From a virus: DNA of 54,409 nt. The translations under genes were made by a program, and so were the position numbers. Shown piece by piece: positions 1 to 54,409 of this stretch. Below the pieces are notes generated by a model that saw only the letters and a program-made list of their open reading frames with translations, ran no database searches and had not been told where the DNA came from. The stretch lies in the IMG/VR virus record IMGVR_UViG_3300023109_001408, positions 1-54,409 of that record. One strand, 5' to 3'. Numbering within the stretch: the stretch's first letter is position 1; every line of letters begins with the position of its first letter.

Positions 1-40
1 AGTTATGTGCTATACTTGATAGGTGTACACAGAATTAATT

Positions 41-62
41 CAATCCAATATGGCCTGGATTG
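41..62 (+). other. Small inverted repeat upstream of the first gene
   Basis: A 7-bp stem (CAATCCA at 41-47 pairing with TGGATTG at 56-62) with an 8-base loop lies 40 bases before the first start codon. No U-tract follows, so it does not look like an intrinsic terminator. It may be a leader hairpin or processing site. A TATACT box at 11-16 could be a -10 element whose -35 lies outside the window. Confidence 0.3.
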
Positions 63-102
63 GCAAGAGTTCCTGAGATAAGTAGAGTATAAGGAGAATA
101 AC

Positions 103-456
103 ATGGCTAGAAAACAAATTGTACATAGATCTATGAGAGGCAAAGTTGTCGACATGGATTTGTTACGTAAGAAGAATGAACTTGTTCCTGCGATCGGTAA
201 TGCAAAAGTAAATGCACGTGGCGACGAATTAGGACCAGGTGGAAAAATTAAAAGAAAAAGAGAAGATATTGTAAAAGATCATTATCAAAAATATGCAAAA
301 GATGAAAGAGGACAACTTGTAAAAACTAAAACAAGTACTACTCCAGTTGATGATATTGCAGAATCTCTAACAGAAACAGAGTTGGAAATGCTCGACGAAT
401 ATGAAGAAGAATGGTTAGAAGACGAAGACGGCAATTTTACAAAAAAAGGTGATTAA
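103..456 (+). CDS. Conserved hypothetical protein, basic N-terminus and acidic C-terminus
   Basis: A 117-residue protein. The first half is basic and polar, with an HRSMRGK stretch near the start and a GDELGPGG turn; the last third is very acidic (LDEYEEEWLEDEDG). There is no membrane segment or catalytic motif. The start is supported by AAGGAG seven bases upstream. It overlaps the next gene by one base (TAATG), so it is translationally coupled to the cochaperonin. The style matches small conserved proteins of marine T4-like phages, but I do not recognise a function. The charge asymmetry would fit a head-assembly or nucleic-acid-associated protein; that is inference. Confidence 0.7.
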   Translation: MARKQIVHRSMRGKVVDMDLLRKKNELVPAIGNAKVNARGDELGPGGKIKRKREDIVKDHYQKYAKDERGQLVKTKTSTTPVDDIAESLTETELEMLDEYEEEWLEDEDGNFTKKGD

Positions 457-860
457 TGGCTATAAATTTAGATACAATACACGGAACACTAAAACCGATT
501 AATGATAGAGTTTTAGTTTCCGACATGTACTTTGGAGAACAGACTACAAAAAGTGGGTTGATTCTAAGAAGCGATGACGGAGAAACAAGAGGAATTTATC
601 CTCGTTGGGGAAGAGTACATTCAAAAGGCCCCAACAACACCGAGACATATAAAGTAGGTGATTGGATACTTATTGAACATGGTCGTTGGACTCGTAGTAT
701 TAAAATTGACGAAGGCAATGGTGAAACAGAATTGCGCATGATAGATTCTGACTGTGTACTAGCATTTTCAGATAAAAAGCCCGACGGAGTTCAATTCGGT
801 GCAGAATATGCAGACGGTGAACATGCAACAATTGATCCTTCATCATTTGTTACAGCATAA
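456..860 (+). CDS. 31: GroES/gp31-like cochaperonin
   Basis: A 134-residue protein with the GroES-type beta-barrel pattern: PINDRVLV near residue 15, a mobile-loop region (GEQTTKSGLIL) at about residues 27-37, and VGDWILIEHGRW and DCVLAFSDKK toward the end. GroES is about 97 and T4 gp31 about 111 residues; the extra length is in the C-terminal tail. T4 gp31 replaces GroES on host GroEL to fold the major capsid protein, and this protein probably does likewise. The start codon overlaps the preceding stop. The SGLIL mobile-loop hydrophobics that contact GroEL are kept. Assignment to the GroES fold is firm; the gp31 role is by family. Confidence 0.8.
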   Translation: MAINLDTIHGTLKPINDRVLVSDMYFGEQTTKSGLILRSDDGETRGIYPRWGRVHSKGPNNTETYKVGDWILIEHGRWTRSIKIDEGNGETELRMIDSDCVLAFSDKKPDGVQFGAEYADGEHATIDPSSFVTA

Positions 861-870
861 AGAGGTAATA

Positions 871-1224
871 ATGACAAACCCATTTGAAGATATTGAACGC
901 TTCGGTACAGCGTGTGACCAACCAGCAAGTGAAGCAAACTACAAAATGTATCTAAGTCTTATTGACGAAGAAGTAGGTGAGCTTGTAGAAGCAGTAGCAG
1001 CAGATGACAAAGTCGAACAGCTCGACGCACTCATCGACATATTAGTTGTTACTATGGGTGCAGTACGTGCCGCTGGCTGGGACGGAGAAGCAGCCTGGAA
1101 AGAAGTAATGGATACAAACTTTGCTAAGATTGATCCAGACACAGGCAAAGTACGTAAGCGTGAAGACGGTAAAGTACTAAAGCCTGAAGGCTGGAAGGCT
1201 CCTGAACTTGCACAATTCATATAA
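871..1224 (+). CDS. MazG-like all-alpha NTP pyrophosphohydrolase
   Basis: A 117-residue protein. The chosen ATG follows AGAGGT by five bases; an upstream in-frame ATG at 799 lies inside the cochaperonin gene and is rejected. The metal-binding pattern of the MazG/HisE superfamily is visible as DEEVGELVEA at about residues 32-41 followed by EQLDALIDILV about 16 residues later. Such enzymes hydrolyse (d)NTPs to monophosphate and pyrophosphate; phage MazG proteins have been proposed to alter nucleotide pools or alarmone levels. The C-terminal PDTGKV/REDGKVLKPEGW segment resembles phosphoribosyl-ATP pyrophosphohydrolase-like phage proteins. A second family member is encoded at 2835-3125. Confidence 0.8.
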   Translation: MTNPFEDIERFGTACDQPASEANYKMYLSLIDEEVGELVEAVAADDKVEQLDALIDILVVTMGAVRAAGWDGEAAWKEVMDTNFAKIDPDTGKVRKREDGKVLKPEGWKAPELAQFI

Positions 1225-1951
1225 CGATAGTAAAGATTACCTAGACTTTCTAGTAAAAAACAATGTTTTTATAACTAAGGAAGAACTAGGTAATCGTAGT
1301 TTAATTGACGGCAATGTTTTAAATCATAATCTAGATTGGAGTATGCTGAATAACACATATAACACTCTTGGTTATGTTGTAATAGATAATTTTTTAAATG
1401 AAGAGTACATTTTAAGATTAAGAGATTTTGTTTTATATTTTAATATGCGACATGATTACTATACAGATTATGCAGCAATTAATTTTACACCAAACGAGCT
1501 TTGGTTTCCGGTGCTCTCAAATATTGTTAAAGAAACAAAAGAAAAACTTCCATTTCTAAGTCAGCTAGATATAGAAAGAGCATGGGCATTCATTTATAAT
1601 CAAACTTCATACGGAGTAGATATTCATGCTGATCCAGGACCTACAAAAAATTCAGCTAACTTAAATTTTTGGGCAACTCCTAATGAATCAGTAAAACATG
1701 ATACTGAAACAAACGGATTATATATTTGGGACACGGCGCCGCCTGCGGACTGGGACTATTACGAAAAGAACTTTAAACCTGATGAAGTAAGAGAATTTTT
1801 AAAGTCTACAGGAAAAGAACCTGTTAGAATTAATTATGGATACAACAGAGCTGTAATATTTAATTCACTATTTTATCATAAGTCACAACCCGTAGAAACA
1901 CTTCCGGGTTACGAAAATAAAAGAATAAATTATACTTTTATGTTTAGATAA
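1208..1951 (+). CDS. 2OG-Fe(II) oxygenase superfamily protein
   Basis: A 247-residue protein with a double-stranded beta-helix iron site: H140-A-D142 (GVDIHADPGP), distal H224 (FYHKSQPV) and R239 (KRINYTF) as the 2-oxoglutarate-binding candidate. The N-terminal IDNFLNEEYI phrase is typical of prolyl-4-hydroxylase-like phage oxygenases. The substrate is unknown; such proteins may hydroxylate protein, nucleic acid or small molecules. The start is a TTG overlapping the mazG stop, with GGAAGG about nine bases upstream; the next in-frame ATG (1343) would remove 45 residues and has poor spacing. It is one of at least four oxygenase-like genes in the window. Confidence 0.75.
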   Translation: MHNSYNDSKDYLDFLVKNNVFITKEELGNRSLIDGNVLNHNLDWSMLNNTYNTLGYVVIDNFLNEEYILRLRDFVLYFNMRHDYYTDYAAINFTPNELWFPVLSNIVKETKEKLPFLSQLDIERAWAFIYNQTSYGVDIHADPGPTKNSANLNFWATPNESVKHDTETNGLYIWDTAPPADWDYYEKNFKPDEVREFLKSTGKEPVRINYGYNRAVIFNSLFYHKSQPVETLPGYENKRINYTFMFR

Positions 1952-1954
1952 CTG

Positions 1955-1983
1955 TTGACAATGACATCAAAATGTGTTACTTT
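1955..1983 (+). promoter_or_regulatory. Sigma-70-type promoter for the DexA-like gene
   Basis: TTGACA at 1955-1960, a 17-base spacer, then TACTTT at 1978-1983. The -35 is perfect and the -10 weak. It sits in the 59-base gap before the exonuclease gene, giving a leader of about 20 bases that contains AAGGA. Confidence 0.5.
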
Positions 1984-2010
1984 AATAATATAAACTATTA
2001 AGGAACTCTA

Positions 2011-2538
2011 ATGCCTGTACACGCAATGATTGATTTAGAAACACTACATACTACTCCTCGAACAGCAGTGCTAACAGTAGGGGGTGTAAAATTTAATCCT
2101 TTAGACAACAGCGAACCGCACAGTGAATTTTACTACAAACTAGATCTAGACTCACAGGACAGAGATGTTAGTGACGATACTATTGCCTGGTGGAGCAAGC
2201 AGGATCCTAAAGTACAAGAAGAAGCATTTAGTACTGAAGGACGTGAACACATGGATGTGTTCTTAGATAGTTTGCCTAAGTGGATGGTAGGTGTCGATGT
2301 GCTGTGGGGACACGGCTATGGTTTTGATATTACTATTATTGAAGATATGTTGCGGCAACGTGGTAAACCTATTCCATGGCAGTTTTGGCAAGTGCGAGAT
2401 AGTAGAACATTGTTCAGCATGGCAAAAGTAGATCCACGCAAAGCAATGCAAAGTGATCTGCACAACGCACTAGCAGATGCTTACTTCCAAGCAAAAGGTG
2501 TACAAATGGTATACAAAGAGTTAGGAATACAGCGTTGA
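2011..2538 (+). CDS. dexA: DexA-like 3'-5' exonuclease (DEDD family)
   Basis: A 175-residue protein with the DEDD exonuclease layout: MIDLET (D8, E10) as Exo I, YGFDITIIEDML as Exo II near residues 104-115, and HNALADAYFQ (H and D) as Exo III near residue 150. T4 DexA (227 residues) degrades DNA 3'-5'; this is a shorter version close to the catalytic core. It has its own promoter (TTGACA at 1955). The stop overlaps a TTG start of the next small gene. An RNase T/oligoribonuclease-like role is the alternative, since all share the motif set. Confidence 0.75.
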   Translation: MPVHAMIDLETLHTTPRTAVLTVGGVKFNPLDNSEPHSEFYYKLDLDSQDRDVSDDTIAWWSKQDPKVQEEAFSTEGREHMDVFLDSLPKWMVGVDVLWGHGYGFDITIIEDMLRQRGKPIPWQFWQVRDSRTLFSMAKVDPRKAMQSDLHNALADAYFQAKGVQMVYKELGIQR

Positions 2539-2699
2539 TACGGTGGTATGATTATCCTGCAGCATTTTTAGCAGCAGATGTAATGGTGACTACTGCGTTT
2601 AATATTCCCTGGGTTGGCTTTGTTGTAGCATACGCTATGTATGAATACGGTTGGGAAGCATACTGTCAATGGAGGCATAAGCAAGAATATGAAAGATAG
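2535..2699 (+). CDS. Small membrane protein, TTG start
   Basis: A 54-residue ORF starting with TTG in a TTGA overlap with the dexA stop. It encodes MIRWYDYPAAFLAADVMV, then one hydrophobic segment (about residues 24-36, FNIPWVGFVVAYA), then a polar tail ending YCQWRHKQEYER. The start is inferred from the overlap; no better ATG exists near the N-terminus (first in-frame ATG is codon 17). The gap would otherwise be an unusual 150 bases of non-coding DNA, and the tail overlaps the next ATG. Function unknown. Confidence 0.55.
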   Translation: MIRWYDYPAAFLAADVMVTTAFNIPWVGFVVAYAMYEYGWEAYCQWRHKQEYER

Positions 2700-2838
2700 A
2701 CTTACAATTAAACCAACAAATGCCAAACTTAACAAGCATAGTTTAGCTGAGTTAGATGAAGTACTGGATCAAATACAAATTTCGCCTGCTTGGATAGCAA
2801 AACTAGAACAAATTATAGAGGATGCTAACTCAAAATGA
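2689..2838 (+). CDS. Small hypothetical protein
   Basis: A 49-residue protein beginning MKDRLTIKPTNAKLNKHSL, followed by an amphipathic helix (LAELDEVLDQIQISPAWIAKL). The ATG is preceded by GGAGG about 13 bases upstream and overlaps the previous stop region; the stop overlaps the next ATG (ATGA). A longer reading from ATG 2641 would run through the preceding small gene in another frame and is not favoured. There is no membrane segment and no known domain. Confidence 0.6.
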   Translation: MKDRLTIKPTNAKLNKHSLAELDEVLDQIQISPAWIAKLEQIIEDANSK

Positions 2839-3125
2839 ATGATAGTCCTATAAACACATTACAACAGTTGATGTGTATTACTATGGAAGAGTGCGGCGAA
2901 CTAACGCAACGCTGTTCAAAGATAATGCGCAAGTTTGAGTACAAAGAAGAAATAACAGAAGAACAGCGCATTAAACTTCTTGAAGAAGTAGGTGATGTTT
3001 ATTGTATGATTAATCTAATGACAGAATATGGCATCTTAGATTGGAAACACATTTATGCACGTAGCAGTGTAAAAGAAGATAAACTAAAAAAATGGAGTAC
3101 ACTAATCGATGTCAATGAATCATAG
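2835..3125 (+). CDS. MazG-like nucleotide pyrophosphohydrolase (second family member)
   Basis: A 96-residue protein with the all-alpha NTP-pyrophosphatase signature: EECGELTQRCSK at about residues 17-28 and LLEEVGDVYCMINLM at about residues 48-62, giving the E-E-x-x-E and E-x-x-D metal ligands on helices 1 and 3. It is more like the short dCTPase/MazG-type enzymes than the gene at 871. It probably removes specific (d)NTPs such as host or modified nucleotides. It is coupled to its neighbour by ATGA. Two different MazG-fold proteins in one early operon suggest two substrates. Confidence 0.7.
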   Translation: MNDSPINTLQQLMCITMEECGELTQRCSKIMRKFEYKEEITEEQRIKLLEEVGDVYCMINLMTEYGILDWKHIYARSSVKEDKLKKWSTLIDVNES

Positions 3126-3297
3126 TCCAAATAAAAAAGATGAAGAACTTGAACGAATGAAGGCAGAGTTCCTTGCTAAGGGTGGTAAAGTTACTAAAGG
3201 TGAAACTAAGGCTATGCCCAGTGAACTCGGTATTAGTAACAATCAATGGAATAACAAACTGTCTAAAGCAGAAAAAGATGCTAAAGCTGGTAAATGA
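3109..3297 (+). CDS. Small basic hypothetical protein
   Basis: A 62-residue, lysine- and glutamate-rich protein (MSMNHSPNKKDEELERMK at the start, LSKAEKDAKAGK at the end). The middle, FLAKGGKVTKGETKAMPSEL followed by SNNQWNN, may form a helix-turn-helix-sized unit, but there is no clear motif. An alternative start is ATG 3115. It overlaps the MazG-like gene by 17 bases. Similar short charged proteins occur in T4-like phage early regions; function unknown. Confidence 0.55.
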   Translation: MSMNHSPNKKDEELERMKAEFLAKGGKVTKGETKAMPSELGISNNQWNNKLSKAEKDAKAGK

Positions 3298-3298
3298 A

Positions 3299-3436
3299 AT
3301 GACAAGAAAGAATAATAGTTATGCTAAACTATATAAAAAGTGGAAGCATCATTTAAGCAATAGTCGCTTATGTGAAAAAGAAATTATTCGTCGAGCAAAA
3401 AGTTTTACCAAAAAAGGTATGCAAGTACCAGAATGA
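3299..3436 (+). CDS. Small lysine/arginine-rich hypothetical protein
   Basis: A 45-residue ORF starting ATGACAAGAAAG two bases after the previous stop. The product is strongly basic (MTRKNNSYAKLYKKWKHHL at the start, RRAKSFTKKGMQVPE at the end) with one likely amphipathic helix. An upstream ATG at 3173 in the same frame lies within another gene and is rejected. No clear Shine-Dalgarno is present, although translation could be coupled. Nucleic-acid contact is possible from charge only. Confidence 0.5.
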   Translation: MTRKNNSYAKLYKKWKHHLSNSRLCEKEIIRRAKSFTKKGMQVPE

Positions 3437-3464
3437 AAAAATTTAAAAATATAAAGGACTTTTA

Positions 3465-3803
3465 ATGAAATACGTTATTGATATCGACGGCACTATTTGT
3501 CAAGAAGTTTACTTTATGGATGGCAGTGGTAAAAAAGACTATGCTAATCATATTCCAATGCCAGAGCGTATTGCACGAGTAAACGCATTGTACGATGCAG
3601 GACACACAATAAAATATATGACAGCACGTGGCTGTGTAAGCGGTGTAAACTATTATGAACTTACATACAAACAACTGATGGATTGGGGTGCAAAGCATCA
3701 CGAACTAAGCGTAGGTGAAAAAGAAAACTACGATGTGTGGATTGACGACAAAGCATTTTGGAGTGAAAACTTCTTCCGTGAAACAGGTGAAACATATGAG
3801 TGA
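3465..3803 (+). CDS. HAD-superfamily phosphatase-like protein
   Basis: A 112-residue protein with HAD motif I (VIDIDGTICQ, nucleophile D6 and D8), motif II-like MTARG at about residue 53, and a WIDDKAFW motif IV near the C-terminus. It belongs with the short polynucleotide-kinase-phosphatase/capsule-phosphatase-like HAD proteins common in phages. The substrate may be a sugar or nucleotide phosphate. AAGGA upstream supports the start. The short length implies a minimal Rossmann core without a large cap. It overlaps the aldolase start by eight bases, so the two are co-translated, and a sugar-phosphate substrate is conceivable. Confidence 0.7.
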   Translation: MKYVIDIDGTICQEVYFMDGSGKKDYANHIPMPERIARVNALYDAGHTIKYMTARGCVSGVNYYELTYKQLMDWGAKHHELSVGEKENYDVWIDDKAFWSENFFRETGETYE

Positions 3804-4605
3804 TCATAGATTTATTGCAGCAATGGATCACAGTGGTGGTTCAACAGGTGGCGTACTAGAACGCTACGGACAAGCGTACACAGAAGCAGACAAGATGGAG
3901 AAAGTTCATGCTATGCGTCTTAGAATGGTCAACAGTCCTGACTTCAACGACAAAAACATCTGGGGAGCAATCCTCTACCAAGACACAGTTACACGTGGCA
4001 TGGTTAACATCTTGGATGAAAAAGGCATTGACACGTTCCTAAAGATTGACAGTGGCTGTGATGCTGACGGGACACTCAAACAGTTTCCAGTAAAACAGAT
4101 GTTAGAGTTTGCTACAAATGGTATTGGTCCTCGAATCTACGGCACTAAGATGCGTAGCATTGTACATGGTACAGGTATGATTCATCCTGTTCTTAAACAA
4201 CAATTTACACTTGCTCGTACTATTTGGGATTACGGGCTTGTGCCAATCATTGAACCTGAAGTACCCATTGACCATCCTATCAAAGGCGAAGTCGAAGATG
4301 CTCTTATGTATCACTTGCAAGAGTTCTTAGATGAGTATCCAGGTAAATGTATTCTCAAACTAACACCACCTGAAAAGCCAAACCTATATCATAATCTTAC
4401 AGTGTTTCCTAATGTAGAACGTGTTGTGTTTCTAAGTGGCGGATACAGCACAGCAGAAGCATGTAATAGGCTAGGTCTTAATGATGATGTAAGTGCGAGC
4501 TTTAGTAGAGCATTGTCAGAAGGATTACGTTTTGACTTGACTGATGAGGAGTTTGATGCTACAATTAGTAATAATATTAAAATGATAACAGAGGCAAGCG
4601 AATGA
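3796..4605 (+). CDS. fda: Class I fructose-bisphosphate aldolase
   Basis: A 269-residue protein whose whole length follows the bacterial class I (Schiff-base) aldolase family: AAMDHSGGSTGG near the start, FLKIDSGCD, YGTKMRS (K118), VPIIEPEV, and ILKLTPP with the expected Schiff-base lysine K188, then FLSGGYS and ASFSRALSEGL. The enzyme cleaves fructose-1,6-bisphosphate to DHAP and glyceraldehyde-3-phosphate, or runs in reverse. The ATG at 3796 is chosen because homology begins there; the upstream extension reads through the HAD gene. Bacterial relatives are about 295 residues, so this is slightly compact. All visible active-site motifs are intact, arguing for activity. It is an auxiliary metabolic gene sitting directly before gp44. 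Confidence 0.88.
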   Translation: MSDHRFIAAMDHSGGSTGGVLERYGQAYTEADKMEKVHAMRLRMVNSPDFNDKNIWGAILYQDTVTRGMVNILDEKGIDTFLKIDSGCDADGTLKQFPVKQMLEFATNGIGPRIYGTKMRSIVHGTGMIHPVLKQQFTLARTIWDYGLVPIIEPEVPIDHPIKGEVEDALMYHLQEFLDEYPGKCILKLTPPEKPNLYHNLTVFPNVERVVFLSGGYSTAEACNRLGLNDDVSASFSRALSEGLRFDLTDEEFDATISNNIKMITEASE

Positions 4606-5516
4606 AAGAATTATGGGTAGAGAAATATCGTCCTAAAAGTGTAGATGGTTATGTGTTCCGCGATGACAATCAACGTGAACAGATCAAAGGCTGGATTGAT
4701 AGTGGAAGTATCCCGCACATTCTACTAAGTGGTAGTGCCGGACTGGGTAAAACTACTATTGCTAAGATTCTTATCAATCAACTAGATGTGCAAGACACTG
4801 ATGTACTGATTGCCAACGGATCTAAGGAAGCACGTAAGATTGAATGGGTTGACAAACTTATTACATTCTGTCAGACTATGCCGTTTGGTGATTTTAAAGT
4901 TGTGTTGATTGACGAAGCAGACTACATGAATATCAACAGTGTGCAGCCTGCACTACGTAACTTGATGGAAGACTACAGTCACAGTGTACGCTTTATTCTA
5001 ACATGCAACTATCCCAACAAGATTATGCCAGCTATACACAGTCGTTGTCAGCACATGCACATTGCAAAGATTGATCAGGTAGAGTTTACAGCACGTATGG
5101 CAGAGATCTTGCTTACAGAGGGTGTACAGTTTGAGCTAGACACCTTAGATACATATGTTAAAGCGTATTATCCAGACTTGCGCAAGTGTATTAACACAGT
5201 ACAGCTAGAAGCACAAACAGGCACTCTAGTTAGCAAAAATGCCGACGCTAATACAGATGACTACAAACTTAAAATGGTTGACTTGTTTAAAGCAGGCAAA
5301 ATTACAGAAGCACGTAAACTTATTTGTAGCCAAGTGTTGCCAGAAGAAATGGATGAGATCTATCGTTGGCTGTATGACAATATTGAATTGTTCGGAAATG
5401 AAGAACAACAAGACTCAGCTGTGCTAATTATTAAACAAGGGTTAGTTGATCATGCATTGGTTGCTGATCCGGAGATTAACTTAGCGGCAACGCTAATTAG
5501 ACTTGCAAGAATATGA
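4602..5516 (+). CDS. 44: Clamp loader large subunit gp44 (AAA+ ATPase)
   Basis: A 304-residue AAA+ protein: Walker A GSAGLGKTT at about residues 44-52, Walker B VVLIDEAD near residue 104, and an arginine-finger-like HSRCQHM segment near residues 147-153. The opening LWVEKYRPKSVDGYVF is the classic RFC/gp44 N-terminus. With gp62 it loads the gp45 clamp (encoded here at 31891) onto DNA. T4 gp44 is 319 residues. The start overlaps the aldolase stop (ATGA). In T4, gene 62 follows immediately; here a 45-residue membrane-like ORF follows instead, so the small subunit must lie elsewhere or be highly diverged. Confidence 0.92.
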   Translation: MKELWVEKYRPKSVDGYVFRDDNQREQIKGWIDSGSIPHILLSGSAGLGKTTIAKILINQLDVQDTDVLIANGSKEARKIEWVDKLITFCQTMPFGDFKVVLIDEADYMNINSVQPALRNLMEDYSHSVRFILTCNYPNKIMPAIHSRCQHMHIAKIDQVEFTARMAEILLTEGVQFELDTLDTYVKAYYPDLRKCINTVQLEAQTGTLVSKNADANTDDYKLKMVDLFKAGKITEARKLICSQVLPEEMDEIYRWLYDNIELFGNEEQQDSAVLIIKQGLVDHALVADPEINLAATLIRLARI

Positions 5517-5650
5517 ATACAATAAAAAAAGACTTAAAACAACTAGGACTAATAGCAGGCAAGAAAAAAACTAGACAAATGACATTGGTTGGTATAGTTT
5601 CTGCTGTAGTATTATTAATAATGTTCGCAACAAGCGGAGTATTGAATTGA
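5513..5650 (+). CDS. Small single-pass membrane protein
   Basis: A 45-residue [22 protein letters not shown] and onward, with a basic N-terminal half and one hydrophobic helix (about residues 24-42, [19 protein letters not shown]). It is coupled at both ends: ATGA with gp44 and TTGA with the ferredoxin. The positive-inside rule predicts a cytoplasmic N-terminus. It occupies the place where T4 has gene 62 but shows no resemblance to a clamp-loader subunit. Function unknown. Confidence 0.6.
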
Positions 5651-5997
5651 CGTATCTCGTAACTGACAATTGTATTATGTGTAAAAACATGGACTGTGTA
5701 GAAGTGTGCCCAGTTGATTGTTTTTATGAAGGTGAAAACTTCTTAGTAATTAATCCAGACGAATGTATTGATTGCGGAGTATGTGAGCCGGAATGTGGTC
5801 CTGGCGCAATAATGGCAGATAATGCATTTACTACAACTGAAGAACATGACAAATGGTTTAATATTAATAAAAAGTATGGGTACGAATGGCCGGTGATTAC
5901 TGAAATGGGAACTCCGCCAGAGGATGCTGCTAAGTACGAAGGCGAACCTAACAAATTAGAAAAGTATGGAATTATTCCAATTAAGGACATAACATGA
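5647..5997 (+). CDS. fdxA: 7Fe-8S ferredoxin (FdxA type)
   Basis: A 116-residue protein starting at a TTG that overlaps the upstream stop. Cysteine spacing matches bacterial 7Fe ferredoxins: C9, C17 and C50 for a [3Fe-4S] cluster, and C21, C40, C43 and C46 for a [4Fe-4S] cluster, within [18 protein letters not shown] and [12 protein letters not shown]. The [10 protein letters not shown] phrase is also diagnostic. One change is GPGAI where the family usually has PVNAI after the last cysteine. The roughly 60-residue C-terminal extension is usual for FdxA. It may supply electrons to radical SAM enzymes (QueE is encoded at 40389) or another reductase; partner unknown. It differs from the plant-type 2Fe ferredoxins reported in cyanophages. 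Confidence 0.85.
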
Positions 5998-6587
5998 TTA
6001 AGGCAATTTTAGCGTGTGACGACTATGGTGGTGTAAGTAGAAAAGGAACACTTCCTTGGCCCAACAACAGTACAGATCTTAAATGGTTTAAAGAGAACAC
6101 AGCAGGACACATTGTAGTAATGGGATCTACTACTTGGGAAGATCCTGGTATGCCGCGTCCGTTGCCTAAAAGAGTGAATGTACTAGTAACTAGTAGACCA
6201 GACGACTATCCTGGAGCGCATGGTTATATCAACGGAGATGTTAATGCACATTTGCGTAGTTTAGAAATAGAATCACCAGATTTAATAACTTGGGTCATTG
6301 GCGGTCCTAACATTATCGAACAGTCACTAGGAGTTATTGACGAATTTTATCTAAGTCGTATTCCCGGAGCATATGCTTGTGATACATTTTTACCGTTAAA
6401 GAAAATTGAATCAATATTTGAAAATACTTGGTCAGAAGATCATGGCGATGTAGAATTTCAAATTTGGAAGAAGCGATCAACAAATTATAAACATATACAG
6501 CAAGATTTAACACAACTTAATGGCGAAGGCAATCGTGATAGAGGACGATACGGAGAAGATGAAAGCCAAATCGGAGTGAATACATGA
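5994..6587 (+). CDS. folA: Dihydrofolate reductase
   Basis: A 197-residue protein with the DHFR core: [21 protein letters not shown] at the start, [10 protein letters not shown] near residue 41, NVLVTSRP near residue 62 and [11 protein letters not shown] near residue 100. It regenerates tetrahydrofolate from the dihydrofolate made by thymidylate synthase, which is the next gene (ATGA overlap). The polar C-terminal tail after residue 160 is an extension beyond the usual 160-residue enzyme. Aspartate D27 of the E. coli enzyme corresponds to the NSTDLKWFK region. The pairing with thyA is the classic T4 frd-td arrangement. Confidence 0.85.
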
Positions 6588-7450
6588 AGCAATATTTAGA
6601 CGCATTACATCACATTTTATTACACGGCAAAGACCGCGACGACAGAACAGGCGTAGGCACACGCGGTGTATTTGGCTATCAAATGCGTTTTGATTTGCGC
6701 AACGAATTTCCTGCTGTAACTACAAAGAAACTTGCATGGAAAAGTGTTGTAAGTGAACTACTGTGGTTCTTAGAAGGAAGCAGTGACGAACGTAGACTTG
6801 CTGAAATACACTATGGTAAACCTAGAGAAGAGCTAGTAGGCAAAACAACTATTTGGACTGCCAACGCGGACAAACAAGCAAAGGACTTAGGTTATGTTAA
6901 CACAGACACCATAAAGGACCTAGGCCCTGTGTACGGTCATCAATGGCGTACTTGGGATGCTGCTCTTGGTTTTGTAGATCAGATTGCAGAAGTATTAGAA
7001 AATATGCATTATGATCCAAATAGTAGACGTCATATTGTAAGTGCGTGGAACGCTGATAGAGTAAATGTAATGGCATTACCGCCCTGTCATACTATGTTTC
7101 AGTTCCATATACAGGACGGCGAACTAAGTTGTCAACTGTATCAACGCAGTGCTGATATGTTCTTAGGCGTACCCTTTAATATAGCATCATACAGCTTGCT
7201 CACACACATGTTTGCACAACTGCTGGGATTAAAAGTAGGCGATTTTATATGGACTGGCGGAGATTGTCATATCTATAAAAATCATTTTGAGCAAGTGCAA
7301 CAACAAATTATTAGAGACCCACGCAAAGGCCCTACATTGCTGATGCCTAACTTTACAGACTTGGAAGAATTAACAAATACTACACCTGATCAATACGAAT
7401 TGTTAAATTATGATCCAATGCTTAGTATCAAGGCACCAATGGCAATATGA
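6584..7450 (+). CDS. td: Thymidylate synthase ThyA
   Basis: A 288-residue protein, the usual length. It shows DDRTGVGTRGVFG at the start, the PNSRRHIVSAWN arginine pair that binds phosphate, the catalytic cysteine in LPPCHTMFQF, QRSADMFLGVPFNIASY, and the FIWTGGDCHIYKNH folate/dUMP site. It converts dUMP to dTMP using methylene-tetrahydrofolate. Unlike T4 td, no intron interrupts it: the motifs are continuous. It overlaps folA by four bases and its stop overlaps the next gene. Together with dCMP deaminase (8398) it forms the phage dTMP pathway. Confidence 0.93.
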   Translation: MKQYLDALHHILLHGKDRDDRTGVGTRGVFGYQMRFDLRNEFPAVTTKKLAWKSVVSELLWFLEGSSDERRLAEIHYGKPREELVGKTTIWTANADKQAKDLGYVNTDTIKDLGPVYGHQWRTWDAALGFVDQIAEVLENMHYDPNSRRHIVSAWNADRVNVMALPPCHTMFQFHIQDGELSCQLYQRSADMFLGVPFNIASYSLLTHMFAQLLGLKVGDFIWTGGDCHIYKNHFEQVQQQIIRDPRKGPTLLMPNFTDLEELTNTTPDQYELLNYDPMLSIKAPMAI

Positions 7451-8181
7451 TAAAACCTTATCAAATATACTTTGAAACAGACAATTGGGCAATAAGGAAA
7501 TACGCTCCTATACGACCTGCAAATGAATTTATTCCTGATAAATTTTCATCAATGGCGCCATTTGTTAATAAGCAGCCACATAGAATTGATAGTATAAAAA
7601 CTGTAAGAGCATGTCCTGGAATAAGCGAATATTTTGGTTTAGGATATGTTATACCTGCTTGGTGTGATATTGAAATTAATCCTATGCCAAATGGCGAAGT
7701 ACATGCAAGGTATTGCGATCCTACCTTCCATCATGCAATTCATTCACCTGAACAGATTGAAAACTTTATGGAAGAAACTTTTAAAGTACGTTCTCCTATA
7801 AAATTAGATAATCCTTGGAGGACATATACTACAAAAGGTTGGAGTTTACTGTACCTTCCAATGTTATATCACGAAGAACAAAATTGGCAAGCAATGCCAG
7901 GTATAATTGATCACGATATTGGTGCTTTGCAGAGTCCTATTAATATCATGTTGAAACAACCAATGCCTACTCTAATTAAACAAGGAGATCCTCTGTGTCA
8001 AGTAATACCTATTCAGAGAAATGACATATTAGCAAGGACTGGTGATATACGAGATAGTACAAAACTTAGAGATAAGTCGATTATACAATCAATGTTTATG
8101 TCTTTTAAGGGATGGGCAGGACTTATGCGAGAACATAAACGCTATAAAGTTGATGCACATGACACAGATTTGCCAGAATGA
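7447..8181 (+). CDS. Conserved hypothetical protein, relative of the 26002 gene
   Basis: A 244-residue protein without a recognised catalytic motif. It has an ACPGISEYFGLGYVIPAWC stretch, LDNPWRTYTTKGWSLLYLP, and NIMLKQP followed by KQGDPLCQVIPIQR. The same order of phrases (CPG-x-D/E-x-F, P-W-x-DI-I, NPW, NIML, G-x-I-x-x-L) recurs in the protein at 26002, so I regard the two as distant paralogs. The pattern of aromatic beta-strands suggests a cupin-like or barrel fold. It is co-translated with thyA. Function unknown; such genes are common in marine T4-like phages. Confidence 0.65.
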   Translation: MIKPYQIYFETDNWAIRKYAPIRPANEFIPDKFSSMAPFVNKQPHRIDSIKTVRACPGISEYFGLGYVIPAWCDIEINPMPNGEVHARYCDPTFHHAIHSPEQIENFMEETFKVRSPIKLDNPWRTYTTKGWSLLYLPMLYHEEQNWQAMPGIIDHDIGALQSPINIMLKQPMPTLIKQGDPLCQVIPIQRNDILARTGDIRDSTKLRDKSIIQSMFMSFKGWAGLMREHKRYKVDAHDTDLPE

Positions 8182-8408
8182 TGGGTAACAATTGGCGCAA
8201 AGACAAGCCTGACGAATTTCATGAAGAAAAGTTTGCGTGGTGGCCTGTTCGAAGTACGTTTAATAAAAAAATAATATGGTTATCAAAATATCATATTGTA
8301 CACGTACTATATGATGATACAGGACGTCCTCCGATCAAAAGCCCAAGTTGGCCTTTGACTTATACTAAAAATGAATACTTAATGTTGTTGTTGAGAAATG
8401 AAAGATAA
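8178..8408 (+). CDS. Small hypothetical protein
   Basis: A 76-residue protein rich in tryptophan and basic residues (NNWRKDKPDEFHEEKFAWWP at the start, PSWPLTYTKNEYLMLLLRNER at the end). There is no signal peptide or membrane helix. It starts at ATG 8178 (or 8181) overlapping the previous stop, and ends overlapping the dCMP deaminase start. The coupling at both sides supports a real gene. Function unknown. Confidence 0.6.
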   Translation: MMGNNWRKDKPDEFHEEKFAWWPVRSTFNKKIIWLSKYHIVHVLYDDTGRPPIKSPSWPLTYTKNEYLMLLLRNER

Positions 8409-8820
8409 ATTTATAAAAGCATATATGGAAGTGGCCAACACGTTTGCCAATCTTAGTACAGCTAGGCGTCTACAAGTTGGTGCTATTGTTGTTAAGGATG
8501 ATAGAATTATTTCTATTGGCTATAATGGTATGCCTACTGGTTGGGACAACTGTTGTGAAGACGAAAACAATAAATCTAAACCAGAAGTTTTACATGCAGA
8601 GAGCAACGCTATTGCTAAACTAGCAAAAAGCAGTGAAAGTGGAGAAGGTGCAAGTATTTTTATTACACATGCGCCTTGTATAGATTGTGCAAAACTAATC
8701 TATCAAAGTGGAATAGCCACTGTATACTACGAAAATAGTTATCGTAGTACACAGGGCATAGAGTTCTTAATTAAGTCAGGTGTTTCTATTCATCACCGTA
8801 CACTTGAAGAACAGCCTTAA
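8398..8820 (+). CDS. cd: Deoxycytidylate (dCMP) deaminase
   Basis: A 140-residue zinc deaminase: VLHAESNAIAK supplies the zinc histidine and catalytic glutamate, and HAPCIDCAKLIYQSG supplies the two zinc cysteines. The RRLQVGAIVVKDDRIISIGYNG N-terminal phrase fits the dCMP deaminase family. It makes dUMP for thymidylate synthase. T4 Cd is 193 residues; this is near the minimal core and lacks an evident second zinc insertion. Its 3' end overlaps the convergent phoH gene by 35 bases. Confidence 0.87.
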   Translation: MKDKFIKAYMEVANTFANLSTARRLQVGAIVVKDDRIISIGYNGMPTGWDNCCEDENNKSKPEVLHAESNAIAKLAKSSESGEGASIFITHAPCIDCAKLIYQSGIATVYYENSYRSTQGIEFLIKSGVSIHHRTLEEQP

Positions 8821-9514
8821 CGGCAGCGTGTCTTTCTATATCTCCTTGATCGAAGTGGACTATGTCCAAACATGTTTGATTGCTTTTTTCCATTAGGTTT
8901 GTAAAGTCAATTAGTCCGTTGTCTTTTAAACGGTCTGCTTGGTTTAAATCGCCTGTTACAGCCATCATACTTCCTTCGCCCAATCGTGTTAATAACATTT
9001 TCATCTGGTTTGGTGTTGCATTTTGCATTTCATCTGCTAAAATGAACGAGTTTTTGAAAGTTCTGCCACGCATATATGCTAGTGGTGATATTTCAATAAT
9101 GCCTTCTTGAATCATTCCAGTGATCTCAGCAGCGTTAAAATATTCTTTTAACACATCAAAAATAGGTCTTGTCCAAGGCGCCATTTTTTCTTCTAGCGTA
9201 CCTGGTAAAAATCCTAGATCTTCATCAACTGAAACAGCCGGGCGAGTAACAATAATTTTGTCAACAGCACCTTCTTTAAACAGTTTAACAGCAACTTGCA
9301 CAGCCAATAGAGTTTTGCCCGTTCCTGCTGGACCGATGCCAAAGACTATGTCTTTTGTTTCGTCGAGCAGTGATAGCACGTATGACTCTTGATTTCTATT
9401 TCTTGGAAGTATGTTTACCTGTTTACTAGGCTTTTGGAATGGTTTAATATCAACTACGTTGTTGTAGCCTTTGTTTGAATTGCGCTTTTCAGCAGCTTTT
9501 CGTTTAGCACCCAT
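8786..9514 (-). CDS. phoH: PhoH-like P-loop ATPase
   Basis: A 242-residue protein. The start (MGAKRKAAEKRN) is chosen for the strong AAGGAGG seven bases upstream; an upstream in-frame ATG at 9598 would add 28 residues with no good ribosome site. Walker A is GPAGTGKT, Walker B is FILADEMQNATP, followed by MLLTRLGEGS and VTGDLNQAD. PhoH proteins are ATPases with proposed RNA-helicase or RNA-metabolism roles; they are very common in marine phages and often linked to phosphate stress in hosts. It is the only minus-strand gene between 0 and 50 kb and its end overlaps dCMP deaminase. Confidence 0.9.
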   Translation of the reverse strand: MGAKRKAAEKRNSNKGYNNVVDIKPFQKPSKQVNILPRNRNQESYVLSLLDETKDIVFGIGPAGTGKTLLAVQVAVKLFKEGAVDKIIVTRPAVSVDEDLGFLPGTLEEKMAPWTRPIFDVLKEYFNAAEITGMIQEGIIEISPLAYMRGRTFKNSFILADEMQNATPNQMKMLLTRLGEGSMMAVTGDLNQADRLKDNGLIDFTNLMEKSNQTCLDIVHFDQGDIERHAAVKAVLQVYGDE

Positions 9515-9673
9515 TAAGTGTCCTCCTTGGTGGGATAAGTTAGCAAGGACTTCATTTTCCAGTAAAGGAAAAATCTTCCCTACACTTTTACTTATCATCG
9601 AGATGTTGGAATAAAATTATATGTTAACTACTAAACTACGATAAATAAGTATAGTAGAGAATGGACTTTAAAT
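9515..9673. promoter_or_regulatory. Divergent intergenic region between phoH and the 9674 gene
   Basis: At 159 bases this is the longest gap in the window. On the minus strand it has a TATAAT at 9621-9616 that may be the phoH -10 (no good -35 seen) and a short inverted repeat TTTTCC/GGAAAA in the phoH leader. On the plus strand GATAAATA at 9640-9647, 27 bases before the 9674 start codon, matches the T4-late type -10. No gene is evident inside. Confidence 0.45.
9640..9647 (+). promoter_or_regulatory. T4-late-type promoter box
   Basis: GATAAATA, one base from the T4 late consensus TATAAATA, lies 27 bases before the ATG at 9674. The same box precedes several other virion or lysis genes in the window (12645, 23630, 44615, 49469), which supports a gp55-type late promoter. 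Confidence 0.45.
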
Positions 9674-10192
9674 ATGCATGATGTTTTAGATATTATTAAA
9701 AACGTAGAATCAATTTATGATTCAAACACTTCCTTCAATGTACTAAAGGACTTTGAAAGAGTATTAGATGAACTAGATATCTATGTTTACAAAAATTGGA
9801 GTGATGGCGAAATTGCTGAAGGTCCAAAGATTGAAAGACACTGGGTAACTTGCAGTTTCTTCTGGGATGAAGATAAAATGCCAGACCCAATGGGCGGCAA
9901 ACGTTTGTTAGATTATGATTGTAAAGTAAAATACAAGAAAAGTCACATAGTTGAGCCACGTAAAATTGAAAAACAAGACGATATTCGTCCAGGTACTAAA
10001 AAAGGCAAATTAGACAGACGTCCTATATGGATGGTAGAAATTCAAATGCCTAAAAAGTTAATTGCAGACATATACACTGGTTACATCGAATCATCATTTA
10101 TTGATCCAACCGAAACTCCAGCGCCACAAGAAAATCCAGATGAGCAACCAGCGGATGCAATAGCAGATCCAGCAGCAGAGGCAGCAGTATAA
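9674..10192 (+). CDS. Conserved hypothetical protein, possibly virion-associated
   Basis: A 172-residue protein. Residues 1-140 form a mixed alpha/beta domain (MHDVLDIIKNVESIYDSN at the start; HWVTCSFFWDEDKMPDPMGG in the middle). The last 30 residues are a low-complexity Pro/Glu/Ala tail. It stands first after a late-type promoter and overlaps the next gene by one base (TAATG). The pattern of a beta-rich domain plus Pro-Ala tail fits a structural or assembly protein, but I do not recognise the family. Confidence 0.6.
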   Translation: MHDVLDIIKNVESIYDSNTSFNVLKDFERVLDELDIYVYKNWSDGEIAEGPKIERHWVTCSFFWDEDKMPDPMGGKRLLDYDCKVKYKKSHIVEPRKIEKQDDIRPGTKKGKLDRRPIWMVEIQMPKKLIADIYTGYIESSFIDPTETPAPQENPDEQPADAIADPAAEAAV

Positions 10193-10926
10193 TGACACTA
10201 CAACAATATGACTTACGAGACCTAGTAGATGACATTTTAGAAATCGACGGTTACAAAAGTAAAATGGGATCGGACAAGGATATTGTTACAGTTGCATTTG
10301 CTACTAAAACTAAAGAAAGTGCTGATGACCTAGCAAGCTTTATTGAGCGTGGATACACGTTTGTACTAGATGCAGATGCCACAAGTGGCGAACAATCAGA
10401 TGGTACATACAAGGTGTTTGTTGAAATACAACGAGATGACGGCGTTGGTGAGCAGATTATGGAACTTGCTAATGGTTTAGAAAATCTAACTGGCATGGGC
10501 GATATGAAATTTCGTTACTACAAAGAGTTTCGCAGCAAACCATTAACACTAGAAGAATTAAACGGAGCAGTAACTTCTGATCCAGACTTATATGGCGTAG
10601 ACAGTGATATATTAAATGACCTGTCTGAGTCAATGAATAACTATTCAAACTTTTTTAACAAAAGTATGGTAGAAAATGTAAACATGTGGGGCAACATGCT
10701 TACTATTAAAAAGGCGTGGGCGGACCCAATTGCATTTAAATTTGTAGACTTTGGTCCTACTGTTGAGACATTAGAAAGTATTACTGAATCATTCAATGCA
10801 AACGACTTTTCAGAGATAATATTCCTTTCTAAATATGTTGGCGACTATAACATTACTAAATATGGTGGCAAGCTAACGTTCGAAAACAGTGGACACACAC
10901 TAGTTTTAGAACGTATCATATTATAA
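10192..10926 (+). CDS. Conserved hypothetical protein, possibly virion-associated
   Basis: A 244-residue acidic protein. The N-terminal 110 residues look alpha/beta (LRDLVDDILEIDGYKSKMG, then TVAFATKTKESADDLASFIE, then YKVFVEIQRDD), and the rest is rich in Asn, Ser and Phe. It has no signal peptide, membrane helix or catalytic motif. It is translationally coupled to the gene before it, so the two products probably act together. Position just before the lysis genes suggests late expression. Function unknown. Confidence 0.6.
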   Translation: MTLQQYDLRDLVDDILEIDGYKSKMGSDKDIVTVAFATKTKESADDLASFIERGYTFVLDADATSGEQSDGTYKVFVEIQRDDGVGEQIMELANGLENLTGMGDMKFRYYKEFRSKPLTLEELNGAVTSDPDLYGVDSDILNDLSESMNNYSNFFNKSMVENVNMWGNMLTIKKAWADPIAFKFVDFGPTVETLESITESFNANDFSEIIFLSKYVGDYNITKYGGKLTFENSGHTLVLERIIL

Positions 10927-10936
10927 AGGATAGACA

Positions 10937-11785
10937 ATGGCACGAGAAGATTTTGAATTTGAATTCACCGAAGAGATGGTGATTGAGATGCTTCGTGGGA
11001 ACGAAGAAGCAGAGGATTGGTATGACGCAATGTGCGAAATACTTCCGCTGTGGGAAATGAATACTCCGGAGCGTGTAGCAATGTTTATTGCACAGTGCGG
11101 GCATGAATCAAACAACTTTAAAGTACTAAGTGAAAACTTAAACTACAGTGCTAAAGCACTTGATGCTTTATTTGGCAAATATTTTAAGAGAGCAGGCAGA
11201 GATGCGCAAGAATATCATAGACAACCTAGAAAAATCGCAAACGTTATTTACGCTTCACGTATGGACAACGGCGACACTGATAGCGGTGACGGCTGGCGTT
11301 TTCGCGGTGGTGGCATACTTCAGTTAACTGGACGTTATAACTATACCGAATTTGCAAAAGAATTAGAAATGTCCCCAGAAGAAGCAGTAGACTATGTACG
11401 CACTAAAAAAGGCGCACTAGACTCAGCATGTTGGTTCTGGGATACAAACGGCTTAAACAAGTATTGCGATGCAAGAGATGTTAAAGGCGCTACAAAGCGT
11501 ATTAACGGTGGTTACATTGGTTTGGAAGATCGTGAGAAGCATTACAAACACGCAATGGAAGTATTAGGTGGACATTGGTCACCAAGTAAAATGGTATACG
11601 AAACTATTCGTGTAGGGTCAAGAGGACCAACAGTTAGAGCAGTACAAGAAGAATTAGAAATTGGTGCAGATGGAATCTTTGGCAGAGGTACTGAAGCACA
11701 TATTAAAGCATGGCAAGAGGAAAACGGACTAACAGCAGATGGAATTATGGGTCCAAAGAGTCTTGCACTAATGTTCGGAGACTAA
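10937..11785 (+). CDS. Endolysin: GH19 chitinase-like domain plus peptidoglycan-binding domain
   Basis: A 282-residue two-domain lysin. Residues about 40-205 match glycoside hydrolase family 19: MFIAQCGHESNNFKVLSENL carries the likely catalytic glutamate (GHES), followed by RFRGGGILQLTGRYNY and ACWFWDTNGLN. Residues about 215-282 are a PG_binding_1 domain (VGSRGPTVRAVQEEL, then GADGIFGRGTEAHIKAWQ, then DGIMGPKSLALM). Phage GH19 enzymes act as N-acetylmuramoyl hydrolases. There is no signal peptide, so export needs a holin. It heads a lysis region with spanins directly downstream. Confidence 0.88.
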   Translation: MAREDFEFEFTEEMVIEMLRGNEEAEDWYDAMCEILPLWEMNTPERVAMFIAQCGHESNNFKVLSENLNYSAKALDALFGKYFKRAGRDAQEYHRQPRKIANVIYASRMDNGDTDSGDGWRFRGGGILQLTGRYNYTEFAKELEMSPEEAVDYVRTKKGALDSACWFWDTNGLNKYCDARDVKGATKRINGGYIGLEDREKHYKHAMEVLGGHWSPSKMVYETIRVGSRGPTVRAVQEELEIGADGIFGRGTEAHIKAWQEENGLTADGIMGPKSLALMFGD

Positions 11786-11789
11786 AATT

Positions 11790-12272
11790 ATGAAACTGTC
11801 AGGAATACTTTTAATTGTTATAATGACTATGGGAGGTCTAGGATATTGGTACTATACTGATACTCAAAAGACTATTGCCGTATTAACTGAAAACAATGCA
11901 AAACTAAACGTGGCAGTTGAAACAAACGAAGCTACTATAACTGCAATAACAGCAGATTTTAAAAAAGCAAACGAAGAAATTACTAGAGTAAATGCTGAAT
12001 TTGCTGCCACAAGACAACAAAATAATATATTAGCAGATAAACTTGCAAAACACGACTTAGAGCTATTAGCGTCTCAAAGGCCTGATTCAATTGAAAGATT
12101 AATTAACGGTGGATCAGCAGCAGCAGGACGATGTTTTGAATTATTATCTGGTTCACCACTAACGGAGAAAGAGAAAAATGCAAAGAATGAAAAGGCCTTT
12201 AATAATGAGTGTCCTTGGCTTTATGACACTTATAAGTCTCGCGGCTTGCTCAACGACACCACAACGGATTGA
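11790..12272 (+). CDS. Inner-membrane spanin-like protein (Rz-like)
   Basis: A 160-residue protein with one N-terminal membrane helix (residues about 4-22, SGILLIVIMTMGGLGYWYY), then a long coiled-coil periplasmic segment (about residues 26-100, heptads around AVLTENNAKLNVAVETNEA), and a compact tail with two cysteines. This is the i-spanin layout. It follows the endolysin by four bases and the next gene, a lipoprotein, starts inside its 3' end, as in Rz/Rz1 pairs. With the o-spanin it should fuse inner and outer membranes after wall degradation. Confidence 0.75.
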   Translation: MKLSGILLIVIMTMGGLGYWYYTDTQKTIAVLTENNAKLNVAVETNEATITAITADFKKANEEITRVNAEFAATRQQNNILADKLAKHDLELLASQRPDSIERLINGGSAAAGRCFELLSGSPLTEKEKNAKNEKAFNNECPWLYDTYKSRGLLNDTTTD

Positions 12273-12642
12273 AGTAACTAGTAGACCGATTGAAAAGCCT
12301 GAGCTAAATTTGCCAGCAGTTGATCAAGTCTCTATGCGTAAAGTTGAATGGGTTATAATTACTGAAGCTAATATGGAAGAAGAAGTTACCAAATGGACAG
12401 CCGGCGGCAAGCCACTGGCAGTATTTGCATTAACTGCGGATGGTTACGAACGTCTTGGACAGAACTTTAGTGATATTAGAGCATTGGTACAGCAACAGCA
12501 GGCTATTATTGCTGCATACGACAACTATTATAAAGCATCAGAAGAAGTACTTGATAATGCAGAAGCTGATAGAGTAATAAAAGAATCAGCAGATGCAGCA
12601 AATAACACAAAAAGTGGCTGGGACCTTAATCCTTTCGATTAA
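12178..12642 (+). CDS. Outer-membrane lipoprotein, probable o-spanin
   Basis: A 154-residue protein with a clear lipoprotein signal: a basic start (MQRMKRPL), hydrophobic MSVLGFMTLISLAAC and the lipobox LAAC at about residue 23. The mature part is polar with a helical C-terminal half (YERLGQNFSDIRALVQQQQ). It begins 95 bases inside the i-spanin gene in the +1 frame, with GGAG about ten bases before its ATG. The mature protein is longer than classical Rz1, so an additional role is possible. The outer-membrane spanin means the host is Gram-negative. Confidence 0.72.
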   Translation: MQRMKRPLIMSVLGFMTLISLAACSTTPQRIEVTSRPIEKPELNLPAVDQVSMRKVEWVIITEANMEEEVTKWTAGGKPLAVFALTADGYERLGQNFSDIRALVQQQQAIIAAYDNYYKASEEVLDNAEADRVIKESADAANNTKSGWDLNPFD

Positions 12643-12644
12643 AC

Positions 12645-12652
12645 GATAAATA
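12645..12652 (+). promoter_or_regulatory. T4-late-type promoter box before the 12675 gene
   Basis: GATAAATA ends 22 bases before the ATG at 12675. By T4 geometry (start about six bases after the box) transcription would begin near 12658, inside the 5' arm of the hairpin at 12653-12678. Late transcripts would therefore lose most of that arm. Confidence 0.5.
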
Positions 12653-12678
12653 CCATAGTAACAAAAGGATTACTATGG
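12653..12678 (+). promoter_or_regulatory. Hairpin sequestering the ribosome site and start codon of the 12675 gene
   Basis: CCATAGTAA (12653-12661) and TTACTATGG (12670-12678) form a perfect 9-bp stem. The 8-base loop CAAAAGGA holds the Shine-Dalgarno, and the ATG (12675-12677) lies in the 3' arm. In read-through RNA from upstream genes the start would be masked. The late-type box at 12645 would start RNA within the 5' arm, releasing the start. T4 uses this arrangement for genes such as e and soc. Confidence 0.6.
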
Positions 12679-12959
12679 ATATAATTTACCAAATGTTGAA
12701 CGACACTCTGTGGATATACACAGCAATCGCCGGATCAATTCTAGGCGCAGGGTTCCTATTTTGGTTTAAAGACACAAGAATGGCTACATGGGCAGTAGGC
12801 AAGTTTGACGCTACACTAGAATATCTAGCAATTCGCTGGGGCTGGACTTGGTTCCAAAATGATCCTAATGCATGGCGAGTAAAATACCCAAAGATTACTG
12901 CAAAAATTGATGAGTTAGAAGCTCGTATAATCGAGTTGGAGAATAAAGATGGAAAGTGA
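12675..12959 (+). CDS. Small membrane protein in the lysis region (holin candidate)
   Basis: A 94-residue protein with one hydrophobic helix (about residues 11-30, LWIYTAIAGSILGAGFLFWF), then a Trp-rich amphipathic stretch (IRWGWTWFQNDPNAWRV) and a C-terminal coiled-coil-like segment (ITAKIDELEARIIELEN). It follows the spanins and has its own late-type promoter box and start-codon hairpin, suggesting tight timing. A single membrane helix with a charged tail fits a class III holin or an accessory lysis protein, but no specific family is recognised. It overlaps the next gene by eleven bases. Confidence 0.6.
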   Translation: MDIIYQMLNDTLWIYTAIAGSILGAGFLFWFKDTRMATWAVGKFDATLEYLAIRWGWTWFQNDPNAWRVKYPKITAKIDELEARIIELENKDGK

Positions 12960-13365
12960 AATAATGGGCGCAGGAGGCGTAGGGCTTGAATTAGCAGAAA
13001 TGGCAACACCATTTATAGCAGCACTATTTGCATTAGTTGTAACACTAATGTTCAAAGACTATGCAACAAAAATTGCAAAGGGTATGGCATTTAAAATGAA
13101 CCCTGCTTTTAAAGAAGGTGACAAAGTTATACTAGACGGTGAAAGAGCTCTTATTGTAAAAATAGGAAATACTGAAACAGTATTTGGAATACACAAAGCT
13201 AGTGGAGAATTTAAAGGCGATTATATTTGGCGATATGTACCAAATGAAAGAATACCTGCACTAAAGATTGAAAAGATTATCTTCGATGCAACACCAGAAA
13301 CAAACGAGAAAAAGATAGAACAAAATGGGCATAAGATTGACACACTTATCAAGGAGGGAAAGTAA
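12949..13365 (+). CDS. MscS-like minimal channel protein in the lysis region
   Basis: A 138-residue protein. Residues about 15-35 form one hydrophobic helix (MATPFIAALFALVVTLMF), continuing into an amphipathic helix (KDYATKIAKGMAFKMNPAF). Then comes a small beta domain with FKEGDKVILDGERALIVKIG, a T-E-T-V turn and YVPNERI at about residues 96-102. This order (pore helix, then F-x-x-GD-x-V, G-x-V-x-x-I and PN) is the signature of the MscS TM3 plus beta domain. Canonical MscS has three membrane helices; here only the pore-lining one remains. It may form a ring in the inner membrane with a holin-like or osmotic role; that is inference. GGAG eight bases upstream supports the start. Confidence 0.6.
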   Translation: MESEIMGAGGVGLELAEMATPFIAALFALVVTLMFKDYATKIAKGMAFKMNPAFKEGDKVILDGERALIVKIGNTETVFGIHKASGEFKGDYIWRYVPNERIPALKIEKIIFDATPETNEKKIEQNGHKIDTLIKEGK

Positions 13366-13799
13366 TGCCAAGAAAGAAGCCATCAGAATTAAAAACAGAA
13401 CCAGCAGCGGCGCCGGAACCAGCAGCAGCACCTGCTCCAGTAGCAGCACCTGAAATTGAATATAACAGACCAACTATGACTATTGATAGTACTGTTATGG
13501 AAAGTGCAGATTTAAATGGTGACGGACACATTTCCAAAAAAGAAATGGAAATGCATTTAGAATTCAAACGCAAAGAACTTGAAGATGCAGATGCTATGCG
13601 TGATGCACAGCGTAATATGACTTGGTTTGCACTATTTGGACTACTATTGTATCCATTTGCAGTTGTAGGAGCAAGTTTTGTAGGGCTTACAGAAGCAGCA
13701 AAAGTACTAGGGTCAATGGCGCCGACATATTTTGTTGCTGTTGCTGGTATTGTTGCAGCGTTCTTTGGTGCGCAAGCATATAAAGGAAAAGGCAAGTAA
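13365..13799 (+). CDS. Membrane protein with EF-hand loop (holin candidate)
   Basis: A 144-residue protein in three parts: a Pro/Ala-rich N-terminus (about residues 1-28), one canonical EF-hand loop (DLNGDGHISKKE, about residues 46-57) with all Ca-binding positions filled, and two membrane helices (about residues 84-108 and 114-135) near the C-terminus ending in KGKGK. Two helices with a short loop and basic tail fit a class II holin. The calcium-binding loop is followed by a charged helix. It follows the MscS-like gene with one-base overlap and an AGGAGGG ribosome site. Calcium-triggered lysis is an attractive idea but unproven. Confidence 0.6.
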   Translation: MPRKKPSELKTEPAAAPEPAAAPAPVAAPEIEYNRPTMTIDSTVMESADLNGDGHISKKEMEMHLEFKRKELEDADAMRDAQRNMTWFALFGLLLYPFAVVGASFVGLTEAAKVLGSMAPTYFVAVAGIVAAFFGAQAYKGKGK

Positions 13800-13815
13800 T
13801 CATTACTGCTAATTT

Positions 13816-13854
13816 GTAATAGTCCGTACGATAAGTAATTGTATGGACTATTAC
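13816..13854 (+). promoter_or_regulatory. Long hairpin covering the dnaJ-like start codon
   Basis: GTAATAGTCCGTAC (13816-13829) pairs with GTATGGACTATTAC (13841-13854): 13 Watson-Crick pairs and one G-U, with an 11-base loop. The ATG (13843-13845) lies in the 3' arm and no strong Shine-Dalgarno is exposed. The loop includes GATAAGTA, but that box is only six bases from the ATG, so a late-promoter escape is unlikely here. It could be a translational repressor or RNA thermometer for a chaperone gene. Confidence 0.6.
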
Positions 13855-14679
13855 TCTATTCTAGGTATACCTAGAAACGCATCTCCAGAACAAATTAAGA
13901 AAGCATACAAGAAGGCAAGTATGCAGCATCATCCTGACAGGGGTGGGAATCAAGACGAATTTGTTAAAGTTCAGCAAGCATATGAAATATTAAGCAACAG
14001 TGATAAACGCAGCGCCTATGATAATCCACATCCACAAGGGTTTGGTCCCAATGGATTTCAAGGCACGGGCGGATTTGAAGAAGCAATGCGTCAAGCAAAT
14101 GCACAATACGGCAATATGTTTGGTCAAGGATTTGCACAACAGCGTCAAACTCCACGTAATCGAGACATAACTGTACAAGCAGATATAAGCTTAAAAGACG
14201 TAATAACTGGTAAAAATTTAATAATTCAATATCAGCTTCAAACTGGAGAATTAGAAACAGTTACAGTTGATGTGCCTGCAGGCGCAAAACATGGCGATAC
14301 GATACAATATGAAGCATTAGGCGATAAAGGCCACCCTAACTATCCTCGGGGAAATTTAAATGTAAGAATCAAGGTCAGTAAAGATCGTCATTGGCACAGA
14401 GATAATGATAATTTATTTACAAAATCACTCGTAAATATATTTGACTTATTGCTAGGATGTGTTATAATAATTACAACGTTAGACGGAAAAAGGTTAGAAA
14501 TAAAAGTTCCACAAGGCACAAAACCAGGCGCAAAGTTTAGTATTCCAGGCTACGGATTGCCTAGCATGCATACTAGACAAAGAGGCATACTTTTTGTTGA
14601 GATAGAAACAGATATGCCTACAATAACAAATGAACTTGTATTAAACAGAATACAACAACTTAAAAACGATATAAATTAA
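13843..14679 (+). CDS. DnaJ/CbpA-type J-domain cochaperone
   Basis: A 278-residue protein. The J domain covers residues 1-65 (DYYSILGIPRNASPEQIKKAY, then QHHPDRGG with the essential HPD). A short Gly/Phe linker follows, then the DnaJ C-terminal substrate-binding domains (DITVQADISLKDVITGK, VDVPAGAKHGDTI, LDGKRLEIKVPQGTKPG). The zinc-finger domain is absent, as in CbpA (type B). It should recruit host DnaK. T4-like phages usually lack DnaJ; here it is followed by ClpA. A 14-bp hairpin masks the start codon. Confidence 0.88.
   Translation: MDYYSILGIPRNASPEQIKKAYKKASMQHHPDRGGNQDEFVKVQQAYEILSNSDKRSAYDNPHPQGFGPNGFQGTGGFEEAMRQANAQYGNMFGQGFAQQRQTPRNRDITVQADISLKDVITGKNLIIQYQLQTGELETVTVDVPAGAKHGDTIQYEALGDKGHPNYPRGNLNVRIKVSKDRHWHRDNDNLFTKSLVNIFDLLLGCVIIITTLDGKRLEIKVPQGTKPGAKFSIPGYGLPSMHTRQRGILFVEIETDMPTITNELVLNRIQQLKNDIN
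14441..14468 (+). promoter_or_regulatory. Possible internal promoter toward the clpA-like gene
   Basis: Within the dnaJ-like gene, TTGACT (14441-14446), a 16-base spacer and TATAAT (14463-14468) give a near-consensus promoter pointing to the ClpA-type gene 230 bases downstream. Codon constraint could produce it by chance in AT-rich DNA. Confidence 0.3.
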
Positions 14680-14697
14680 GAGGATTAACAACTTAGT

Positions 14698-16947
14698 ATG
14701 GTAGAGCCAAGCAAAGAATTACAACTTGTTTTTGATAAAAGCATTAAAGATGCACAAAAACTTCAACACGAATATATAACTCTAGAGCATTTGTTGTATT
14801 CAATGTTCTGTGAAGAAAACTTTGTTAATATTATTACAATGTTTGGTGCTGATGTTGACTATATCAAAGCAAATCTTGAACATCATCTTAAAACACAATG
14901 TGATAATATTAAAATTGATGTGAAAAAATTTAAACCTAAGAAAACTGCCACAGTTGAAAGGGTGCTAAATCGTGCTTTCACACAGGTATTATTTGCTGGC
15001 AGACAACACATTGAATTGGCTGATGTTTTACTGTCTATACTTTCAGAAAAGAAAAGTGTAGGCACATATTATTTAGAAAAAGGTGGCGTTGAAAAGACTA
15101 AGTTTTCTGAATTTATTAATAATGAGTTGGATGAAGAAGATTTTGAAGATGAAGAAATATCAGGCGAAGCTCGTAAAGCATTACGTGCATTTACAACTAA
15201 TCTAAATGATCAAGTCAAGCGTGGTAAAGTTGATCCTATTATTGGACGTGGTGAAGAACTTGAAAGTTTAGCCCTTGCACTAGGTCGTAGACAGAAGAAT
15301 AATGTACTAATGGTCGGTGATCCAGGTGTTGGTAAAACTGCCATTGCAGAAGGTCTAGCATACAACATTGAAAACAATATGGTGCCTGAATTTTTAAAAG
15401 AATATAAAGTTTATAACCTAGATATTGGTGCAATGCTTGCTGGATCAAAGTATCGCGGAGACTTTGAAGAACGCTTTAAACTAGTGCTACAAGCCCTTAC
15501 AAAGCAAGGCAAAACTATTATGTTTGTAGACGAAGCACATATGATGAATGGTGCAGGAGCAGGCGGAGGGAGTAATTCAAATGATCTTGCTAACATGCTA
15601 AAGCCTGCACTTACCAAAGGCGATTTAAAAGTTGTTGCTTCAACTACTTGGGAAGAATATCGCAAGTACTTTGAAAAGGATCGTGCATTGATGCGTCGAT
15701 TCCAACGTGTAGTAGTCGGCGAGCCTAGTAAAGAAACCACTACAGAAATATTACAAGGCATTAAAAAGTATTACGAAGATTATCACAATACTACTATTAC
15801 CCAAGAAGCTATTGACGCGGCTGTAAAATTAAGTATCAAATATCAAAGCGATAAAAAACTACCTGACAAAGCAATTGACTTGATTGATGTAGCGTGTAGT
15901 CGCTTCAAGGTCAACAATGTTGTAGATGGAGAGAAGATTGTAGGCGAAGAAGAGATTCAATTTGAAATTGCTAAAATGTTAGACTTGCCTGCTGAACATG
16001 TTGCAGAGAAAGAAACAAGCAATCTTGCTAATCTAGAAGACAATATTAAGAAAGTAGTGTATGGGCAAGATAGTGCAATCGAAAATATTGTAGATAAGAT
16101 TCTTGTAAGTCAAGCAGGACTTAAAGCTGATGATAAACCAGTAGGCGCTTTTGTATTCATGGGACCAACTGGTACAGGTAAAACTGAAACAGCCAAGGCA
16201 CTTGCCGAACAACTTGGCGTAAAACTTGTACGTATCGATATGAGTGAATACATGGAGAAACACAGTGTAAGCAAGCTGATTGGTAGCCCTCCAGGATATG
16301 TAGGTCATGAAGAAAACGCAGGTATCTTGATTACTAAACTGCAAGAAGCTCCTAACTGTGTACTATTGTTAGATGAGATTGAAAAAGCGCACCCAGATGT
16401 ATCGCAAATCTTGTTGCAAGTAATGGACAATGGTAAGATCACAGGATCTAATGGTAAAGAAGCAGATGCACGTAATTGTACACTTATTCTTACTACTAAC
16501 TTAGGCGCTAAAGATGCAGAGAAAAATACTATCGGCTTTGGTGGAGATGAAAACGAGCATGTTTATGAAGATAAAGCTCTTAAGAAATTCTTTAGTCCAG
16601 AGTTCCGCAATCGACTAGATGGCGTAATTACATTTGCAAGTCTTGGCAAGCCTGTGATGATGAAAATTGTTGGCAAATTCCTTGTTGAACTTAAAGACAT
16701 GGTCAAAGACAAAGGTATTACAATTACTATTAGTGATGATGCATTAGATCATCTAGTAGACAAAGGATTTGATCCTAAAATGGGTGCAAGACCATTACAG
16801 CGTGTGATAGATCAAGACATAAAACGTCCTCTATCTAAACAAATGTTGTTTGGAGATCTTAAAAATGGCGGCGTAGTTAATATAGACTTCCAAGACAATA
16901 AGCTAGTTTTAGCCTGTGTCGACGAGCAAACCATTGAAACAGTTTGA
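14698..16947 (+). CDS. clpA: ClpA-type AAA+ unfoldase
   Basis: A 749-residue protein, close to E. coli ClpA (758). It has a Clp_N repeat domain (residues 1-140), an acidic linker (DEEDFEDEE), a first AAA+ module with Walker A GDPGVGKTA (about 207), and a second with GPTGTGKTE (about 489), LLLDEIEKAHPD, and FSPEFRNRLDGV. There is no ClpB-type middle coiled coil. The second module keeps an IGF tripeptide (residues 612-614) where ClpA and ClpX carry the ClpP-docking loop, so docking to host ClpP is plausible. C-terminal GARPLQRVIDQDIKRPLS is also typical. Role in infection unknown: remodelling host proteins or prohead quality control are options. Confidence 0.9.
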   Translation: MVEPSKELQLVFDKSIKDAQKLQHEYITLEHLLYSMFCEENFVNIITMFGADVDYIKANLEHHLKTQCDNIKIDVKKFKPKKTATVERVLNRAFTQVLFAGRQHIELADVLLSILSEKKSVGTYYLEKGGVEKTKFSEFINNELDEEDFEDEEISGEARKALRAFTTNLNDQVKRGKVDPIIGRGEELESLALALGRRQKNNVLMVGDPGVGKTAIAEGLAYNIENNMVPEFLKEYKVYNLDIGAMLAGSKYRGDFEERFKLVLQALTKQGKTIMFVDEAHMMNGAGAGGGSNSNDLANMLKPALTKGDLKVVASTTWEEYRKYFEKDRALMRRFQRVVVGEPSKETTTEILQGIKKYYEDYHNTTITQEAIDAAVKLSIKYQSDKKLPDKAIDLIDVACSRFKVNNVVDGEKIVGEEEIQFEIAKMLDLPAEHVAEKETSNLANLEDNIKKVVYGQDSAIENIVDKILVSQAGLKADDKPVGAFVFMGPTGTGKTETAKALAEQLGVKLVRIDMSEYMEKHSVSKLIGSPPGYVGHEENAGILITKLQEAPNCVLLLDEIEKAHPDVSQILLQVMDNGKITGSNGKEADARNCTLILTTNLGAKDAEKNTIGFGGDENEHVYEDKALKKFFSPEFRNRLDGVITFASLGKPVMMKIVGKFLVELKDMVKDKGITITISDDALDHLVDKGFDPKMGARPLQRVIDQDIKRPLSKQMLFGDLKNGGVVNIDFQDNKLVLACVDEQTIETV

Positions 16948-17626
16948 ATCACGTAAATTGTTCTATTCGGAATACCTTTATAAATTGGTATTCCGGAATG
17001 AACTACATAATATTTTTAGATCAGAATTACAGAAGAAAGAAAAATTAAGTTATGCAAGAGAACAGCTTGATTATCTGACTGAACAATATAGAAATAATGA
17101 GCCATTACTAAAAAAACAATTTCGGTCACATGTTATAATTGATGTAAATGATTATTTAGATGCTATGAGCATATACACTATATTAAAAAATAGCGAAGAA
17201 TATAAATTAAGAATTGATCCTTATTCCTGTATTACACTGTTTTCAAATAACAAAAATTTTCTTTTAAATTTATCATCTAGATTAAAAACTTCGACTGAAT
17301 TTTGGGAGCCTGATCCTAAACATATTGAAACTTTAAAATCTAAAACCAAAATACAGATTGTAGATAATCTTCCTAAATTGCCAATAAAAGTGTGGTTTAA
17401 TAGCACACGTATTAATACAGATTTTGCAACTTGGATACGAGCAAATGAAGACAAGTGCAAGATAGGCAAAATTGCACTAGAAGGCTTAGAAAATTACGGC
17501 TATTTAAATGGTTTGTACATATATCTTAGAGATGAAAAAATACTAAATCTTGTGACATTACTAGCAGGGTCTAGTATTAGAAATGTAGAGAAATTAGTAT
17601 ACAGCGGCGATATTGATAAATATTAG
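16916..17626 (+). CDS. Conserved hypothetical protein
   Basis: A 236-residue basic protein (SRKLFYSEYLYKLVFRNEL near the start; ISCITL-like and KIQIVDNLPKLPIKVW phrases later). No membrane helix, signal or catalytic motif is seen. The start is uncertain: GTG 16916 overlaps clpA by 32 bases without a Shine-Dalgarno; TTG codons at 16934 and 16958 are alternatives. A hairpin at 16968-16995 lies in its first 30 codons. Its product style resembles conserved unknown proteins of marine T4-like phages. Function unknown. Confidence 0.6.
   Translation: MSTSKPLKQFESRKLFYSEYLYKLVFRNELHNIFRSELQKKEKLSYAREQLDYLTEQYRNNEPLLKKQFRSHVIIDVNDYLDAMSIYTILKNSEEYKLRIDPYSCITLFSNNKNFLLNLSSRLKTSTEFWEPDPKHIETLKSKTKIQIVDNLPKLPIKVWFNSTRINTDFATWIRANEDKCKIGKIALEGLENYGYLNGLYIYLRDEKILNLVTLLAGSSIRNVEKLVYSGDIDKY
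16968..16995 (+). other. Hairpin just after the clpA stop
   Basis: CGGAATACC (16968-16976) pairs with GGTATTCCG (16987-16995) as a perfect 9-bp stem with a 10-base AT-rich loop, 21 bases after the clpA stop and inside the next coding region. No U-tract follows. It may slow polymerase, protect the 3' end of a processed message, or simply reflect coding constraint. Confidence 0.35.
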
Positions 17627-17627
17627 T

Positions 17628-17966
17628 ATGGCACAAAGTGAAACAATATTAACAGCACAAACTCACCCAGGGGGCGGTACGACTGAGACTGTAACCGGTG
17701 AGAAGTTTAAGGGCGACGGTTACTACGGACGTAGTGACGGATTGCACAGCGTACAGTACACCTACAGCGTGTTAACAGGTACAATAACTATACAAGGCAC
17801 TCTTGCAGTTACACCTGTAGAAGCAGACTGGTTTGATGTACATACATATACAGCAACAGAAGAAACAGCAAGTAAAATTGCAAGTTTTACTGGCAATTAT
17901 GTATGGATTAGAGCACAAGTAGTGTATACAGACGGTTCTGTTAATTCAGTAACACTAAATCATTAA
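17628..17966 (+). CDS. Small beta-rich protein, probable virion component
   Basis: A 112-residue protein with dense Thr/Tyr/Val beta-strand pattern (MAQSETILTAQTHPGGGTTE at the start; SGTITIQGTLAVTPVEADWF-like and NYVWIRAQVVYTDGSVNSV later). It resembles small immunoglobulin-like or jelly-roll decoration proteins of T4-like virions, but no family is certain. ATG 17628 is chosen, one base after the preceding stop; an in-frame TTG at 17613 is weaker. It opens a run of tightly packed small genes to 25.3 kb. Confidence 0.6.
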   Translation: MAQSETILTAQTHPGGGTTETVTGEKFKGDGYYGRSDGLHSVQYTYSVLTGTITIQGTLAVTPVEADWFDVHTYTATEETASKIASFTGNYVWIRAQVVYTDGSVNSVTLNH

Positions 17967-17976
17967 GGTATAAGAT

Positions 17977-18567
17977 ATGGAAAATTTTGTAAGAGTCGTA
18001 ATGGAAAAACAGGAAGGTGCTACTAAACTAGATGAAAGCATCTTTACAGAAAGTCAAGTATTCGTAACTGAACAAGACTGCACAGTATTTCAAATTCCAT
18101 TAACTAAAGAACTATCAGAAGACGAAGCAAACGAATATGCTGAAAAACTCGCAAACTATATGTTTGAACAAGGTTATGAAGACTTTGATATTGAAATTGG
18201 TAATGCACATGACGAAATTACTGAAGAAACTTACGATGATGACGATGAGTTTTACGAACAGTATGGAATGTTATGGTACAACGAAGACGATGATCCAATG
18301 GACGAAGCAGAATATCAAGGCCGCAAAGTTAAATTGGGTAAACCAATGGCAGGTGATGTCAAGAAGTTTAAAGTATACGTAAGAGATCCAAAGACTAAGA
18401 ATATTAAGAAAGTTAACTTTGGTCATGGTGGCTCAAGCGTTAAGGGCAAATCAATGCGTATTAGAAAAAATAATCCAGGCGCACGTAAGAGTTTTAGAGC
18501 AAGACACAATTGCGATAATCCTGGCCCGCGCACAAAAGCAAGATATTGGAGTTGTAGAAAATGGTAA
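17977..18567 (+). CDS. Two-part protein with acidic head and basic Cys-containing C-terminal domain
   Basis: A 196-residue protein. Residues 1-115 are acidic and helical (SEDEANEYAEKLANYMFEQG, then TYDDDDEFYEQYG). Residues about 120-196 are strongly basic with two conserved-looking cysteines: KKFKVYVRDPKTKNIKKVNF, GHGGSSVKGKSMRIRK, ARHNCDNPGP and ARYWSCRKW. The basic C-terminal unit recalls a domain found on head-associated proteins in marine T4-like phages. It could bind DNA or organise the prohead core. The neighbour at 18561 overlaps by seven bases. Confidence 0.6.
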   Translation: MENFVRVVMEKQEGATKLDESIFTESQVFVTEQDCTVFQIPLTKELSEDEANEYAEKLANYMFEQGYEDFDIEIGNAHDEITEETYDDDDEFYEQYGMLWYNEDDDPMDEAEYQGRKVKLGKPMAGDVKKFKVYVRDPKTKNIKKVNFGHGGSSVKGKSMRIRKNNPGARKSFRARHNCDNPGPRTKARYWSCRKW

Positions 18568-18866
18568 AATCAGAAGCACAGTTAATAAGAGAAATGGGAG
18601 ATCGTTTATCAGCACTATACGATGAGCCAGCAGTAGCAGAAGACGAAGGCAAAACTGTTAAAGTTAGAGTGATTAATAGTGGTCACGGCAGAGACGATGA
18701 TGGTAATTTAAGATCTGATCAGGGTATGATGGATGCACAAATTGTTGGTCAAGAATTAGACCTAAACATGAAGCCTATCCTTAAAGTTAGAATTAAAAAT
18801 GTTAATTTAGGTGACCCAGTTGTTGCGGAATTCCGCGATGGTGGTTGGGTCGTAGATATGGACTAA
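18561..18866 (+). CDS. Small hypothetical protein
   Basis: A 101-residue protein beginning MVKSEAQLIREMGDRLSAL (amphipathic helix), then a beta-rich half (KTVKVRVINSGHGRDDDGNL; ILKVRIKNVNLGDPVVAEF). The helix-plus-barrel layout suggests a small structural protein. The start overlaps the preceding gene by seven bases. No family is recognised; it sits among likely head-associated genes. Confidence 0.55.
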   Translation: MVKSEAQLIREMGDRLSALYDEPAVAEDEGKTVKVRVINSGHGRDDDGNLRSDQGMMDAQIVGQELDLNMKPILKVRIKNVNLGDPVVAEFRDGGWVVDMD

Positions 18867-18869
18867 ACA

Positions 18870-19199
18870 ATGCGTATTGATGAATTTGCACAACCAATGG
18901 ACGATAAACTACCGTTTGATGTAGTAGATGACATTGCTATCTATATGCGTAACGATCCTATGTTTTATCGTAAGTCGTTATTTCCAGCTATCATGCAGAT
19001 GAAAGATCGTCATGATGCAGGAAAAGCATGTGTTGCTGAAGAATGTCTAGGCGAAGTATGTAGTCGTGCAATGGAATCATATTGTAATAAATTTAAACTA
19101 GGTTCGCCTGAGAATATTTTTAAGCCAGAAGACAAAACTCTGCTAGTACAAAAAGTGTACGGCGAAGAAATGAAAATGATTAAAGATGGAGCATACTAA
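18870..19199 (+). CDS. Conserved small protein in head-associated block
   Basis: A 109-residue protein, mainly helical, with four cysteines (ACVAEECLGEVCSRAMESYC region). Its opening, MRIDEFAQP, resembles the short N-terminal motif of the next genes (M-x-[LI]-[RK]-[ED]-[LI]) but has Gln at the expected cleavage Glu, so I do not count it as a propeptide. It overlaps the next gene by one base (TAATG). Function unknown. Confidence 0.55.
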   Translation: MRIDEFAQPMDDKLPFDVVDDIAIYMRNDPMFYRKSLFPAIMQMKDRHDAGKACVAEECLGEVCSRAMESYCNKFKLGSPENIFKPEDKTLLVQKVYGEEMKMIKDGAY

Positions 19200-20116
19200 T
19201 GCTCTTAAGAGAACTCTTCGAAGCAAAAGCCCGTAATGTAGTAGCAGTCATGGCAGGTGGGTTTCATCCTTTTCACCCTGGTCATAAAAGTTTATACGAC
19301 TGGGCAGTAAAAACATTCGGAAAAGCAAACGTTTATGTTGCTGCAACTAATGACCAAGAAACACGACCCTTTCCTTTTGAAGTTAAAAAGAAACTTGCTG
19401 CAATGGCGGGCGTTCCTGAAAGTAACTTTATGCAAGTTCGATCACCTTTTAACAATAGAGAATACTCGCATTTGTTAGACGATGATACTGCATTGGTATT
19501 TGTTCGCAGTGAAAAAGACAAAAACGAAGAACCGTTACCTGATAGAATGAAGATTGATAGGAAAACTAAAAAGCCTACAAACGAGCCAAGATATCTAAGA
19601 AGCTACACAGGTAAAAATGTAAACACACACGACGAAATGGGCTACATGGCGTATGGTCCCACTATCAACTTTGACTTTGGTGGTATGCAGATCAAAAGTG
19701 CAAGTGAACTAAGAGCCAGTTGGCCGGAAATGAGTGACGAAGATAAACTAAAAGCTGCCAAACTCATGTACGGCAATGGTGCAGAAGCAGCAGTACAACT
19801 TCTAAACAAAGCACTAGGCGATACAGAAGCACCAGTAGGTGAAATATTAGGCTTTGCTAGACATACACCTAAAAGAGATACAGTTACAAAGAAAAAAGAA
19901 AAGTTTGACGAACCAACTATTGCAGATAAAATTGCTGCAAGAAGAAAAGCAGCAGCTAGAGGCGATAAAGACGCTTGGAAAACTAAGAAAACATTAGAAA
20001 AAGCTCCGCCAGGTAGAGAAAAACAAGTTAAAGCACTAAAGAAGAAATTTGACGATCCAGGTGCACCTTATGCAATAGCATGGGCACAGCATAACAAGAA
20101 GAAAAGTAATGGATGA
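19199..20116 (+). CDS. Nucleotidylyltransferase-fold protein with capsid-targeting-like N-terminus
   Basis: A 305-residue protein. Residues 1-8 are MLLRELFE followed by Ala: an L-x-E/A site like those cut by T4 prohead protease gp21. Residues about 14-130 are a nucleotidylyltransferase Rossmann domain: VVAVMAGGFHPFHPGHKSLY contains the H-x-G-H motif. The last 100 residues are basic and helical (KIAARRKAAARGDKDAWKTK; PPGREKQVKALKKKFDDPG). The combination suggests a head-packaged enzyme or DNA-condensing protein that could be ejected with the genome; substrate unknown. The inference rests on the N-terminal motif shared with 20577 and 23461. Confidence 0.65.
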   Translation: MLLRELFEAKARNVVAVMAGGFHPFHPGHKSLYDWAVKTFGKANVYVAATNDQETRPFPFEVKKKLAAMAGVPESNFMQVRSPFNNREYSHLLDDDTALVFVRSEKDKNEEPLPDRMKIDRKTKKPTNEPRYLRSYTGKNVNTHDEMGYMAYGPTINFDFGGMQIKSASELRASWPEMSDEDKLKAAKLMYGNGAEAAVQLLNKALGDTEAPVGEILGFARHTPKRDTVTKKKEKFDEPTIADKIAARRKAAARGDKDAWKTKKTLEKAPPGREKQVKALKKKFDDPGAPYAIAWAQHNKKKSNG

Positions 20117-20330
20117 ACTCGAGCGTATAAAGAAACTCGCAGGTGTAAACGAATTCAAAGGTTACACAGAGTATACTCTTGAAAATATTAGTGATGCTGC
20201 AAATTCAAATGCACGTAAGATGCGTAAAGATAATATTAAGCCAGGTGACAAAGAATGGTTCGAACTATGGTTTGGACTTCCTAAGATGACCGGTGAAAAT
20301 ATGCCTAAAGGTTTTCGAGGACGCAAGTGA
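20109..20330 (+). CDS. Small conserved protein
   Basis: A 73-residue protein: MDELERIKKLAGVNEFKGYT at the start, then a helical middle, and a Gly/Arg tail (MPKGFRGRK). The RIKKLAGV phrase with a preceding acidic helix is a recurrent start in small phage head-block proteins, as far as I recall. It overlaps both neighbours (8 and 4 bases). No catalytic motif; function unknown. Confidence 0.55.
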   Translation: MDELERIKKLAGVNEFKGYTEYTLENISDAANSNARKMRKDNIKPGDKEWFELWFGLPKMTGENMPKGFRGRK

Positions 20331-20575
20331 TGGGTTTAAGAACTTGGTGGAAAAGAGTAACAAGAGAAGAATACGAGTTAATTATAACAGTTCCTGGAGA
20401 TGTTACTGTACATACAGACGGATCTCGTACTGAAAAGAAAGTACAACAATTCTATCAAGCAAAGAAGATTGCAAAAGCTACACCTAAATATTTTTTGTTT
20501 TATGATTTAGACGGCAAAAAGAACGAAATTAAATTTTTAAAACCTGTAGATTTTCATATAGTAAAGATTTGGTAA
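20327..20575 (+). CDS. Small beta-rich hypothetical protein
   Basis: An 82-residue basic protein (LRTWWKRVTREEYELIITVP, then DGSRTEKKVQQFYQAKKIAK, then FLKPVDFHIVKIW). The alternating hydrophobic pattern suggests a small beta-sheet domain with one helix. It is coupled to the gene before by ATGA and ends one base before the start of the 895-residue protein. Function unknown. Confidence 0.55.
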   Translation: MMGLRTWWKRVTREEYELIITVPGDVTVHTDGSRTEKKVQQFYQAKKIAKATPKYFLFYDLDGKKNEIKFLKPVDFHIVKIW

Positions 20576-20576
20576 C

Positions 20577-23264
20577 ATGAGAATAAGAGATATCACAGAA
20601 GGCGTCGGACGCATTACTAAACAGAATCAAACAGTTGATGTTGGTCCTGATGAAGTTACCAAACAGGCTGCTAAATTTGGCAACAAAGTAGACAAAGACG
20701 GACGTCCTCCAACACTAAGTAAAAAAGTTAAAGGCAAGTCAACTAATGTGCTGTTTAATCTAGGACTTGCAGAAGGCTACAAGCTACAACTAGAACGTGA
20801 CAAAGAAATGTTGGTGTTAAACATTACTGATACTGCTTCAGGCAAACGTACAGAAGTGCGTGGCAAGAGTGGTTATGAGTCCGGCGGCTATGATCCTAAA
20901 GACAAGTTACACAAGCTATTAGACAAAATTGGCAAAAGCGCCGATATTTCACAACTAATGAATGGCGAACCTGTAGGCATTAATCCTAAACACCCACAAG
21001 GTGCTAGTGCTAAAGATGCTACTGATAAAGCATACCACGAGTCATTAGAAGAAGCATTAGGAGAAATTGCTCCTAATACAGAAATTTATGTTGACATGGA
21101 CGGTGTACTTGCAGACTTCTTTGGTGAGTGGTCAAAGTCCCAAGGAGTTGACAACTGGAAAGATATTAAAGATCCTGCGAAAGCAATTGGTGATATTAAA
21201 AGCATAGAAGACTTTTGGTTAAATTTGCCGGTACTACCTAAAGCAAAAGAATTATTAGGACTGATAAAACAAGTTAAAGGCAAGTATAAGATATGTACAA
21301 GTCCATTAGCAGACGATCCACGTAGTGAACCACACAAACGTGAGTGGGTAAAGAAGAACTTAGCGTTTTTCCCACCAGAAGAAGTGATTGTTACACACAA
21401 TAAGCCACAGTTTGCAACACAAAAAGATGGTACTCCTAATATACTAATAGATGACTACGGCGTTAATATAAACGCTTGGGAAAAAGCAGGCGGCATAGGA
21501 TTTAAATACAAAGATTACAAGTTCAATAGAACAGCAAAAGCAATTAAAAATAAAATAGAAGAGCCTGTAGAAGAAAACTTTGCTGACAGTAAGAAAAAAG
21601 TACAAGAAGCATTTAATAATCCTTACCCTATAACATGGGAATATTTAAATCCAACAGGTGCCTCAAGTGGTATTGTGAAACTTGACGATGGTAGTGCGTT
21701 AGACATTCATTTTAGTGAAGAACCTGCTGGCGTTTATGAGATAGAATTTGCAAGAGATGGTTCAAATAAACAAATGGGACGCTCTGGTCAAGGTGATGAG
21801 TTTAGAGTTTTTGCAACAGTACAAGCCGCTATGTTAAAATGGTGGAAGCAATTGGACAAAACTAGTGCCAGAAAAATAACTTTCTATGCAAATAAACAAG
21901 ACGGTAATAGAGCAAGACTTTATAAAAGATTTTTAAAGATGTGGGGCGACAAGTCTGGATGGGAAATTGAAGTTAATGCCAAATCCGGACTTGCAGCGTA
22001 TTCTTTAACCAACCCAAACCCTAATAAACCTAAAAATGGTAAAAAAACATTTATACAAAGAGTTTTTGGAAAAAAAGAAACAGTAGAAAACTTTGCTGAA
22101 TCAAATGTGCCGTTGGGAAAGTATTTGTTCCATGTAGCATATGCAAGCGGATTGACAGGAATGTTAAGAGACGGACACTTAGGCGAACCAGATGAATATT
22201 TTAGTATGACAGCAGATCCAAAATATGTAGTATCAGGTAATCCAGAAGTACAAATAGTCATCGATACTGCTCGTGTAAGCAAAATGGAAACATTCGAAAA
22301 GCATGTAGAAGATTGGGAAAGTACTCCAGGAGCAGGCGATTGGGCTAAAGGCGGCAAAGGTGACTTTGAAAGCGAATACAGAGTAGAAGAAACAATACCA
22401 TGGGATTATGTAGTAGCAGTAAAAATTCTGAAGTCTAAGGTGACTAAAGAAATTATACAATTAGCAAAGCAACGTGGTGTAAAACTAGTTGGCAAAGATA
22501 ACAACGTAACTGAAAACTTTGCTGACGGTAAGAAAAAAGGTGTAAAAGAAGCAACTGACATTGTTAACATACCAGCAGGTCATATTTTATTAAGCGACTA
22601 TGCTAAACAACATATTAGCACACATAACAAGCCGGGCATAGGAAGTGTGTTTTCTAAGAATATTAACTTACAAAAGTTAGTAGATGTAATAAAAAATATT
22701 CCAGTAAAAGGTGATGGCGGAGCGTATACAGTTGATCTTGCTGGTGCAGGCTACAATCTAGTCCTGCCTATCGAAGATGCAAAAAATCTACCAGATGCCC
22801 AACTAGGAAAAGTAACCAAACAAGAGCGTGAACCTGTAAAAGTTCCAGCAGTAAGAACAACTGCGCCTATTGAAAAGTTTGCTACAAATAAAATAACTGT
22901 AATTATTAGACCAAGCAATCCTGCTTATCTACCCGACGATGTTAAACAAGATGAAAAAGTATTAGATGCTATAAAACAAGGCAAAAGTTATAGTGTAATT
23001 ACTGCTTTTCCAGGAGAAGAACTTCCGCCTGCCAGTCAATGGAATGACAAATACGCAGTTATTATTCCTGAAAGTACAGTATCTGAAAACTTTGCTGATG
23101 GTAAAGTAAAAGGCAAAAGCAGACCTGGTAGAGTAAAGAAGTCAGGTGCAAGTTGTAATGGTACAGTAACACAGTTACGCAAACGTGCTAAAAATGCAAG
23201 TGGCGAGAAGGCTAAGATGTATCACTGGTGTGCTAATATGAAGTCAGGTAGAAAGAAAAAATAA
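20577..23264 (+). CDS. Large modular protein: capsid-targeting-like start, nucleotidase, ART-like and nuclease-toxin-like modules
   Basis: An 895-residue mosaic. Residues 1-8, MRIRDITE followed by Gly, resemble a T4 capsid-targeting propeptide with an I-x-E cut. Residues about 168-325 are a HAD 5'(3')-deoxynucleotidase-like domain (YVDMDGVLADF; ILIDDYGVN). Residues about 345-480 are a domain of unknown type. Residues about 514-640 look ADP-ribosyltransferase-like (LFHVAYASGL, YFSMTADP, ESEYRVEETIP). Residues about 660-832 resemble BECR-fold nuclease toxins (YAKQHISTHNKPG; YSVITAFPG). Residues 842-895 are a basic Cys domain. Four ENFAD/E linkers (333, 504, 646, 837) separate modules. The HAD call is firm; the ART and BECR calls are pattern-based and tentative. 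Likely a head-packaged, ejected multi-effector protein. Confidence 0.65.
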   Translation: MRIRDITEGVGRITKQNQTVDVGPDEVTKQAAKFGNKVDKDGRPPTLSKKVKGKSTNVLFNLGLAEGYKLQLERDKEMLVLNITDTASGKRTEVRGKSGYESGGYDPKDKLHKLLDKIGKSADISQLMNGEPVGINPKHPQGASAKDATDKAYHESLEEALGEIAPNTEIYVDMDGVLADFFGEWSKSQGVDNWKDIKDPAKAIGDIKSIEDFWLNLPVLPKAKELLGLIKQVKGKYKICTSPLADDPRSEPHKREWVKKNLAFFPPEEVIVTHNKPQFATQKDGTPNILIDDYGVNINAWEKAGGIGFKYKDYKFNRTAKAIKNKIEEPVEENFADSKKKVQEAFNNPYPITWEYLNPTGASSGIVKLDDGSALDIHFSEEPAGVYEIEFARDGSNKQMGRSGQGDEFRVFATVQAAMLKWWKQLDKTSARKITFYANKQDGNRARLYKRFLKMWGDKSGWEIEVNAKSGLAAYSLTNPNPNKPKNGKKTFIQRVFGKKETVENFAESNVPLGKYLFHVAYASGLTGMLRDGHLGEPDEYFSMTADPKYVVSGNPEVQIVIDTARVSKMETFEKHVEDWESTPGAGDWAKGGKGDFESEYRVEETIPWDYVVAVKILKSKVTKEIIQLAKQRGVKLVGKDNNVTENFADGKKKGVKEATDIVNIPAGHILLSDYAKQHISTHNKPGIGSVFSKNINLQKLVDVIKNIPVKGDGGAYTVDLAGAGYNLVLPIEDAKNLPDAQLGKVTKQEREPVKVPAVRTTAPIEKFATNKITVIIRPSNPAYLPDDVKQDEKVLDAIKQGKSYSVITAFPGEELPPASQWNDKYAVIIPESTVSENFADGKVKGKSRPGRVKKSGASCNGTVTQLRKRAKNASGEKAKMYHWCANMKSGRKKK
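21573..23098 (+). repeat. Four identical 14-base linker repeats in the 895-residue gene
   Basis: GAAAACTTTGCTGA occurs four times in the same frame, at 21573-21586, 22086-22099, 22512-22525 and 23085-23098, encoding the ENFAD/E linker. Copies one, three and four are followed by similar Gly/Lys-rich codons. Spacings are 513, 426 and 573 bases. Identity at the DNA level, including wobble bases, suggests recent duplication or use as recombination joints. Confidence 0.8.
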
Positions 23265-23464
23265 TGTTTAGTAAAAAATGCAAACTACACCTAGAAGAAA
23301 AAGGCGAAAGTGGCCTACAACATATGCGAGCTGCTCTTTGGGCAGCATTGCGTTTACAAATGCTTGTGCCATTGCTTATAATACATAGTATTGCGCCGCG
23401 TTTCTTTACTAACAAAGGATCCGAAGTAATACAAGATATTTTAGATGATAGGAAAGTAAAATGA
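23264..23464 (+). CDS. DUF6356-like small membrane protein
   Basis: A 66-residue protein: a short polar start (MFSKKCKLHLEEKGESGLQH), one membrane helix (about residues 23-45, RAALWAALRLQMLVPLLIIHSIAP), then RFFTNKGSEVIQDILDDRK. The H-L-E-E-x-G-E-x-x-x-x-H-M-R-x-A-L pattern and the F-x-T-x-G-S motif after the helix match a small family I know as DUF6356, found in bacteria and phages. It overlaps the large gene by one base and the following gene by four. Role unknown. Confidence 0.65.
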   Translation: MFSKKCKLHLEEKGESGLQHMRAALWAALRLQMLVPLLIIHSIAPRFFTNKGSEVIQDILDDRKVK

Positions 23465-23634
23465 AAATTAAAGATATTGTAAGTGAAGCAGCCGCAGCAG
23501 AAATGGCAGCGTCATCAGTTGCCTCTAGTATGGGCGGTGGCAATGGATTTCTTAATGGCGGTCCAGGTACGCTGACACGAACAGGCTCTATCAAGAAGTC
23601 TAAGAAAAAGAAAGCTACTAAGAAGAAAGCATAA
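23461..23634 (+). CDS. Small internal-protein-like peptide with capsid-targeting-like N-terminus
   Basis: A 57-residue ORF (too short for most gene callers). It begins MKIKDIVSE then four alanines, matching the M-x-[LI]-[RK]-[ED]-[LI] start and Glu/Ala junction of the genes at 19199 and 20577. The middle is Ser/Gly/Asn-rich and the tail is poly-lysine-like (IKKSKKKKATKKKA), as in small DNA-binding head proteins of T4 such as gp67 or internal proteins. It overlaps the previous gene by four bases; its stop lies within a late-type promoter box. Confidence 0.6.
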   Translation: MKIKDIVSEAAAAEMAASSVASSMGGGNGFLNGGPGTLTRTGSIKKSKKKKATKKKA

Positions 23635-23637
23635 ATA
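23630..23637 (+). promoter_or_regulatory. T4-late-type promoter box before the 23666 gene
   Basis: CATAAATA at 23630-23637 overlaps the stop of the small 23461 gene and lies 28 bases before the ATG at 23666. A leader with TTGGAG follows. One base differs from the T4 late consensus. Confidence 0.35.
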
Positions 23638-23665
23638 CTACATAATACGTATTGGAGTCACTCAC

Positions 23666-24472
23666 ATGAGAGAAAAAGAATTAATAGAAAAGCAGCAACA
23701 TGATCCAAAGCATGTAAAAATGGCTGTTGGCATTGCATCTGATCCTCGTCACAAAGGCGGAGATTATAGTGGTGCACACAAAAAGATTGAAAAAATTGCT
23801 AAAGGTCTAGCAAGTCATCCACAAGTTGCAGCAGTTCTTAAGAAACAAAACGAAGCAGTTAAAGAAGGCTTAGGCGAATTAGCAGACGTTGCTGAAAGAG
23901 ACCATGAAGTACAAATGGCCCGTGCTGAACTATACAAATTAGCAAAGTATGCAATCAAACTACACGACATGCTAAAAGGTGTAAGCGAAGCAGAAGGCTT
24001 AGAAGGTTGGGTACAATCTAAGATTACTAAATCAGCAGACATGATTGGTAGCGTATATCATCATATGGACTATGAAGAGAGTCCAATGGGTGATGAAGTA
24101 ACAGAAGCAAAAGATACACATTGCTCAGACAAGTGTTGCGGTGCTGATACTAAAGCAGAAGATTGTACATGTCCTCCTAGCTGTGAACATTGTAATTGCA
24201 ATGCAGTAAACGAAGGCGAAGTTCCTCCACAGTTCAAAAAGAATGTGGAGAAGATGAAAAATAAGAAAAAAGACAAGAAAGATTACAAAGAATCACTCCA
24301 AGATAAACTATCAGCTAAACTTTCTGAGTCAAAAAATTGTTCGGAATGTGGTAAACCAAGTTATACTACACTTTCTGAAAAGAAGAAAAAAGGTAGTCAC
24401 GGTAAAGTATGCTGGAAAGGCTTTCGCAGAGGCAAAGGCGATAGCTGCCATAGGGTAAAAGGTGACGGTTAA
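23666..24472 (+). CDS. Head-block protein with helical domain, Cys cluster and basic tail
   Basis: A 268-residue protein. Residues 1-70: basic helical (KHVKMAVGIASDPRHKGGDY). Residues about 72-145: helical domain ending WVQSKITKSADMIGSVYHHM. Residues about 152-172: a dense cysteine cluster (CSDKCCGADTKAEDCTC, then CEHCNCN), metallothionein-like. Residues about 190-268: lysine-rich with a C-x-x-C pair (NCSECGKPSY) and a basic Cys end (GKVCWKGFRRGKGDSCHRVK). This end resembles the basic Cys domains of the 17977 and 20577 proteins. Probably zinc-binding and DNA-associated. The SEAEGLEGWVQSKIT phrase recurs, as I recall, in marine T4-like phage proteins. Confidence 0.6.
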   Translation: MREKELIEKQQHDPKHVKMAVGIASDPRHKGGDYSGAHKKIEKIAKGLASHPQVAAVLKKQNEAVKEGLGELADVAERDHEVQMARAELYKLAKYAIKLHDMLKGVSEAEGLEGWVQSKITKSADMIGSVYHHMDYEESPMGDEVTEAKDTHCSDKCCGADTKAEDCTCPPSCEHCNCNAVNEGEVPPQFKKNVEKMKNKKKDKKDYKESLQDKLSAKLSESKNCSECGKPSYTTLSEKKKKGSHGKVCWKGFRRGKGDSCHRVKGDG

Positions 24473-25314
24473 TGGATTTTAACGCACTTCAACACAAACT
24501 ATTTGCACTGGATCCAAGTGATCCAGCAGAAGACTTGCGTAAACTAACCGAGTCAGCTGGCGGCAATGCGCAAGGAAATGTAGCAAGTGCTGAAAATTAT
24601 GTGCAAGAAAGTGTAGAAGTACCGGAAGGTTCGTTAGAAATGGATCGAGATTACAGTGTTTCGGACTTTGCTGCACTTGCAGGCATAACATTAAATGAAT
24701 CACAAGTAAATGAATTAGATGCAAAGGCTGCTCTTAAAAGAGGCTGGGACAATCATAATACATTAGGTGCAATAGGTATTGAAAATCCATTAAAGAAATT
24801 AGTCACTCCAAGTAAATCAAAGCCTCAAAAATCAGATAAAACAGCAAATACAATAAAACCATCACATGCAGGCAATTGGAAAAGTTTCTTGCAGCAACAC
24901 ACTGCTGGATTACAAAAAATCGCTGCTGATCCTGTGAAAAAGAAACGTTTTGACACTTGGATGGCAAAGTGGAACGAAGAAGTCGAAGAAGAAACCAAAA
25001 GCGATAAAAACAAACGTCACCATAAAGATTTAGACGACTTAGAACGTACAATTCGTAAATCACCTGCCGGTATGGACAAAGACACACAATCACATATCGA
25101 TAAAAGGCGTAAAGAACTTACTCTAAATAACGAAGAAAGCAAAGGCTTATATTATAACGTAAACAAACGTAAAAAAGCCGGAACAAGTCGCAAGCAAGGA
25201 CATCCTAAGGCTCCTACTGCACAGGCTTGGAAAGATGCAGCAAAGACTGCAAAGAAAGAAAGCGTTGAATCTATCAAAGAAATGCTTTATCGTAAATTAA
25301 ACGATAAAAAGTAA
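24472..25314 (+). CDS. Conserved basic protein of the head-associated block
   Basis: A 280-residue protein: MDFNALQHKLFALDPSDPAE opens it, residues 1-90 are acidic with a SDFAALAGI motif, and residues about 120-280 are basic and helical (GNWKSFLQQHTAGLQKIAAD; LYYNVNKRKKAGTSRKQGHP; ending ESIKEMLYRKLNDKK). The tail pattern ESVESIKEML looks like a mirrored version of the targeting-type helices in this block. It overlaps the gene before by one base. It is likely a packaged or prohead-core protein; no catalytic motif is present. Confidence 0.58.
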   Translation: MDFNALQHKLFALDPSDPAEDLRKLTESAGGNAQGNVASAENYVQESVEVPEGSLEMDRDYSVSDFAALAGITLNESQVNELDAKAALKRGWDNHNTLGAIGIENPLKKLVTPSKSKPQKSDKTANTIKPSHAGNWKSFLQQHTAGLQKIAADPVKKKRFDTWMAKWNEEVEEETKSDKNKRHHKDLDDLERTIRKSPAGMDKDTQSHIDKRRKELTLNNEESKGLYYNVNKRKKAGTSRKQGHPKAPTAQAWKDAAKTAKKESVESIKEMLYRKLNDKK

Positions 25315-25323
25315 TCATAACGC

Positions 25324-25352
25324 TTGACAAACCTCTAAATATCCTATATAAT
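25324..25352 (+). promoter_or_regulatory. Consensus sigma-70-type promoter
   Basis: TTGACA (25324-25329), 17-base spacer, TATAAT (25347-25352): a perfect match. It starts the DsbA-like gene and probably the following membrane protein. The leader holds AAGGAG seven bases before the ATG. Confidence 0.75.
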
Positions 25353-25386
25353 TAACTTAACAATTTAACTCAACAAGGAGATATCT

Positions 25387-25647
25387 ATGAGCGATCGTAC
25401 CTATGGTGCTGAAGAAAAGGCAAAACTTGAAAGACTAGTACAAGAAGGCGTAACTGTAATGCAAGAGATTGAAGACTTGCAAGGTGGCCTTAAAGATACT
25501 GTTAAAGCAGTAGCAGAAGAACTTGATATTAAACCATCATTAATTAACAAAGCAATTAAAATTGCACAAAAACGTGACTGGGACAAGCATGCTGATGCAT
25601 TTGATGATCTTGAAACACTAGTTGCTACAGTAGGTGTTGACAAGTGA
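25387..25647 (+). CDS. DsbA-like double-stranded DNA-binding protein (tentative)
   Basis: An 86-residue helical protein: KLERLVQEGVTVMQEIEDLQ, then LKDTVKAVAEELDIKPSLIN, then KAIKIAQKRDWDKHADAFDD. T4 DsbA (89 residues) is a similar-size helical dsDNA-binding protein that enhances late transcription; the KPSLINKAI recognition-helix-like phrase and the length fit. It has its own consensus promoter and a strong ribosome site, consistent with high expression. The assignment is by size and pattern only. Confidence 0.55.
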   Translation: MSDRTYGAEEKAKLERLVQEGVTVMQEIEDLQGGLKDTVKAVAEELDIKPSLINKAIKIAQKRDWDKHADAFDDLETLVATVGVDK

Positions 25648-25928
25648 TATCTAAAACAGTAGATTTTTTTAAAAATAGCTACAAAGAAAGTCCATTAGCG
25701 TTCTATTGTGAAATGTTTGAAGCAATTTTACTTATCGGAGCAAGTGCTGTACTGGCATTTACTATCTTAGACCCAGCAACTCGAATCTTTGTACCAATGT
25801 ATCTAATAGGTAGTATACTAGGTATTATTAGTGCTGTTTATCGAAAGGCTGCATTTGTTATCGTACTATGCACTTGGTTTACTATGATGAATCTAGTATC
25901 ATTTGTACAACTGTTTATTTTAAATTAA
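25644..25928 (+). CDS. Integral membrane protein, three helices
   Basis: A 94-residue protein with three predicted membrane helices at about residues 22-42 (FEAILLIGASAVLAFTIL), 48-66 (IFVPMYLIGSILGIISAVY) and 69-92 (AAFVIVLCTWFTMMNLVSFV). It overlaps the DsbA-like gene by four bases. No export signal or catalytic residue is apparent. Function unknown; similar small membrane proteins are conserved in marine T4-like phages. Confidence 0.6.
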   Translation: MISKTVDFFKNSYKESPLAFYCEMFEAILLIGASAVLAFTILDPATRIFVPMYLIGSILGIISAVYRKAAFVIVLCTWFTMMNLVSFVQLFILN

Positions 25929-26001
25929 AATAAGTATCAGTAGAGTCGTTCACTTACGAACAGGTATAAGGTTAGTTGGCCATAAGCAACAAGGAGAATA
26001 A

Positions 26002-26703
26002 ATGTTTAAGAAAAAAGATACTACAAATCTTACATTCTATACAACAGGTAGTAAACAAAAGAACGATTTATTTTCTCCACAAGAGGGTATGAAACTATTG
26101 CCTGATTGGTTTAAAACTATTGATCGTTCTCAGCAAGATCCTACTCTTGCAACATGTCCTGGATTTATTGATTTATTTAAAAATAGTATTAATATTCCAT
26201 TATGGACAGATATTAATATTACATATGAAAATGACCGGCTCTTAAATGTACAAATGCCTGGAATTGGACAAGTGACTAGAGATTTTGTTCAAGTTCACAA
26301 TTCTGATCAATGGGGCGAAGGTTTTAAAAACAGTTTGCATATCAAATTGATGAATCCTTGGCATGTTACTAGTAATATAGATACTCCTTTTCTAATGCAT
26401 GATGCTGTGTGGCACAAAGAAAATATTAGCGACTATAATGTACTATCAGGTGTATTAGAGTTCAAATATCAGCATGCCAATCATATTAACATCATGTTGC
26501 CTAAAAGTAACGGGCGTGAAAAGACTGTGGAACTAAAAGCAGGTACTATTATTGCACACTTAACTCCATTAGTTGATACAAAAATGACTATAGAATCTAA
26601 ACTAATATCACATGAACAATGGCTAGGACTAACTAACTACATATCTAGTTTTAAAACACCGTATGCAGTTGCTAAAAAAATAGGGAAGAAATTAATTAAA
26701 TGA
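26002..26703 (+). CDS. Conserved hypothetical protein, relative of the 7447 gene
   Basis: A 233-residue protein: LFSPQEGMKLLPDWFKTIDR, then ATCPGFIDLFKNSINIPLW, then LKLMNPWHVTS-type and NHINIMLPKS motifs and a basic end (VAKKIGKKLIK). The ordered phrases (P-D-W-F, CPG, I-P-x-W-x-DI, NPW, NIML) parallel the 7447 protein. AAGGAG upstream supports the start. It precedes and is coupled to gp43 (ATGA). A cupin-like or dUTPase-like beta fold is possible; function unknown. Confidence 0.62.
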   Translation: MFKKKDTTNLTFYTTGSKQKNDLFSPQEGMKLLPDWFKTIDRSQQDPTLATCPGFIDLFKNSINIPLWTDINITYENDRLLNVQMPGIGQVTRDFVQVHNSDQWGEGFKNSLHIKLMNPWHVTSNIDTPFLMHDAVWHKENISDYNVLSGVLEFKYQHANHINIMLPKSNGREKTVELKAGTIIAHLTPLVDTKMTIESKLISHEQWLGLTNYISSFKTPYAVAKKIGKKLIK

Positions 26704-29369
26704 GTTATGTAGACGCAATGTTTGACAGAGATCAAGATATGATCCGTGTAGTCGAACGTAAAGACGGTAAGAGAACTTATCGGGAATACCAATCCAAATA
26801 TACATTTTATTACAAAGATGCTAAAGGCAAGTACAAGAGTGTGTACGGTGATCCTCTAAGTCGTATTGTGTGTAAGAACACAAAGGACTTCCGCAAGGAA
26901 GTTGCTATTAACAGAGACAAAGAACTGTTTGAAAGTGATATTAATCCAATCTTCCAGTGTTTGAGCGAAAACTATCTCAATCAAGATGCACCTAAACTAA
27001 ACATTGCGTTCTTTGATATTGAGACTGACTTTGATCCAGAGCGTGGCTTTGCTGATCCTAGTGATCCGTTTATGCCTATTACTTCAATCTCAGTCTATTT
27101 ACAATGGCTTGAAACAATGGTATGTCTTGCTGTTCCACCTAAGACACTTACAATGGAGCAAGCTGAGAAAGAACTCGAAGGCATTGACAATGTAATGCTG
27201 TTTGAAAAAGAAGGTGATATGATTGACACTTTCTTGACACTGATTGAAGATAGTGATATCTTATCAGGTTGGAACAGCGAAGGTTATGATATTCCGTACA
27301 CTGTAAACAGAACAGCTCGCGTACTAAGCAAAGACGACACACGTAGGTTCTGCTTGTGGGGACAACTGCCTAAGAAACGTGAGTATGAAAAGTTTGGTAA
27401 AATAGCGCAGACCTTTGACCTAATAGGCAGAGTGCATTTAGATAGTTTGAATTTATATCGTAAATACACGTATGAAGAAAGACACACATACAGACTTGAT
27501 GCCATTGGCGAAATCGAAGTTGGCGAGAACAAGGTCCCTTATGAAGGCACTTTGGACGCATTGTACAACAATGACTTTAGAAAATTCATCGAATACAACA
27601 TACAAGATACCGCACTACTGGACAAGCTGGACAAAAAACTAAGATTTATCGATCTCAGTAACGAACTTGCACACGCAAACACTGTTTTGCTACAGACCAC
27701 TATGGGTGCTGTTGCTGTTACAGAGCAAGCTATTGTTAACGAAGCGTGGCACAGGGGCTTACAGGTTCCTAATCGTAAAAAGCGTGATGAAGAAAACACA
27801 CAAGCCGCTGGTGCTTATGTAGCATTTCCTAAGAAAGGCTTGCACAAGTGGATTGCAAGTATGGATTTGAATTCACTGTATCCTAGTGTGATTCGTGCAT
27901 TGAATATGGCTCCAGAAACTGTTGTAGGACAAATACGTCCTGAGATTAGTGATGCCCGTGTACATGAAGATATGACGCTTAAAAAGAAGAGTTTTGCAGG
28001 GTCGTGGGAAGGACGTTTCAGTACAGAAGAATACGAAGCTGTTATGGAGCAACGCAAGGACATTGCACTCACTATTGACTGGGAAAACGGTAGCAGTGAT
28101 GTATTAAGCGGTGCAGAAATTTACAAAGTAATCTTTGACAGTAATCAACCGTGGATGCTAAGTGCTAATGGTACAATCTTTACTACAGAGTTTGAAGGAG
28201 TTATTCCAGGTATCCTAAAGCGTTGGTACAGTGAACGTAAAGACTTGCAAAAAATGTTAAAGAAAGCAAAGGACGCAGGAAATGCAGCAGAAATCGAATA
28301 CTGGGACAAAAGGCAACTTGTTAAAAAAATTAATCTTAATAGTTTGTATGGTGCTATTCTCAATCCTGGGTGCCGTTTTTTCGATAAACGTATTGGTCAG
28401 TCTACTACATTAACCGGTAGAACAATTGTTAAGCACATGAGTGCTGAAGCAAACAAAGTTATCACAGGCACATATGATCACACAGGCGAAGCTGTTATAT
28501 ACGGAGATACAGACTCTGTATACTTTAGTGCATACCCTACACTCAAAGATGACATAGAATCAGGTAAAATTCCTTGGGATACTGAAAAAGCTATTACACT
28601 ATATGATCAAGTAGCAGATGCAGTAGACAGCACATTTGCAGATATGATGGCCAAGTCACATCACTGTCCAAAGAGTCGTGCAGATGTTATTGCGGCAGGT
28701 AGAGAGATTGTTGCAAAGTCAGGCTTGTATATTACTAAGAAGCGTTATGCGGCACTAGTAGTAGACAACGAAGGCTTTAGAACAGACACAGATGGCAAAG
28801 CCGGCAAAGTAAAAGCAATGGGCTTGGACTTGCGTAGATCAGATACACCCGTGTTTATGCAGGAGTTTTTAAGTGAACTACTGCTTATGGTACTTACTGA
28901 TAAGCCGCGCGAAGATGTACTACAACGCATCACAGAATTCCGCAAGGAGTTTAGTGCAAGACCTGGCTGGGAGAAAGGTTCGCCCAAACGTGCAAACAAA
29001 GTCGGACACTATCGTCGACTAGAAGAAAAACAAGGCAAGGCAAATATGCCGGGCCATGTACGGGCAAGCATCAACTGGAATACACTCAAACGTATGAACG
29101 GAGACAAGTACTCTGAAGAAATCGTTGACGGTATGAAAGTTATTGTTTGTAAACTAAAACAAAATCCGTTGGGTTATACAAGTGTTGCATATCCAACGGA
29201 TCAGATGAGACTGCCTGAGTGGTTCAAAGAACTTCCGTTTGATGATTCAGCTATGGCAGAAACCATTATTGACAACAAGTTGGACAACTTGATTGGTGTG
29301 CTTAACTATCCGTTAGAAGATACAAAGCAACACACCACATTCTCAAGTTTGTTTGATTTCGGAGAATAA
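26700..29369 (+). CDS. 43: DNA polymerase gp43 (family B)
   Basis: An 889-residue replicative polymerase (T4 gp43 is 898). Exonuclease: FFDIETDFD at about residues 104-112 (Exo I) and GWNSEGYDIPY (Exo II). Polymerase: motif A DLNSLYPSVI (D389), motif B KKINLNSLYGAI, and motif C YGDTDS (601-606). All catalytic acids are present, so both polymerase and proofreading activities are expected. It is a single uninterrupted chain, with no intron or split. Clamp (gp45) and clamp loader (gp44) are also in the window. The start overlaps the preceding gene. Confidence 0.96.
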   Translation: MSYVDAMFDRDQDMIRVVERKDGKRTYREYQSKYTFYYKDAKGKYKSVYGDPLSRIVCKNTKDFRKEVAINRDKELFESDINPIFQCLSENYLNQDAPKLNIAFFDIETDFDPERGFADPSDPFMPITSISVYLQWLETMVCLAVPPKTLTMEQAEKELEGIDNVMLFEKEGDMIDTFLTLIEDSDILSGWNSEGYDIPYTVNRTARVLSKDDTRRFCLWGQLPKKREYEKFGKIAQTFDLIGRVHLDSLNLYRKYTYEERHTYRLDAIGEIEVGENKVPYEGTLDALYNNDFRKFIEYNIQDTALLDKLDKKLRFIDLSNELAHANTVLLQTTMGAVAVTEQAIVNEAWHRGLQVPNRKKRDEENTQAAGAYVAFPKKGLHKWIASMDLNSLYPSVIRALNMAPETVVGQIRPEISDARVHEDMTLKKKSFAGSWEGRFSTEEYEAVMEQRKDIALTIDWENGSSDVLSGAEIYKVIFDSNQPWMLSANGTIFTTEFEGVIPGILKRWYSERKDLQKMLKKAKDAGNAAEIEYWDKRQLVKKINLNSLYGAILNPGCRFFDKRIGQSTTLTGRTIVKHMSAEANKVITGTYDHTGEAVIYGDTDSVYFSAYPTLKDDIESGKIPWDTEKAITLYDQVADAVDSTFADMMAKSHHCPKSRADVIAAGREIVAKSGLYITKKRYAALVVDNEGFRTDTDGKAGKVKAMGLDLRRSDTPVFMQEFLSELLLMVLTDKPREDVLQRITEFRKEFSARPGWEKGSPKRANKVGHYRRLEEKQGKANMPGHVRASINWNTLKRMNGDKYSEEIVDGMKVIVCKLKQNPLGYTSVAYPTDQMRLPEWFKELPFDDSAMAETIIDNKLDNLIGVLNYPLEDTKQHTTFSSLFDFGE

Positions 29370-29370
29370 A

Positions 29371-29478
29371 GTGAAGATAAAACTAGAAATAGAAATTGAT
29401 ACAGAGAACGAACAGGACCTAAATACTATTGAAGAAGTTATTGAAAAGTTAAGGGAACTAAAGGAGATGATGGAATGA
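29371..29478 (+). CDS. Very small acidic protein, GTG start
   Basis: A 35-residue ORF (MKIKLEIEIDTENEQDLNTI and onward, ending LRELKEMME) starting with GTG one base after the gp43 stop; GGAG lies seven bases upstream. One beta-strand and a helix are expected. Its stop overlaps the start of the cytidylyltransferase (ATGA), which supports translation. Function unknown. Confidence 0.6.
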   Translation: MKIKLEIEIDTENEQDLNTIEEVIEKLRELKEMME

Positions 29479-29882
29479 AAGTAGGATTTACTTGTAGCAC
29501 ATTTGATTTACTACACGCAGGACATGTACAGATGTTACGTGAAGCAAAAGACCAATGTGATTATCTTATTTGCGGATTGCAAGTTGATCCTAGTGTAGAC
29601 AGAAAAGAAAAGAACTCTCCTATACAAACTATTGTTGAACGCTATACACAACTCAAAGCAGTATCATATGTAGATGAAATTATTCCATATGGTACTGAAA
29701 AAGACTTAGAAGATATCTTGACAATGTATCATATTGATGTTAGAATATTAGGAGAAGAGTATAGAGACGGTAAGTTTACAGGCAGAGCAATTTGTGCTAA
29801 ACGTGGCATCGAACTGTACTTTAATAAGAGAGAGCATCGATTCAGCACCAGTGATTTAAGGAAACGTGTTTGTGAAAAATAA
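29475..29882 (+). CDS. Glycerol-3-phosphate cytidylyltransferase-like enzyme
   Basis: A 135-residue protein with FTCSTFDLLHAGHVQML near the start (H-x-G-H nucleotide-binding motif) and RFSTSDLRKR near the end (R-x-S-T-S signature). This is the TagD-type length and layout; it transfers CMP to a sugar or polyol phosphate. AAGGAG precedes the start. It opens a run of sugar enzymes (HAD phosphomannomutase-like, epimerase) that may make an activated sugar for glycosylating DNA or virion. Confidence 0.8.
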   Translation: MKVGFTCSTFDLLHAGHVQMLREAKDQCDYLICGLQVDPSVDRKEKNSPIQTIVERYTQLKAVSYVDEIIPYGTEKDLEDILTMYHIDVRILGEEYRDGKFTGRAICAKRGIELYFNKREHRFSTSDLRKRVCEK

Positions 29883-30585
29883 ATTTATTTTTGATGTGGA
29901 CGGAACATTAACTCCTAGTAGAGGAATTATTGACATACATTTTAAAATGTTCTTTAATACATTTTGCTCGGCTAATGATGTTTATCTTGTAACCGGCAGT
30001 GACAAGCCCAAGACCATCGAGCAACTAGGCGAAGATACTTACAATCTATGCAAGCGTGTTTACAACTGCAACGGCAATGACGTTTGGCAGAGCAACAATC
30101 ACATTCAAACTAATGATTGGAAACTTCCTGACCTTGCAAGAACTTTTTTAATTAGTTGTGAATATGAAAGTGATTTTAGCATACGCACAGGCAATCATAT
30201 CGAAGAACGACCTGGCATGGTAAACTTTAGTGTTGTAGGTCGTAATGCTACTCTAGAACAACGTGCGGCATATGTAGCATTTGAAGAACAGAACGGCGAG
30301 CGTAAAAAAATTGCAGATGCGTTTAATACAATGTTTCCTGACCTAGAAGCAAAAGTAGGCGGAGAAACAGGTATTGATATTAGTCCTAAAGGATTTGATA
30401 AGAGTCAAATTATTAAGGACTTTAACATAACAAGAGATAGCCTTTATTTCTTTGGGGATGCAATGCACGAAGGTGGAAATGATTATCCCTTAAAGAAAGT
30501 CGTAAATTATTACAGACATGTTACAGGCTGGCAAAATACTTGGGAATATCTCACTTGGTTTCAAGAACAAGGAATAGCAAGATGA
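29872..30585 (+). CDS. Phosphomannomutase-like HAD phosphatase
   Basis: A 237-residue HAD-IIB protein resembling eukaryotic phosphomannomutase: FIFDVDGTLTPSRG (motif I), VTGSDKPKTIEQLG (motif II), DISPKGFDKSQII (motif III), and YFFGDAMHEGGNDYPL (motif IV). It probably interconverts mannose phosphates or dephosphorylates a sugar phosphate. The start GTG 29872 has AAGGA ten bases upstream; GTG 29866 would add two residues. It overlaps the cytidylyltransferase by eleven bases. Confidence 0.78.
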   Translation: MKNKFIFDVDGTLTPSRGIIDIHFKMFFNTFCSANDVYLVTGSDKPKTIEQLGEDTYNLCKRVYNCNGNDVWQSNNHIQTNDWKLPDLARTFLISCEYESDFSIRTGNHIEERPGMVNFSVVGRNATLEQRAAYVAFEEQNGERKKIADAFNTMFPDLEAKVGGETGIDISPKGFDKSQIIKDFNITRDSLYFFGDAMHEGGNDYPLKKVVNYYRHVTGWQNTWEYLTWFQEQGIAR

Positions 30586-31139
30586 AAATATCAACACACA
30601 CTCCTTACCCTGGCATAACTGTTTATGATAATGTTTTTAATTGGGATTTAAATAAAGGAATATTGCTCGGCTGTACAAAGGCTCCATACTTTTTTGGATG
30701 GCAAGATACTTTTAATATAGAAGAAGCATTTCTGCATTTCCAAATTACAAATGACATGTGGCAGCACAGGCACCAAGATAACAATTTAAACAACATTTTA
30801 AACCCGTTAATTGATAGTGCTCCGTTTAGAGATGTTGAAGAAAATAGAATTGCAAGTACTGTTATTAATTGTGATACTACTAATGATTCGCACACTGTAC
30901 ATACACATAAAAATCAAGATGTAATTTTATATTATGTAAATGATAAATGGAATGATGGCTGGGGTGGAGAGACATTTTTTTATGATGAACACGGAAAAGA
31001 AATAGTATATACTTCGCCTTATACTCCTAATAGAATGATTAGATTTGACGGAGAACTAGTTCACAGATTTAATGGTCCAAGTAGAACAGGTCCTAAATTT
31101 AGATTTTCTATATCCACGTTTATATGGAAGGATGAATAA
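30582..31139 (+). CDS. Prolyl-4-hydroxylase-like 2OG-Fe(II) oxygenase
   Basis: A 185-residue protein whose C-terminal half follows the P4H-type pattern: VHTHKNQDVILYYVNDKW, GWGGETFFYDE, NRMIRFDGELVHRF and KFRFSISTFIW. The distal His and 2OG-binding basic residue are visible. The proximal motif reads H-T-H rather than H-x-D, so the third iron ligand is unclear. ATG 30582 is chosen because homology-like sequence starts there and it overlaps the prior stop. It lies in the sugar-enzyme cluster; substrate unknown. Confidence 0.68.
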   Translation: MKISTHTPYPGITVYDNVFNWDLNKGILLGCTKAPYFFGWQDTFNIEEAFLHFQITNDMWQHRHQDNNLNNILNPLIDSAPFRDVEENRIASTVINCDTTNDSHTVHTHKNQDVILYYVNDKWNDGWGGETFFYDEHGKEIVYTSPYTPNRMIRFDGELVHRFNGPSRTGPKFRFSISTFIWKDE

Positions 31140-31894
31140 TGAACATTTTATTAACAGGACATAGAGGATTTATAGGGTCAAGTTTAATTAACGCACTTAG
31201 ATTAAATCATACTGTTACAGGTATTGATTTAGTTGACGGAGATGATTTGTTAACATGTGAACTTCCTAATCAAAAATTCGATTTAGTTATTCACCTAGCA
31301 GGACGTTCAGGTGTGCGAGAAAGTATTAAAGACCCTAGTGCATATTGGATGAATAACATAGAAGCAAGTCGTAGACTGTTCGAACGCTATGCTGGCACAC
31401 GTATACTATATGCGAGTAGTTCCAGTGCTTACGAGCCCGATTTGAACCCTTATGCAGCGTCTAAGTTTGTACTAGAAGAACTTGCTGAACGTTATCCTGA
31501 CACACTTGGTATGCGTTTTCACACAGTGTATTCAAGTCGTCCAAGAGAAAACATGTTCTTTGACAAGCTATTTAATAATAAATTAGAATATGTTACAACA
31601 CATTATAGAGATTTTGTACACTTACATGATGTAATAGATGCTATTAATATTTTAATAGGAGCTAAACATGTTAATGGTGTACTTGATATTGGTAGCGGAG
31701 AACCAATAAAGATCCAAGACTTAGCGCCTGATTTACCAGTGCGTCTAAATACTCCGAATGAACGAAAATGGACTTGTGCTAATTTAGAAAAAATGAAAGC
31801 ACTCGGCTATAAACCTAAATACAATATAGAAAAATACTTGACAAAGGCCGATAAAGGCGTTATAATAAACTTATTCAATGGAGAAACAGTATGA
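31139..31894 (+). CDS. NAD-dependent sugar epimerase/dehydratase
   Basis: A 251-residue short-chain dehydrogenase-type protein with the Rossmann motif ILLTGHRGFIGSSLI (G-x-x-G-x-x-G) at residues 3-17, HLAGRSGVRES, YASSSSAYEP, and the catalytic Y-x-x-x-K in NPYAASKFVLEE. It resembles UDP-glucose 4-epimerase/NDP-sugar dehydratases but is shorter than GalE (about 338). It has one-base overlap with the preceding gene. The gp45 promoter lies inside its last codons. Confidence 0.85.
   Translation: MNILLTGHRGFIGSSLINALRLNHTVTGIDLVDGDDLLTCELPNQKFDLVIHLAGRSGVRESIKDPSAYWMNNIEASRRLFERYAGTRILYASSSSAYEPDLNPYAASKFVLEELAERYPDTLGMRFHTVYSSRPRENMFFDKLFNNKLEYVTTHYRDFVHLHDVIDAINILIGAKHVNGVLDIGSGEPIKIQDLAPDLPVRLNTPNERKWTCANLEKMKALGYKPKYNIEKYLTKADKGVIINLFNGETV
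31838..31866 (+). promoter_or_regulatory. Consensus promoter for gp45 inside the epimerase gene
   Basis: TTGACA (31838-31843), 17-base spacer, TATAAT (31861-31866): a perfect consensus in the 3' end of the epimerase coding sequence, 24 bases before the gp45 start. It would allow high-level clamp expression independent of the sugar operon. Confidence 0.7.
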
Positions 31895-32613
31895 AAGACA
31901 TCTTACAAGACATCGTAGCACACACACATTCGCTAGGCTTTTTAAGCATAGTAAAAGTAACTGGTGGCGATGAAACAACAATCGATTCAATGGCTGATGA
32001 TCGTTCAGTAATTATGAGTGCAACATCCAATCACAGTATTGCAGACGGTACATTTGGTATGCCTAACTTAGACAAGTTGGCATTACATTTAAAAAATCCA
32101 GAGTATCAAAAGGATGCAAAGATTGATGTAGTACAAGCAGAACGCAATGGTGAAACTATACCAACACATATTCACTTTGAAAATGCAACAGGTGACTTCC
32201 AAAATGATTATCGCTTTATGAACAAAGCAATCATTGAAGAAAAACTTAAGACTGTTAAGTTTAAAGGTGCGCAATGGAATGTAGAGATTACTCCTAGCAT
32301 GGCTGCTATTTCACGTATGAAACTTATGAGTGCAGCACATTCGGAAGAACCTACATTTAATGTAACAACTAAAGATAGCAATCTAGTGTTTAGCTTTGGT
32401 GATGCTAGTACACACGCAGGTGAGTTTGACTTTGCAAAAGGCGTAGAAGGAACATTACAACACACATGGAGTTGGCCCGTAGCAGCAGTACAGGCAGTTC
32501 TAAACTTGAGCGGAGATATTACAATGAGTATCTCAGATCAAGGAGCAATGATGATTACTGTTGATTCGGGAATTGGCACATACAATTATATTCTTCCAGC
32601 GCAGAGCAAATAA
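31891..32613 (+). CDS. 45: Sliding clamp gp45
   Basis: A 240-residue protein (T4 gp45 is 228) with the clamp pattern: two beta-alpha-beta domains, an N-terminal helix (MKDILQDIVAHTHSLGFLSI), LIKL-type strands such as EEKLKTVKFKGAQWNVEITP, and the C-terminal DSGIGTYNYILPAQSK. It forms a trimeric ring that tethers gp43 to DNA and, in T4, also activates late transcription with gp33/gp55. It has a perfect consensus promoter 24 bases upstream. GGAG nine bases before the ATG. Identification by overall layout and context with gp43 and gp44. Confidence 0.8.
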   Translation: MKDILQDIVAHTHSLGFLSIVKVTGGDETTIDSMADDRSVIMSATSNHSIADGTFGMPNLDKLALHLKNPEYQKDAKIDVVQAERNGETIPTHIHFENATGDFQNDYRFMNKAIIEEKLKTVKFKGAQWNVEITPSMAAISRMKLMSAAHSEEPTFNVTTKDSNLVFSFGDASTHAGEFDFAKGVEGTLQHTWSWPVAAVQAVLNLSGDITMSISDQGAMMITVDSGIGTYNYILPAQSK

Positions 32614-32614
32614 T

Positions 32615-34174
32615 ATGGATGGACCGGCAGAGAGCATGAATACAGACTTAACAGCAACACAAAAAGACTATGCACTGTTTTTACCAGCAACTTCTGGTTT
32701 TTATGCTGCCTTTATCGGTTATCAGCGTAAGAGATTTCCTTACATAGAACCTTCTAGATTACCTACAAACTTTACAAATGATGTAGAAAGTATTAATTAC
32801 TTAGATCCTGCAAGCCCACTGTTATATTACAAGTGGTGCTTGTACTCTGCAGGACATGCTAATCTCGATTTGAACAAACAAGATGATCGAGAAGAAATGT
32901 TTAGAACTCGTCCACGTGATGGCAAAAGTTTTGTACTAGGTGATTCAGGCGGGTTCCAGATTGGTAAAGGCAAGTGGCCTGGTGACTGGAAAGATCCTAA
33001 TTGTCCAGCGGCTGCTAAGAAGCGCAAACAAGTATTAACTTGGATGGATGCGTTAATGGATTATGGAATGTGTTTGGATATTCCGGCGTGGGTTGCACGT
33101 TCTCCAGAAGGTCAAAAAGCTACAGGTATCAGTACATACGAAGAAGCATGTAAAGCTACAGAAATTAATAACGAATATTTTGTTAAAAATAGAAATGGCA
33201 ATTGTAAATTTTTAAACGTTCTACAAGGCGAGAATCATGCTGATGCAGAAGATTGGTATCAGCGTATGAAAAAGTTTTGTGACCCTAAAGTATACCCAGA
33301 TAATCATTTTAATGGTTGGGGTATGGGTGGTCAAAACATGTGCGATGTTCATCTTGTACTAAAAAGATTGGTTGCTCTGCGTTTCGATGGATTACTCGAA
33401 GAAGGATTGCATGACTGGATGCACTTCTTAGGCACTAGTAAATTAGAATGGGCGTTGGTGTTGACTGACATTCAACGTGCTGTACGCAAGTATCATAACC
33501 CTAAATTTACTGTTAGTTTTGATTGTGCTAGTCCTTTTCTTGCAACTGCGAATGGGCAGGTTTACACTGAGACTGAAATAGTAGATCGTGGCAAATGGTC
33601 ATATCGTATGGCAGCGGCTATGGACGATAAAAAGTATGCTCAAGATACTAGACTATTTAGAGATGCTGTGATACAAGATGGTCATCATAAAGCATTTGCT
33701 AACAGTCCTGCAATAGATGCTGTAAAAACTAAAGATATTTGCATTTATGCACCTGGTGATCTTAACAGAATAGGCAAAGAAGGAAGAACTTCTTGGGATA
33801 GTTTTAGTTATGCAATCCTAATGGCACACAATGTTTGGATGCATTTGAATTCTGTGCAAGAAGCAAACAGACAATATGATAACGGTCTTGTGCCTTCTAT
33901 GTTGGTAAATGAAAAACATGATCAACTTTACAGCCGAGATGTTATTAATGCAGTTTTTGCTGCTGAAACTCGTGAAGAAGCAAATAAGATTGTTGATAGC
34001 CATAGTCGACTATGGATGCAAATTCCAGGCACACGCGGCGCTGTTGGTAAAAAATCTGTAAATGCTAGTACATACTTTGGTACATTGTTTGATGTAGAAG
34101 AACCAGAGGTAGTTGAAGATGAAGAAGCACTAGACGAAACTAAGTTGGAGGAACTTGTGGATGAGCAATTATGA
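32615..34174 (+). CDS. dpdA: DpdA-like 7-deazaguanine transferase (TGT family)
   Basis: A 519-residue protein with the tRNA-guanine transglycosylase core: VLGDSGGFQIGKGKW (the DSGGFQ substrate motif, near residue 109), and FDCASPFLATANGQVYTETE around residue 310 containing the candidate nucleophilic Asp. Phage DpdA proteins insert preQ0-type bases into DNA to resist restriction. Bacterial TGT (about 375) is shorter; this longer form fits the phage DpdA group. FolE and QueE, which make the precursor, are encoded at 39.6-41.3 kb. Start ATG 32615 is two bases after gp45; ATG 32636 is an alternative. The C-terminal tail is acidic. Confidence 0.78.
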   Translation: MDGPAESMNTDLTATQKDYALFLPATSGFYAAFIGYQRKRFPYIEPSRLPTNFTNDVESINYLDPASPLLYYKWCLYSAGHANLDLNKQDDREEMFRTRPRDGKSFVLGDSGGFQIGKGKWPGDWKDPNCPAAAKKRKQVLTWMDALMDYGMCLDIPAWVARSPEGQKATGISTYEEACKATEINNEYFVKNRNGNCKFLNVLQGENHADAEDWYQRMKKFCDPKVYPDNHFNGWGMGGQNMCDVHLVLKRLVALRFDGLLEEGLHDWMHFLGTSKLEWALVLTDIQRAVRKYHNPKFTVSFDCASPFLATANGQVYTETEIVDRGKWSYRMAAAMDDKKYAQDTRLFRDAVIQDGHHKAFANSPAIDAVKTKDICIYAPGDLNRIGKEGRTSWDSFSYAILMAHNVWMHLNSVQEANRQYDNGLVPSMLVNEKHDQLYSRDVINAVFAAETREEANKIVDSHSRLWMQIPGTRGAVGKKSVNASTYFGTLFDVEEPEVVEDEEALDETKLEELVDEQL

Positions 34175-34370
34175 TAACGTGGAAGACAAACTTCTAGCTC
34201 ACTATGAAGAACTAAAACGTAAACATAAAAAGCTTGACGAAGAGTTGGAAACCAAGTATAATAATATAACAGTTACAGAAGAAGTTCGTAGAATGAAAAC
34301 TATGAAACTTTATCTAAAAGACGAAATGCATCGTATTAACGCATATTTGGTACAAAAAGGTTTAGAATGA
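34161..34370 (+). CDS. DUF465/YdcH-like small helical protein
   Basis: A 69-residue helical protein: VEDKLLAHYEELKRKHKKLD, then VRRMKTMKLYLKDEMHRINA. The K-x-x-K-L-x-L-K-D-E-[IM] pattern is the DUF465 (YdcH) signature. ATG 34161 is preceded by GGAGG ten bases upstream; it overlaps the dpdA stop. A helical hairpin fold is expected. Function unknown. Confidence 0.7.
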   Translation: MSNYDNVEDKLLAHYEELKRKHKKLDEELETKYNNITVTEEVRRMKTMKLYLKDEMHRINAYLVQKGLE

Positions 34371-35239
34371 AAAGTCTCATAGTAGGAATGGGTATTGGCG
34401 AACTGTACAAATCAGTCTTAACACAGCTAGACTTCGACGTTGTTACTGTGGATCCAGTTAAAAATGCTGACTTTAAAAATATTGTTGATGCACTAGAAGT
34501 ACATCAACATTTTGATACAGTTAATATTTGTACTCCAAACTTTACACACGAAGCATTAACTTCGGTACTTGCACCACACAGTGATGTTATATTTGTAGAA
34601 AAGCCTGGCTTTAAGAATTCCACCGAGTGGCAGTCTGTACTCGATCAGTTTCCCGACACACGTATTATGATGGTAAAGAATAATATGTGGAGAAGCAACA
34701 TCTCCGAAATGCAAATGCTTGCCGCAGACAGTATACAAGTTGACATCAAATGGATTAGAAAAAATTGTATTCCTAATCCAGGTAGTTGGTTTACAAACAA
34801 AGAGTTAGCATATGGTGGAGTAAGTAGAGATTTGGTTCCGCATTTGCTAAGTTTATATATTGCTATGAATCCGCGTTGGGAAAGTACATCACCAGATATT
34901 AGTAATAGTCATCATAGATGGGAATTATCTGAAATTGAAAGTACTGAATATGGTGTTGTAGATTACAATGGTACATACGATGTTGACGACTATGCTCATC
35001 TAAGATATGGAAACAAATGGCATATTCAAGCAAATTGGAGAGACTTGACTAAGGAAGAAAGTTGTGTTACATTTACTAAACACAATGAACTATCGAAAAC
35101 TATTGACTTAGGATGGTGTCCTGAAGATGCTTATCTAAATATGATAAAAACAGCAGTTACAAATAAAGATAATGATATCTTTTGGCAAGATCAATTTAAA
35201 CAAGATTTTTGGATTCACAAACAGATTGAAACATTATGA
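34367..35239 (+). CDS. Gfo/Idh/MocA-like oxidoreductase
   Basis: A 290-residue protein with an N-terminal NAD(P) Rossmann domain: KSLIVGMGIGELYKSVL, a DTVNICTPNFTHEALTSV motif (residues about 46-64), and VIFVEKPGFKNS (EKP motif) near residue 80, all hallmarks of Gfo/Idh/MocA sugar dehydrogenases. The C-terminal domain shows GGVSRDLVPHLLSLY with a catalytic-type His. It is coupled to genes on both sides. It probably oxidises or reduces a sugar intermediate with the MDR enzyme at 35236. Confidence 0.8.
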   Translation: MKSLIVGMGIGELYKSVLTQLDFDVVTVDPVKNADFKNIVDALEVHQHFDTVNICTPNFTHEALTSVLAPHSDVIFVEKPGFKNSTEWQSVLDQFPDTRIMMVKNNMWRSNISEMQMLAADSIQVDIKWIRKNCIPNPGSWFTNKELAYGGVSRDLVPHLLSLYIAMNPRWESTSPDISNSHHRWELSEIESTEYGVVDYNGTYDVDDYAHLRYGNKWHIQANWRDLTKEESCVTFTKHNELSKTIDLGWCPEDAYLNMIKTAVTNKDNDIFWQDQFKQDFWIHKQIETL

Positions 35240-36135
35240 AAGTTAGACTATTACACACTGACGGCAGCGGCAGTTTTAAAGAAATAAGTTGGAACAAACC
35301 TAATATATCGGATACTGAAATTGAAGTCAAAGCACTAAAAACAGGTGTGTGTCGCAGCGATTTAGAAATGATGATAGGTAACTTTGGTCCTTTGCCTTTA
35401 GAAATGCAAGGTCACGAAGGCCTGGGTGTTGTTACAAAAGTAGGCGAACTAATTGATAATGCAAAAGTAGGTGACTATGTAGCCACTAGAGGCGAACCTG
35501 CATATGCAGATTATTATAACTGTAGACACAATGAATATGTAGTTGTGCCCAGTGACGATGCCAAGTATATACTTGAACCTGTTGCATGTGGCATCAATGT
35601 AGTGATGCAGCCTTTTGAAGCAATTAAAAATCGTAGTGGTGCAGATAAAAGATGTCTTATTTTAGGCAGTGGATTTCTTGCACAAGTTGCATACAAAAGT
35701 TTAGAACTACTTGATCTTGAGTTTGAGACTATTGATGTTGTTGGCAATTACAACAAAGAATTATGGAAAGGTAAACTTAAAGATACGTATACCGGTGCAT
35801 ATGATGTAGTGATTGATTTGAGTAATAGAACAAATATATTAGATGATATTGAATTTAATAGTGAAGCACTTGTTATACTAGGAGTGCAAAAGAAACTAAC
35901 ATCAGACTTTGGTAACTTGCTTTGGAAAGCTTGTACTATAGTATTTCCTAGTCCAAGGGCAGATAGTTTTATAACAGCAATGCAATTAGCTGAACGCTGG
36001 ATTACAGACAACAAATTAACTGTTGACAATTTCTGGACTAAAAGTTATAATAGAACTACACAATGGAGACAAGCATTTGAAGACGGAATCAATCGTCCAA
36101 TTAATTATAGTAGAGGTTACATACAATGGGACTAA
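35236..36135 (+). CDS. Zinc-type alcohol dehydrogenase (MDR superfamily)
   Basis: A 299-residue medium-chain dehydrogenase: TGVCRSDLEMMIGNFGPLP (catalytic zinc Cys and Ser), MQGHEGLGVVTKVG (zinc His-Glu), VGDYVATRG, and ILEPVACGINVV. The cofactor domain begins RCLILGSGFLAQVAYKSLEL (G-x-G-x-x-A). The structural zinc four-Cys lobe appears absent and the length is short. Such enzymes dehydrogenate polyols or sugar alcohols. The neighbouring cytidylyltransferase and Gfo/Idh gene make a polyol-phosphate pathway conceivable. Confidence 0.82.
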   Translation: MKVRLLHTDGSGSFKEISWNKPNISDTEIEVKALKTGVCRSDLEMMIGNFGPLPLEMQGHEGLGVVTKVGELIDNAKVGDYVATRGEPAYADYYNCRHNEYVVVPSDDAKYILEPVACGINVVMQPFEAIKNRSGADKRCLILGSGFLAQVAYKSLELLDLEFETIDVVGNYNKELWKGKLKDTYTGAYDVVIDLSNRTNILDDIEFNSEALVILGVQKKLTSDFGNLLWKACTIVFPSPRADSFITAMQLAERWITDNKLTVDNFWTKSYNRTTQWRQAFEDGINRPINYSRGYIQWD

Positions 36136-36638
36136 ACACTGAAAAACGTCAAGAAGTAATATACTTTACAGGAATAGAAGTTGAACGCACTGCAATGTAT
36201 GGTGAAAAAACATTGTTTATTGTAGGTGTGCAGCCCTGTAGTGAAATACAAAAACGAGCAGAAGAACATGGTATTAAGCACTTGTACTTTGGAACAAGTC
36301 AAAGTTTTACACCTAAAACTAATGAAGACTGGATAGCATGGGAAAACATGATTAAAGCCTTACTTACAGCAGGCTATTGGTGTACATTAGACTTTGATGC
36401 GGAATATAGTTCTGGAGTTTTAGAAACAGGACTCGATGAGAATCATAATTTTATTAGTATGATTAGCGTTAAATTACCATATTTAAAACTATTCAATTAT
36501 AATGCAACATTGAAATTAGATGACACTACTTGGGGTGACACCAATAGTGGCGTATGGTGTCACAGTTTACATAATCTAATGGATCGTAAAGTTTATACAG
36601 ATTGGAAAGATTATGGACTTGACACAGTTATCGATTAA
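36126..36638 (+). CDS. Conserved hypothetical protein
   Basis: A 170-residue protein: VIYFTGIEVERTAMYGEKTL near the start, IVGVQPCSEIQKRAEEHGIK, then a FGTSQSFTPKTNEDWIAWEN, YWCTLDFDAEYSSGVLETGL, and WGDTNSGVWCHSLHNLMD. An alternating beta/alpha pattern without nucleotide motifs. It overlaps the MDR gene by ten bases. Its last codons carry a promoter for the following gene. The protein type is familiar from marine T4-like phages but its role is unknown to me. Confidence 0.62.
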   Translation: MGLNTEKRQEVIYFTGIEVERTAMYGEKTLFIVGVQPCSEIQKRAEEHGIKHLYFGTSQSFTPKTNEDWIAWENMIKALLTAGYWCTLDFDAEYSSGVLETGLDENHNFISMISVKLPYLKLFNYNATLKLDDTTWGDTNSGVWCHSLHNLMDRKVYTDWKDYGLDTVID

Positions 36639-36647
36639 TGTTACAAT
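36619..36647 (+). promoter_or_regulatory. Sigma-70-type promoter abutting the 36654 start codon
   Basis: TTGACA (36619-36624), 17-base spacer, TACAAT (36642-36647). Transcription would begin at about 36654, the first base of the ATG, implying a leaderless message or use of the internal ATG at 36681. Confidence 0.6.
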
Positions 36648-36653
36648 ATAAAC

Positions 36654-37133
36654 ATGCAACAGGAATCATACGAAGCGTACATGAGACGCAGAACAAGAGA
36701 AGAGGATGCTAAAATGGCAATCAATAATGCAAAACAAAATGCACAAAGAAGTATCTGGGTTACCTTTCGTAAAGAAGGTGTTCATTTATATCCTGGTGCT
36801 GATAAGGACCCTGCGCTCGCAACGGGTGATTGGGATGACGTTAGCTTTCTTGGTATTGCTCATCGTCACATCTTCCACTTTCGGGTGCGCATCGAGGTGT
36901 TCCACAACGACAGAGATATCGAGTTCATCCAATTCAAAAGATGGCTTGAAAGACTTTATTCTGAGCAAAGTTCGACCGACGGTCAAGTGCTCGTTCTAAA
37001 TCACAAGAGTTGCGAAATGATCGCAGACGAATTATACGAGATAATTTCAGCAAAATACCCAAGCCGATTTGTTGAAATTGAAGTTGCCGAAGACGGCGAA
37101 AACGGCTGTTCAATCTACTATCCCAAGTCATAA
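36654..37133 (+). CDS. Conserved hypothetical protein, possibly leaderless
   Basis: A 159-residue protein. A charged helix (ESYEAYMRRRTREEDAKMAI) is followed by an alpha/beta domain (RSIWVTFRKEGVHLYPGADK; HRHIFHFRVRIEVFHNDRDI; EFIQFKRWLERLYSEQ; RFVEIEVAEDGENGCSIYYP). The start ATG 36654 is only seven bases after the promoter -10; ATG 36681 is the alternative, with a weak ribosome site. It resembles a small conserved T4-like phage protein of unknown role. An AAGAGGAATTA leader follows toward the next gene. Confidence 0.6.
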   Translation: MQQESYEAYMRRRTREEDAKMAINNAKQNAQRSIWVTFRKEGVHLYPGADKDPALATGDWDDVSFLGIAHRHIFHFRVRIEVFHNDRDIEFIQFKRWLERLYSEQSSTDGQVLVLNHKSCEMIADELYEIISAKYPSRFVEIEVAEDGENGCSIYYPKS

Positions 37134-37152
37134 CAAAGAGGAATTATGAATT

Positions 37153-37383
37153 ATGACAATTGCAAATCCTGCAGTGAACAAAGTGTTCAACGATCTCGAC
37201 CAATTCCGAGACTATTGTCGCTTCGAAGGCAAAGTGTTTGATGAAAAAGCACTTTATAAAAAAGATGATCCTAATTGGATTGCCTATCAAAAATATCAAG
37301 GCTGGCTACGTGCTAAAGCTCGTAATGGCGGTAAGGACTTTGTTAAGAAAGACCGTCCGCGGATAAACAAACACAGGAATTAA
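37153..37383 (+). CDS. Small basic hypothetical protein
   Basis: A 76-residue basic protein (VFNDLDQFRDYCRFEGKVFD; WIAYQKYQGWLRAKARNGGK; DRPRINKHRN). ATG 37153 has GAGGA about 13 bases upstream; an ATG at 37146 is out of frame. Its leader (AGGAATTATGAATTATGAC) closely resembles the leader of the next gene (AGGAATTAATTATGAC), suggesting duplication of a translation-initiation region. Function unknown. Confidence 0.55.
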   Translation: MTIANPAVNKVFNDLDQFRDYCRFEGKVFDEKALYKKDDPNWIAYQKYQGWLRAKARNGGKDFVKKDRPRINKHRN

Positions 37384-37385
37384 TT

Positions 37386-38444
37386 ATGACAATCTATATT
37401 GTAGACATCGAAGCAGTTGATACACGTTACACTAAACAATGGAAAGAGTATCTTCCAAAGCAATTGCGCCGAGCTACAAATGAAGATGTTGTAGTTATTA
37501 GCGGAGGAGATACGCCTCAGGCTACTACGCCTGGGGCTTTTCTTAACTTTGGCGGTACTAATGTTTACAAAAGTAAACAACTAGAAACTATCGGTGAAAT
37601 GTTCTGCAACGGACAAATTAAGGATGAAGATTATTTCCTATATACAGATGCTTGGAACCCTACTGTTATACAACTACGCTATATGGCAGAACTATTAGGC
37701 GTTGATATTCGTGTTGGTGGTTTATGGCATGCTGGTAGTTATGATCCTCAAGACTTCTTAGGCAGACTTATAGGTGATAAGCCTTGGGTTAGACATGCTG
37801 AGATGTCAATGTTTGAATGCTATGACGATAACTTCTTTGCAAGTGACTTCCACATTGACATGTTTACAGATGTATTTGACGAAGATTATGCATTAGACTG
37901 GGAGAAGATAAATCGTGTAGGCTGGCCTATGGAGTATCTAAAGAACAGTTTGGATAGTTACAAAGGTATGGAGAAACGAGACTTGATCTTGTTCCCACAT
38001 CGTGTTGCTCCAGAGAAACAAGTTGATATCTTTAGAGACTTAGCACACCAGCTTCCGCAATATGAATTTGTTGTGTGCCAAGATCAAGAACTTACAAAGA
38101 ATGAATATCATAACTTGCTAGGAGAAGCTAAACTTGTGTTTAGTGCTAACTTACAAGAAACACTTGGCATTAGTTGGTATGAAGGCGCACTAGTAGATGC
38201 TATTCCTATGGTGCCTGATAGACTCAGCTACAGTGAAATGGCACTGCCCGAGTTTAAATATCCAAGTGCGTGGACTGAAGATTATGATGCTTACTTGCAT
38301 AACAAAGACAAAGTAGTTGCACAAATTGTAAACTATATGGAAAATCACGAAGACTTACTTGTTAGCTTAGAAAAACAGCGTACTAAATTAAACAAAGATT
38401 TCTTTAGTGGTCAAGAACTTTATAAGGCAATTTCAAATGAATGA
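37386..38444 (+). CDS. GT4-like glycosyltransferase
   Basis: A 352-residue protein with two Rossmann-like halves. The C-terminal half carries RVAPEKQVDIFRDLAHQLPQ (donor-binding region), FVVCQDQELTKNEY, LVFSANLQETLGISWYEGAL (the E-x7-E-like motif) and VPDRLSYSEMALP. This is typical for GT4-type phage glycosyltransferases. It could glycosylate DNA (for example a modified base) or virion proteins. Residues about 40-53 are encoded over a terminator-like hairpin. It overlaps the next gene by eight bases. Confidence 0.75.
   Translation: MTIYIVDIEAVDTRYTKQWKEYLPKQLRRATNEDVVVISGGDTPQATTPGAFLNFGGTNVYKSKQLETIGEMFCNGQIKDEDYFLYTDAWNPTVIQLRYMAELLGVDIRVGGLWHAGSYDPQDFLGRLIGDKPWVRHAEMSMFECYDDNFFASDFHIDMFTDVFDEDYALDWEKINRVGWPMEYLKNSLDSYKGMEKRDLILFPHRVAPEKQVDIFRDLAHQLPQYEFVVCQDQELTKNEYHNLLGEAKLVFSANLQETLGISWYEGALVDAIPMVPDRLSYSEMALPEFKYPSAWTEDYDAYLHNKDKVVAQIVNYMENHEDLLVSLEKQRTKLNKDFFSGQELYKAISNE
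37514..37544 (+). terminator. Terminator-like hairpin inside the glycosyltransferase gene
   Basis: GCCTCAGG (37514-37521), an 8-base loop, and CCTGGGGC (37530-37537; one G-U pair) followed by TTTTCTT. It has the form of an intrinsic terminator but lies about 130 bases into the coding region. It may attenuate transcription of this gene, or be a chance product of a TPQATTPGAF codon run. Confidence 0.4.
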
Positions 38445-38760
38445 TGACGATCTTATATTAAGTGATGGTACTAGCACTATTACTATAACCGGTGCAAGTG
38501 ATATGGACAATAGTTGGGTATCCGTAGGAGATATTTCAACTACGACTATTAACATCGATGATATAATTTCAAATGATAGTGGATTTGATTGGGAGAATAT
38601 TAAAATTAGTCCCACACTATGGACCGAAACACTACCTGATGTTGACACGCTTTCAGCGATGTGCAATGAATATCCTGCACTTGCAAAAGCATATGAAAAC
38701 TTTAAAACTGTGTATAAATTAGTAGAACAAGATTACAAAGGCAAACAAGAAGATGATTAA
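38437..38760 (+). CDS. Small beta-rich hypothetical protein
   Basis: A 107-residue acidic protein: MNDDDLILSDGTSTITITGA at the start, SWVSVGDISTTTINIDDI, then a helical C-terminal part (DVDTLSAMCNEYPALAKAYE; VYKLVEQDYKGKQEDD). ATG 38437 has AAGG eight bases upstream; an earlier in-frame ATG (38407) would overlap more of the glycosyltransferase gene. The beta-then-helix pattern suggests a small virion or adaptor protein. It overlaps the phosphoribosyltransferase by eight bases. Confidence 0.6.
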   Translation: MNDDDLILSDGTSTITITGASDMDNSWVSVGDISTTTINIDDIISNDSGFDWENIKISPTLWTETLPDVDTLSAMCNEYPALAKAYENFKTVYKLVEQDYKGKQEDD

Positions 38761-39289
38761 GAAACATTATTATAGCTGGACTGATATTGAACGTATGTGT
38801 GTAAGCATCGTTAATCAAATGTACACTGACAACTGGCGTCCTGATTACATTGTAGGTCTTACACGCGGTGGCAATGTGCCTGCTACTATTATTAGTAATA
38901 TGACTGGCATACGTTGCGAAGCACTTAAAGTAAGTTTGCGTGACGATGACATGGGTCCTGAAAGTAACTTGTGGATGTCAGAAGATGCGTTTGGATACAA
39001 CGATGGCACAATTGTTTCAGCAGGTCCTTTACATAAGAATATTTTAATTGTAGATGATATCAATGATACTGGTAGTACATTTAATTGGATCAAACAAGAT
39101 TGGCAAGCAAGTTGTTTACCAGATGATTCTAGATGGGAACGTGTATGGGATCAGAATGTTCGGTTTGCTACATTAACAGAAAACCTAGCAAGCGATTTTA
39201 GTCAAGTACGATACACTTGTCATGAAATCAACAAAGCAGAAGAAGACGTATGGCTCGTTTATCCTTGGGAAAATGTAGCCGAATACTAA
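38753..39289 (+). CDS. Phosphoribosyltransferase
   Basis: A 178-residue type I PRTase: PDYIVGLTRGGNVPATIISN near residue 30, and the PRPP-binding loop ILIVDDINDTGSTFNW near residues 99-114. Flexible-loop and hood regions (VSLRDDDMG) fit xanthine/hypoxanthine or pyrimidine salvage relatives. It likely salvages a base into nucleotide using PRPP; the base cannot be told from sequence alone. Related genes are common in marine T4-like phages. Close to folE-queE, so a deazaguanine link is possible but unproven. Confidence 0.82.
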   Translation: MIKKHYYSWTDIERMCVSIVNQMYTDNWRPDYIVGLTRGGNVPATIISNMTGIRCEALKVSLRDDDMGPESNLWMSEDAFGYNDGTIVSAGPLHKNILIVDDINDTGSTFNWIKQDWQASCLPDDSRWERVWDQNVRFATLTENLASDFSQVRYTCHEINKAEEDVWLVYPWENVAEY

Positions 39290-39308
39290 ATCATAATAAG
39301 GAAAGGAA

Positions 39309-39518
39309 ATGATTTTGAAAGAACAATTAGTAAAAGCCGCACGTATGCATGCCGAAGGTGAGCTAGAACGTGCAAAAACAAATATCATGGTGTATATGAA
39401 TCAAAGTGTTGGCATTGGTGAACACAGCGATATTGTAGAAGCTATTCAGGAAGAACTTGACAAGATGGCAAGTGCAACTGATCGTATTGAAATGTTAGAA
39501 AAATATTTTAGTGCTTGA
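39309..39518 (+). CDS. Small helical protein
   Basis: A 69-residue helical, acidic protein (LKEQLVKAARMHAEGELERA; HSDIVEAIQEELDKMASATD; IEMLEKYFSA). The ATG has AAGGAAA just upstream. Its stop (TGA) lies within the -35 of the folE promoter. Pattern: two helices joined by a GIGEHSD turn. Function unknown; gene style is familiar from marine T4-like phages. Confidence 0.6.
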   Translation: MILKEQLVKAARMHAEGELERAKTNIMVYMNQSVGIGEHSDIVEAIQEELDKMASATDRIEMLEKYFSA

Positions 39519-39543
39519 CAAAAACCTAAATACAATGTATAAT
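39515..39543 (+). promoter_or_regulatory. Consensus promoter for folE
   Basis: TTGACA (39515-39520), 17-base spacer, TATAAT (39538-39543): a perfect match, giving a leader of about 48 bases with CGGAG before the folE ATG. The -10 is embedded in a long dyad at 39531-39565. Confidence 0.75.
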
Positions 39544-39565
39544 TTAAACTATATTGTACATTGTA
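39531..39565. promoter_or_regulatory. 13-bp dyad overlapping the folE promoter -10 (possible operator)
   Basis: TACAATGTATAAT (39531-39543) and ATTGTACATTGTA (39553-39565) form an inverted repeat with one mismatch (pairable as G-U in RNA) and a 9-base centre. It spans the -10 and the expected start point. Because the 5' arm lies upstream of +1, a DNA-level operator is more likely than an RNA hairpin. Confidence 0.45.
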
Positions 39566-39598
39566 TATGACATCCTCGTCAATAACTCGGAGAAATAA

Positions 39599-40282
39599 AT
39601 GAGCAAAAGTGAAGAAATTAAAGCCCGCCTAGTACAGGCAAAGCAACGCTACTGGGCCGGTGACAACATTAGTGCAGTGTTGCAAGAAGGCGATAAAGAA
39701 CAACTTATCAACGAAGCTACTACAGCATTTGAAAGTGTACTAGATGCACTTGTAATTGATAGATATCAAGATCCTAACAGCAAAGGCACAGCACATCGCC
39801 TTGCTAAAATGTACTACAATGAGATTATGGCAGGACGTTATGATGCGGCACCTAGTGCAACTGCATTTCCAAACGACAGCGATGATCGCTATGAAGGTAT
39901 GTTGGTAGTGCGTTCGGAACTAAAGAGTATGTGTTCACATCACCATCAGCCAGTAGCTGGTATTGCGTACATTGGTATTATTGCCGCAGACAAACTAATT
40001 GGTCTAAGCAAGTACACACGTATTGCACAATGGTGTGCTAGACGCGGAACACTGCAAGAAGAACTTGCTAATGATATTGCTAGAGAGATTCAAGCCGCAA
40101 CTAATGCAGAACACTTAGGTGTGTACATTCAAGCAACACATGGCTGTTGTGAGAATCGCGGCATTATGGCACACAGTAGTTTAACACAAACTACAGTACT
40201 ACGTGGTGCATTTAAAGATGACCATGGCACAAAGAAAGAGTTCTTTGATAATATTAAACTACAACAGGAGTTTAGTTGCTAA
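39599..40282 (+). CDS. folE: GTP cyclohydrolase I FolE
   Basis: A 227-residue protein (usual about 220). KSMCSHHHQPVAGIAYIG carries zinc Cys and the catalytic His pair; GLSKYTRIAQWCARR and THGCCENRGI (second zinc Cys) follow. It converts GTP to dihydroneopterin triphosphate, the first step shared by folate and 7-deazaguanine (preQ0) synthesis. The adjacent queE makes the latter more likely. It has a perfect promoter with an operator-like dyad. QueD and QueC are not seen in this window. Confidence 0.92.
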   Translation: MSKSEEIKARLVQAKQRYWAGDNISAVLQEGDKEQLINEATTAFESVLDALVIDRYQDPNSKGTAHRLAKMYYNEIMAGRYDAAPSATAFPNDSDDRYEGMLVVRSELKSMCSHHHQPVAGIAYIGIIAADKLIGLSKYTRIAQWCARRGTLQEELANDIAREIQAATNAEHLGVYIQATHGCCENRGIMAHSSLTQTTVLRGAFKDDHGTKKEFFDNIKLQQEFSC

Positions 40283-40392
40283 TGGGTGATTATATTGCAG
40301 TGCGTATAGCACAAGTGTTTATTGTAGCAGTATTTGTTATGGGAATGATCGGTTTAGGTATTGAACTATATACAGGAAGGTTGCCGCTATGA
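40282..40392 (+). CDS. Very small membrane protein between folE and queE
   Basis: A 36-residue ORF, MGDYIAVRIAQVFIVAVF then VMGMIGLGIELYTGRLPL, with one membrane helix covering about residues 8-28. The start overlaps the folE stop (TAATG) and its stop overlaps the queE start (ATGA), and TTCAGG-like AACAGGAG precedes the ATG at about 13 bases. The double coupling supports translation. Function unknown. Confidence 0.55.
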   Translation: MGDYIAVRIAQVFIVAVFVMGMIGLGIELYTGRLPL

Positions 40393-41282
40393 AACTAAGA
40401 TACTCAGAAGCGTTTTATAGTGTGCAAGGTGAAGGTAAATTTGTAGGAGTACCTAGTGTATTCCTGCGCACTTTCGGTTGTAACTTTCGTTGCATGAACT
40501 TTGGTACAGATGAAAAACGTAACCGAACAGAATTACACGCTGACGGTATTAAACACAATCCTGAAGTAGCAGATTTAATTGCTAAGGATGTACACAAAAC
40601 AACTAAAGAGTTTAATGACTTGCCTATTATACATACAGGCTGTGATACATACGCAAGTATCTATCCAGAGTTTAAACACTTTAATCGACAAGCAACTGTA
40701 GACGAAGTAGTTGAACACTTGCTATCGCTCACTCCGAATGGTAAGTGGGTGCAAGATAATGGACAAGATGTTCATTTGATTATGACAGGCGGAGAGCCGC
40801 TACTTGCTTGGCAACGGTTGTATGTTGAGCTATTCGAACACCCACGTATGCAGGATTTAAAAAATGTTACATTTGAAACAAACACTACACAAGTACTCAA
40901 AGACGATTTCTTTGATTATCTCAGCAATCAAGAGCGATTTGAAGTCACTTGGAGTTGTTCCCCAAAACTTAGTGTCTCAGGAGAACCTTGGGAGACTGCT
41001 ATTAAGCCTGATGTTGCTAGTCAGTATAACAGTGTTAATGGTAGTGAACTTTATCTTAAGTTTGTTGTGGCTACTAATGATGACTTTGAAGAAGTTAAAA
41101 GAGCTGTGGACGCTTACAGAAGTGCCGGGGTACAATGTCCGGTATACCTTATGCCGTTGGGTGGACGCAGTGAAGAATACGCCCTCAACGTTAAAGACGT
41201 GGCGGAAGCGTGTATGGCAGAAGGATGGAGATTTACCCCAAGGCTCCACATATCCTTATTCGGAAATGCATGGGGCACTTGA
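40389..41282 (+). CDS. queE: 7-carboxy-7-deazaguanine synthase QueE (radical SAM)
   Basis: A 297-residue protein. YSVQGEGKFVGVPSVFLRTF at the start is diagnostic. The cluster motif is split: C31-x3-C35, then about 49 residues, then C85 in GCDTYASIYPEF where normal QueE has the third Cys in a W-C-D-T run (Cx3Cx2C). TGGEPLLAWQ follows, and the end is RLHISLFGNAWGT. It makes CDG from carboxytetrahydropterin using SAM; an FdxA-type ferredoxin (5647) and MetK (41370) could supply electrons and SAM. Feeds DpdA DNA modification. Confidence 0.87.
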   Translation: MKLRYSEAFYSVQGEGKFVGVPSVFLRTFGCNFRCMNFGTDEKRNRTELHADGIKHNPEVADLIAKDVHKTTKEFNDLPIIHTGCDTYASIYPEFKHFNRQATVDEVVEHLLSLTPNGKWVQDNGQDVHLIMTGGEPLLAWQRLYVELFEHPRMQDLKNVTFETNTTQVLKDDFFDYLSNQERFEVTWSCSPKLSVSGEPWETAIKPDVASQYNSVNGSELYLKFVVATNDDFEEVKRAVDAYRSAGVQCPVYLMPLGGRSEEYALNVKDVAEACMAEGWRFTPRLHISLFGNAWGT

Positions 41283-41373
41283 TCAAGTGCAAAAAGAAAA
41301 ACTTGATAAAGCAATGCAAGCACCTATTAACAAAAACTTAGACGAAGAACTAAGACAAAAAGGACTAATATGA
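41266..41373 (+). CDS. Very small charged protein between queE and metK
   Basis: A 35-residue ORF (MHGALDQVQKEKLDKAMQAP and onward, ending NLDEELRQKGLI) that overlaps the queE end by 17 bases and the metK start by four (ATGA). It would form one charged helix. It is short and could be non-functional, but otherwise an 87-base gap separates two tightly coupled genes. A longer reading of this frame inside queE is rejected. Confidence 0.42.
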   Translation: MHGALDQVQKEKLDKAMQAPINKNLDEELRQKGLI

Positions 41374-42458
41374 ATCACATTTTTACAAGCGAATCAGTAA
41401 GTGACGGACACCCAGATAAGGTAGCAGATCAAATATCTGATGCGCTTGTTGATGCTGGATTAGCCGCAGGCGATACAACAACAAGAGTAGCAGTTGAAAC
41501 ACTAGTAACTACCAATATGGTTACTCTAGCAGGAGAAGTTAAGAACTTTAATGTAACTAGAGATGAAGTAGAAAACATTGTTCGAAACAAAGTTAAAGAA
41601 ATTGGCTACGATCAGAATGGATTTTCTTGGCACAAGTTAAAGTTATATAATGAAATACATGAACAAAGTGCAGACATTGCACTAGGTACAGACGACTTTG
41701 GTGCAGGAGATCAAGGACTTATGTTTGGTTATGCTTGCAATCATACCGATAGTATGATGCCTGCACCTATTCATTACAGTCACAAGATACTAGAAAATTT
41801 AAAAGCAAAGCGTGGTAATGTATTAGGTCCTGATGCTAAGAGTCAAGTAAGTGTCGAGTACAATGGCGCAAGACGTGAAGGTGTTATCAAACGTATTGAT
41901 CAAATTGTAGTTAGCACACAGCACACAGAAGGTTGTATAGAAGAAGCAAGACATTTGTGTAAACTTGCAGCAATGGAAGAACTAGGAAACTTAATTGATG
42001 AAAACACTGTATGGCATCTTAATCCTACTGGTAACTTTGTTATTGGTGGTCCTGATGGTGATAGCGGACTTACTGGACGTAAAATTATTGTGGACACTTA
42101 TGGTGGTTTTGCTCCTCATGGTGGCGGTGCGTTTAGTGGCAAAGATCCAACAAAAGTCGACCGAAGTGCAGCCTACATGGCACGATGGCTTGCCAAAAAT
42201 GTAGTAGCAGATGAAATGGCAGACTGGTGTAACATACAACTAAGTTACGCTATTGGTGTTAAGCAACCTACAAGCATTTATGTTGATTCAAATGGACACA
42301 ATCGCAGTATTGAAAAGTTTATTCGAAACGAGATTGATCTAAGTCCAAAAGGAATCATTGACAGATTTGACTTATTCAACTATACTAATTATAGTAACAA
42401 TTGTACTTACGGACACTTTGGTGACAAAGATGTGCCTTGGGAAAGGATAGGATGGTAA
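41370..42458 (+). CDS. metK: S-adenosylmethionine synthetase
   Basis: A 362-residue protein (typical about 380). It begins FTSESVSDGHPDKVADQISD, has GAGDQGLMFGYAC (ATP-binding), GGPDGDSGLTGRKIIVDTYG, and GGGAFSGKDPTKVDRSAAYM (P-loop-like and KDPTKVDRS signature). It makes SAM from methionine and ATP. In this context it can feed QueE and the other radical SAM enzymes, or any methylase. Phage-encoded MetK is uncommon; residues look intact. Confidence 0.93.
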   Translation: MNHIFTSESVSDGHPDKVADQISDALVDAGLAAGDTTTRVAVETLVTTNMVTLAGEVKNFNVTRDEVENIVRNKVKEIGYDQNGFSWHKLKLYNEIHEQSADIALGTDDFGAGDQGLMFGYACNHTDSMMPAPIHYSHKILENLKAKRGNVLGPDAKSQVSVEYNGARREGVIKRIDQIVVSTQHTEGCIEEARHLCKLAAMEELGNLIDENTVWHLNPTGNFVIGGPDGDSGLTGRKIIVDTYGGFAPHGGGAFSGKDPTKVDRSAAYMARWLAKNVVADEMADWCNIQLSYAIGVKQPTSIYVDSNGHNRSIEKFIRNEIDLSPKGIIDRFDLFNYTNYSNNCTYGHFGDKDVPWERIGW

Positions 42459-42459
42459 T

Positions 42460-42852
42460 ATGAAAAATTTTATAAAAAAACTAACTGGTATGGATAAAGT
42501 AGAAGCTGAGAAAGCGCAAGTTGAATCTGAAAAGATGGAACTTCTTAAGCAACGCGATCCTAAAGAATACCACACACGCAAAAAAGAACCTTGGGTTAAT
42601 GTAATTGATGTTAAGGTTAATGAACAAAATGTTCGCAACGGCTTTTTTGAACTTGATTGGAACAAATACTTTATTGCTCAACTTGTGCAAGCAGGATATG
42701 GAGTTGACAATGATCCAGAAGAGGAAATTGTAGATCGTTGGTTCCGTGATATTGTTTATAATATGTTGGAAGAAGATGGTCAAAGTACTGATAGAGGCGC
42801 AGGATATATTAATGTTGTTCCTATTAGTAAAGGTAAGGCAGAAGTTAGTTGA
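42460..42852 (+). CDS. Conserved hypothetical protein
   Basis: A 130-residue protein: an N-terminal charged helix (MKNFIKKLTGMDKVEAEKAQ), then KEPWVNVIDVKVNEQNVRNG, a FELDWNKYFIAQLVQAGYG region, DPEEEIVDRWFRDIVYNMLE, and YINVVPISKGKAEVS. There are no catalytic motifs. The pattern EE-IVDRWFRDI is seen in small conserved T4-like cyanophage proteins as I recall. It begins two bases after metK. Function unknown. Confidence 0.6.
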   Translation: MKNFIKKLTGMDKVEAEKAQVESEKMELLKQRDPKEYHTRKKEPWVNVIDVKVNEQNVRNGFFELDWNKYFIAQLVQAGYGVDNDPEEEIVDRWFRDIVYNMLEEDGQSTDRGAGYINVVPISKGKAEVS

Positions 42853-42877
42853 CAATGATGTGTAACTATGTTATACT
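42849..42877 (+). promoter_or_regulatory. Sigma-70-type promoter for the 5' nuclease gene
   Basis: TTGACA (42849-42854), 17-base spacer, TATACT (42872-42877). It overlaps the stop of the preceding gene and leaves a leader of about 27 bases with AAAAGG before the ATG at 42910. Confidence 0.7.
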
Positions 42878-42909
42878 ATATTTAAATTAACACAATAAAA
42901 GGCAATACA

Positions 42910-43896
42910 ATGGCAACTTATGTACTAGTAGATACTGCAAATACTTTCTTTAGAGCTCGGCACGTTGTACGCGGCGATATTGATACAAAAGCAGGCATGG
43001 CAATTCATATTACACTCAACAGTGTAAAGAAAGCATGGACTGACTTTGATGCTGATCATGTTGTGTTTTGTTTAGAAGGACGCAGCTGGCGTAAAGACTA
43101 TTACGAACCTTACAAGCGCAATCGACAAGTAGCACGTGATGCACTTACTCCTGCACAGCAAGAAGAAGATACTGTGTTTTGGGAGCTCTTTGATGAGTTT
43201 AAAGACTTTGTTAGTGAAAAAACTAACTGTACTGTTATGCGTCATTCGCAGCTCGAAGCAGATGATTTAATTGCAGGTTGGGTACAAGCACACCCTAATG
43301 ACAATCATGTTATTATTAGTACTGACGGCGACTTTGCACAACTTGTTAGTCCTCGTGTACGTCAGTACAACGGTGTTAGTAATACTACAATTACACACGA
43401 AGGTTACTTTGATGACAAAGGTCTTCCTGTAATTGACAAGAAAACTAAAGAGCCTAAGGCAGCACCTGTGCCTGACTTTATGTTGTTTGAAAAGTGTATG
43501 CGTGGCGACACTAGTGACAATGTGTTTAGTGCTTACCCTGGTGTGCGTACAAAAGGCACTAAGAACAAAGTTGGCCTTAACGAAGCATTTGCAGACAAAG
43601 ACACTAAAGGCTTTAACTGGAATAACATGATGCTACAGCGTTGGACTGATCACAACGGCGAAGAGCATCGTGTACTAGATGACTATCAGCGTAATGTTGT
43701 ACTATGTGATTTGACTGCACAACCTGCAGATATTAGAGAGATAATTAATACTACTATTGCAGAAAATGCAAAGCCTAAAGAAGTATCGCAAGTAGGCATG
43801 CGTCTTATGAAATTCTGTGCTAAATGGGATATGCAACGTATTGCAGATCAGGCACAACATTATGCACAACCATTACAAGCGAGGTATCCAGTATGA
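42910..43896 (+). CDS. rnh: RNase H/5'-3' exonuclease (FEN family, T4 rnh)
   Basis: A 328-residue protein, near T4 RNase H (305). VDTANTFFRARHV, HVVFCLEGRSWRKDYYEPYK, QLEADDLIAGWVQ, VIISTDGDFAQLV and CMRGDTSDNVFSAYPGVRTK give the five acidic clusters and the helix-hairpin-helix of FEN nucleases. It removes RNA primers from lagging-strand fragments. Own promoter. It overlaps the next gene by four bases. Confidence 0.87.
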   Translation: MATYVLVDTANTFFRARHVVRGDIDTKAGMAIHITLNSVKKAWTDFDADHVVFCLEGRSWRKDYYEPYKRNRQVARDALTPAQQEEDTVFWELFDEFKDFVSEKTNCTVMRHSQLEADDLIAGWVQAHPNDNHVIISTDGDFAQLVSPRVRQYNGVSNTTITHEGYFDDKGLPVIDKKTKEPKAAPVPDFMLFEKCMRGDTSDNVFSAYPGVRTKGTKNKVGLNEAFADKDTKGFNWNNMMLQRWTDHNGEEHRVLDDYQRNVVLCDLTAQPADIREIINTTIAENAKPKEVSQVGMRLMKFCAKWDMQRIADQAQHYAQPLQARYPV

Positions 43897-44369
43897 CATT
43901 GAAAGCAAAACCTGTATTAAAAGATAAGTTTTGGATCATCGAAAACAACGAAGAACGAATTGGCACTATGTCATGGAATGACGATAGATACATGTTTTCT
44001 AGTCAAGTAGAAACATGTTTCTTTGATAATAAAAGACAAATGAAGCAAAGATTTGGCGCAGATATTATATGGAACGATGTTACTCCTAACAAAGAAGTAG
44101 ATACTGAATCTGCCTATATGGTACATGGATTTCCTACTAGTGTCCGACCACATAATACAGTGTTTGATATTAAACGTAAACTTCCGTTGTTTACTAAAAG
44201 TGATAGTTCAAAAAGTTCGTATTGTGCAGGATATTATATTATTCGTTTTGAAAAAGGTTGGGTTAAAAGTTTTTGTCCTAAACTAATTACTATTGAACGG
44301 TACGAGTCTAAAGGACCTTTTAAGTCAGAAATGGAAATGAGACTGGAATTACGCCGTGCAAAAAATTGA
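43893..44369 (+). CDS. Conserved hypothetical protein
   Basis: A 158-residue protein, beta-rich and basic: LKDKFWIIENNEERIGTMSW, then RYMFSSQVETCFFDNKRQMK, VHGFPTSVRPHNTVFDIKRK, YYIIRFEKGWVKSFCPKLIT. ATG 43893 is used; an earlier in-frame ATG (43824) lies in the rnh gene. It is familiar from marine T4-like phages next to rnh, but its function is unknown to me. It overlaps the next gene by fourteen bases. Confidence 0.62.
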   Translation: MTLKAKPVLKDKFWIIENNEERIGTMSWNDDRYMFSSQVETCFFDNKRQMKQRFGADIIWNDVTPNKEVDTESAYMVHGFPTSVRPHNTVFDIKRKLPLFTKSDSSKSSYCAGYYIIRFEKGWVKSFCPKLITIERYESKGPFKSEMEMRLELRRAKN

Positions 44370-44598
44370 ACCACTCAACACTATTCCTTTACAGCAGTTT
44401 CTAAATGCTGTAAAGTCTGCTGAACAAAGTCGCTCAAGAGAAATAAAACTTGATATTGCTACTGCCAAAACTTTAGCATTTACATTAGGAATTGTTATGA
44501 GTCGTTTACACGGAGATTTAGAAAAACTGGTAGTTGAATCTAATAATAAAGATGACGAAATGATACAAATTAACTTAGATGGCGGGTCCAACTTTTAA
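44356..44598 (+). CDS. Small helical protein, GTG start
   Basis: An 80-residue protein starting with GTG (44356), with no close Shine-Dalgarno, overlapping the previous gene. Sequence: MQKIEPLNTIPLQQFLNAVK, then REIKLDIATAKTLAFTLGIV, MSRLHGDLEKLVVESNNK. Two to three helices are expected; the KLDIATAKTLAFTLG part suggests an amphipathic helix, not a membrane one. Function unknown. Confidence 0.58.
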   Translation: MQKIEPLNTIPLQQFLNAVKSAEQSRSREIKLDIATAKTLAFTLGIVMSRLHGDLEKLVVESNNKDDEMIQINLDGGSNF

Positions 44599-44614
44599 TA
44601 TACGCAGTTAAAAG

Positions 44615-44622
44615 GATAAATA
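44615..44622 (+). promoter_or_regulatory. T4-late-type promoter box before the 44652 gene
   Basis: GATAAATA lies 29 bases before the ATG at 44652. Predicted transcription start, six bases beyond the box, is near 44628, inside the 5' arm of the hairpin at 44622-44653. Confidence 0.45.
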
Positions 44623-44653
44623 TATACGTAGTTAATAAGAGGATTACGTATAT
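44622..44653 (+). promoter_or_regulatory. Hairpin with ribosome site in loop and start codon at stem edge
   Basis: ATATACGTA (44622-44630) and TACGTATAT (44645-44653) form a perfect 9-bp stem. The 14-base loop (GTTAATAAGAGGAT) contains the AGAGGA ribosome site, and the first two bases of the ATG (44652) lie in the 3' arm. The geometry with the late-type box parallels 12645-12678. Confidence 0.5.
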
Positions 44654-44942
44654 GAGCAGACCTAAACCTAAAGTTATTTTAGAAAATATCAATAATAAAA
44701 CTTATAAAAGTGAACAAATTTTAGAAGCAGAAGCTATATGGGCAGTGTTTTATAAAGATAAAGCATTTAACCTAAAAAGCGCAAATGCTCTCACTAATTA
44801 TCCTGGTCCTAAGTATAAAAAGACTAGTTTTTCAAATCCCGGACACGCTCACAATCTTGCAAAAAAGATGAACTTAATGTTCAAATGTGAAGATTTTAAT
44901 GTTCACAAACTCACTAGCGGTGAAGTAGTTACAGAAGAATGA
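44652..44942 (+). CDS. Small basic hypothetical protein
   Basis: A 96-residue basic protein: MSRPKPKVILENINNKTYKS, then EAEAIWAVFYKDKAFNLKSA, YPGPKYKKTSFSNPGHAHNL, AKKMNLMFKCEDFNVHKLTS. It looks like a winged-helix-sized DNA-contact protein by charge and size, without a clear motif. It has both a late-type promoter and a start-codon hairpin, so it is likely timed late. Familiar from marine T4-like phages. Overlaps the next gene by four bases. Confidence 0.6.
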   Translation: MSRPKPKVILENINNKTYKSEQILEAEAIWAVFYKDKAFNLKSANALTNYPGPKYKKTSFSNPGHAHNLAKKMNLMFKCEDFNVHKLTSGEVVTEE

Positions 44943-45322
44943 ACTGGAAAGAAACTTATACTAAACTCTTTTTAAAAGAACTAGGTAAAAGTACAAATCC
45001 TGCATCTGTACAAGAATACATGCCTCTTTGGTGGAAGAATAATAGAAACAAAGATGAAGGCGGATTGCGTTTGACCGAGGCAGGGTTCGATGTCCTAACT
45101 TTAATAGACTTGACAACATATGACATACCATATCCGAGAGATGTACCATTATCTACTCAGGTTATTATACATCTTGATAAGTTTATCGACTGTCCTTATT
45201 ACTTGACCAACCGAAGTATTATAGTAACGAACGAAAAGAAAGCAGTCGAATTAACTCTTTTCAGCGGCGACTTACGCAAATATGGGCTTACAAAAGCAAT
45301 TACTAGACAAAAAAAATCCTAA
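44939..45322 (+). CDS. Conserved hypothetical protein
   Basis: A 127-residue protein: MNWKETYTKLFLKELGKSTN, then YMPLWWKNNRNKDEGGLRLT, EAGFDVLTLIDLTTYDIPYP, STQVIIHLDKFIDCPYYLTN, LFSGDLRKYGLTKAITRQKK. The R-L-T-x-x-G-F and L-F-S-G-D-L-R phrases suggest a winged-helix-like fold, possibly a small transcription or replication accessory protein (inference). It is coupled to the upstream gene. Function unknown. Confidence 0.6.
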   Translation: MNWKETYTKLFLKELGKSTNPASVQEYMPLWWKNNRNKDEGGLRLTEAGFDVLTLIDLTTYDIPYPRDVPLSTQVIIHLDKFIDCPYYLTNRSIIVTNEKKAVELTLFSGDLRKYGLTKAITRQKKS

Positions 45323-45360
45323 GTTGTTGTTTTTAAACAAATTCTTTTTTTAGATAATGG

Positions 45361-45388
45361 TTGACAAATCCTGTAGATGTGTTATTAT
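45361..45388 (+). promoter_or_regulatory. Sigma-70-type promoter for moxR
   Basis: TTGACA (45361-45366), 16-base spacer, TATTAT (45383-45388). The sequence ATAATGGTTGACA is shared with the promoter at 46582, so the MoxR and VWA genes have matching promoters. Leader about 45 bases with AGAGGG. Confidence 0.65.
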
Positions 45389-45440
45389 ATATGTATAGTT
45401 TAAATAAATGCACTGATATAAACACAGAGGGAAATACAAT

Positions 45441-46526
45441 ATGGATACTTCAACACGCACAGTTAGCCCAAATGGCGCAAAAGCAAGCATTAAACATGCT
45501 CTGTTAAAGCAACGTCCTATCTTTTTATGGGGACCTCCAGGTATTGGTAAATCCGATATCGTTCGCCAGGTTAACGATACGTTTTCAAATTCACATTTGA
45601 TTGACATTCGTTTGTCGCTATGGGAACCTACAGATATTAAAGGTATTCCGTACTTCGACAGTAACTCCGGCACAATGGTTTGGGGTGCGCCTAATGAACT
45701 TCCAAGCGAAGAATTTGCAGCACAGTTTGACCATATCACATTGTTCTTAGATGAGATGAACTCGGCAGCGCCAAGTGTACAAGCGGCAGCATACCAGTTG
45801 ATTCTAAATCGTAAAGTAGGACAATACAAACTACCTGACAATGTATCAATTGTTGCCGCAGGTAACCGTGAAGCAGACAAAGGTGTTACATATCGTATGC
45901 CTGCTCCGTTGGCCAACCGCTTTATCCACTTAGAGCTTGCAGTTAGTTTTCCAGATTGGTTTGAGTGGGCAGTAGACAACAAACAACACAATGATGTTGT
46001 AGGTTACTTAACATTTGCAAAGAAAGACTTGTATGACTTTGACCCTAAAAGTTCAAGTCGTTCTTTTGCAACACCTCGTTCATGGTCATTTGTTAGTGAA
46101 TTACTAGAAGATGACCTAGACGAAAACACCACTACTGATTTAGTAGCTGGTGCAGTTGGAGAAGGCTTGGCTGTCAAATTTATGGCACACCGCAAGGTTG
46201 CTGCAAATATGCCTAACCCATCCGACATCCTTGCAGGAAAAGTAACAGAGATGAAAACAAAAGAAATCAGTGCAATGTATTCCTTGACTGTTTCACTTTG
46301 TTACGAGTTGAAAGAAGCTTCAGACAAGAACGATAAAAAGTTTGATTCCAAAGTCAACAACTTCCTGCGCTTTTCAATGGATAACTTCGATACCGAGTTA
46401 GTTGTTATGGGCATTAAGCTCGCACTAACACAGTACGGATTGCCCATTGATCCAGACGAAGTGGAGTGCTTTGATGAATTCCACGAACGTTATGGCAAAT
46501 ATATTAAGGCTGCACAAGAGGCTTAA
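45441..46526 (+). CDS. MoxR-family AAA+ ATPase
   Basis: A 361-residue protein with Walker A FLWGPPGIGKSDIVRQ (about residues 29-44), an FLDEMNSAAPSVQAAAYQLI Walker B plus sensor region, and VAAGNREADKGVTYRMPAPL (sensor 1 and Arg finger area). MoxR ATPases act as chaperones for VWA-domain partners, and the VWA protein gene follows directly. Own promoter; terminator downstream. It likely remodels or activates the VWA/metallopeptidase-like protein at 46642. Confidence 0.88.
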   Translation: MDTSTRTVSPNGAKASIKHALLKQRPIFLWGPPGIGKSDIVRQVNDTFSNSHLIDIRLSLWEPTDIKGIPYFDSNSGTMVWGAPNELPSEEFAAQFDHITLFLDEMNSAAPSVQAAAYQLILNRKVGQYKLPDNVSIVAAGNREADKGVTYRMPAPLANRFIHLELAVSFPDWFEWAVDNKQHNDVVGYLTFAKKDLYDFDPKSSSRSFATPRSWSFVSELLEDDLDENTTTDLVAGAVGEGLAVKFMAHRKVAANMPNPSDILAGKVTEMKTKEISAMYSLTVSLCYELKEASDKNDKKFDSKVNNFLRFSMDNFDTELVVMGIKLALTQYGLPIDPDEVECFDEFHERYGKYIKAAQEA

Positions 46527-46532
46527 TATACA

Positions 46533-46567
46533 AATGGACGGGTTTTAAGAGCCCGTCCATTATTTTG
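46533..46567 (+). terminator. Intrinsic terminator after moxR
   Basis: ATGGACGGG (46534-46542), a 9-base loop, and CCCGTCCAT (46552-46560), with an additional A-T pair outside, followed by TATTTTG. A 10-bp GC-rich stem in AT-rich DNA ends the moxR transcript before the separate promoter of the next gene. Confidence 0.75.
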
Positions 46568-46581
46568 AATTAAAATAATGG

Positions 46582-46609
46582 TTGACATATATATTAATGA
46601 TGCTATAAT
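46582..46609 (+). promoter_or_regulatory. Sigma-70-type promoter for the VWA gene
   Basis: TTGACA (46582-46587), 16-base spacer, TATAAT (46604-46609), directly after the moxR terminator. The expected start near 46616 rules out the in-frame ATG at 46612 as a start codon. Confidence 0.75.
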
Positions 46610-46641
46610 ATATGTATAAGTTAACAAAAAGGGCAATGAAT

Positions 46642-47949
46642 ATGAGTACTAAAGACACAGCAAGTAAGTTAAAAAACTTTACTCCAGATCCGGATATTAC
46701 GCCCGAAGCATTAGAAGCAATGCGTGTAGAAGTTATGGATCGTATTATTACTGCACGTATCGGTCTTTTACTACGTCATCCATTCTTTGGCAATATGGCT
46801 ACACGTTTGAAGATTGTTGCTGCCGATGATTGGTTGCCTACTGCGGCTGTAGATGGTCGCAATCTTTATTACAACACACAATTCTTTAACGCAATGAACA
46901 ATAAAGAAATTGAATTTGTTGTTGCACACGAAATTTTGCATATGGTATTTGACCATATTGGTCGTAGAGAAGATCGTAATCCAATGATCTATAACATCAG
47001 TGCAGACTATATTGTAAACAATACACTAGTGCGTGACCGCATTGGTGTTATTCCTAGCATTGTAAGTTGCTACCAAGATTTTAAATACGAAGGCTGGACC
47101 AGCGAAGAAGTATACGATGATGTATACGAGCAAGCTAAAAAGAATGGTGAAGAATATCTAAAGCAACTTGGCGAAATGCTAGACGAACACCTCGACATGG
47201 ACGGTGACGAAGGTAGCTCAGACGGTGATATGGGCGAAGACAGCAACGGTAACGCTACAAGCAAAAGCAAGCCTAAATATTCTAAAGAAGAAGAAAAGCA
47301 GATTAAAGATGAGATCAAAGAGAATATGATCTCTGCGGCACAGAGTGCAGGTGCAGGCAATGTCCCAGGTGCGGTACAACGTATTATTAAAGAGCTTACA
47401 GAGCCTAAGATGAACTGGCGTGAGATTATTCGACAGTCAGTGCAAAGCACAATTAGAAGTGACTATACATTTAGTCGTCCGAGCCGTAAAGGACAAATGA
47501 GCGGTGCTATTTTGCCTAGCATGGACTTTGAAGATACAATTGATATTGCTGTATGCATTGACATGAGTGGTTCAATTGGAGAAGTACAAGGCAAAGACTT
47601 CTTAGGTGAGATCAAAGGCATCATGGAAGAGTTTCCAGACTACAATATTAAAGTATGGTGCTTTGACACTAGAGTGTACAACGAAGAAGACTTTGAAGCA
47701 AATGACGGCAAAGACTTGTTAGACTACGAACTAATGGGCGGTGGCGGCACTGACTTTATGGCTAATTGGACATACATGAAAGAACAAGACTATGTTCCTA
47801 AGAAACTTATTATGTTTACAGACGGCTATGCTTGGGATAGCTGGGGTGATCCAGACTACTGTGACACAGTATTCCTTATCCACAGCAACCGTGATAAAAA
47901 CTTAGAAGGACCGTTTGGTACATCAGTACACTACGATGCGGCTGCATGA
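46642..47949 (+). CDS. VWA-domain protein with HExxH metallopeptidase-like domain
   Basis: A 435-residue protein. The N-terminal half has FVVAHEILHMVFDHIGRRED with HExxH at residues 96-100 (DUF2201-type putative metallopeptidase). The middle is acidic and low complexity (residues about 170-220). The C-terminal half is a VWA-type domain: AVCIDMSGSIGEVQ with a MIDAS D-x-S-x-S at 307-311, VWCFDTRVY, and ELMGGGGTDFMANW. ATG 46642 has AGGG eight bases upstream; the ATG at 46612 is too near the promoter. It pairs with MoxR upstream. Confidence 0.82.
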   Translation: MSTKDTASKLKNFTPDPDITPEALEAMRVEVMDRIITARIGLLLRHPFFGNMATRLKIVAADDWLPTAAVDGRNLYYNTQFFNAMNNKEIEFVVAHEILHMVFDHIGRREDRNPMIYNISADYIVNNTLVRDRIGVIPSIVSCYQDFKYEGWTSEEVYDDVYEQAKKNGEEYLKQLGEMLDEHLDMDGDEGSSDGDMGEDSNGNATSKSKPKYSKEEEKQIKDEIKENMISAAQSAGAGNVPGAVQRIIKELTEPKMNWREIIRQSVQSTIRSDYTFSRPSRKGQMSGAILPSMDFEDTIDIAVCIDMSGSIGEVQGKDFLGEIKGIMEEFPDYNIKVWCFDTRVYNEEDFEANDGKDLLDYELMGGGGTDFMANWTYMKEQDYVPKKLIMFTDGYAWDSWGDPDYCDTVFLIHSNRDKNLEGPFGTSVHYDAAA

Positions 47950-48227
47950 TTAAGAATAAAAAAGTAAATCCATTAAACGTATTTGAAGTGAGGCAAGTTA
48001 AATCAGCTTTGCCCCACTTTGAGTATGTTAACCTGCCAATGAAATATAATTTAGAAGAAAGTTTAGTCAAATGGATTAAACAAAATCTAAAGAATAGATT
48101 TTATGCTGGTAAAAATGTAAGTTTAGATAGTGATAACAAGTTCGTACAGGTACTAACTGTAGGTTTTGAAGAAACAAAAGACATGAGTTATTTCATGTTA
48201 GCTTGTCCACATTTAAAGTACAAATAA
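47946..48227 (+). CDS. Conserved hypothetical protein
   Basis: A 93-residue basic protein: MIKNKKVNPLNVFEVRQVKS at the start, HFEYVNLPMKYNLEESLVKW, then KQNLKNRFYAGKNVSLDSDN, LTVGFEETKDMSYFMLACPH. Mixed alpha/beta, no known motif. It overlaps the VWA gene by four bases. Gene style is common in marine T4-like phages; function unknown. Confidence 0.6.
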   Translation: MIKNKKVNPLNVFEVRQVKSALPHFEYVNLPMKYNLEESLVKWIKQNLKNRFYAGKNVSLDSDNKFVQVLTVGFEETKDMSYFMLACPHLKYK

Positions 48228-48230
48228 ATA
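48223..48230 (+). promoter_or_regulatory. Late-type promoter box before the 48265 gene
   Basis: AATAAATA lies 34 bases before the ATG at 48265, with AAGGAG in the leader. It is the weakest match to the TATAAATA consensus among the boxes listed and overlaps the previous stop codon. Confidence 0.3.
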
Positions 48231-48264
48231 AACTGCGCATATATAATATAACAAGGAGATAATT

Positions 48265-48501
48265 ATGAGCGAAGAAACACAAGTCGAAACAGAAGTTACA
48301 GAAACATCTGAAGCTACTACTGAGACACCAGGACCTGACTTAACAATTCAAGACTTGCAAGCACTAAAAAGTATTATTGATGTTGCAAGCCAAAGAGGCG
48401 CATTTAAGCCTAACGAAATGATGACTGTTGGTCAAACTTATGGTAAACTAGAAACATTTTTAGCAGCCGTTGCACAACAGCAGCCTGCACAAGGAGCATA
48501 A
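48265..48501 (+). CDS. Small acidic protein, probable virion-associated
   Basis: A 78-residue protein: a Glu/Thr-rich N-terminus (ETQVETEVTETSEATTETPG), then a helical segment (LTIQDLQALKSIIDVASQRG; NEMMTVGQTYGKLETFLAAV) and a Gln/Pro tail. Strong ribosome site (AAGGAG). The pattern is conserved in small structural genes of marine T4-like phages, as I recall. Its tail overlaps nothing; the next gene starts two bases later. Confidence 0.6.
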   Translation: MSEETQVETEVTETSEATTETPGPDLTIQDLQALKSIIDVASQRGAFKPNEMMTVGQTYGKLETFLAAVAQQQPAQGA

Positions 48502-48502
48502 T

Positions 48503-49135
48503 ATGTTAAAACACGTAGGCCGAATGGTCAGAAATCAAAGAAGAGTAATAGTTGCTTACAAAGTAGTACCAGGCGAGCCTGATAACTGTGTAGTAGTAAC
48601 AACAGAAAATTTAGATGCTGGCGATCATGATGCATTGATCAAGTTGGTTGAATCTCCTGCAGGACAAGAAGCAGACGATCTAGCTACTGTAATGATGCGT
48701 ACTCAATTAGCCGACGGCGCTAACATGCTTGCACGTTTCCATACAACTGGTAAAATGATTAAAGCAAAGACTTCTGAAATTGAAATGATTCCTAATCAGA
48801 ATACATCCATTAAACTAAGTGAGCTCAATGAAGCAATTGCATCTCAAAAAGGTGTAACAGTAGCTGATTTGGCTGTTAAAGGTCCAGATGGCGCAACTAT
48901 ACAACCTACTAAAGACGCAAGCGGCCCAGCAATGACTGCTAGTGAAATGGCAGCGGCGGCAAGTGTAGCACCTATTGCAGAAGACGGTGTAATTTCTGAT
49001 GAATCACTTGCTAAAAAATTCCGCAGTGACGCTGATAGACTAAGCAAAGAAGCAGCAGAATTACGCAGACAAGCAGAGGAATTGGTTCCAACTAAAAAGA
49101 AAGCAGCACCGAAGAAGACTGCTGCTAGTGTCTAA
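48503..49135 (+). CDS. Conserved protein, probable structural or assembly role
   Basis: A 210-residue protein: VGRMVRNQRRVIVAYKVVPG, then EPDNCVVVTTENLDAGDHDA, a helical middle (LVESPAGQEADDLATVMMRT), and a C-terminal charged coiled coil (FRSDADRLSKEAAELRRQAE) ending in a Lys/Ala-rich tail (KKKAAPKKTAASV). ATG 48503 has AAGGAG six bases upstream; an earlier in-frame ATG (48470) is in the previous gene. The alpha/beta head plus Lys/Ala tail fits head or tail assembly. Function unknown. Confidence 0.6.
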   Translation: MLKHVGRMVRNQRRVIVAYKVVPGEPDNCVVVTTENLDAGDHDALIKLVESPAGQEADDLATVMMRTQLADGANMLARFHTTGKMIKAKTSEIEMIPNQNTSIKLSELNEAIASQKGVTVADLAVKGPDGATIQPTKDASGPAMTASEMAAAASVAPIAEDGVISDESLAKKFRSDADRLSKEAAELRRQAEELVPTKKKAAPKKTAASV

Positions 49136-49445
49136 AAATAATCTGCCTCCCGAAGTAATTAGCCATTGGCCAGAAATTTTCAAAGATGTTGAAATTAAAG
49201 CTGTGCCCATCGAGTATATACACACTATACATGTATACTTTCACGATGGAAAAATTTGGCAAATAGACATGGATGAACAAAAAGCAAAAGATGCCAACGA
49301 TTTAAACGGCATTGAAAACAGTCTAGAAACATTTCTAGAACAATATAATGACGAAATCTCCCATGTAGACTTTAGACTTAATACTACTAAAGTGGTCCAA
49401 GATGTTAAGAGCCGTACTAAAAGTTTTATGAAGAAAAGAAAATAG
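49128..49445 (+). CDS. Small conserved protein, GTG start
   Basis: A 105-residue protein starting with GTG inside the end of the preceding gene (8-base overlap). Sequence: MSKNNLPPEVISHWPEIFKD, then IHVYFHDGKIWQIDMDEQKA, LETFLEQYNDEISHVDFRLN, and a basic tail (SRTKSFMKKRK). It looks like a compact alpha/beta adaptor-sized protein. No motif recognised. It precedes the late promoter of the fiber gene. Confidence 0.55.
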   Translation: MSKNNLPPEVISHWPEIFKDVEIKAVPIEYIHTIHVYFHDGKIWQIDMDEQKAKDANDLNGIENSLETFLEQYNDEISHVDFRLNTTKVVQDVKSRTKSFMKKRK

Positions 49446-49468
49446 ATTCTAAGTTATCTTTAAAAATG

Positions 49469-49476
49469 TATAAATA
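49469..49476 (+). promoter_or_regulatory. T4-late-type promoter (exact consensus) before the fiber gene
   Basis: TATAAATA, exact match to the T4 late consensus, lies 30 bases before the ATG at 49507, with CTAGGAG seven to eight bases before the start. A bulged inverted repeat (ATACTAG at 49474-49480; CT and AGTAT at 49492-49501) spans the ribosome site, and the predicted late start near 49482 would exclude its 5' arm. Confidence 0.6.
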
Positions 49477-49506
49477 CTAGTAATAGATATTCTAGGAGTA
49501 TAAACA

Positions 49507-50739
49507 ATGGCTTTACGTCTAAGACGCGGCACAGATGCAGAACGCTTGCTAATAACACCCGTAGAAGGTGAATTAATCTACACCACTGACACCAAATTGT
49601 TATATGCTGGTGACGGCACAACTGCTGGAGGAACATTAGTTACAGGAGCAGGTGGTGGCGCAGCAACATTGGATGCACTTACAGACACCGATTTAAGTGG
49701 TACTGAAAATGGCGATGTATTGGCATTCAACTCAGGAACCAATAAGTGGGAACCTGCGTTAGTACCTGGTGTTGGTACGTTTGCGTTAAACGATATTAGT
49801 GATGTTTATATTAATACAAGTACTCTTCGTACAGGTGATTTTTTAAAACTAGACGGCGCAGGAAACTTTACCAACCAGCCCCTTACTGAATATTTTGCTG
49901 AAAATATGAATTGGGCTATCAATGTTATTGGTGTCGATTCAACTGTACTTGTCGACTCAGACAACAGTGTACTTAGAGGAACATTAGTAGGTGATGTTAC
50001 AGGTGATGTTACAGGCGATACAGCAGGTACACATACTGGATCAGTTGTTGGCGATCTAACAGGTAATGCTGCAGGATCACACACAGGTACGTTTGACGGT
50101 GAAGTAACAGGTAGTGTGTTCAGCGACGATTCAACAATATTAGTAGACGGAGTCAACAGTGAGATTGTCGGTAATGTAAATAACAATACTATTACCACAA
50201 AAGATCTTGCATCAGGTCCAATAACAGTATCTGGAATTGGAAGGTTTGGCAATAAAGCCGGCATTGAAATTATTAGCGATGGTAACGCCGACGACGGTTT
50301 TTCACTATTTGACATCACAGCTTCTAAAGAAAGTGACGTTGGGTCAGCAATAAACATAACAAGATCACGCGGTACTCCAGCGGCACCAACTGCACTACAA
50401 GCCGACGATGAAATTATGGGGATTAACTACTTTGGTTATGACTCAGACAATGTAGCGGCTGTGGCAGCAGTAATTCAAGTTGCAGTAGATGGTACAGTAG
50501 GCTCAGGCGCAGTTCCAGGTTCAATATTACTTGCCACTGCTAATGCAGCAGGAACACCTACACCAGCATTAGTTGTAGATTCTAGTCAAGCAACTAACTT
50601 TCAAGGTGCAGCAACATTTGCTAATATGACAACTGGTGTTCGAAATGCACTAACACCGGCAGCTGGTATGGTTGTGTTTAATACTACAGAGACAAAATTA
50701 CAAGTATACACAGGTATAGCCTGGGTAGATCTACACTAA
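49507..50739 (+). CDS. Tail-fiber-like protein with Mtd-type N-terminal motif
   Basis: A 410-residue beta-rich protein. Residues 1-45 (MALRLRRGTDAERLLITPVE, then LIYTTDTKLLYAGDGTTAGG) match the Mtd N-terminal domain found on fiber and tropism proteins. Residues about 155-205 carry a Gly-Asp-Val/Leu-Thr-Gly-type repeat set (GDVTGDVTGDTAGTHTGSV). The C-terminus (AGMVVFNTTETKLQVYTGIA) is typical of fiber-end domains. It should contribute to host recognition. It follows an exact late-type promoter and its stop overlaps the convergent minus-strand gene by four bases. Confidence 0.78.
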   Translation: MALRLRRGTDAERLLITPVEGELIYTTDTKLLYAGDGTTAGGTLVTGAGGGAATLDALTDTDLSGTENGDVLAFNSGTNKWEPALVPGVGTFALNDISDVYINTSTLRTGDFLKLDGAGNFTNQPLTEYFAENMNWAINVIGVDSTVLVDSDNSVLRGTLVGDVTGDVTGDTAGTHTGSVVGDLTGNAAGSHTGTFDGEVTGSVFSDDSTILVDGVNSEIVGNVNNNTITTKDLASGPITVSGIGRFGNKAGIEIISDGNADDGFSLFDITASKESDVGSAINITRSRGTPAAPTALQADDEIMGINYFGYDSDNVAAVAAVIQVAVDGTVGSGAVPGSILLATANAAGTPTPALVVDSSQATNFQGAATFANMTTGVRNALTPAAGMVVFNTTETKLQVYTGIAWVDLH

Positions 50740-51221
50740 GCAAACGTACTTACTTGACATGTATGAAAATTAACAGCACTTGCATTGACTGCAAAGTGCA
50801 TTTCGTGTCCTGTAAACTTCCAAACATCACCAACTTTCCATTGTGAAATAATATGATGTTTAAAAGGCACAGCTTGCCCAAATTCCCATTGTTCTAAGAA
50901 AATCAAATACCTGTAGCAGTCATCTAATTCTACTTGATGCTCCTGTCTAAGCGTGTAAAACGTGTCTTTGTGTGTTGGAAGTATTACGTTGGGTTGTATG
51001 CAAGTCCAGCTTACTGACGCTGTATGAGCGTCTAAGACGTCTTTAAATGCGGTTGCATTGGGTAGTTCTTCATTAAAACTTTGTAACAAATGTCCATTAT
51101 TATAGTCATCTTTGTTTAGATGATCGAAGTTTTTTGCACTCCAATCTACTTTTCTAGCATAGGTATGTTGTGCTAGGTCTTCTTCCCAAAAGTTTGGTAG
51201 TGTTGTTACATATTTAGGCAT
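50736..51221 (-). CDS. Asp/Asn-hydroxylase-like 2OG-Fe(II) oxygenase
   Basis: A 161-residue protein: MPKYVTTLPNFWEEDL at the start, then NVILPTHKDTFYTLRQEH with H-K-D as the H-x-D iron pair, RYLIFLEQWEFGQ, WKVGDVWKFTGHEMHFAVN with distal His. This pattern fits the aspartyl/asparaginyl beta-hydroxylase-like or related cupin oxygenases. ATG at 51221 has AAGGAAA upstream on the minus strand. It is the third gene of a minus-strand operon (TauD-like, radical SAM, this). Substrate unknown. Confidence 0.65.
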   Translation of the reverse strand: MPKYVTTLPNFWEEDLAQHTYARKVDWSAKNFDHLNKDDYNNGHLLQSFNEELPNATAFKDVLDAHTASVSWTCIQPNVILPTHKDTFYTLRQEHQVELDDCYRYLIFLEQWEFGQAVPFKHHIISQWKVGDVWKFTGHEMHFAVNASAVNFHTCQVSTFA

Positions 51222-51222
51222 A

Positions 51223-53070
51223 TTATTTCCTTTCAACTTTTAGAATACTAAACCCATTTCTATTTTTATAAAACAGTTTGTCTTTAAAGTCTTTGTCATC
51301 TTCCCAAAGAAGCTTGTTCTTAAAGGTGTAGGTTATATTTTCTTTTACAAGCGGTGAATCTTCATTGCATACATCATTTATATTATACTTGAAGTCGCCG
51401 TCTATGTCATCTACTCTATCTTTGTTAACTAGATATAGTTCTGAAAATTTTATTAAATCTTCTAGTACTTCATTGTCTAGGTCTTTGAAATATTCTCTAG
51501 CCCATTTTTGTATTGTTTCTAATACATCTGTTCTATTCTTGTGCCATTCAATTTGATTAAGCACAACAATAACATTATCATTATCAAATACAACATCACT
51601 TTCTGTATTCCAGAAAAAATCTTTAAGCTGATTCTCTTGTTGAGTGTGTAACATATTTAAGAACTTATCTTTTTTAATACAATTTTCAAGCAAGTCTTCA
51701 TAAAAGTCCAAATAGCTAACACCTAGATGATTACGAGCAAATTTTGCTAGTCCTTGTGTCCAAGCATAGTGATGGAAATGCAATACTGTCCAGCCCCACA
51801 TCCAACTGTCGATATAATCTTGTCTAGACATAAACTCACTAGCAATAACATAGTTGTGCATTTCAGGAATACGAGAAATTTGATTTGGCATTACTACTGT
51901 AAACTTAAAGACTTCGTAATTAAATTCCTTTACCTGTTTGGCAAACGCACTATTTTTTAAAACTTCTAAAGGATGAATGTCAATAAAGAAATGACATCCT
52001 GCTTCTATTGCAGCACACAATCCTTCTCTCCAAGTCTTTTTTGTTTCAAAAGGCAATCCTAATATAAACTCAGTGTAGTATGCAACATCTTGTTTGTCAC
52101 ACTCTGCATACATATCAGCCAACTTTGACATTTCCATATTCTTACGTTCAATTGACTCTAATGTTTCTTCGTTCATACTCTGAACACTTAGTGTAAATCC
52201 TTTGTTAAGATTTACTTCTTCAAGAATTTTAGCAAGTCCAATCATTTTTTCTGCACTATTTTTATACCACGTAGCACTTACATTGTGTGGATAGTCTGTT
52301 TCTTTTTTCTTTTTAACAATGTAATCGACAATTTCTTTATCACGATCATAGAACACACCAAAGTTAGCATCTGCAATGTGAACATACTCTATCTTATTAT
52401 TAACAATCCAGTCCCATTCGTCAAATACTTTTTTAAGATCAAACTTTTTAATTTTTGATTGAGTTAAACTGCCCCAATCACAAAAGCTACATTTAAAAGG
52501 ACAACCTCTGTTGGTTTCTAAACAAGTGGCCCATTTGATTCCTGGATTGTCGTCTACTACTTTCTGTAGTATGCCGCCATCAACAAACGGACTAGGCAAT
52601 CCTGCAGGATCAACACGTTTTTGAATTTGGTATATAGGTTGTAAATTATCTTTTAAATAATCATTTAACAAATAAGCTAAACTAACTTCACCTTCATTAA
52701 TTACAATACTATCAACAAAAGGATTTGCCAATGTAAAATTAAATCCTATTTCGTCAACTTGCGGACCTCCAAAAATAATCACACACTCCGGCCATTTTTC
52801 TTTGATCAGTTTTGCTAATTCTAAGTTATAATTATCATTCCATAAGTAATGGCTGAATAGACATAATTCAGGATTTTCTAAACGATTGAGAACATCAGCA
52901 AACTCTTCGCGTTTGAATATACATTCCTGTACTTCAAAATTGTCTTTGACTTCTTGGTGCTGATTTACATAAGTCCATACAGATGCTACACTATAAGGAA
53001 GCCACAGACTAGTATATTGCCCATGACCCATCTGATAGTTCACTTGAAAAAGATACACTCGTTTTTTCAT
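51223..53070 (-). CDS. Large radical SAM protein with B12-binding-like N-terminal domain
   Basis: A 615-residue protein. Residues about 25-140 resemble the cobalamin-binding domain of B12-dependent radical SAM enzymes (Rossmann pattern with CVIIFGGPQVDE and SIVINEGEVSLAYLL), without a clear D-x-H-x-x-G. The radical SAM cluster motif is C190-x3-C194-x2-C197 (RGCPFKCSFCDWG). Later FTLSVQSMNEETLESIERKN and FILGLPFETKKTW are typical for this class. Such enzymes methylate unreactive carbons or rearrange them; the substrate here is unknown. ATG overlaps the TauD-like stop by one base (TAATG). Confidence 0.85.
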   Translation of the reverse strand: MKKRVYLFQVNYQMGHGQYTSLWLPYSVASVWTYVNQHQEVKDNFEVQECIFKREEFADVLNRLENPELCLFSHYLWNDNYNLELAKLIKEKWPECVIIFGGPQVDEIGFNFTLANPFVDSIVINEGEVSLAYLLNDYLKDNLQPIYQIQKRVDPAGLPSPFVDGGILQKVVDDNPGIKWATCLETNRGCPFKCSFCDWGSLTQSKIKKFDLKKVFDEWDWIVNNKIEYVHIADANFGVFYDRDKEIVDYIVKKKKETDYPHNVSATWYKNSAEKMIGLAKILEEVNLNKGFTLSVQSMNEETLESIERKNMEMSKLADMYAECDKQDVAYYTEFILGLPFETKKTWREGLCAAIEAGCHFFIDIHPLEVLKNSAFAKQVKEFNYEVFKFTVVMPNQISRIPEMHNYVIASEFMSRQDYIDSWMWGWTVLHFHHYAWTQGLAKFARNHLGVSYLDFYEDLLENCIKKDKFLNMLHTQQENQLKDFFWNTESDVVFDNDNVIVVLNQIEWHKNRTDVLETIQKWAREYFKDLDNEVLEDLIKFSELYLVNKDRVDDIDGDFKYNINDVCNEDSPLVKENITYTFKNKLLWEDDKDFKDKLFYKNRNGFSILKVERK

Positions 53071-54146
53071 TATGGTAATTTAAAATCCTTGAGTTTTGTA
53101 ATTTCGATTAGTTCGTGTGTCTGCTGTTTATATCTTTCTGCATATTTAGGAAAATGATTGTAAGGATACCAAGGAGCATCTAAAAGATTAGATGGATCGT
53201 ATTGTATTCTATATGCACACCTATCTTTGTGTCCTGGATCTTTTCTTCTATGAAGTGTTACACTATTATCAAACAATAACAGCTCATTATCTGTTGCATA
53301 TTTATGATCGTAAACATATTTGTCTGTAAACAATTTCTCGTCAATCATTTTAAATATTTTACTAGACTCTTCTTTGGTCATGCCTTTAATACCAGTTGCA
53401 GTATTAGTTGTATAGTGTAGTCCTTTGTGTCCTCCCGGACTTGTTAACACCATAGGAACTTCTGCATCAGGATGATAACAAAATTCCATCTGTAACATAT
53501 TACCCAAATTAGGATCTGTAAGTTCAATATCATTAATACCGCCCGGAATATAGTTATGTATAACAACCATCTCATCTAATTCACTACGGAAACTTTCACT
53601 AAAAGATTGATAAAGATCTACAGTTTGTACAAATCCAGTTGTACTTCCTGTCATATATTGTCCGCCTAACAATGCTACTTCTGGCGCAAAAGTTAATTCG
53701 CTAGATTCATTACTGTGCCAATATAGTTCGCCAGCGTCAAATGCTCCTAGAGAATTACCATCTTCATCCTTGCGGCCTGTTATTCTTGTTATAAAATTGC
53801 CGCCTTCTGTTTGTTCAACAAAGTGCCTCTTAAACATTAAATAATTTCTATCTTCATCACTTACATTAAAACGATCAAAAGCACCTTCATCTTTAGGATC
53901 AAAATCCTCACCGTATTTAATTTTAAAATGTGCTCTTGAATTACGTGTACCCTTGTTGGGTCCAAATTCTCTTATTTTTGCTACATACTGATCTCTGGTT
54001 ATATTAACATTTCTAAGTATTGTAACTAAGCCTTGTAGATGCAATTTTCCGATTTCGAACCATTCGTCATTTGAAAGATTGTTAAAATCGACATCATCTA
54101 TATAGTGTCCAAAAGACCCTAACCCTGGAATTTCAGTTACCTTCAA
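53070..54146 (-). CDS. TauD/TfdA-like 2OG-Fe(II) dioxygenase with H-x-N variant
   Basis: A 358-residue protein beginning at TTG with AAAGGAG eight bases upstream. TauD-type motifs: WHSNESSELTFAP (H144), then FDNSVTLHRR (H299), and YRIQYD (R313). Canonical members have H-x-D at the first site; here N146 replaces Asp. The next positions do not restore an acidic ligand in place. Activity could be altered (as in H-x-G/A halogenases) or lost. First gene of a minus-strand operon. Substrate unknown. Confidence 0.72.
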   Translation of the reverse strand: MKVTEIPGLGSFGHYIDDVDFNNLSNDEWFEIGKLHLQGLVTILRNVNITRDQYVAKIREFGPNKGTRNSRAHFKIKYGEDFDPKDEGAFDRFNVSDEDRNYLMFKRHFVEQTEGGNFITRITGRKDEDGNSLGAFDAGELYWHSNESSELTFAPEVALLGGQYMTGSTTGFVQTVDLYQSFSESFRSELDEMVVIHNYIPGGINDIELTDPNLGNMLQMEFCYHPDAEVPMVLTSPGGHKGLHYTTNTATGIKGMTKEESSKIFKMIDEKLFTDKYVYDHKYATDNELLLFDNSVTLHRRKDPGHKDRCAYRIQYDPSNLLDAPWYPYNHFPKYAERYKQQTHELIEITKLKDFKLP

Positions 54147-54230
54147 CTCTGTCTCCTTTATTCTTATACTGTATATTTAAGCAAATCTAGATGCCTTATT
54201 GGTATTATTGGCTATGTATAAATAATACTG
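54147..54230. promoter_or_regulatory. Divergent promoter region of the oxygenase operon and right-end radical SAM gene
   Basis: An 84-base AT-rich gap between two divergent genes. Plus strand: TATAAATA at 54217-54224, an exact late-type box, but only six bases before the ATG, so that ATG would be at the predicted start point. Minus strand: a TATAAG about 15 bases before AAAGGAG; no clear -35. Confidence 0.35.
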
Positions 54231-54409
54231 ATGATAACACTTCCGGAACTATCTCTTTATATCAGTCACACTTGCGACATAGGTTGCGATAGCTGTTTTA
54301 CCTATAACAATCTAAATTGGGGTGGGCATTTCAAACCCAACGGAGATTTAGAAAAACTTAAAGGCAAGGTTAATTTTGAAACCATTATGATTCTCGGTGG
54401 CGAACCAAC
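54231..54409 (+). CDS. Radical SAM protein, N-terminal part (cut by the window edge)
   Basis: The first 59 codons of a plus-strand gene: MITLPELSLYISHTCDIGCD then SCFTYNN gives the cluster motif C15-x3-C19-x2-C22; IMILGGEP ends the visible part (GGE SAM-binding motif). It is therefore a second radical SAM enzyme diverging from the minus-strand oxygenase operon. Fold and substrate cannot be set from the fragment. A peptide-modifying or QueE-like type are options. Confidence 0.75.
   Translation, partial: MITLPELSLYISHTCDIGCDSCFTYNNLNWGGHFKPNGDLEKLKGKVNFETIMILGGEP

Follow-up and report, generated by a model that had tools for sequence, protein, structure and literature searches.

A conserved hairpin over the start codon of a phage dnaJ gene with a late-promoter-like box in its loop

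Why should the start codon of a phage chaperone gene lie buried in a long hairpin? We address this question for a dnaJ-like gene in the window, a virus record of 54,409 bases that is a fragment of an uncultured T4-like phage. The virus is marine, and its DNA polymerase is nearest to those of jumbo T4-like phages of Sinorhizobium and Agrobacterium (45-49% identity). A first-pass annotation of the DNA had described a hairpin at the gene start and proposed an RNA thermometer. Its assignment of the downstream reading frame as dnaJ-like is confirmed, as the product is a DnaJ protein (MDYYSILGIPRNAS..HHPDRGG, 278 aa); no close cultured relative of this protein was found. The gene is preceded by a lysis module (endolysin at 10937, spanin-like gene at 12178) and then by small genes, and a gene for a Clp-type ATPase follows. 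Elsewhere in the window, positions 456-860 encode a GroES-like or head-morphogenesis protein and positions 41370-42458 a protein that, among named matches, is most similar to S-adenosylmethionine synthetases. The features of the locus are listed in Table 1.

Table 1 Features at and upstream of the dnaJ start; positions refer to the window
Feature	Position	Strand	Basis or remark
Consensus late box GATAAATA ahead of gene 12675; likely source of read-through	12645..12652	+	
Upstream gene, 144 aa; candidate source of read-through RNA	13365..13799	+	Stop at -46 in 38/51 hairpin homologs
Conserved motif TAATCANTACT	13797..13807	+	At -46 to -36 relative to the predicted start; contains the stop codon (TAA) of the upstream gene
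Hairpin 5' arm, non-coding, complement of the first dnaJ codons	13816..13832	+	Fold z = -6.4; complement kept in 52/105 homologous starts
Late-promoter-like box GATAAGTA	13830..13837	+	Loop and innermost pairs; 5 nt before ATG; predicted start 13843
Hairpin 3' arm with AUG (13843-13845) and codons 2-4	13838..13854	+	Fold; GAC and TAT codons frozen in hairpin homologs
dnaJ-like gene, 278 aa, predicted leaderless	13843..14679	+	MDYYSILGIPRNAS..HHPDRGG

The hairpin (13816-13854) has 17 pairs, 15 of them Watson-Crick and 2 G-U, and a 5-nt loop. The stem of 14 bp with 13 Watson-Crick pairs and one G-U that had been reported before is exact for the outer 14 pairs; G-U, A-U and U-A follow as the inner three, which brings the true stem to 17. 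The AUG at 13843 lies within the 3' arm, and no Shine-Dalgarno sequence was found upstream of it, where the box and its spacer occupy -13 to -1; on both points, the ATG in the 3' arm and the lack of a strong ribosome site, the earlier description stands. Folding of positions 13780-13900 gives -37.7 kcal/mol versus -17.8 (SD 3.1) for shuffled sequences (z = -6.4; 0 of 200 as stable), and the hairpin is the longest and most stable perfect one across the 54-kb window. An AUG-covering stem of at least 13 pairs occurs at about 0.1% of 1603 other ORF starts in related contigs. No Rfam family scored above its gathering score for the hairpin, and a search of the open-access literature found no description of such an element at a dnaJ start.

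Homologs were collected in two sets. For the first, a profile search based on 16 DnaJ proteins gave 80 loci, with the upstream DNA unconstrained. Their 69 distinct upstream regions comprise 23 with both the hairpin and a late box and 25 that lack the hairpin but have the late box in the same position; most of the remaining regions have a sigma70-like promoter near the ATG. For the second set, the box, the spacing and codons 1-4 were fixed and the 5' arm was left free. Of the 105 distinct starts obtained, 52 form the stem and 53 lack it; 43 of the latter belong to clear dnaJ genes. Nearly all members of the stem group form 12-13 of 13 pairs, and the stemless group mostly forms 1-8, like slid registers. 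Dozens of related viruses have the element, and its 37 bases are near-constant, with DnaJ proteins down to about 35-70% identity with that of the window.

At stem positions 1-11, the non-Watson-Crick combinations are 47 G-U, as read on the mRNA strand, versus 1 C-A and 3 others. Full compensations are found in two homologs (L178 and L250), in which codon 3 is TAC and the 5' arm carries the matching G. Across 25 homologs, mostly found by protein, 94.9% of the cells pair versus 24-52% when the arms are slid. The covariation score beats nearly all shuffles (7 of 500 as high), with much of the helix invariant and with p-values on the homologs being only indicative because the rows are related. In the hairpin group, codon choice is frozen at GAC for D2 and at TAT for Y3; the hairpin-less group has mixed codons at both sites. 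These comparisons support conservation of the dnaJ stem as RNA pairing and not as DNA symmetry. An inverted repeat that spans a promoter could also be an operator, bound by a dimeric regulator of dnaJ transcription, and a further half-palindromic motif lies at -46 to -36. However, the stem changes favour G-U on one strand by 47 to 1; such changes disrupt the symmetry of the DNA and leave RNA pairing intact, and we consider a DNA operator very improbable. The conservation, the strand asymmetry of G-U and the frozen codons also speak for the earlier view that the hairpin masks the AUG.

The RNA thermometers ROSE and fourU have a hairpin over the start of a heat-shock-type gene, and the first-pass annotation proposed the same here, namely that warming melts the stem and exposes the AUG. 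The gene does encode DnaJ, and its AUG does lie inside the stem. The proposal fails on stability, however: the modelled opening of the AUG stays below 0.3% up to 50 °C and below 3% even at 80 °C, and the high stability of the hairpin is kept in homologs from many waters. Unlike ROSE and fourU, the dnaJ hairpin is far too stable, has no Shine-Dalgarno pairing to release and carries a promoter-like box in its loop. The stem is predicted to stay closed at all living temperatures, and a thermometer is thus extremely improbable.

The annotation had also seen no usable late promoter between the arms and had concluded that the structure would be present in every transcript. Both statements are contradicted by GATAAGTA, which sits in the loop and the innermost pairs, is conserved and predicts starts without the 5' arm. 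The box is invariant in all 52 hairpin homologs, being GATAAGTA in 45, GGTAAATA in 7 and GATAAATA in none, and the single G takes one of two positions. Across 165 loci, the spacing between NATAARTA and the ATG of an ORF peaks sharply at 5 nt (83 distinct contexts, which are not independent because most are dnaJ homologs), has no cases at 6-9 nt and shows a second, broad mode near 22-28 nt, which represents ordinary genes. The 5-nt peak comes mainly from dnaJ and one other gene family (window 17628).

In T4, late boxes are located at -13 to -6 (PMC1524935), and a box 5 nt before the ATG would therefore place +1 at the A of the AUG. The transcript from the loop box is predicted to be leaderless and to lack the 5' arm; if the true start were a few nucleotides further upstream, part of the 5' arm would be retained. 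Starts inside the hairpin, which the first-pass annotation had named as refuting its own reading, are what the sequence predicts. In the model, the first 80 nt of an RNA that starts at the AUG fold weakly around it. Hairpin-less dnaJ homologs have the same box at the same spacing, and for others the same start is predicted from TTGACA-N17-TATAAT (spacer of about 17 nt), whose -10 box lies 5-8 nt before the ATG. Related contigs contain genes for gp55-type late sigma factors, among them three hairpin-bearing contigs (those of L108, L043 and L069); no gp55 gene was found within the window fragment itself.

A second gene in the window, at 17615-17963, is also predicted to be leaderless, with GATAAATA and 5 nt ahead of the ATG of MAQSETILTAQTHPGG.. 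Its product has a weak match to a virion structural family, and the same spacing is found in about 25 relatives.

Should the box have no promoter function, the UAAGUANNNGU sequence that precedes the AUG could be a non-Shine-Dalgarno site for the ribosome or a factor on the long RNA, with the hairpin gating access until it is opened by a protein or by DnaJ itself. The motif always adjoins the AUG. In all 95 dnaJ cases, moreover, a single G sets the box apart from the usual late box with the consensus ATAAATA, which counts against the promoter reading. On the other hand, the same box family stands 22-28 nt ahead of genes with ordinary leaders in these contigs, and homologs substitute sigma70-type promoters at the matching distance. 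We regard a ribosome or factor site as unlikely. For the box as a promoter, our guess is that the single G makes it a weak private promoter that needs insulation.

We directly observe the hairpin and its conservation, base pairing as read on the mRNA strand, a box whose spacing is fixed, and late-sigma homologs in related contigs. The function that we consider probable for the element is that of a translation insulator with the promoter in its loop, of the T4 gene e kind. Polymerase entering from the upstream late genes, for example from the box at 12645, would make RNA with both arms. In this RNA, the 17-bp hairpin would form and bury the AUG, and translation of dnaJ would be blocked. Polymerase with a gp55-type late sigma factor would also initiate at GATAAGTA inside the hairpin, and the 5' end of this RNA would coincide with the A of the AUG or differ from it by about 1 nt at most. 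Lacking the 5' arm, such an RNA could not form the hairpin and would be translated as a leaderless mRNA. As only the own-promoter RNA would be translated, the amount and timing of DnaJ would be set by its own promoter alone.

The upstream gene ends at -46 in 38 of 51 hairpin cases and mostly at -20 to -32 in hairpin-less homologs. In the window, its stop lies 16 nt before the stem, so a ribosome that ends the upstream gene should not open the hairpin. The motif TAATCANTACT is found at a fixed distance ahead of hairpin-type dnaJ starts, is nearly absent elsewhere and is near-palindromic in the window. It was rejected as a general promoter element, as it occurs almost solely before hairpin dnaJ genes. 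A pairing of TAATCANTACT with the loop, considered by eye, was dropped because the motif bases are the same with both box variants.

A stem between the lysis-side genes and dnaJ might also be an intrinsic terminator or an RNase III processing site. The stem is long and intergenic, its tail in the window (TCTATTCT) passes a loose terminator scan, and true terminators occupy this place in some homologs. However, there is no conserved U-tract 3' of the stem, and the stem extends into the coding region with its position tied to the AUG. About 15-17 pairs also make a short stem for RNase III, which counts against processing. Termination or processing is quite improbable as the function of the element.

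Other hairpins occur in the window. Immediately 3' of the GATAAATA box upstream, positions 12653-12678 form a hairpin (CCATAGTAA..TTACTATGG) that has the Shine-Dalgarno sequence in its loop and the ATG of gene 12675 in an arm; the layout is similar in three relatives (L004, L089 and L096). At 16966-16997, within the reading frame after the Clp gene, an 11-bp hairpin (GGAATACC-TTTATAAATTG-GGTATTCC) holds a TATAAAT box in its loop, and its bases are identical in L002, L004 and L059. A general tendency of late promoters to lie in hairpin loops was rejected, as leadered late boxes are found there no more often than control boxes.

On the DnaJ tree, the hairpin is scattered: at least 5 changes fall on well supported branches, and a single descent is not supported. 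This scatter, together with the near-constant bases, could be explained by recombination that exchanged the start region or by multiple gains and losses. Different designs are seen in further homologs. In L164, L289 and L290, a 12-pair stem that encloses a sigma70 -10 box covers the AUG; among background starts, about 0.3% have a stem this long, and a fair case can be made for this group as a further AUG hairpin with a sigma70 box. The candidates L136 (10 pairs), L332 (9) and L320 (8, counted by eye) lie near the background level and were not accepted. Terminator-like hairpins upstream of dnaJ have a sigma70 -10 box in the loop in L126, L132, L152, L154 and L288 and a -35 box in the loop in L153. 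Due to the promoter box in the loop, only read-through RNA would form them. The variety of promoter-in-hairpin designs suggests a common need to shield dnaJ from read-through. A convergent 'private promoter' rule, which we offer tentatively and hold to be somewhat short of likely, would be that dnaJ of this broad group of aquatic T4-like phages is leaderless as a rule, with a late or a sigma70 promoter, and has repeatedly gained promoter-holding hairpins that silence or end read-through: stems that mask the AUG and enclose a late box or a sigma70 -10 box (L164, perhaps L136), and terminators whose loop holds a -10 or -35 box.

A translation insulator at dnaJ would bring T4 lysozyme-type control to a chaperone gene of uncultured phages and combine it with predicted leaderless translation. 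A single short element would provide the promoter, the transcript start and the start codon and would also lock out read-through, which is a compact means of insulating a gene inside an operon. The arrangement of late box, 5 nt and ATG also provides a sequence rule to find candidate leaderless genes in T4-like phages.

An example of a leaderless phage mRNA is that of lambda cI from PRM. The dnaJ transcript would begin at the AUG as well; unlike cI, it would come from a T4-type late box, and the read-through RNA would be masked. In T4 gene e (lysozyme), and also in I-TevI, read-through RNA folds over the translation start as proposed here (PMC3014915). For gene e, experiments showed that the long early RNA is folded and silent, and that the late RNA, which starts inside and lacks the 5' strand, is translated (PMC3014915). 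In gene e, the late promoter is located inside the sequence for the 5' strand, so that late RNA does not contain this strand; for the putative late promoter of dnaJ, the sequence predicts the same. The hairpin of gene e hides a Shine-Dalgarno sequence, and a short leader remains on the late RNA (boxes at -34 and -21). In contrast, the dnaJ element has no Shine-Dalgarno sequence, holds the AUG itself deep in the stem, is predicted to be leaderless and belongs to a chaperone gene. It shares with gene e the start-covering stem and the putative late promoter that removes the 5' strand, and as it hides no Shine-Dalgarno sequence, it would work like gene e by anatomy without being a plain member of this type. 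Compared with T4, the predicted leaderless start, the control of a chaperone gene and the wide conservation would be new.
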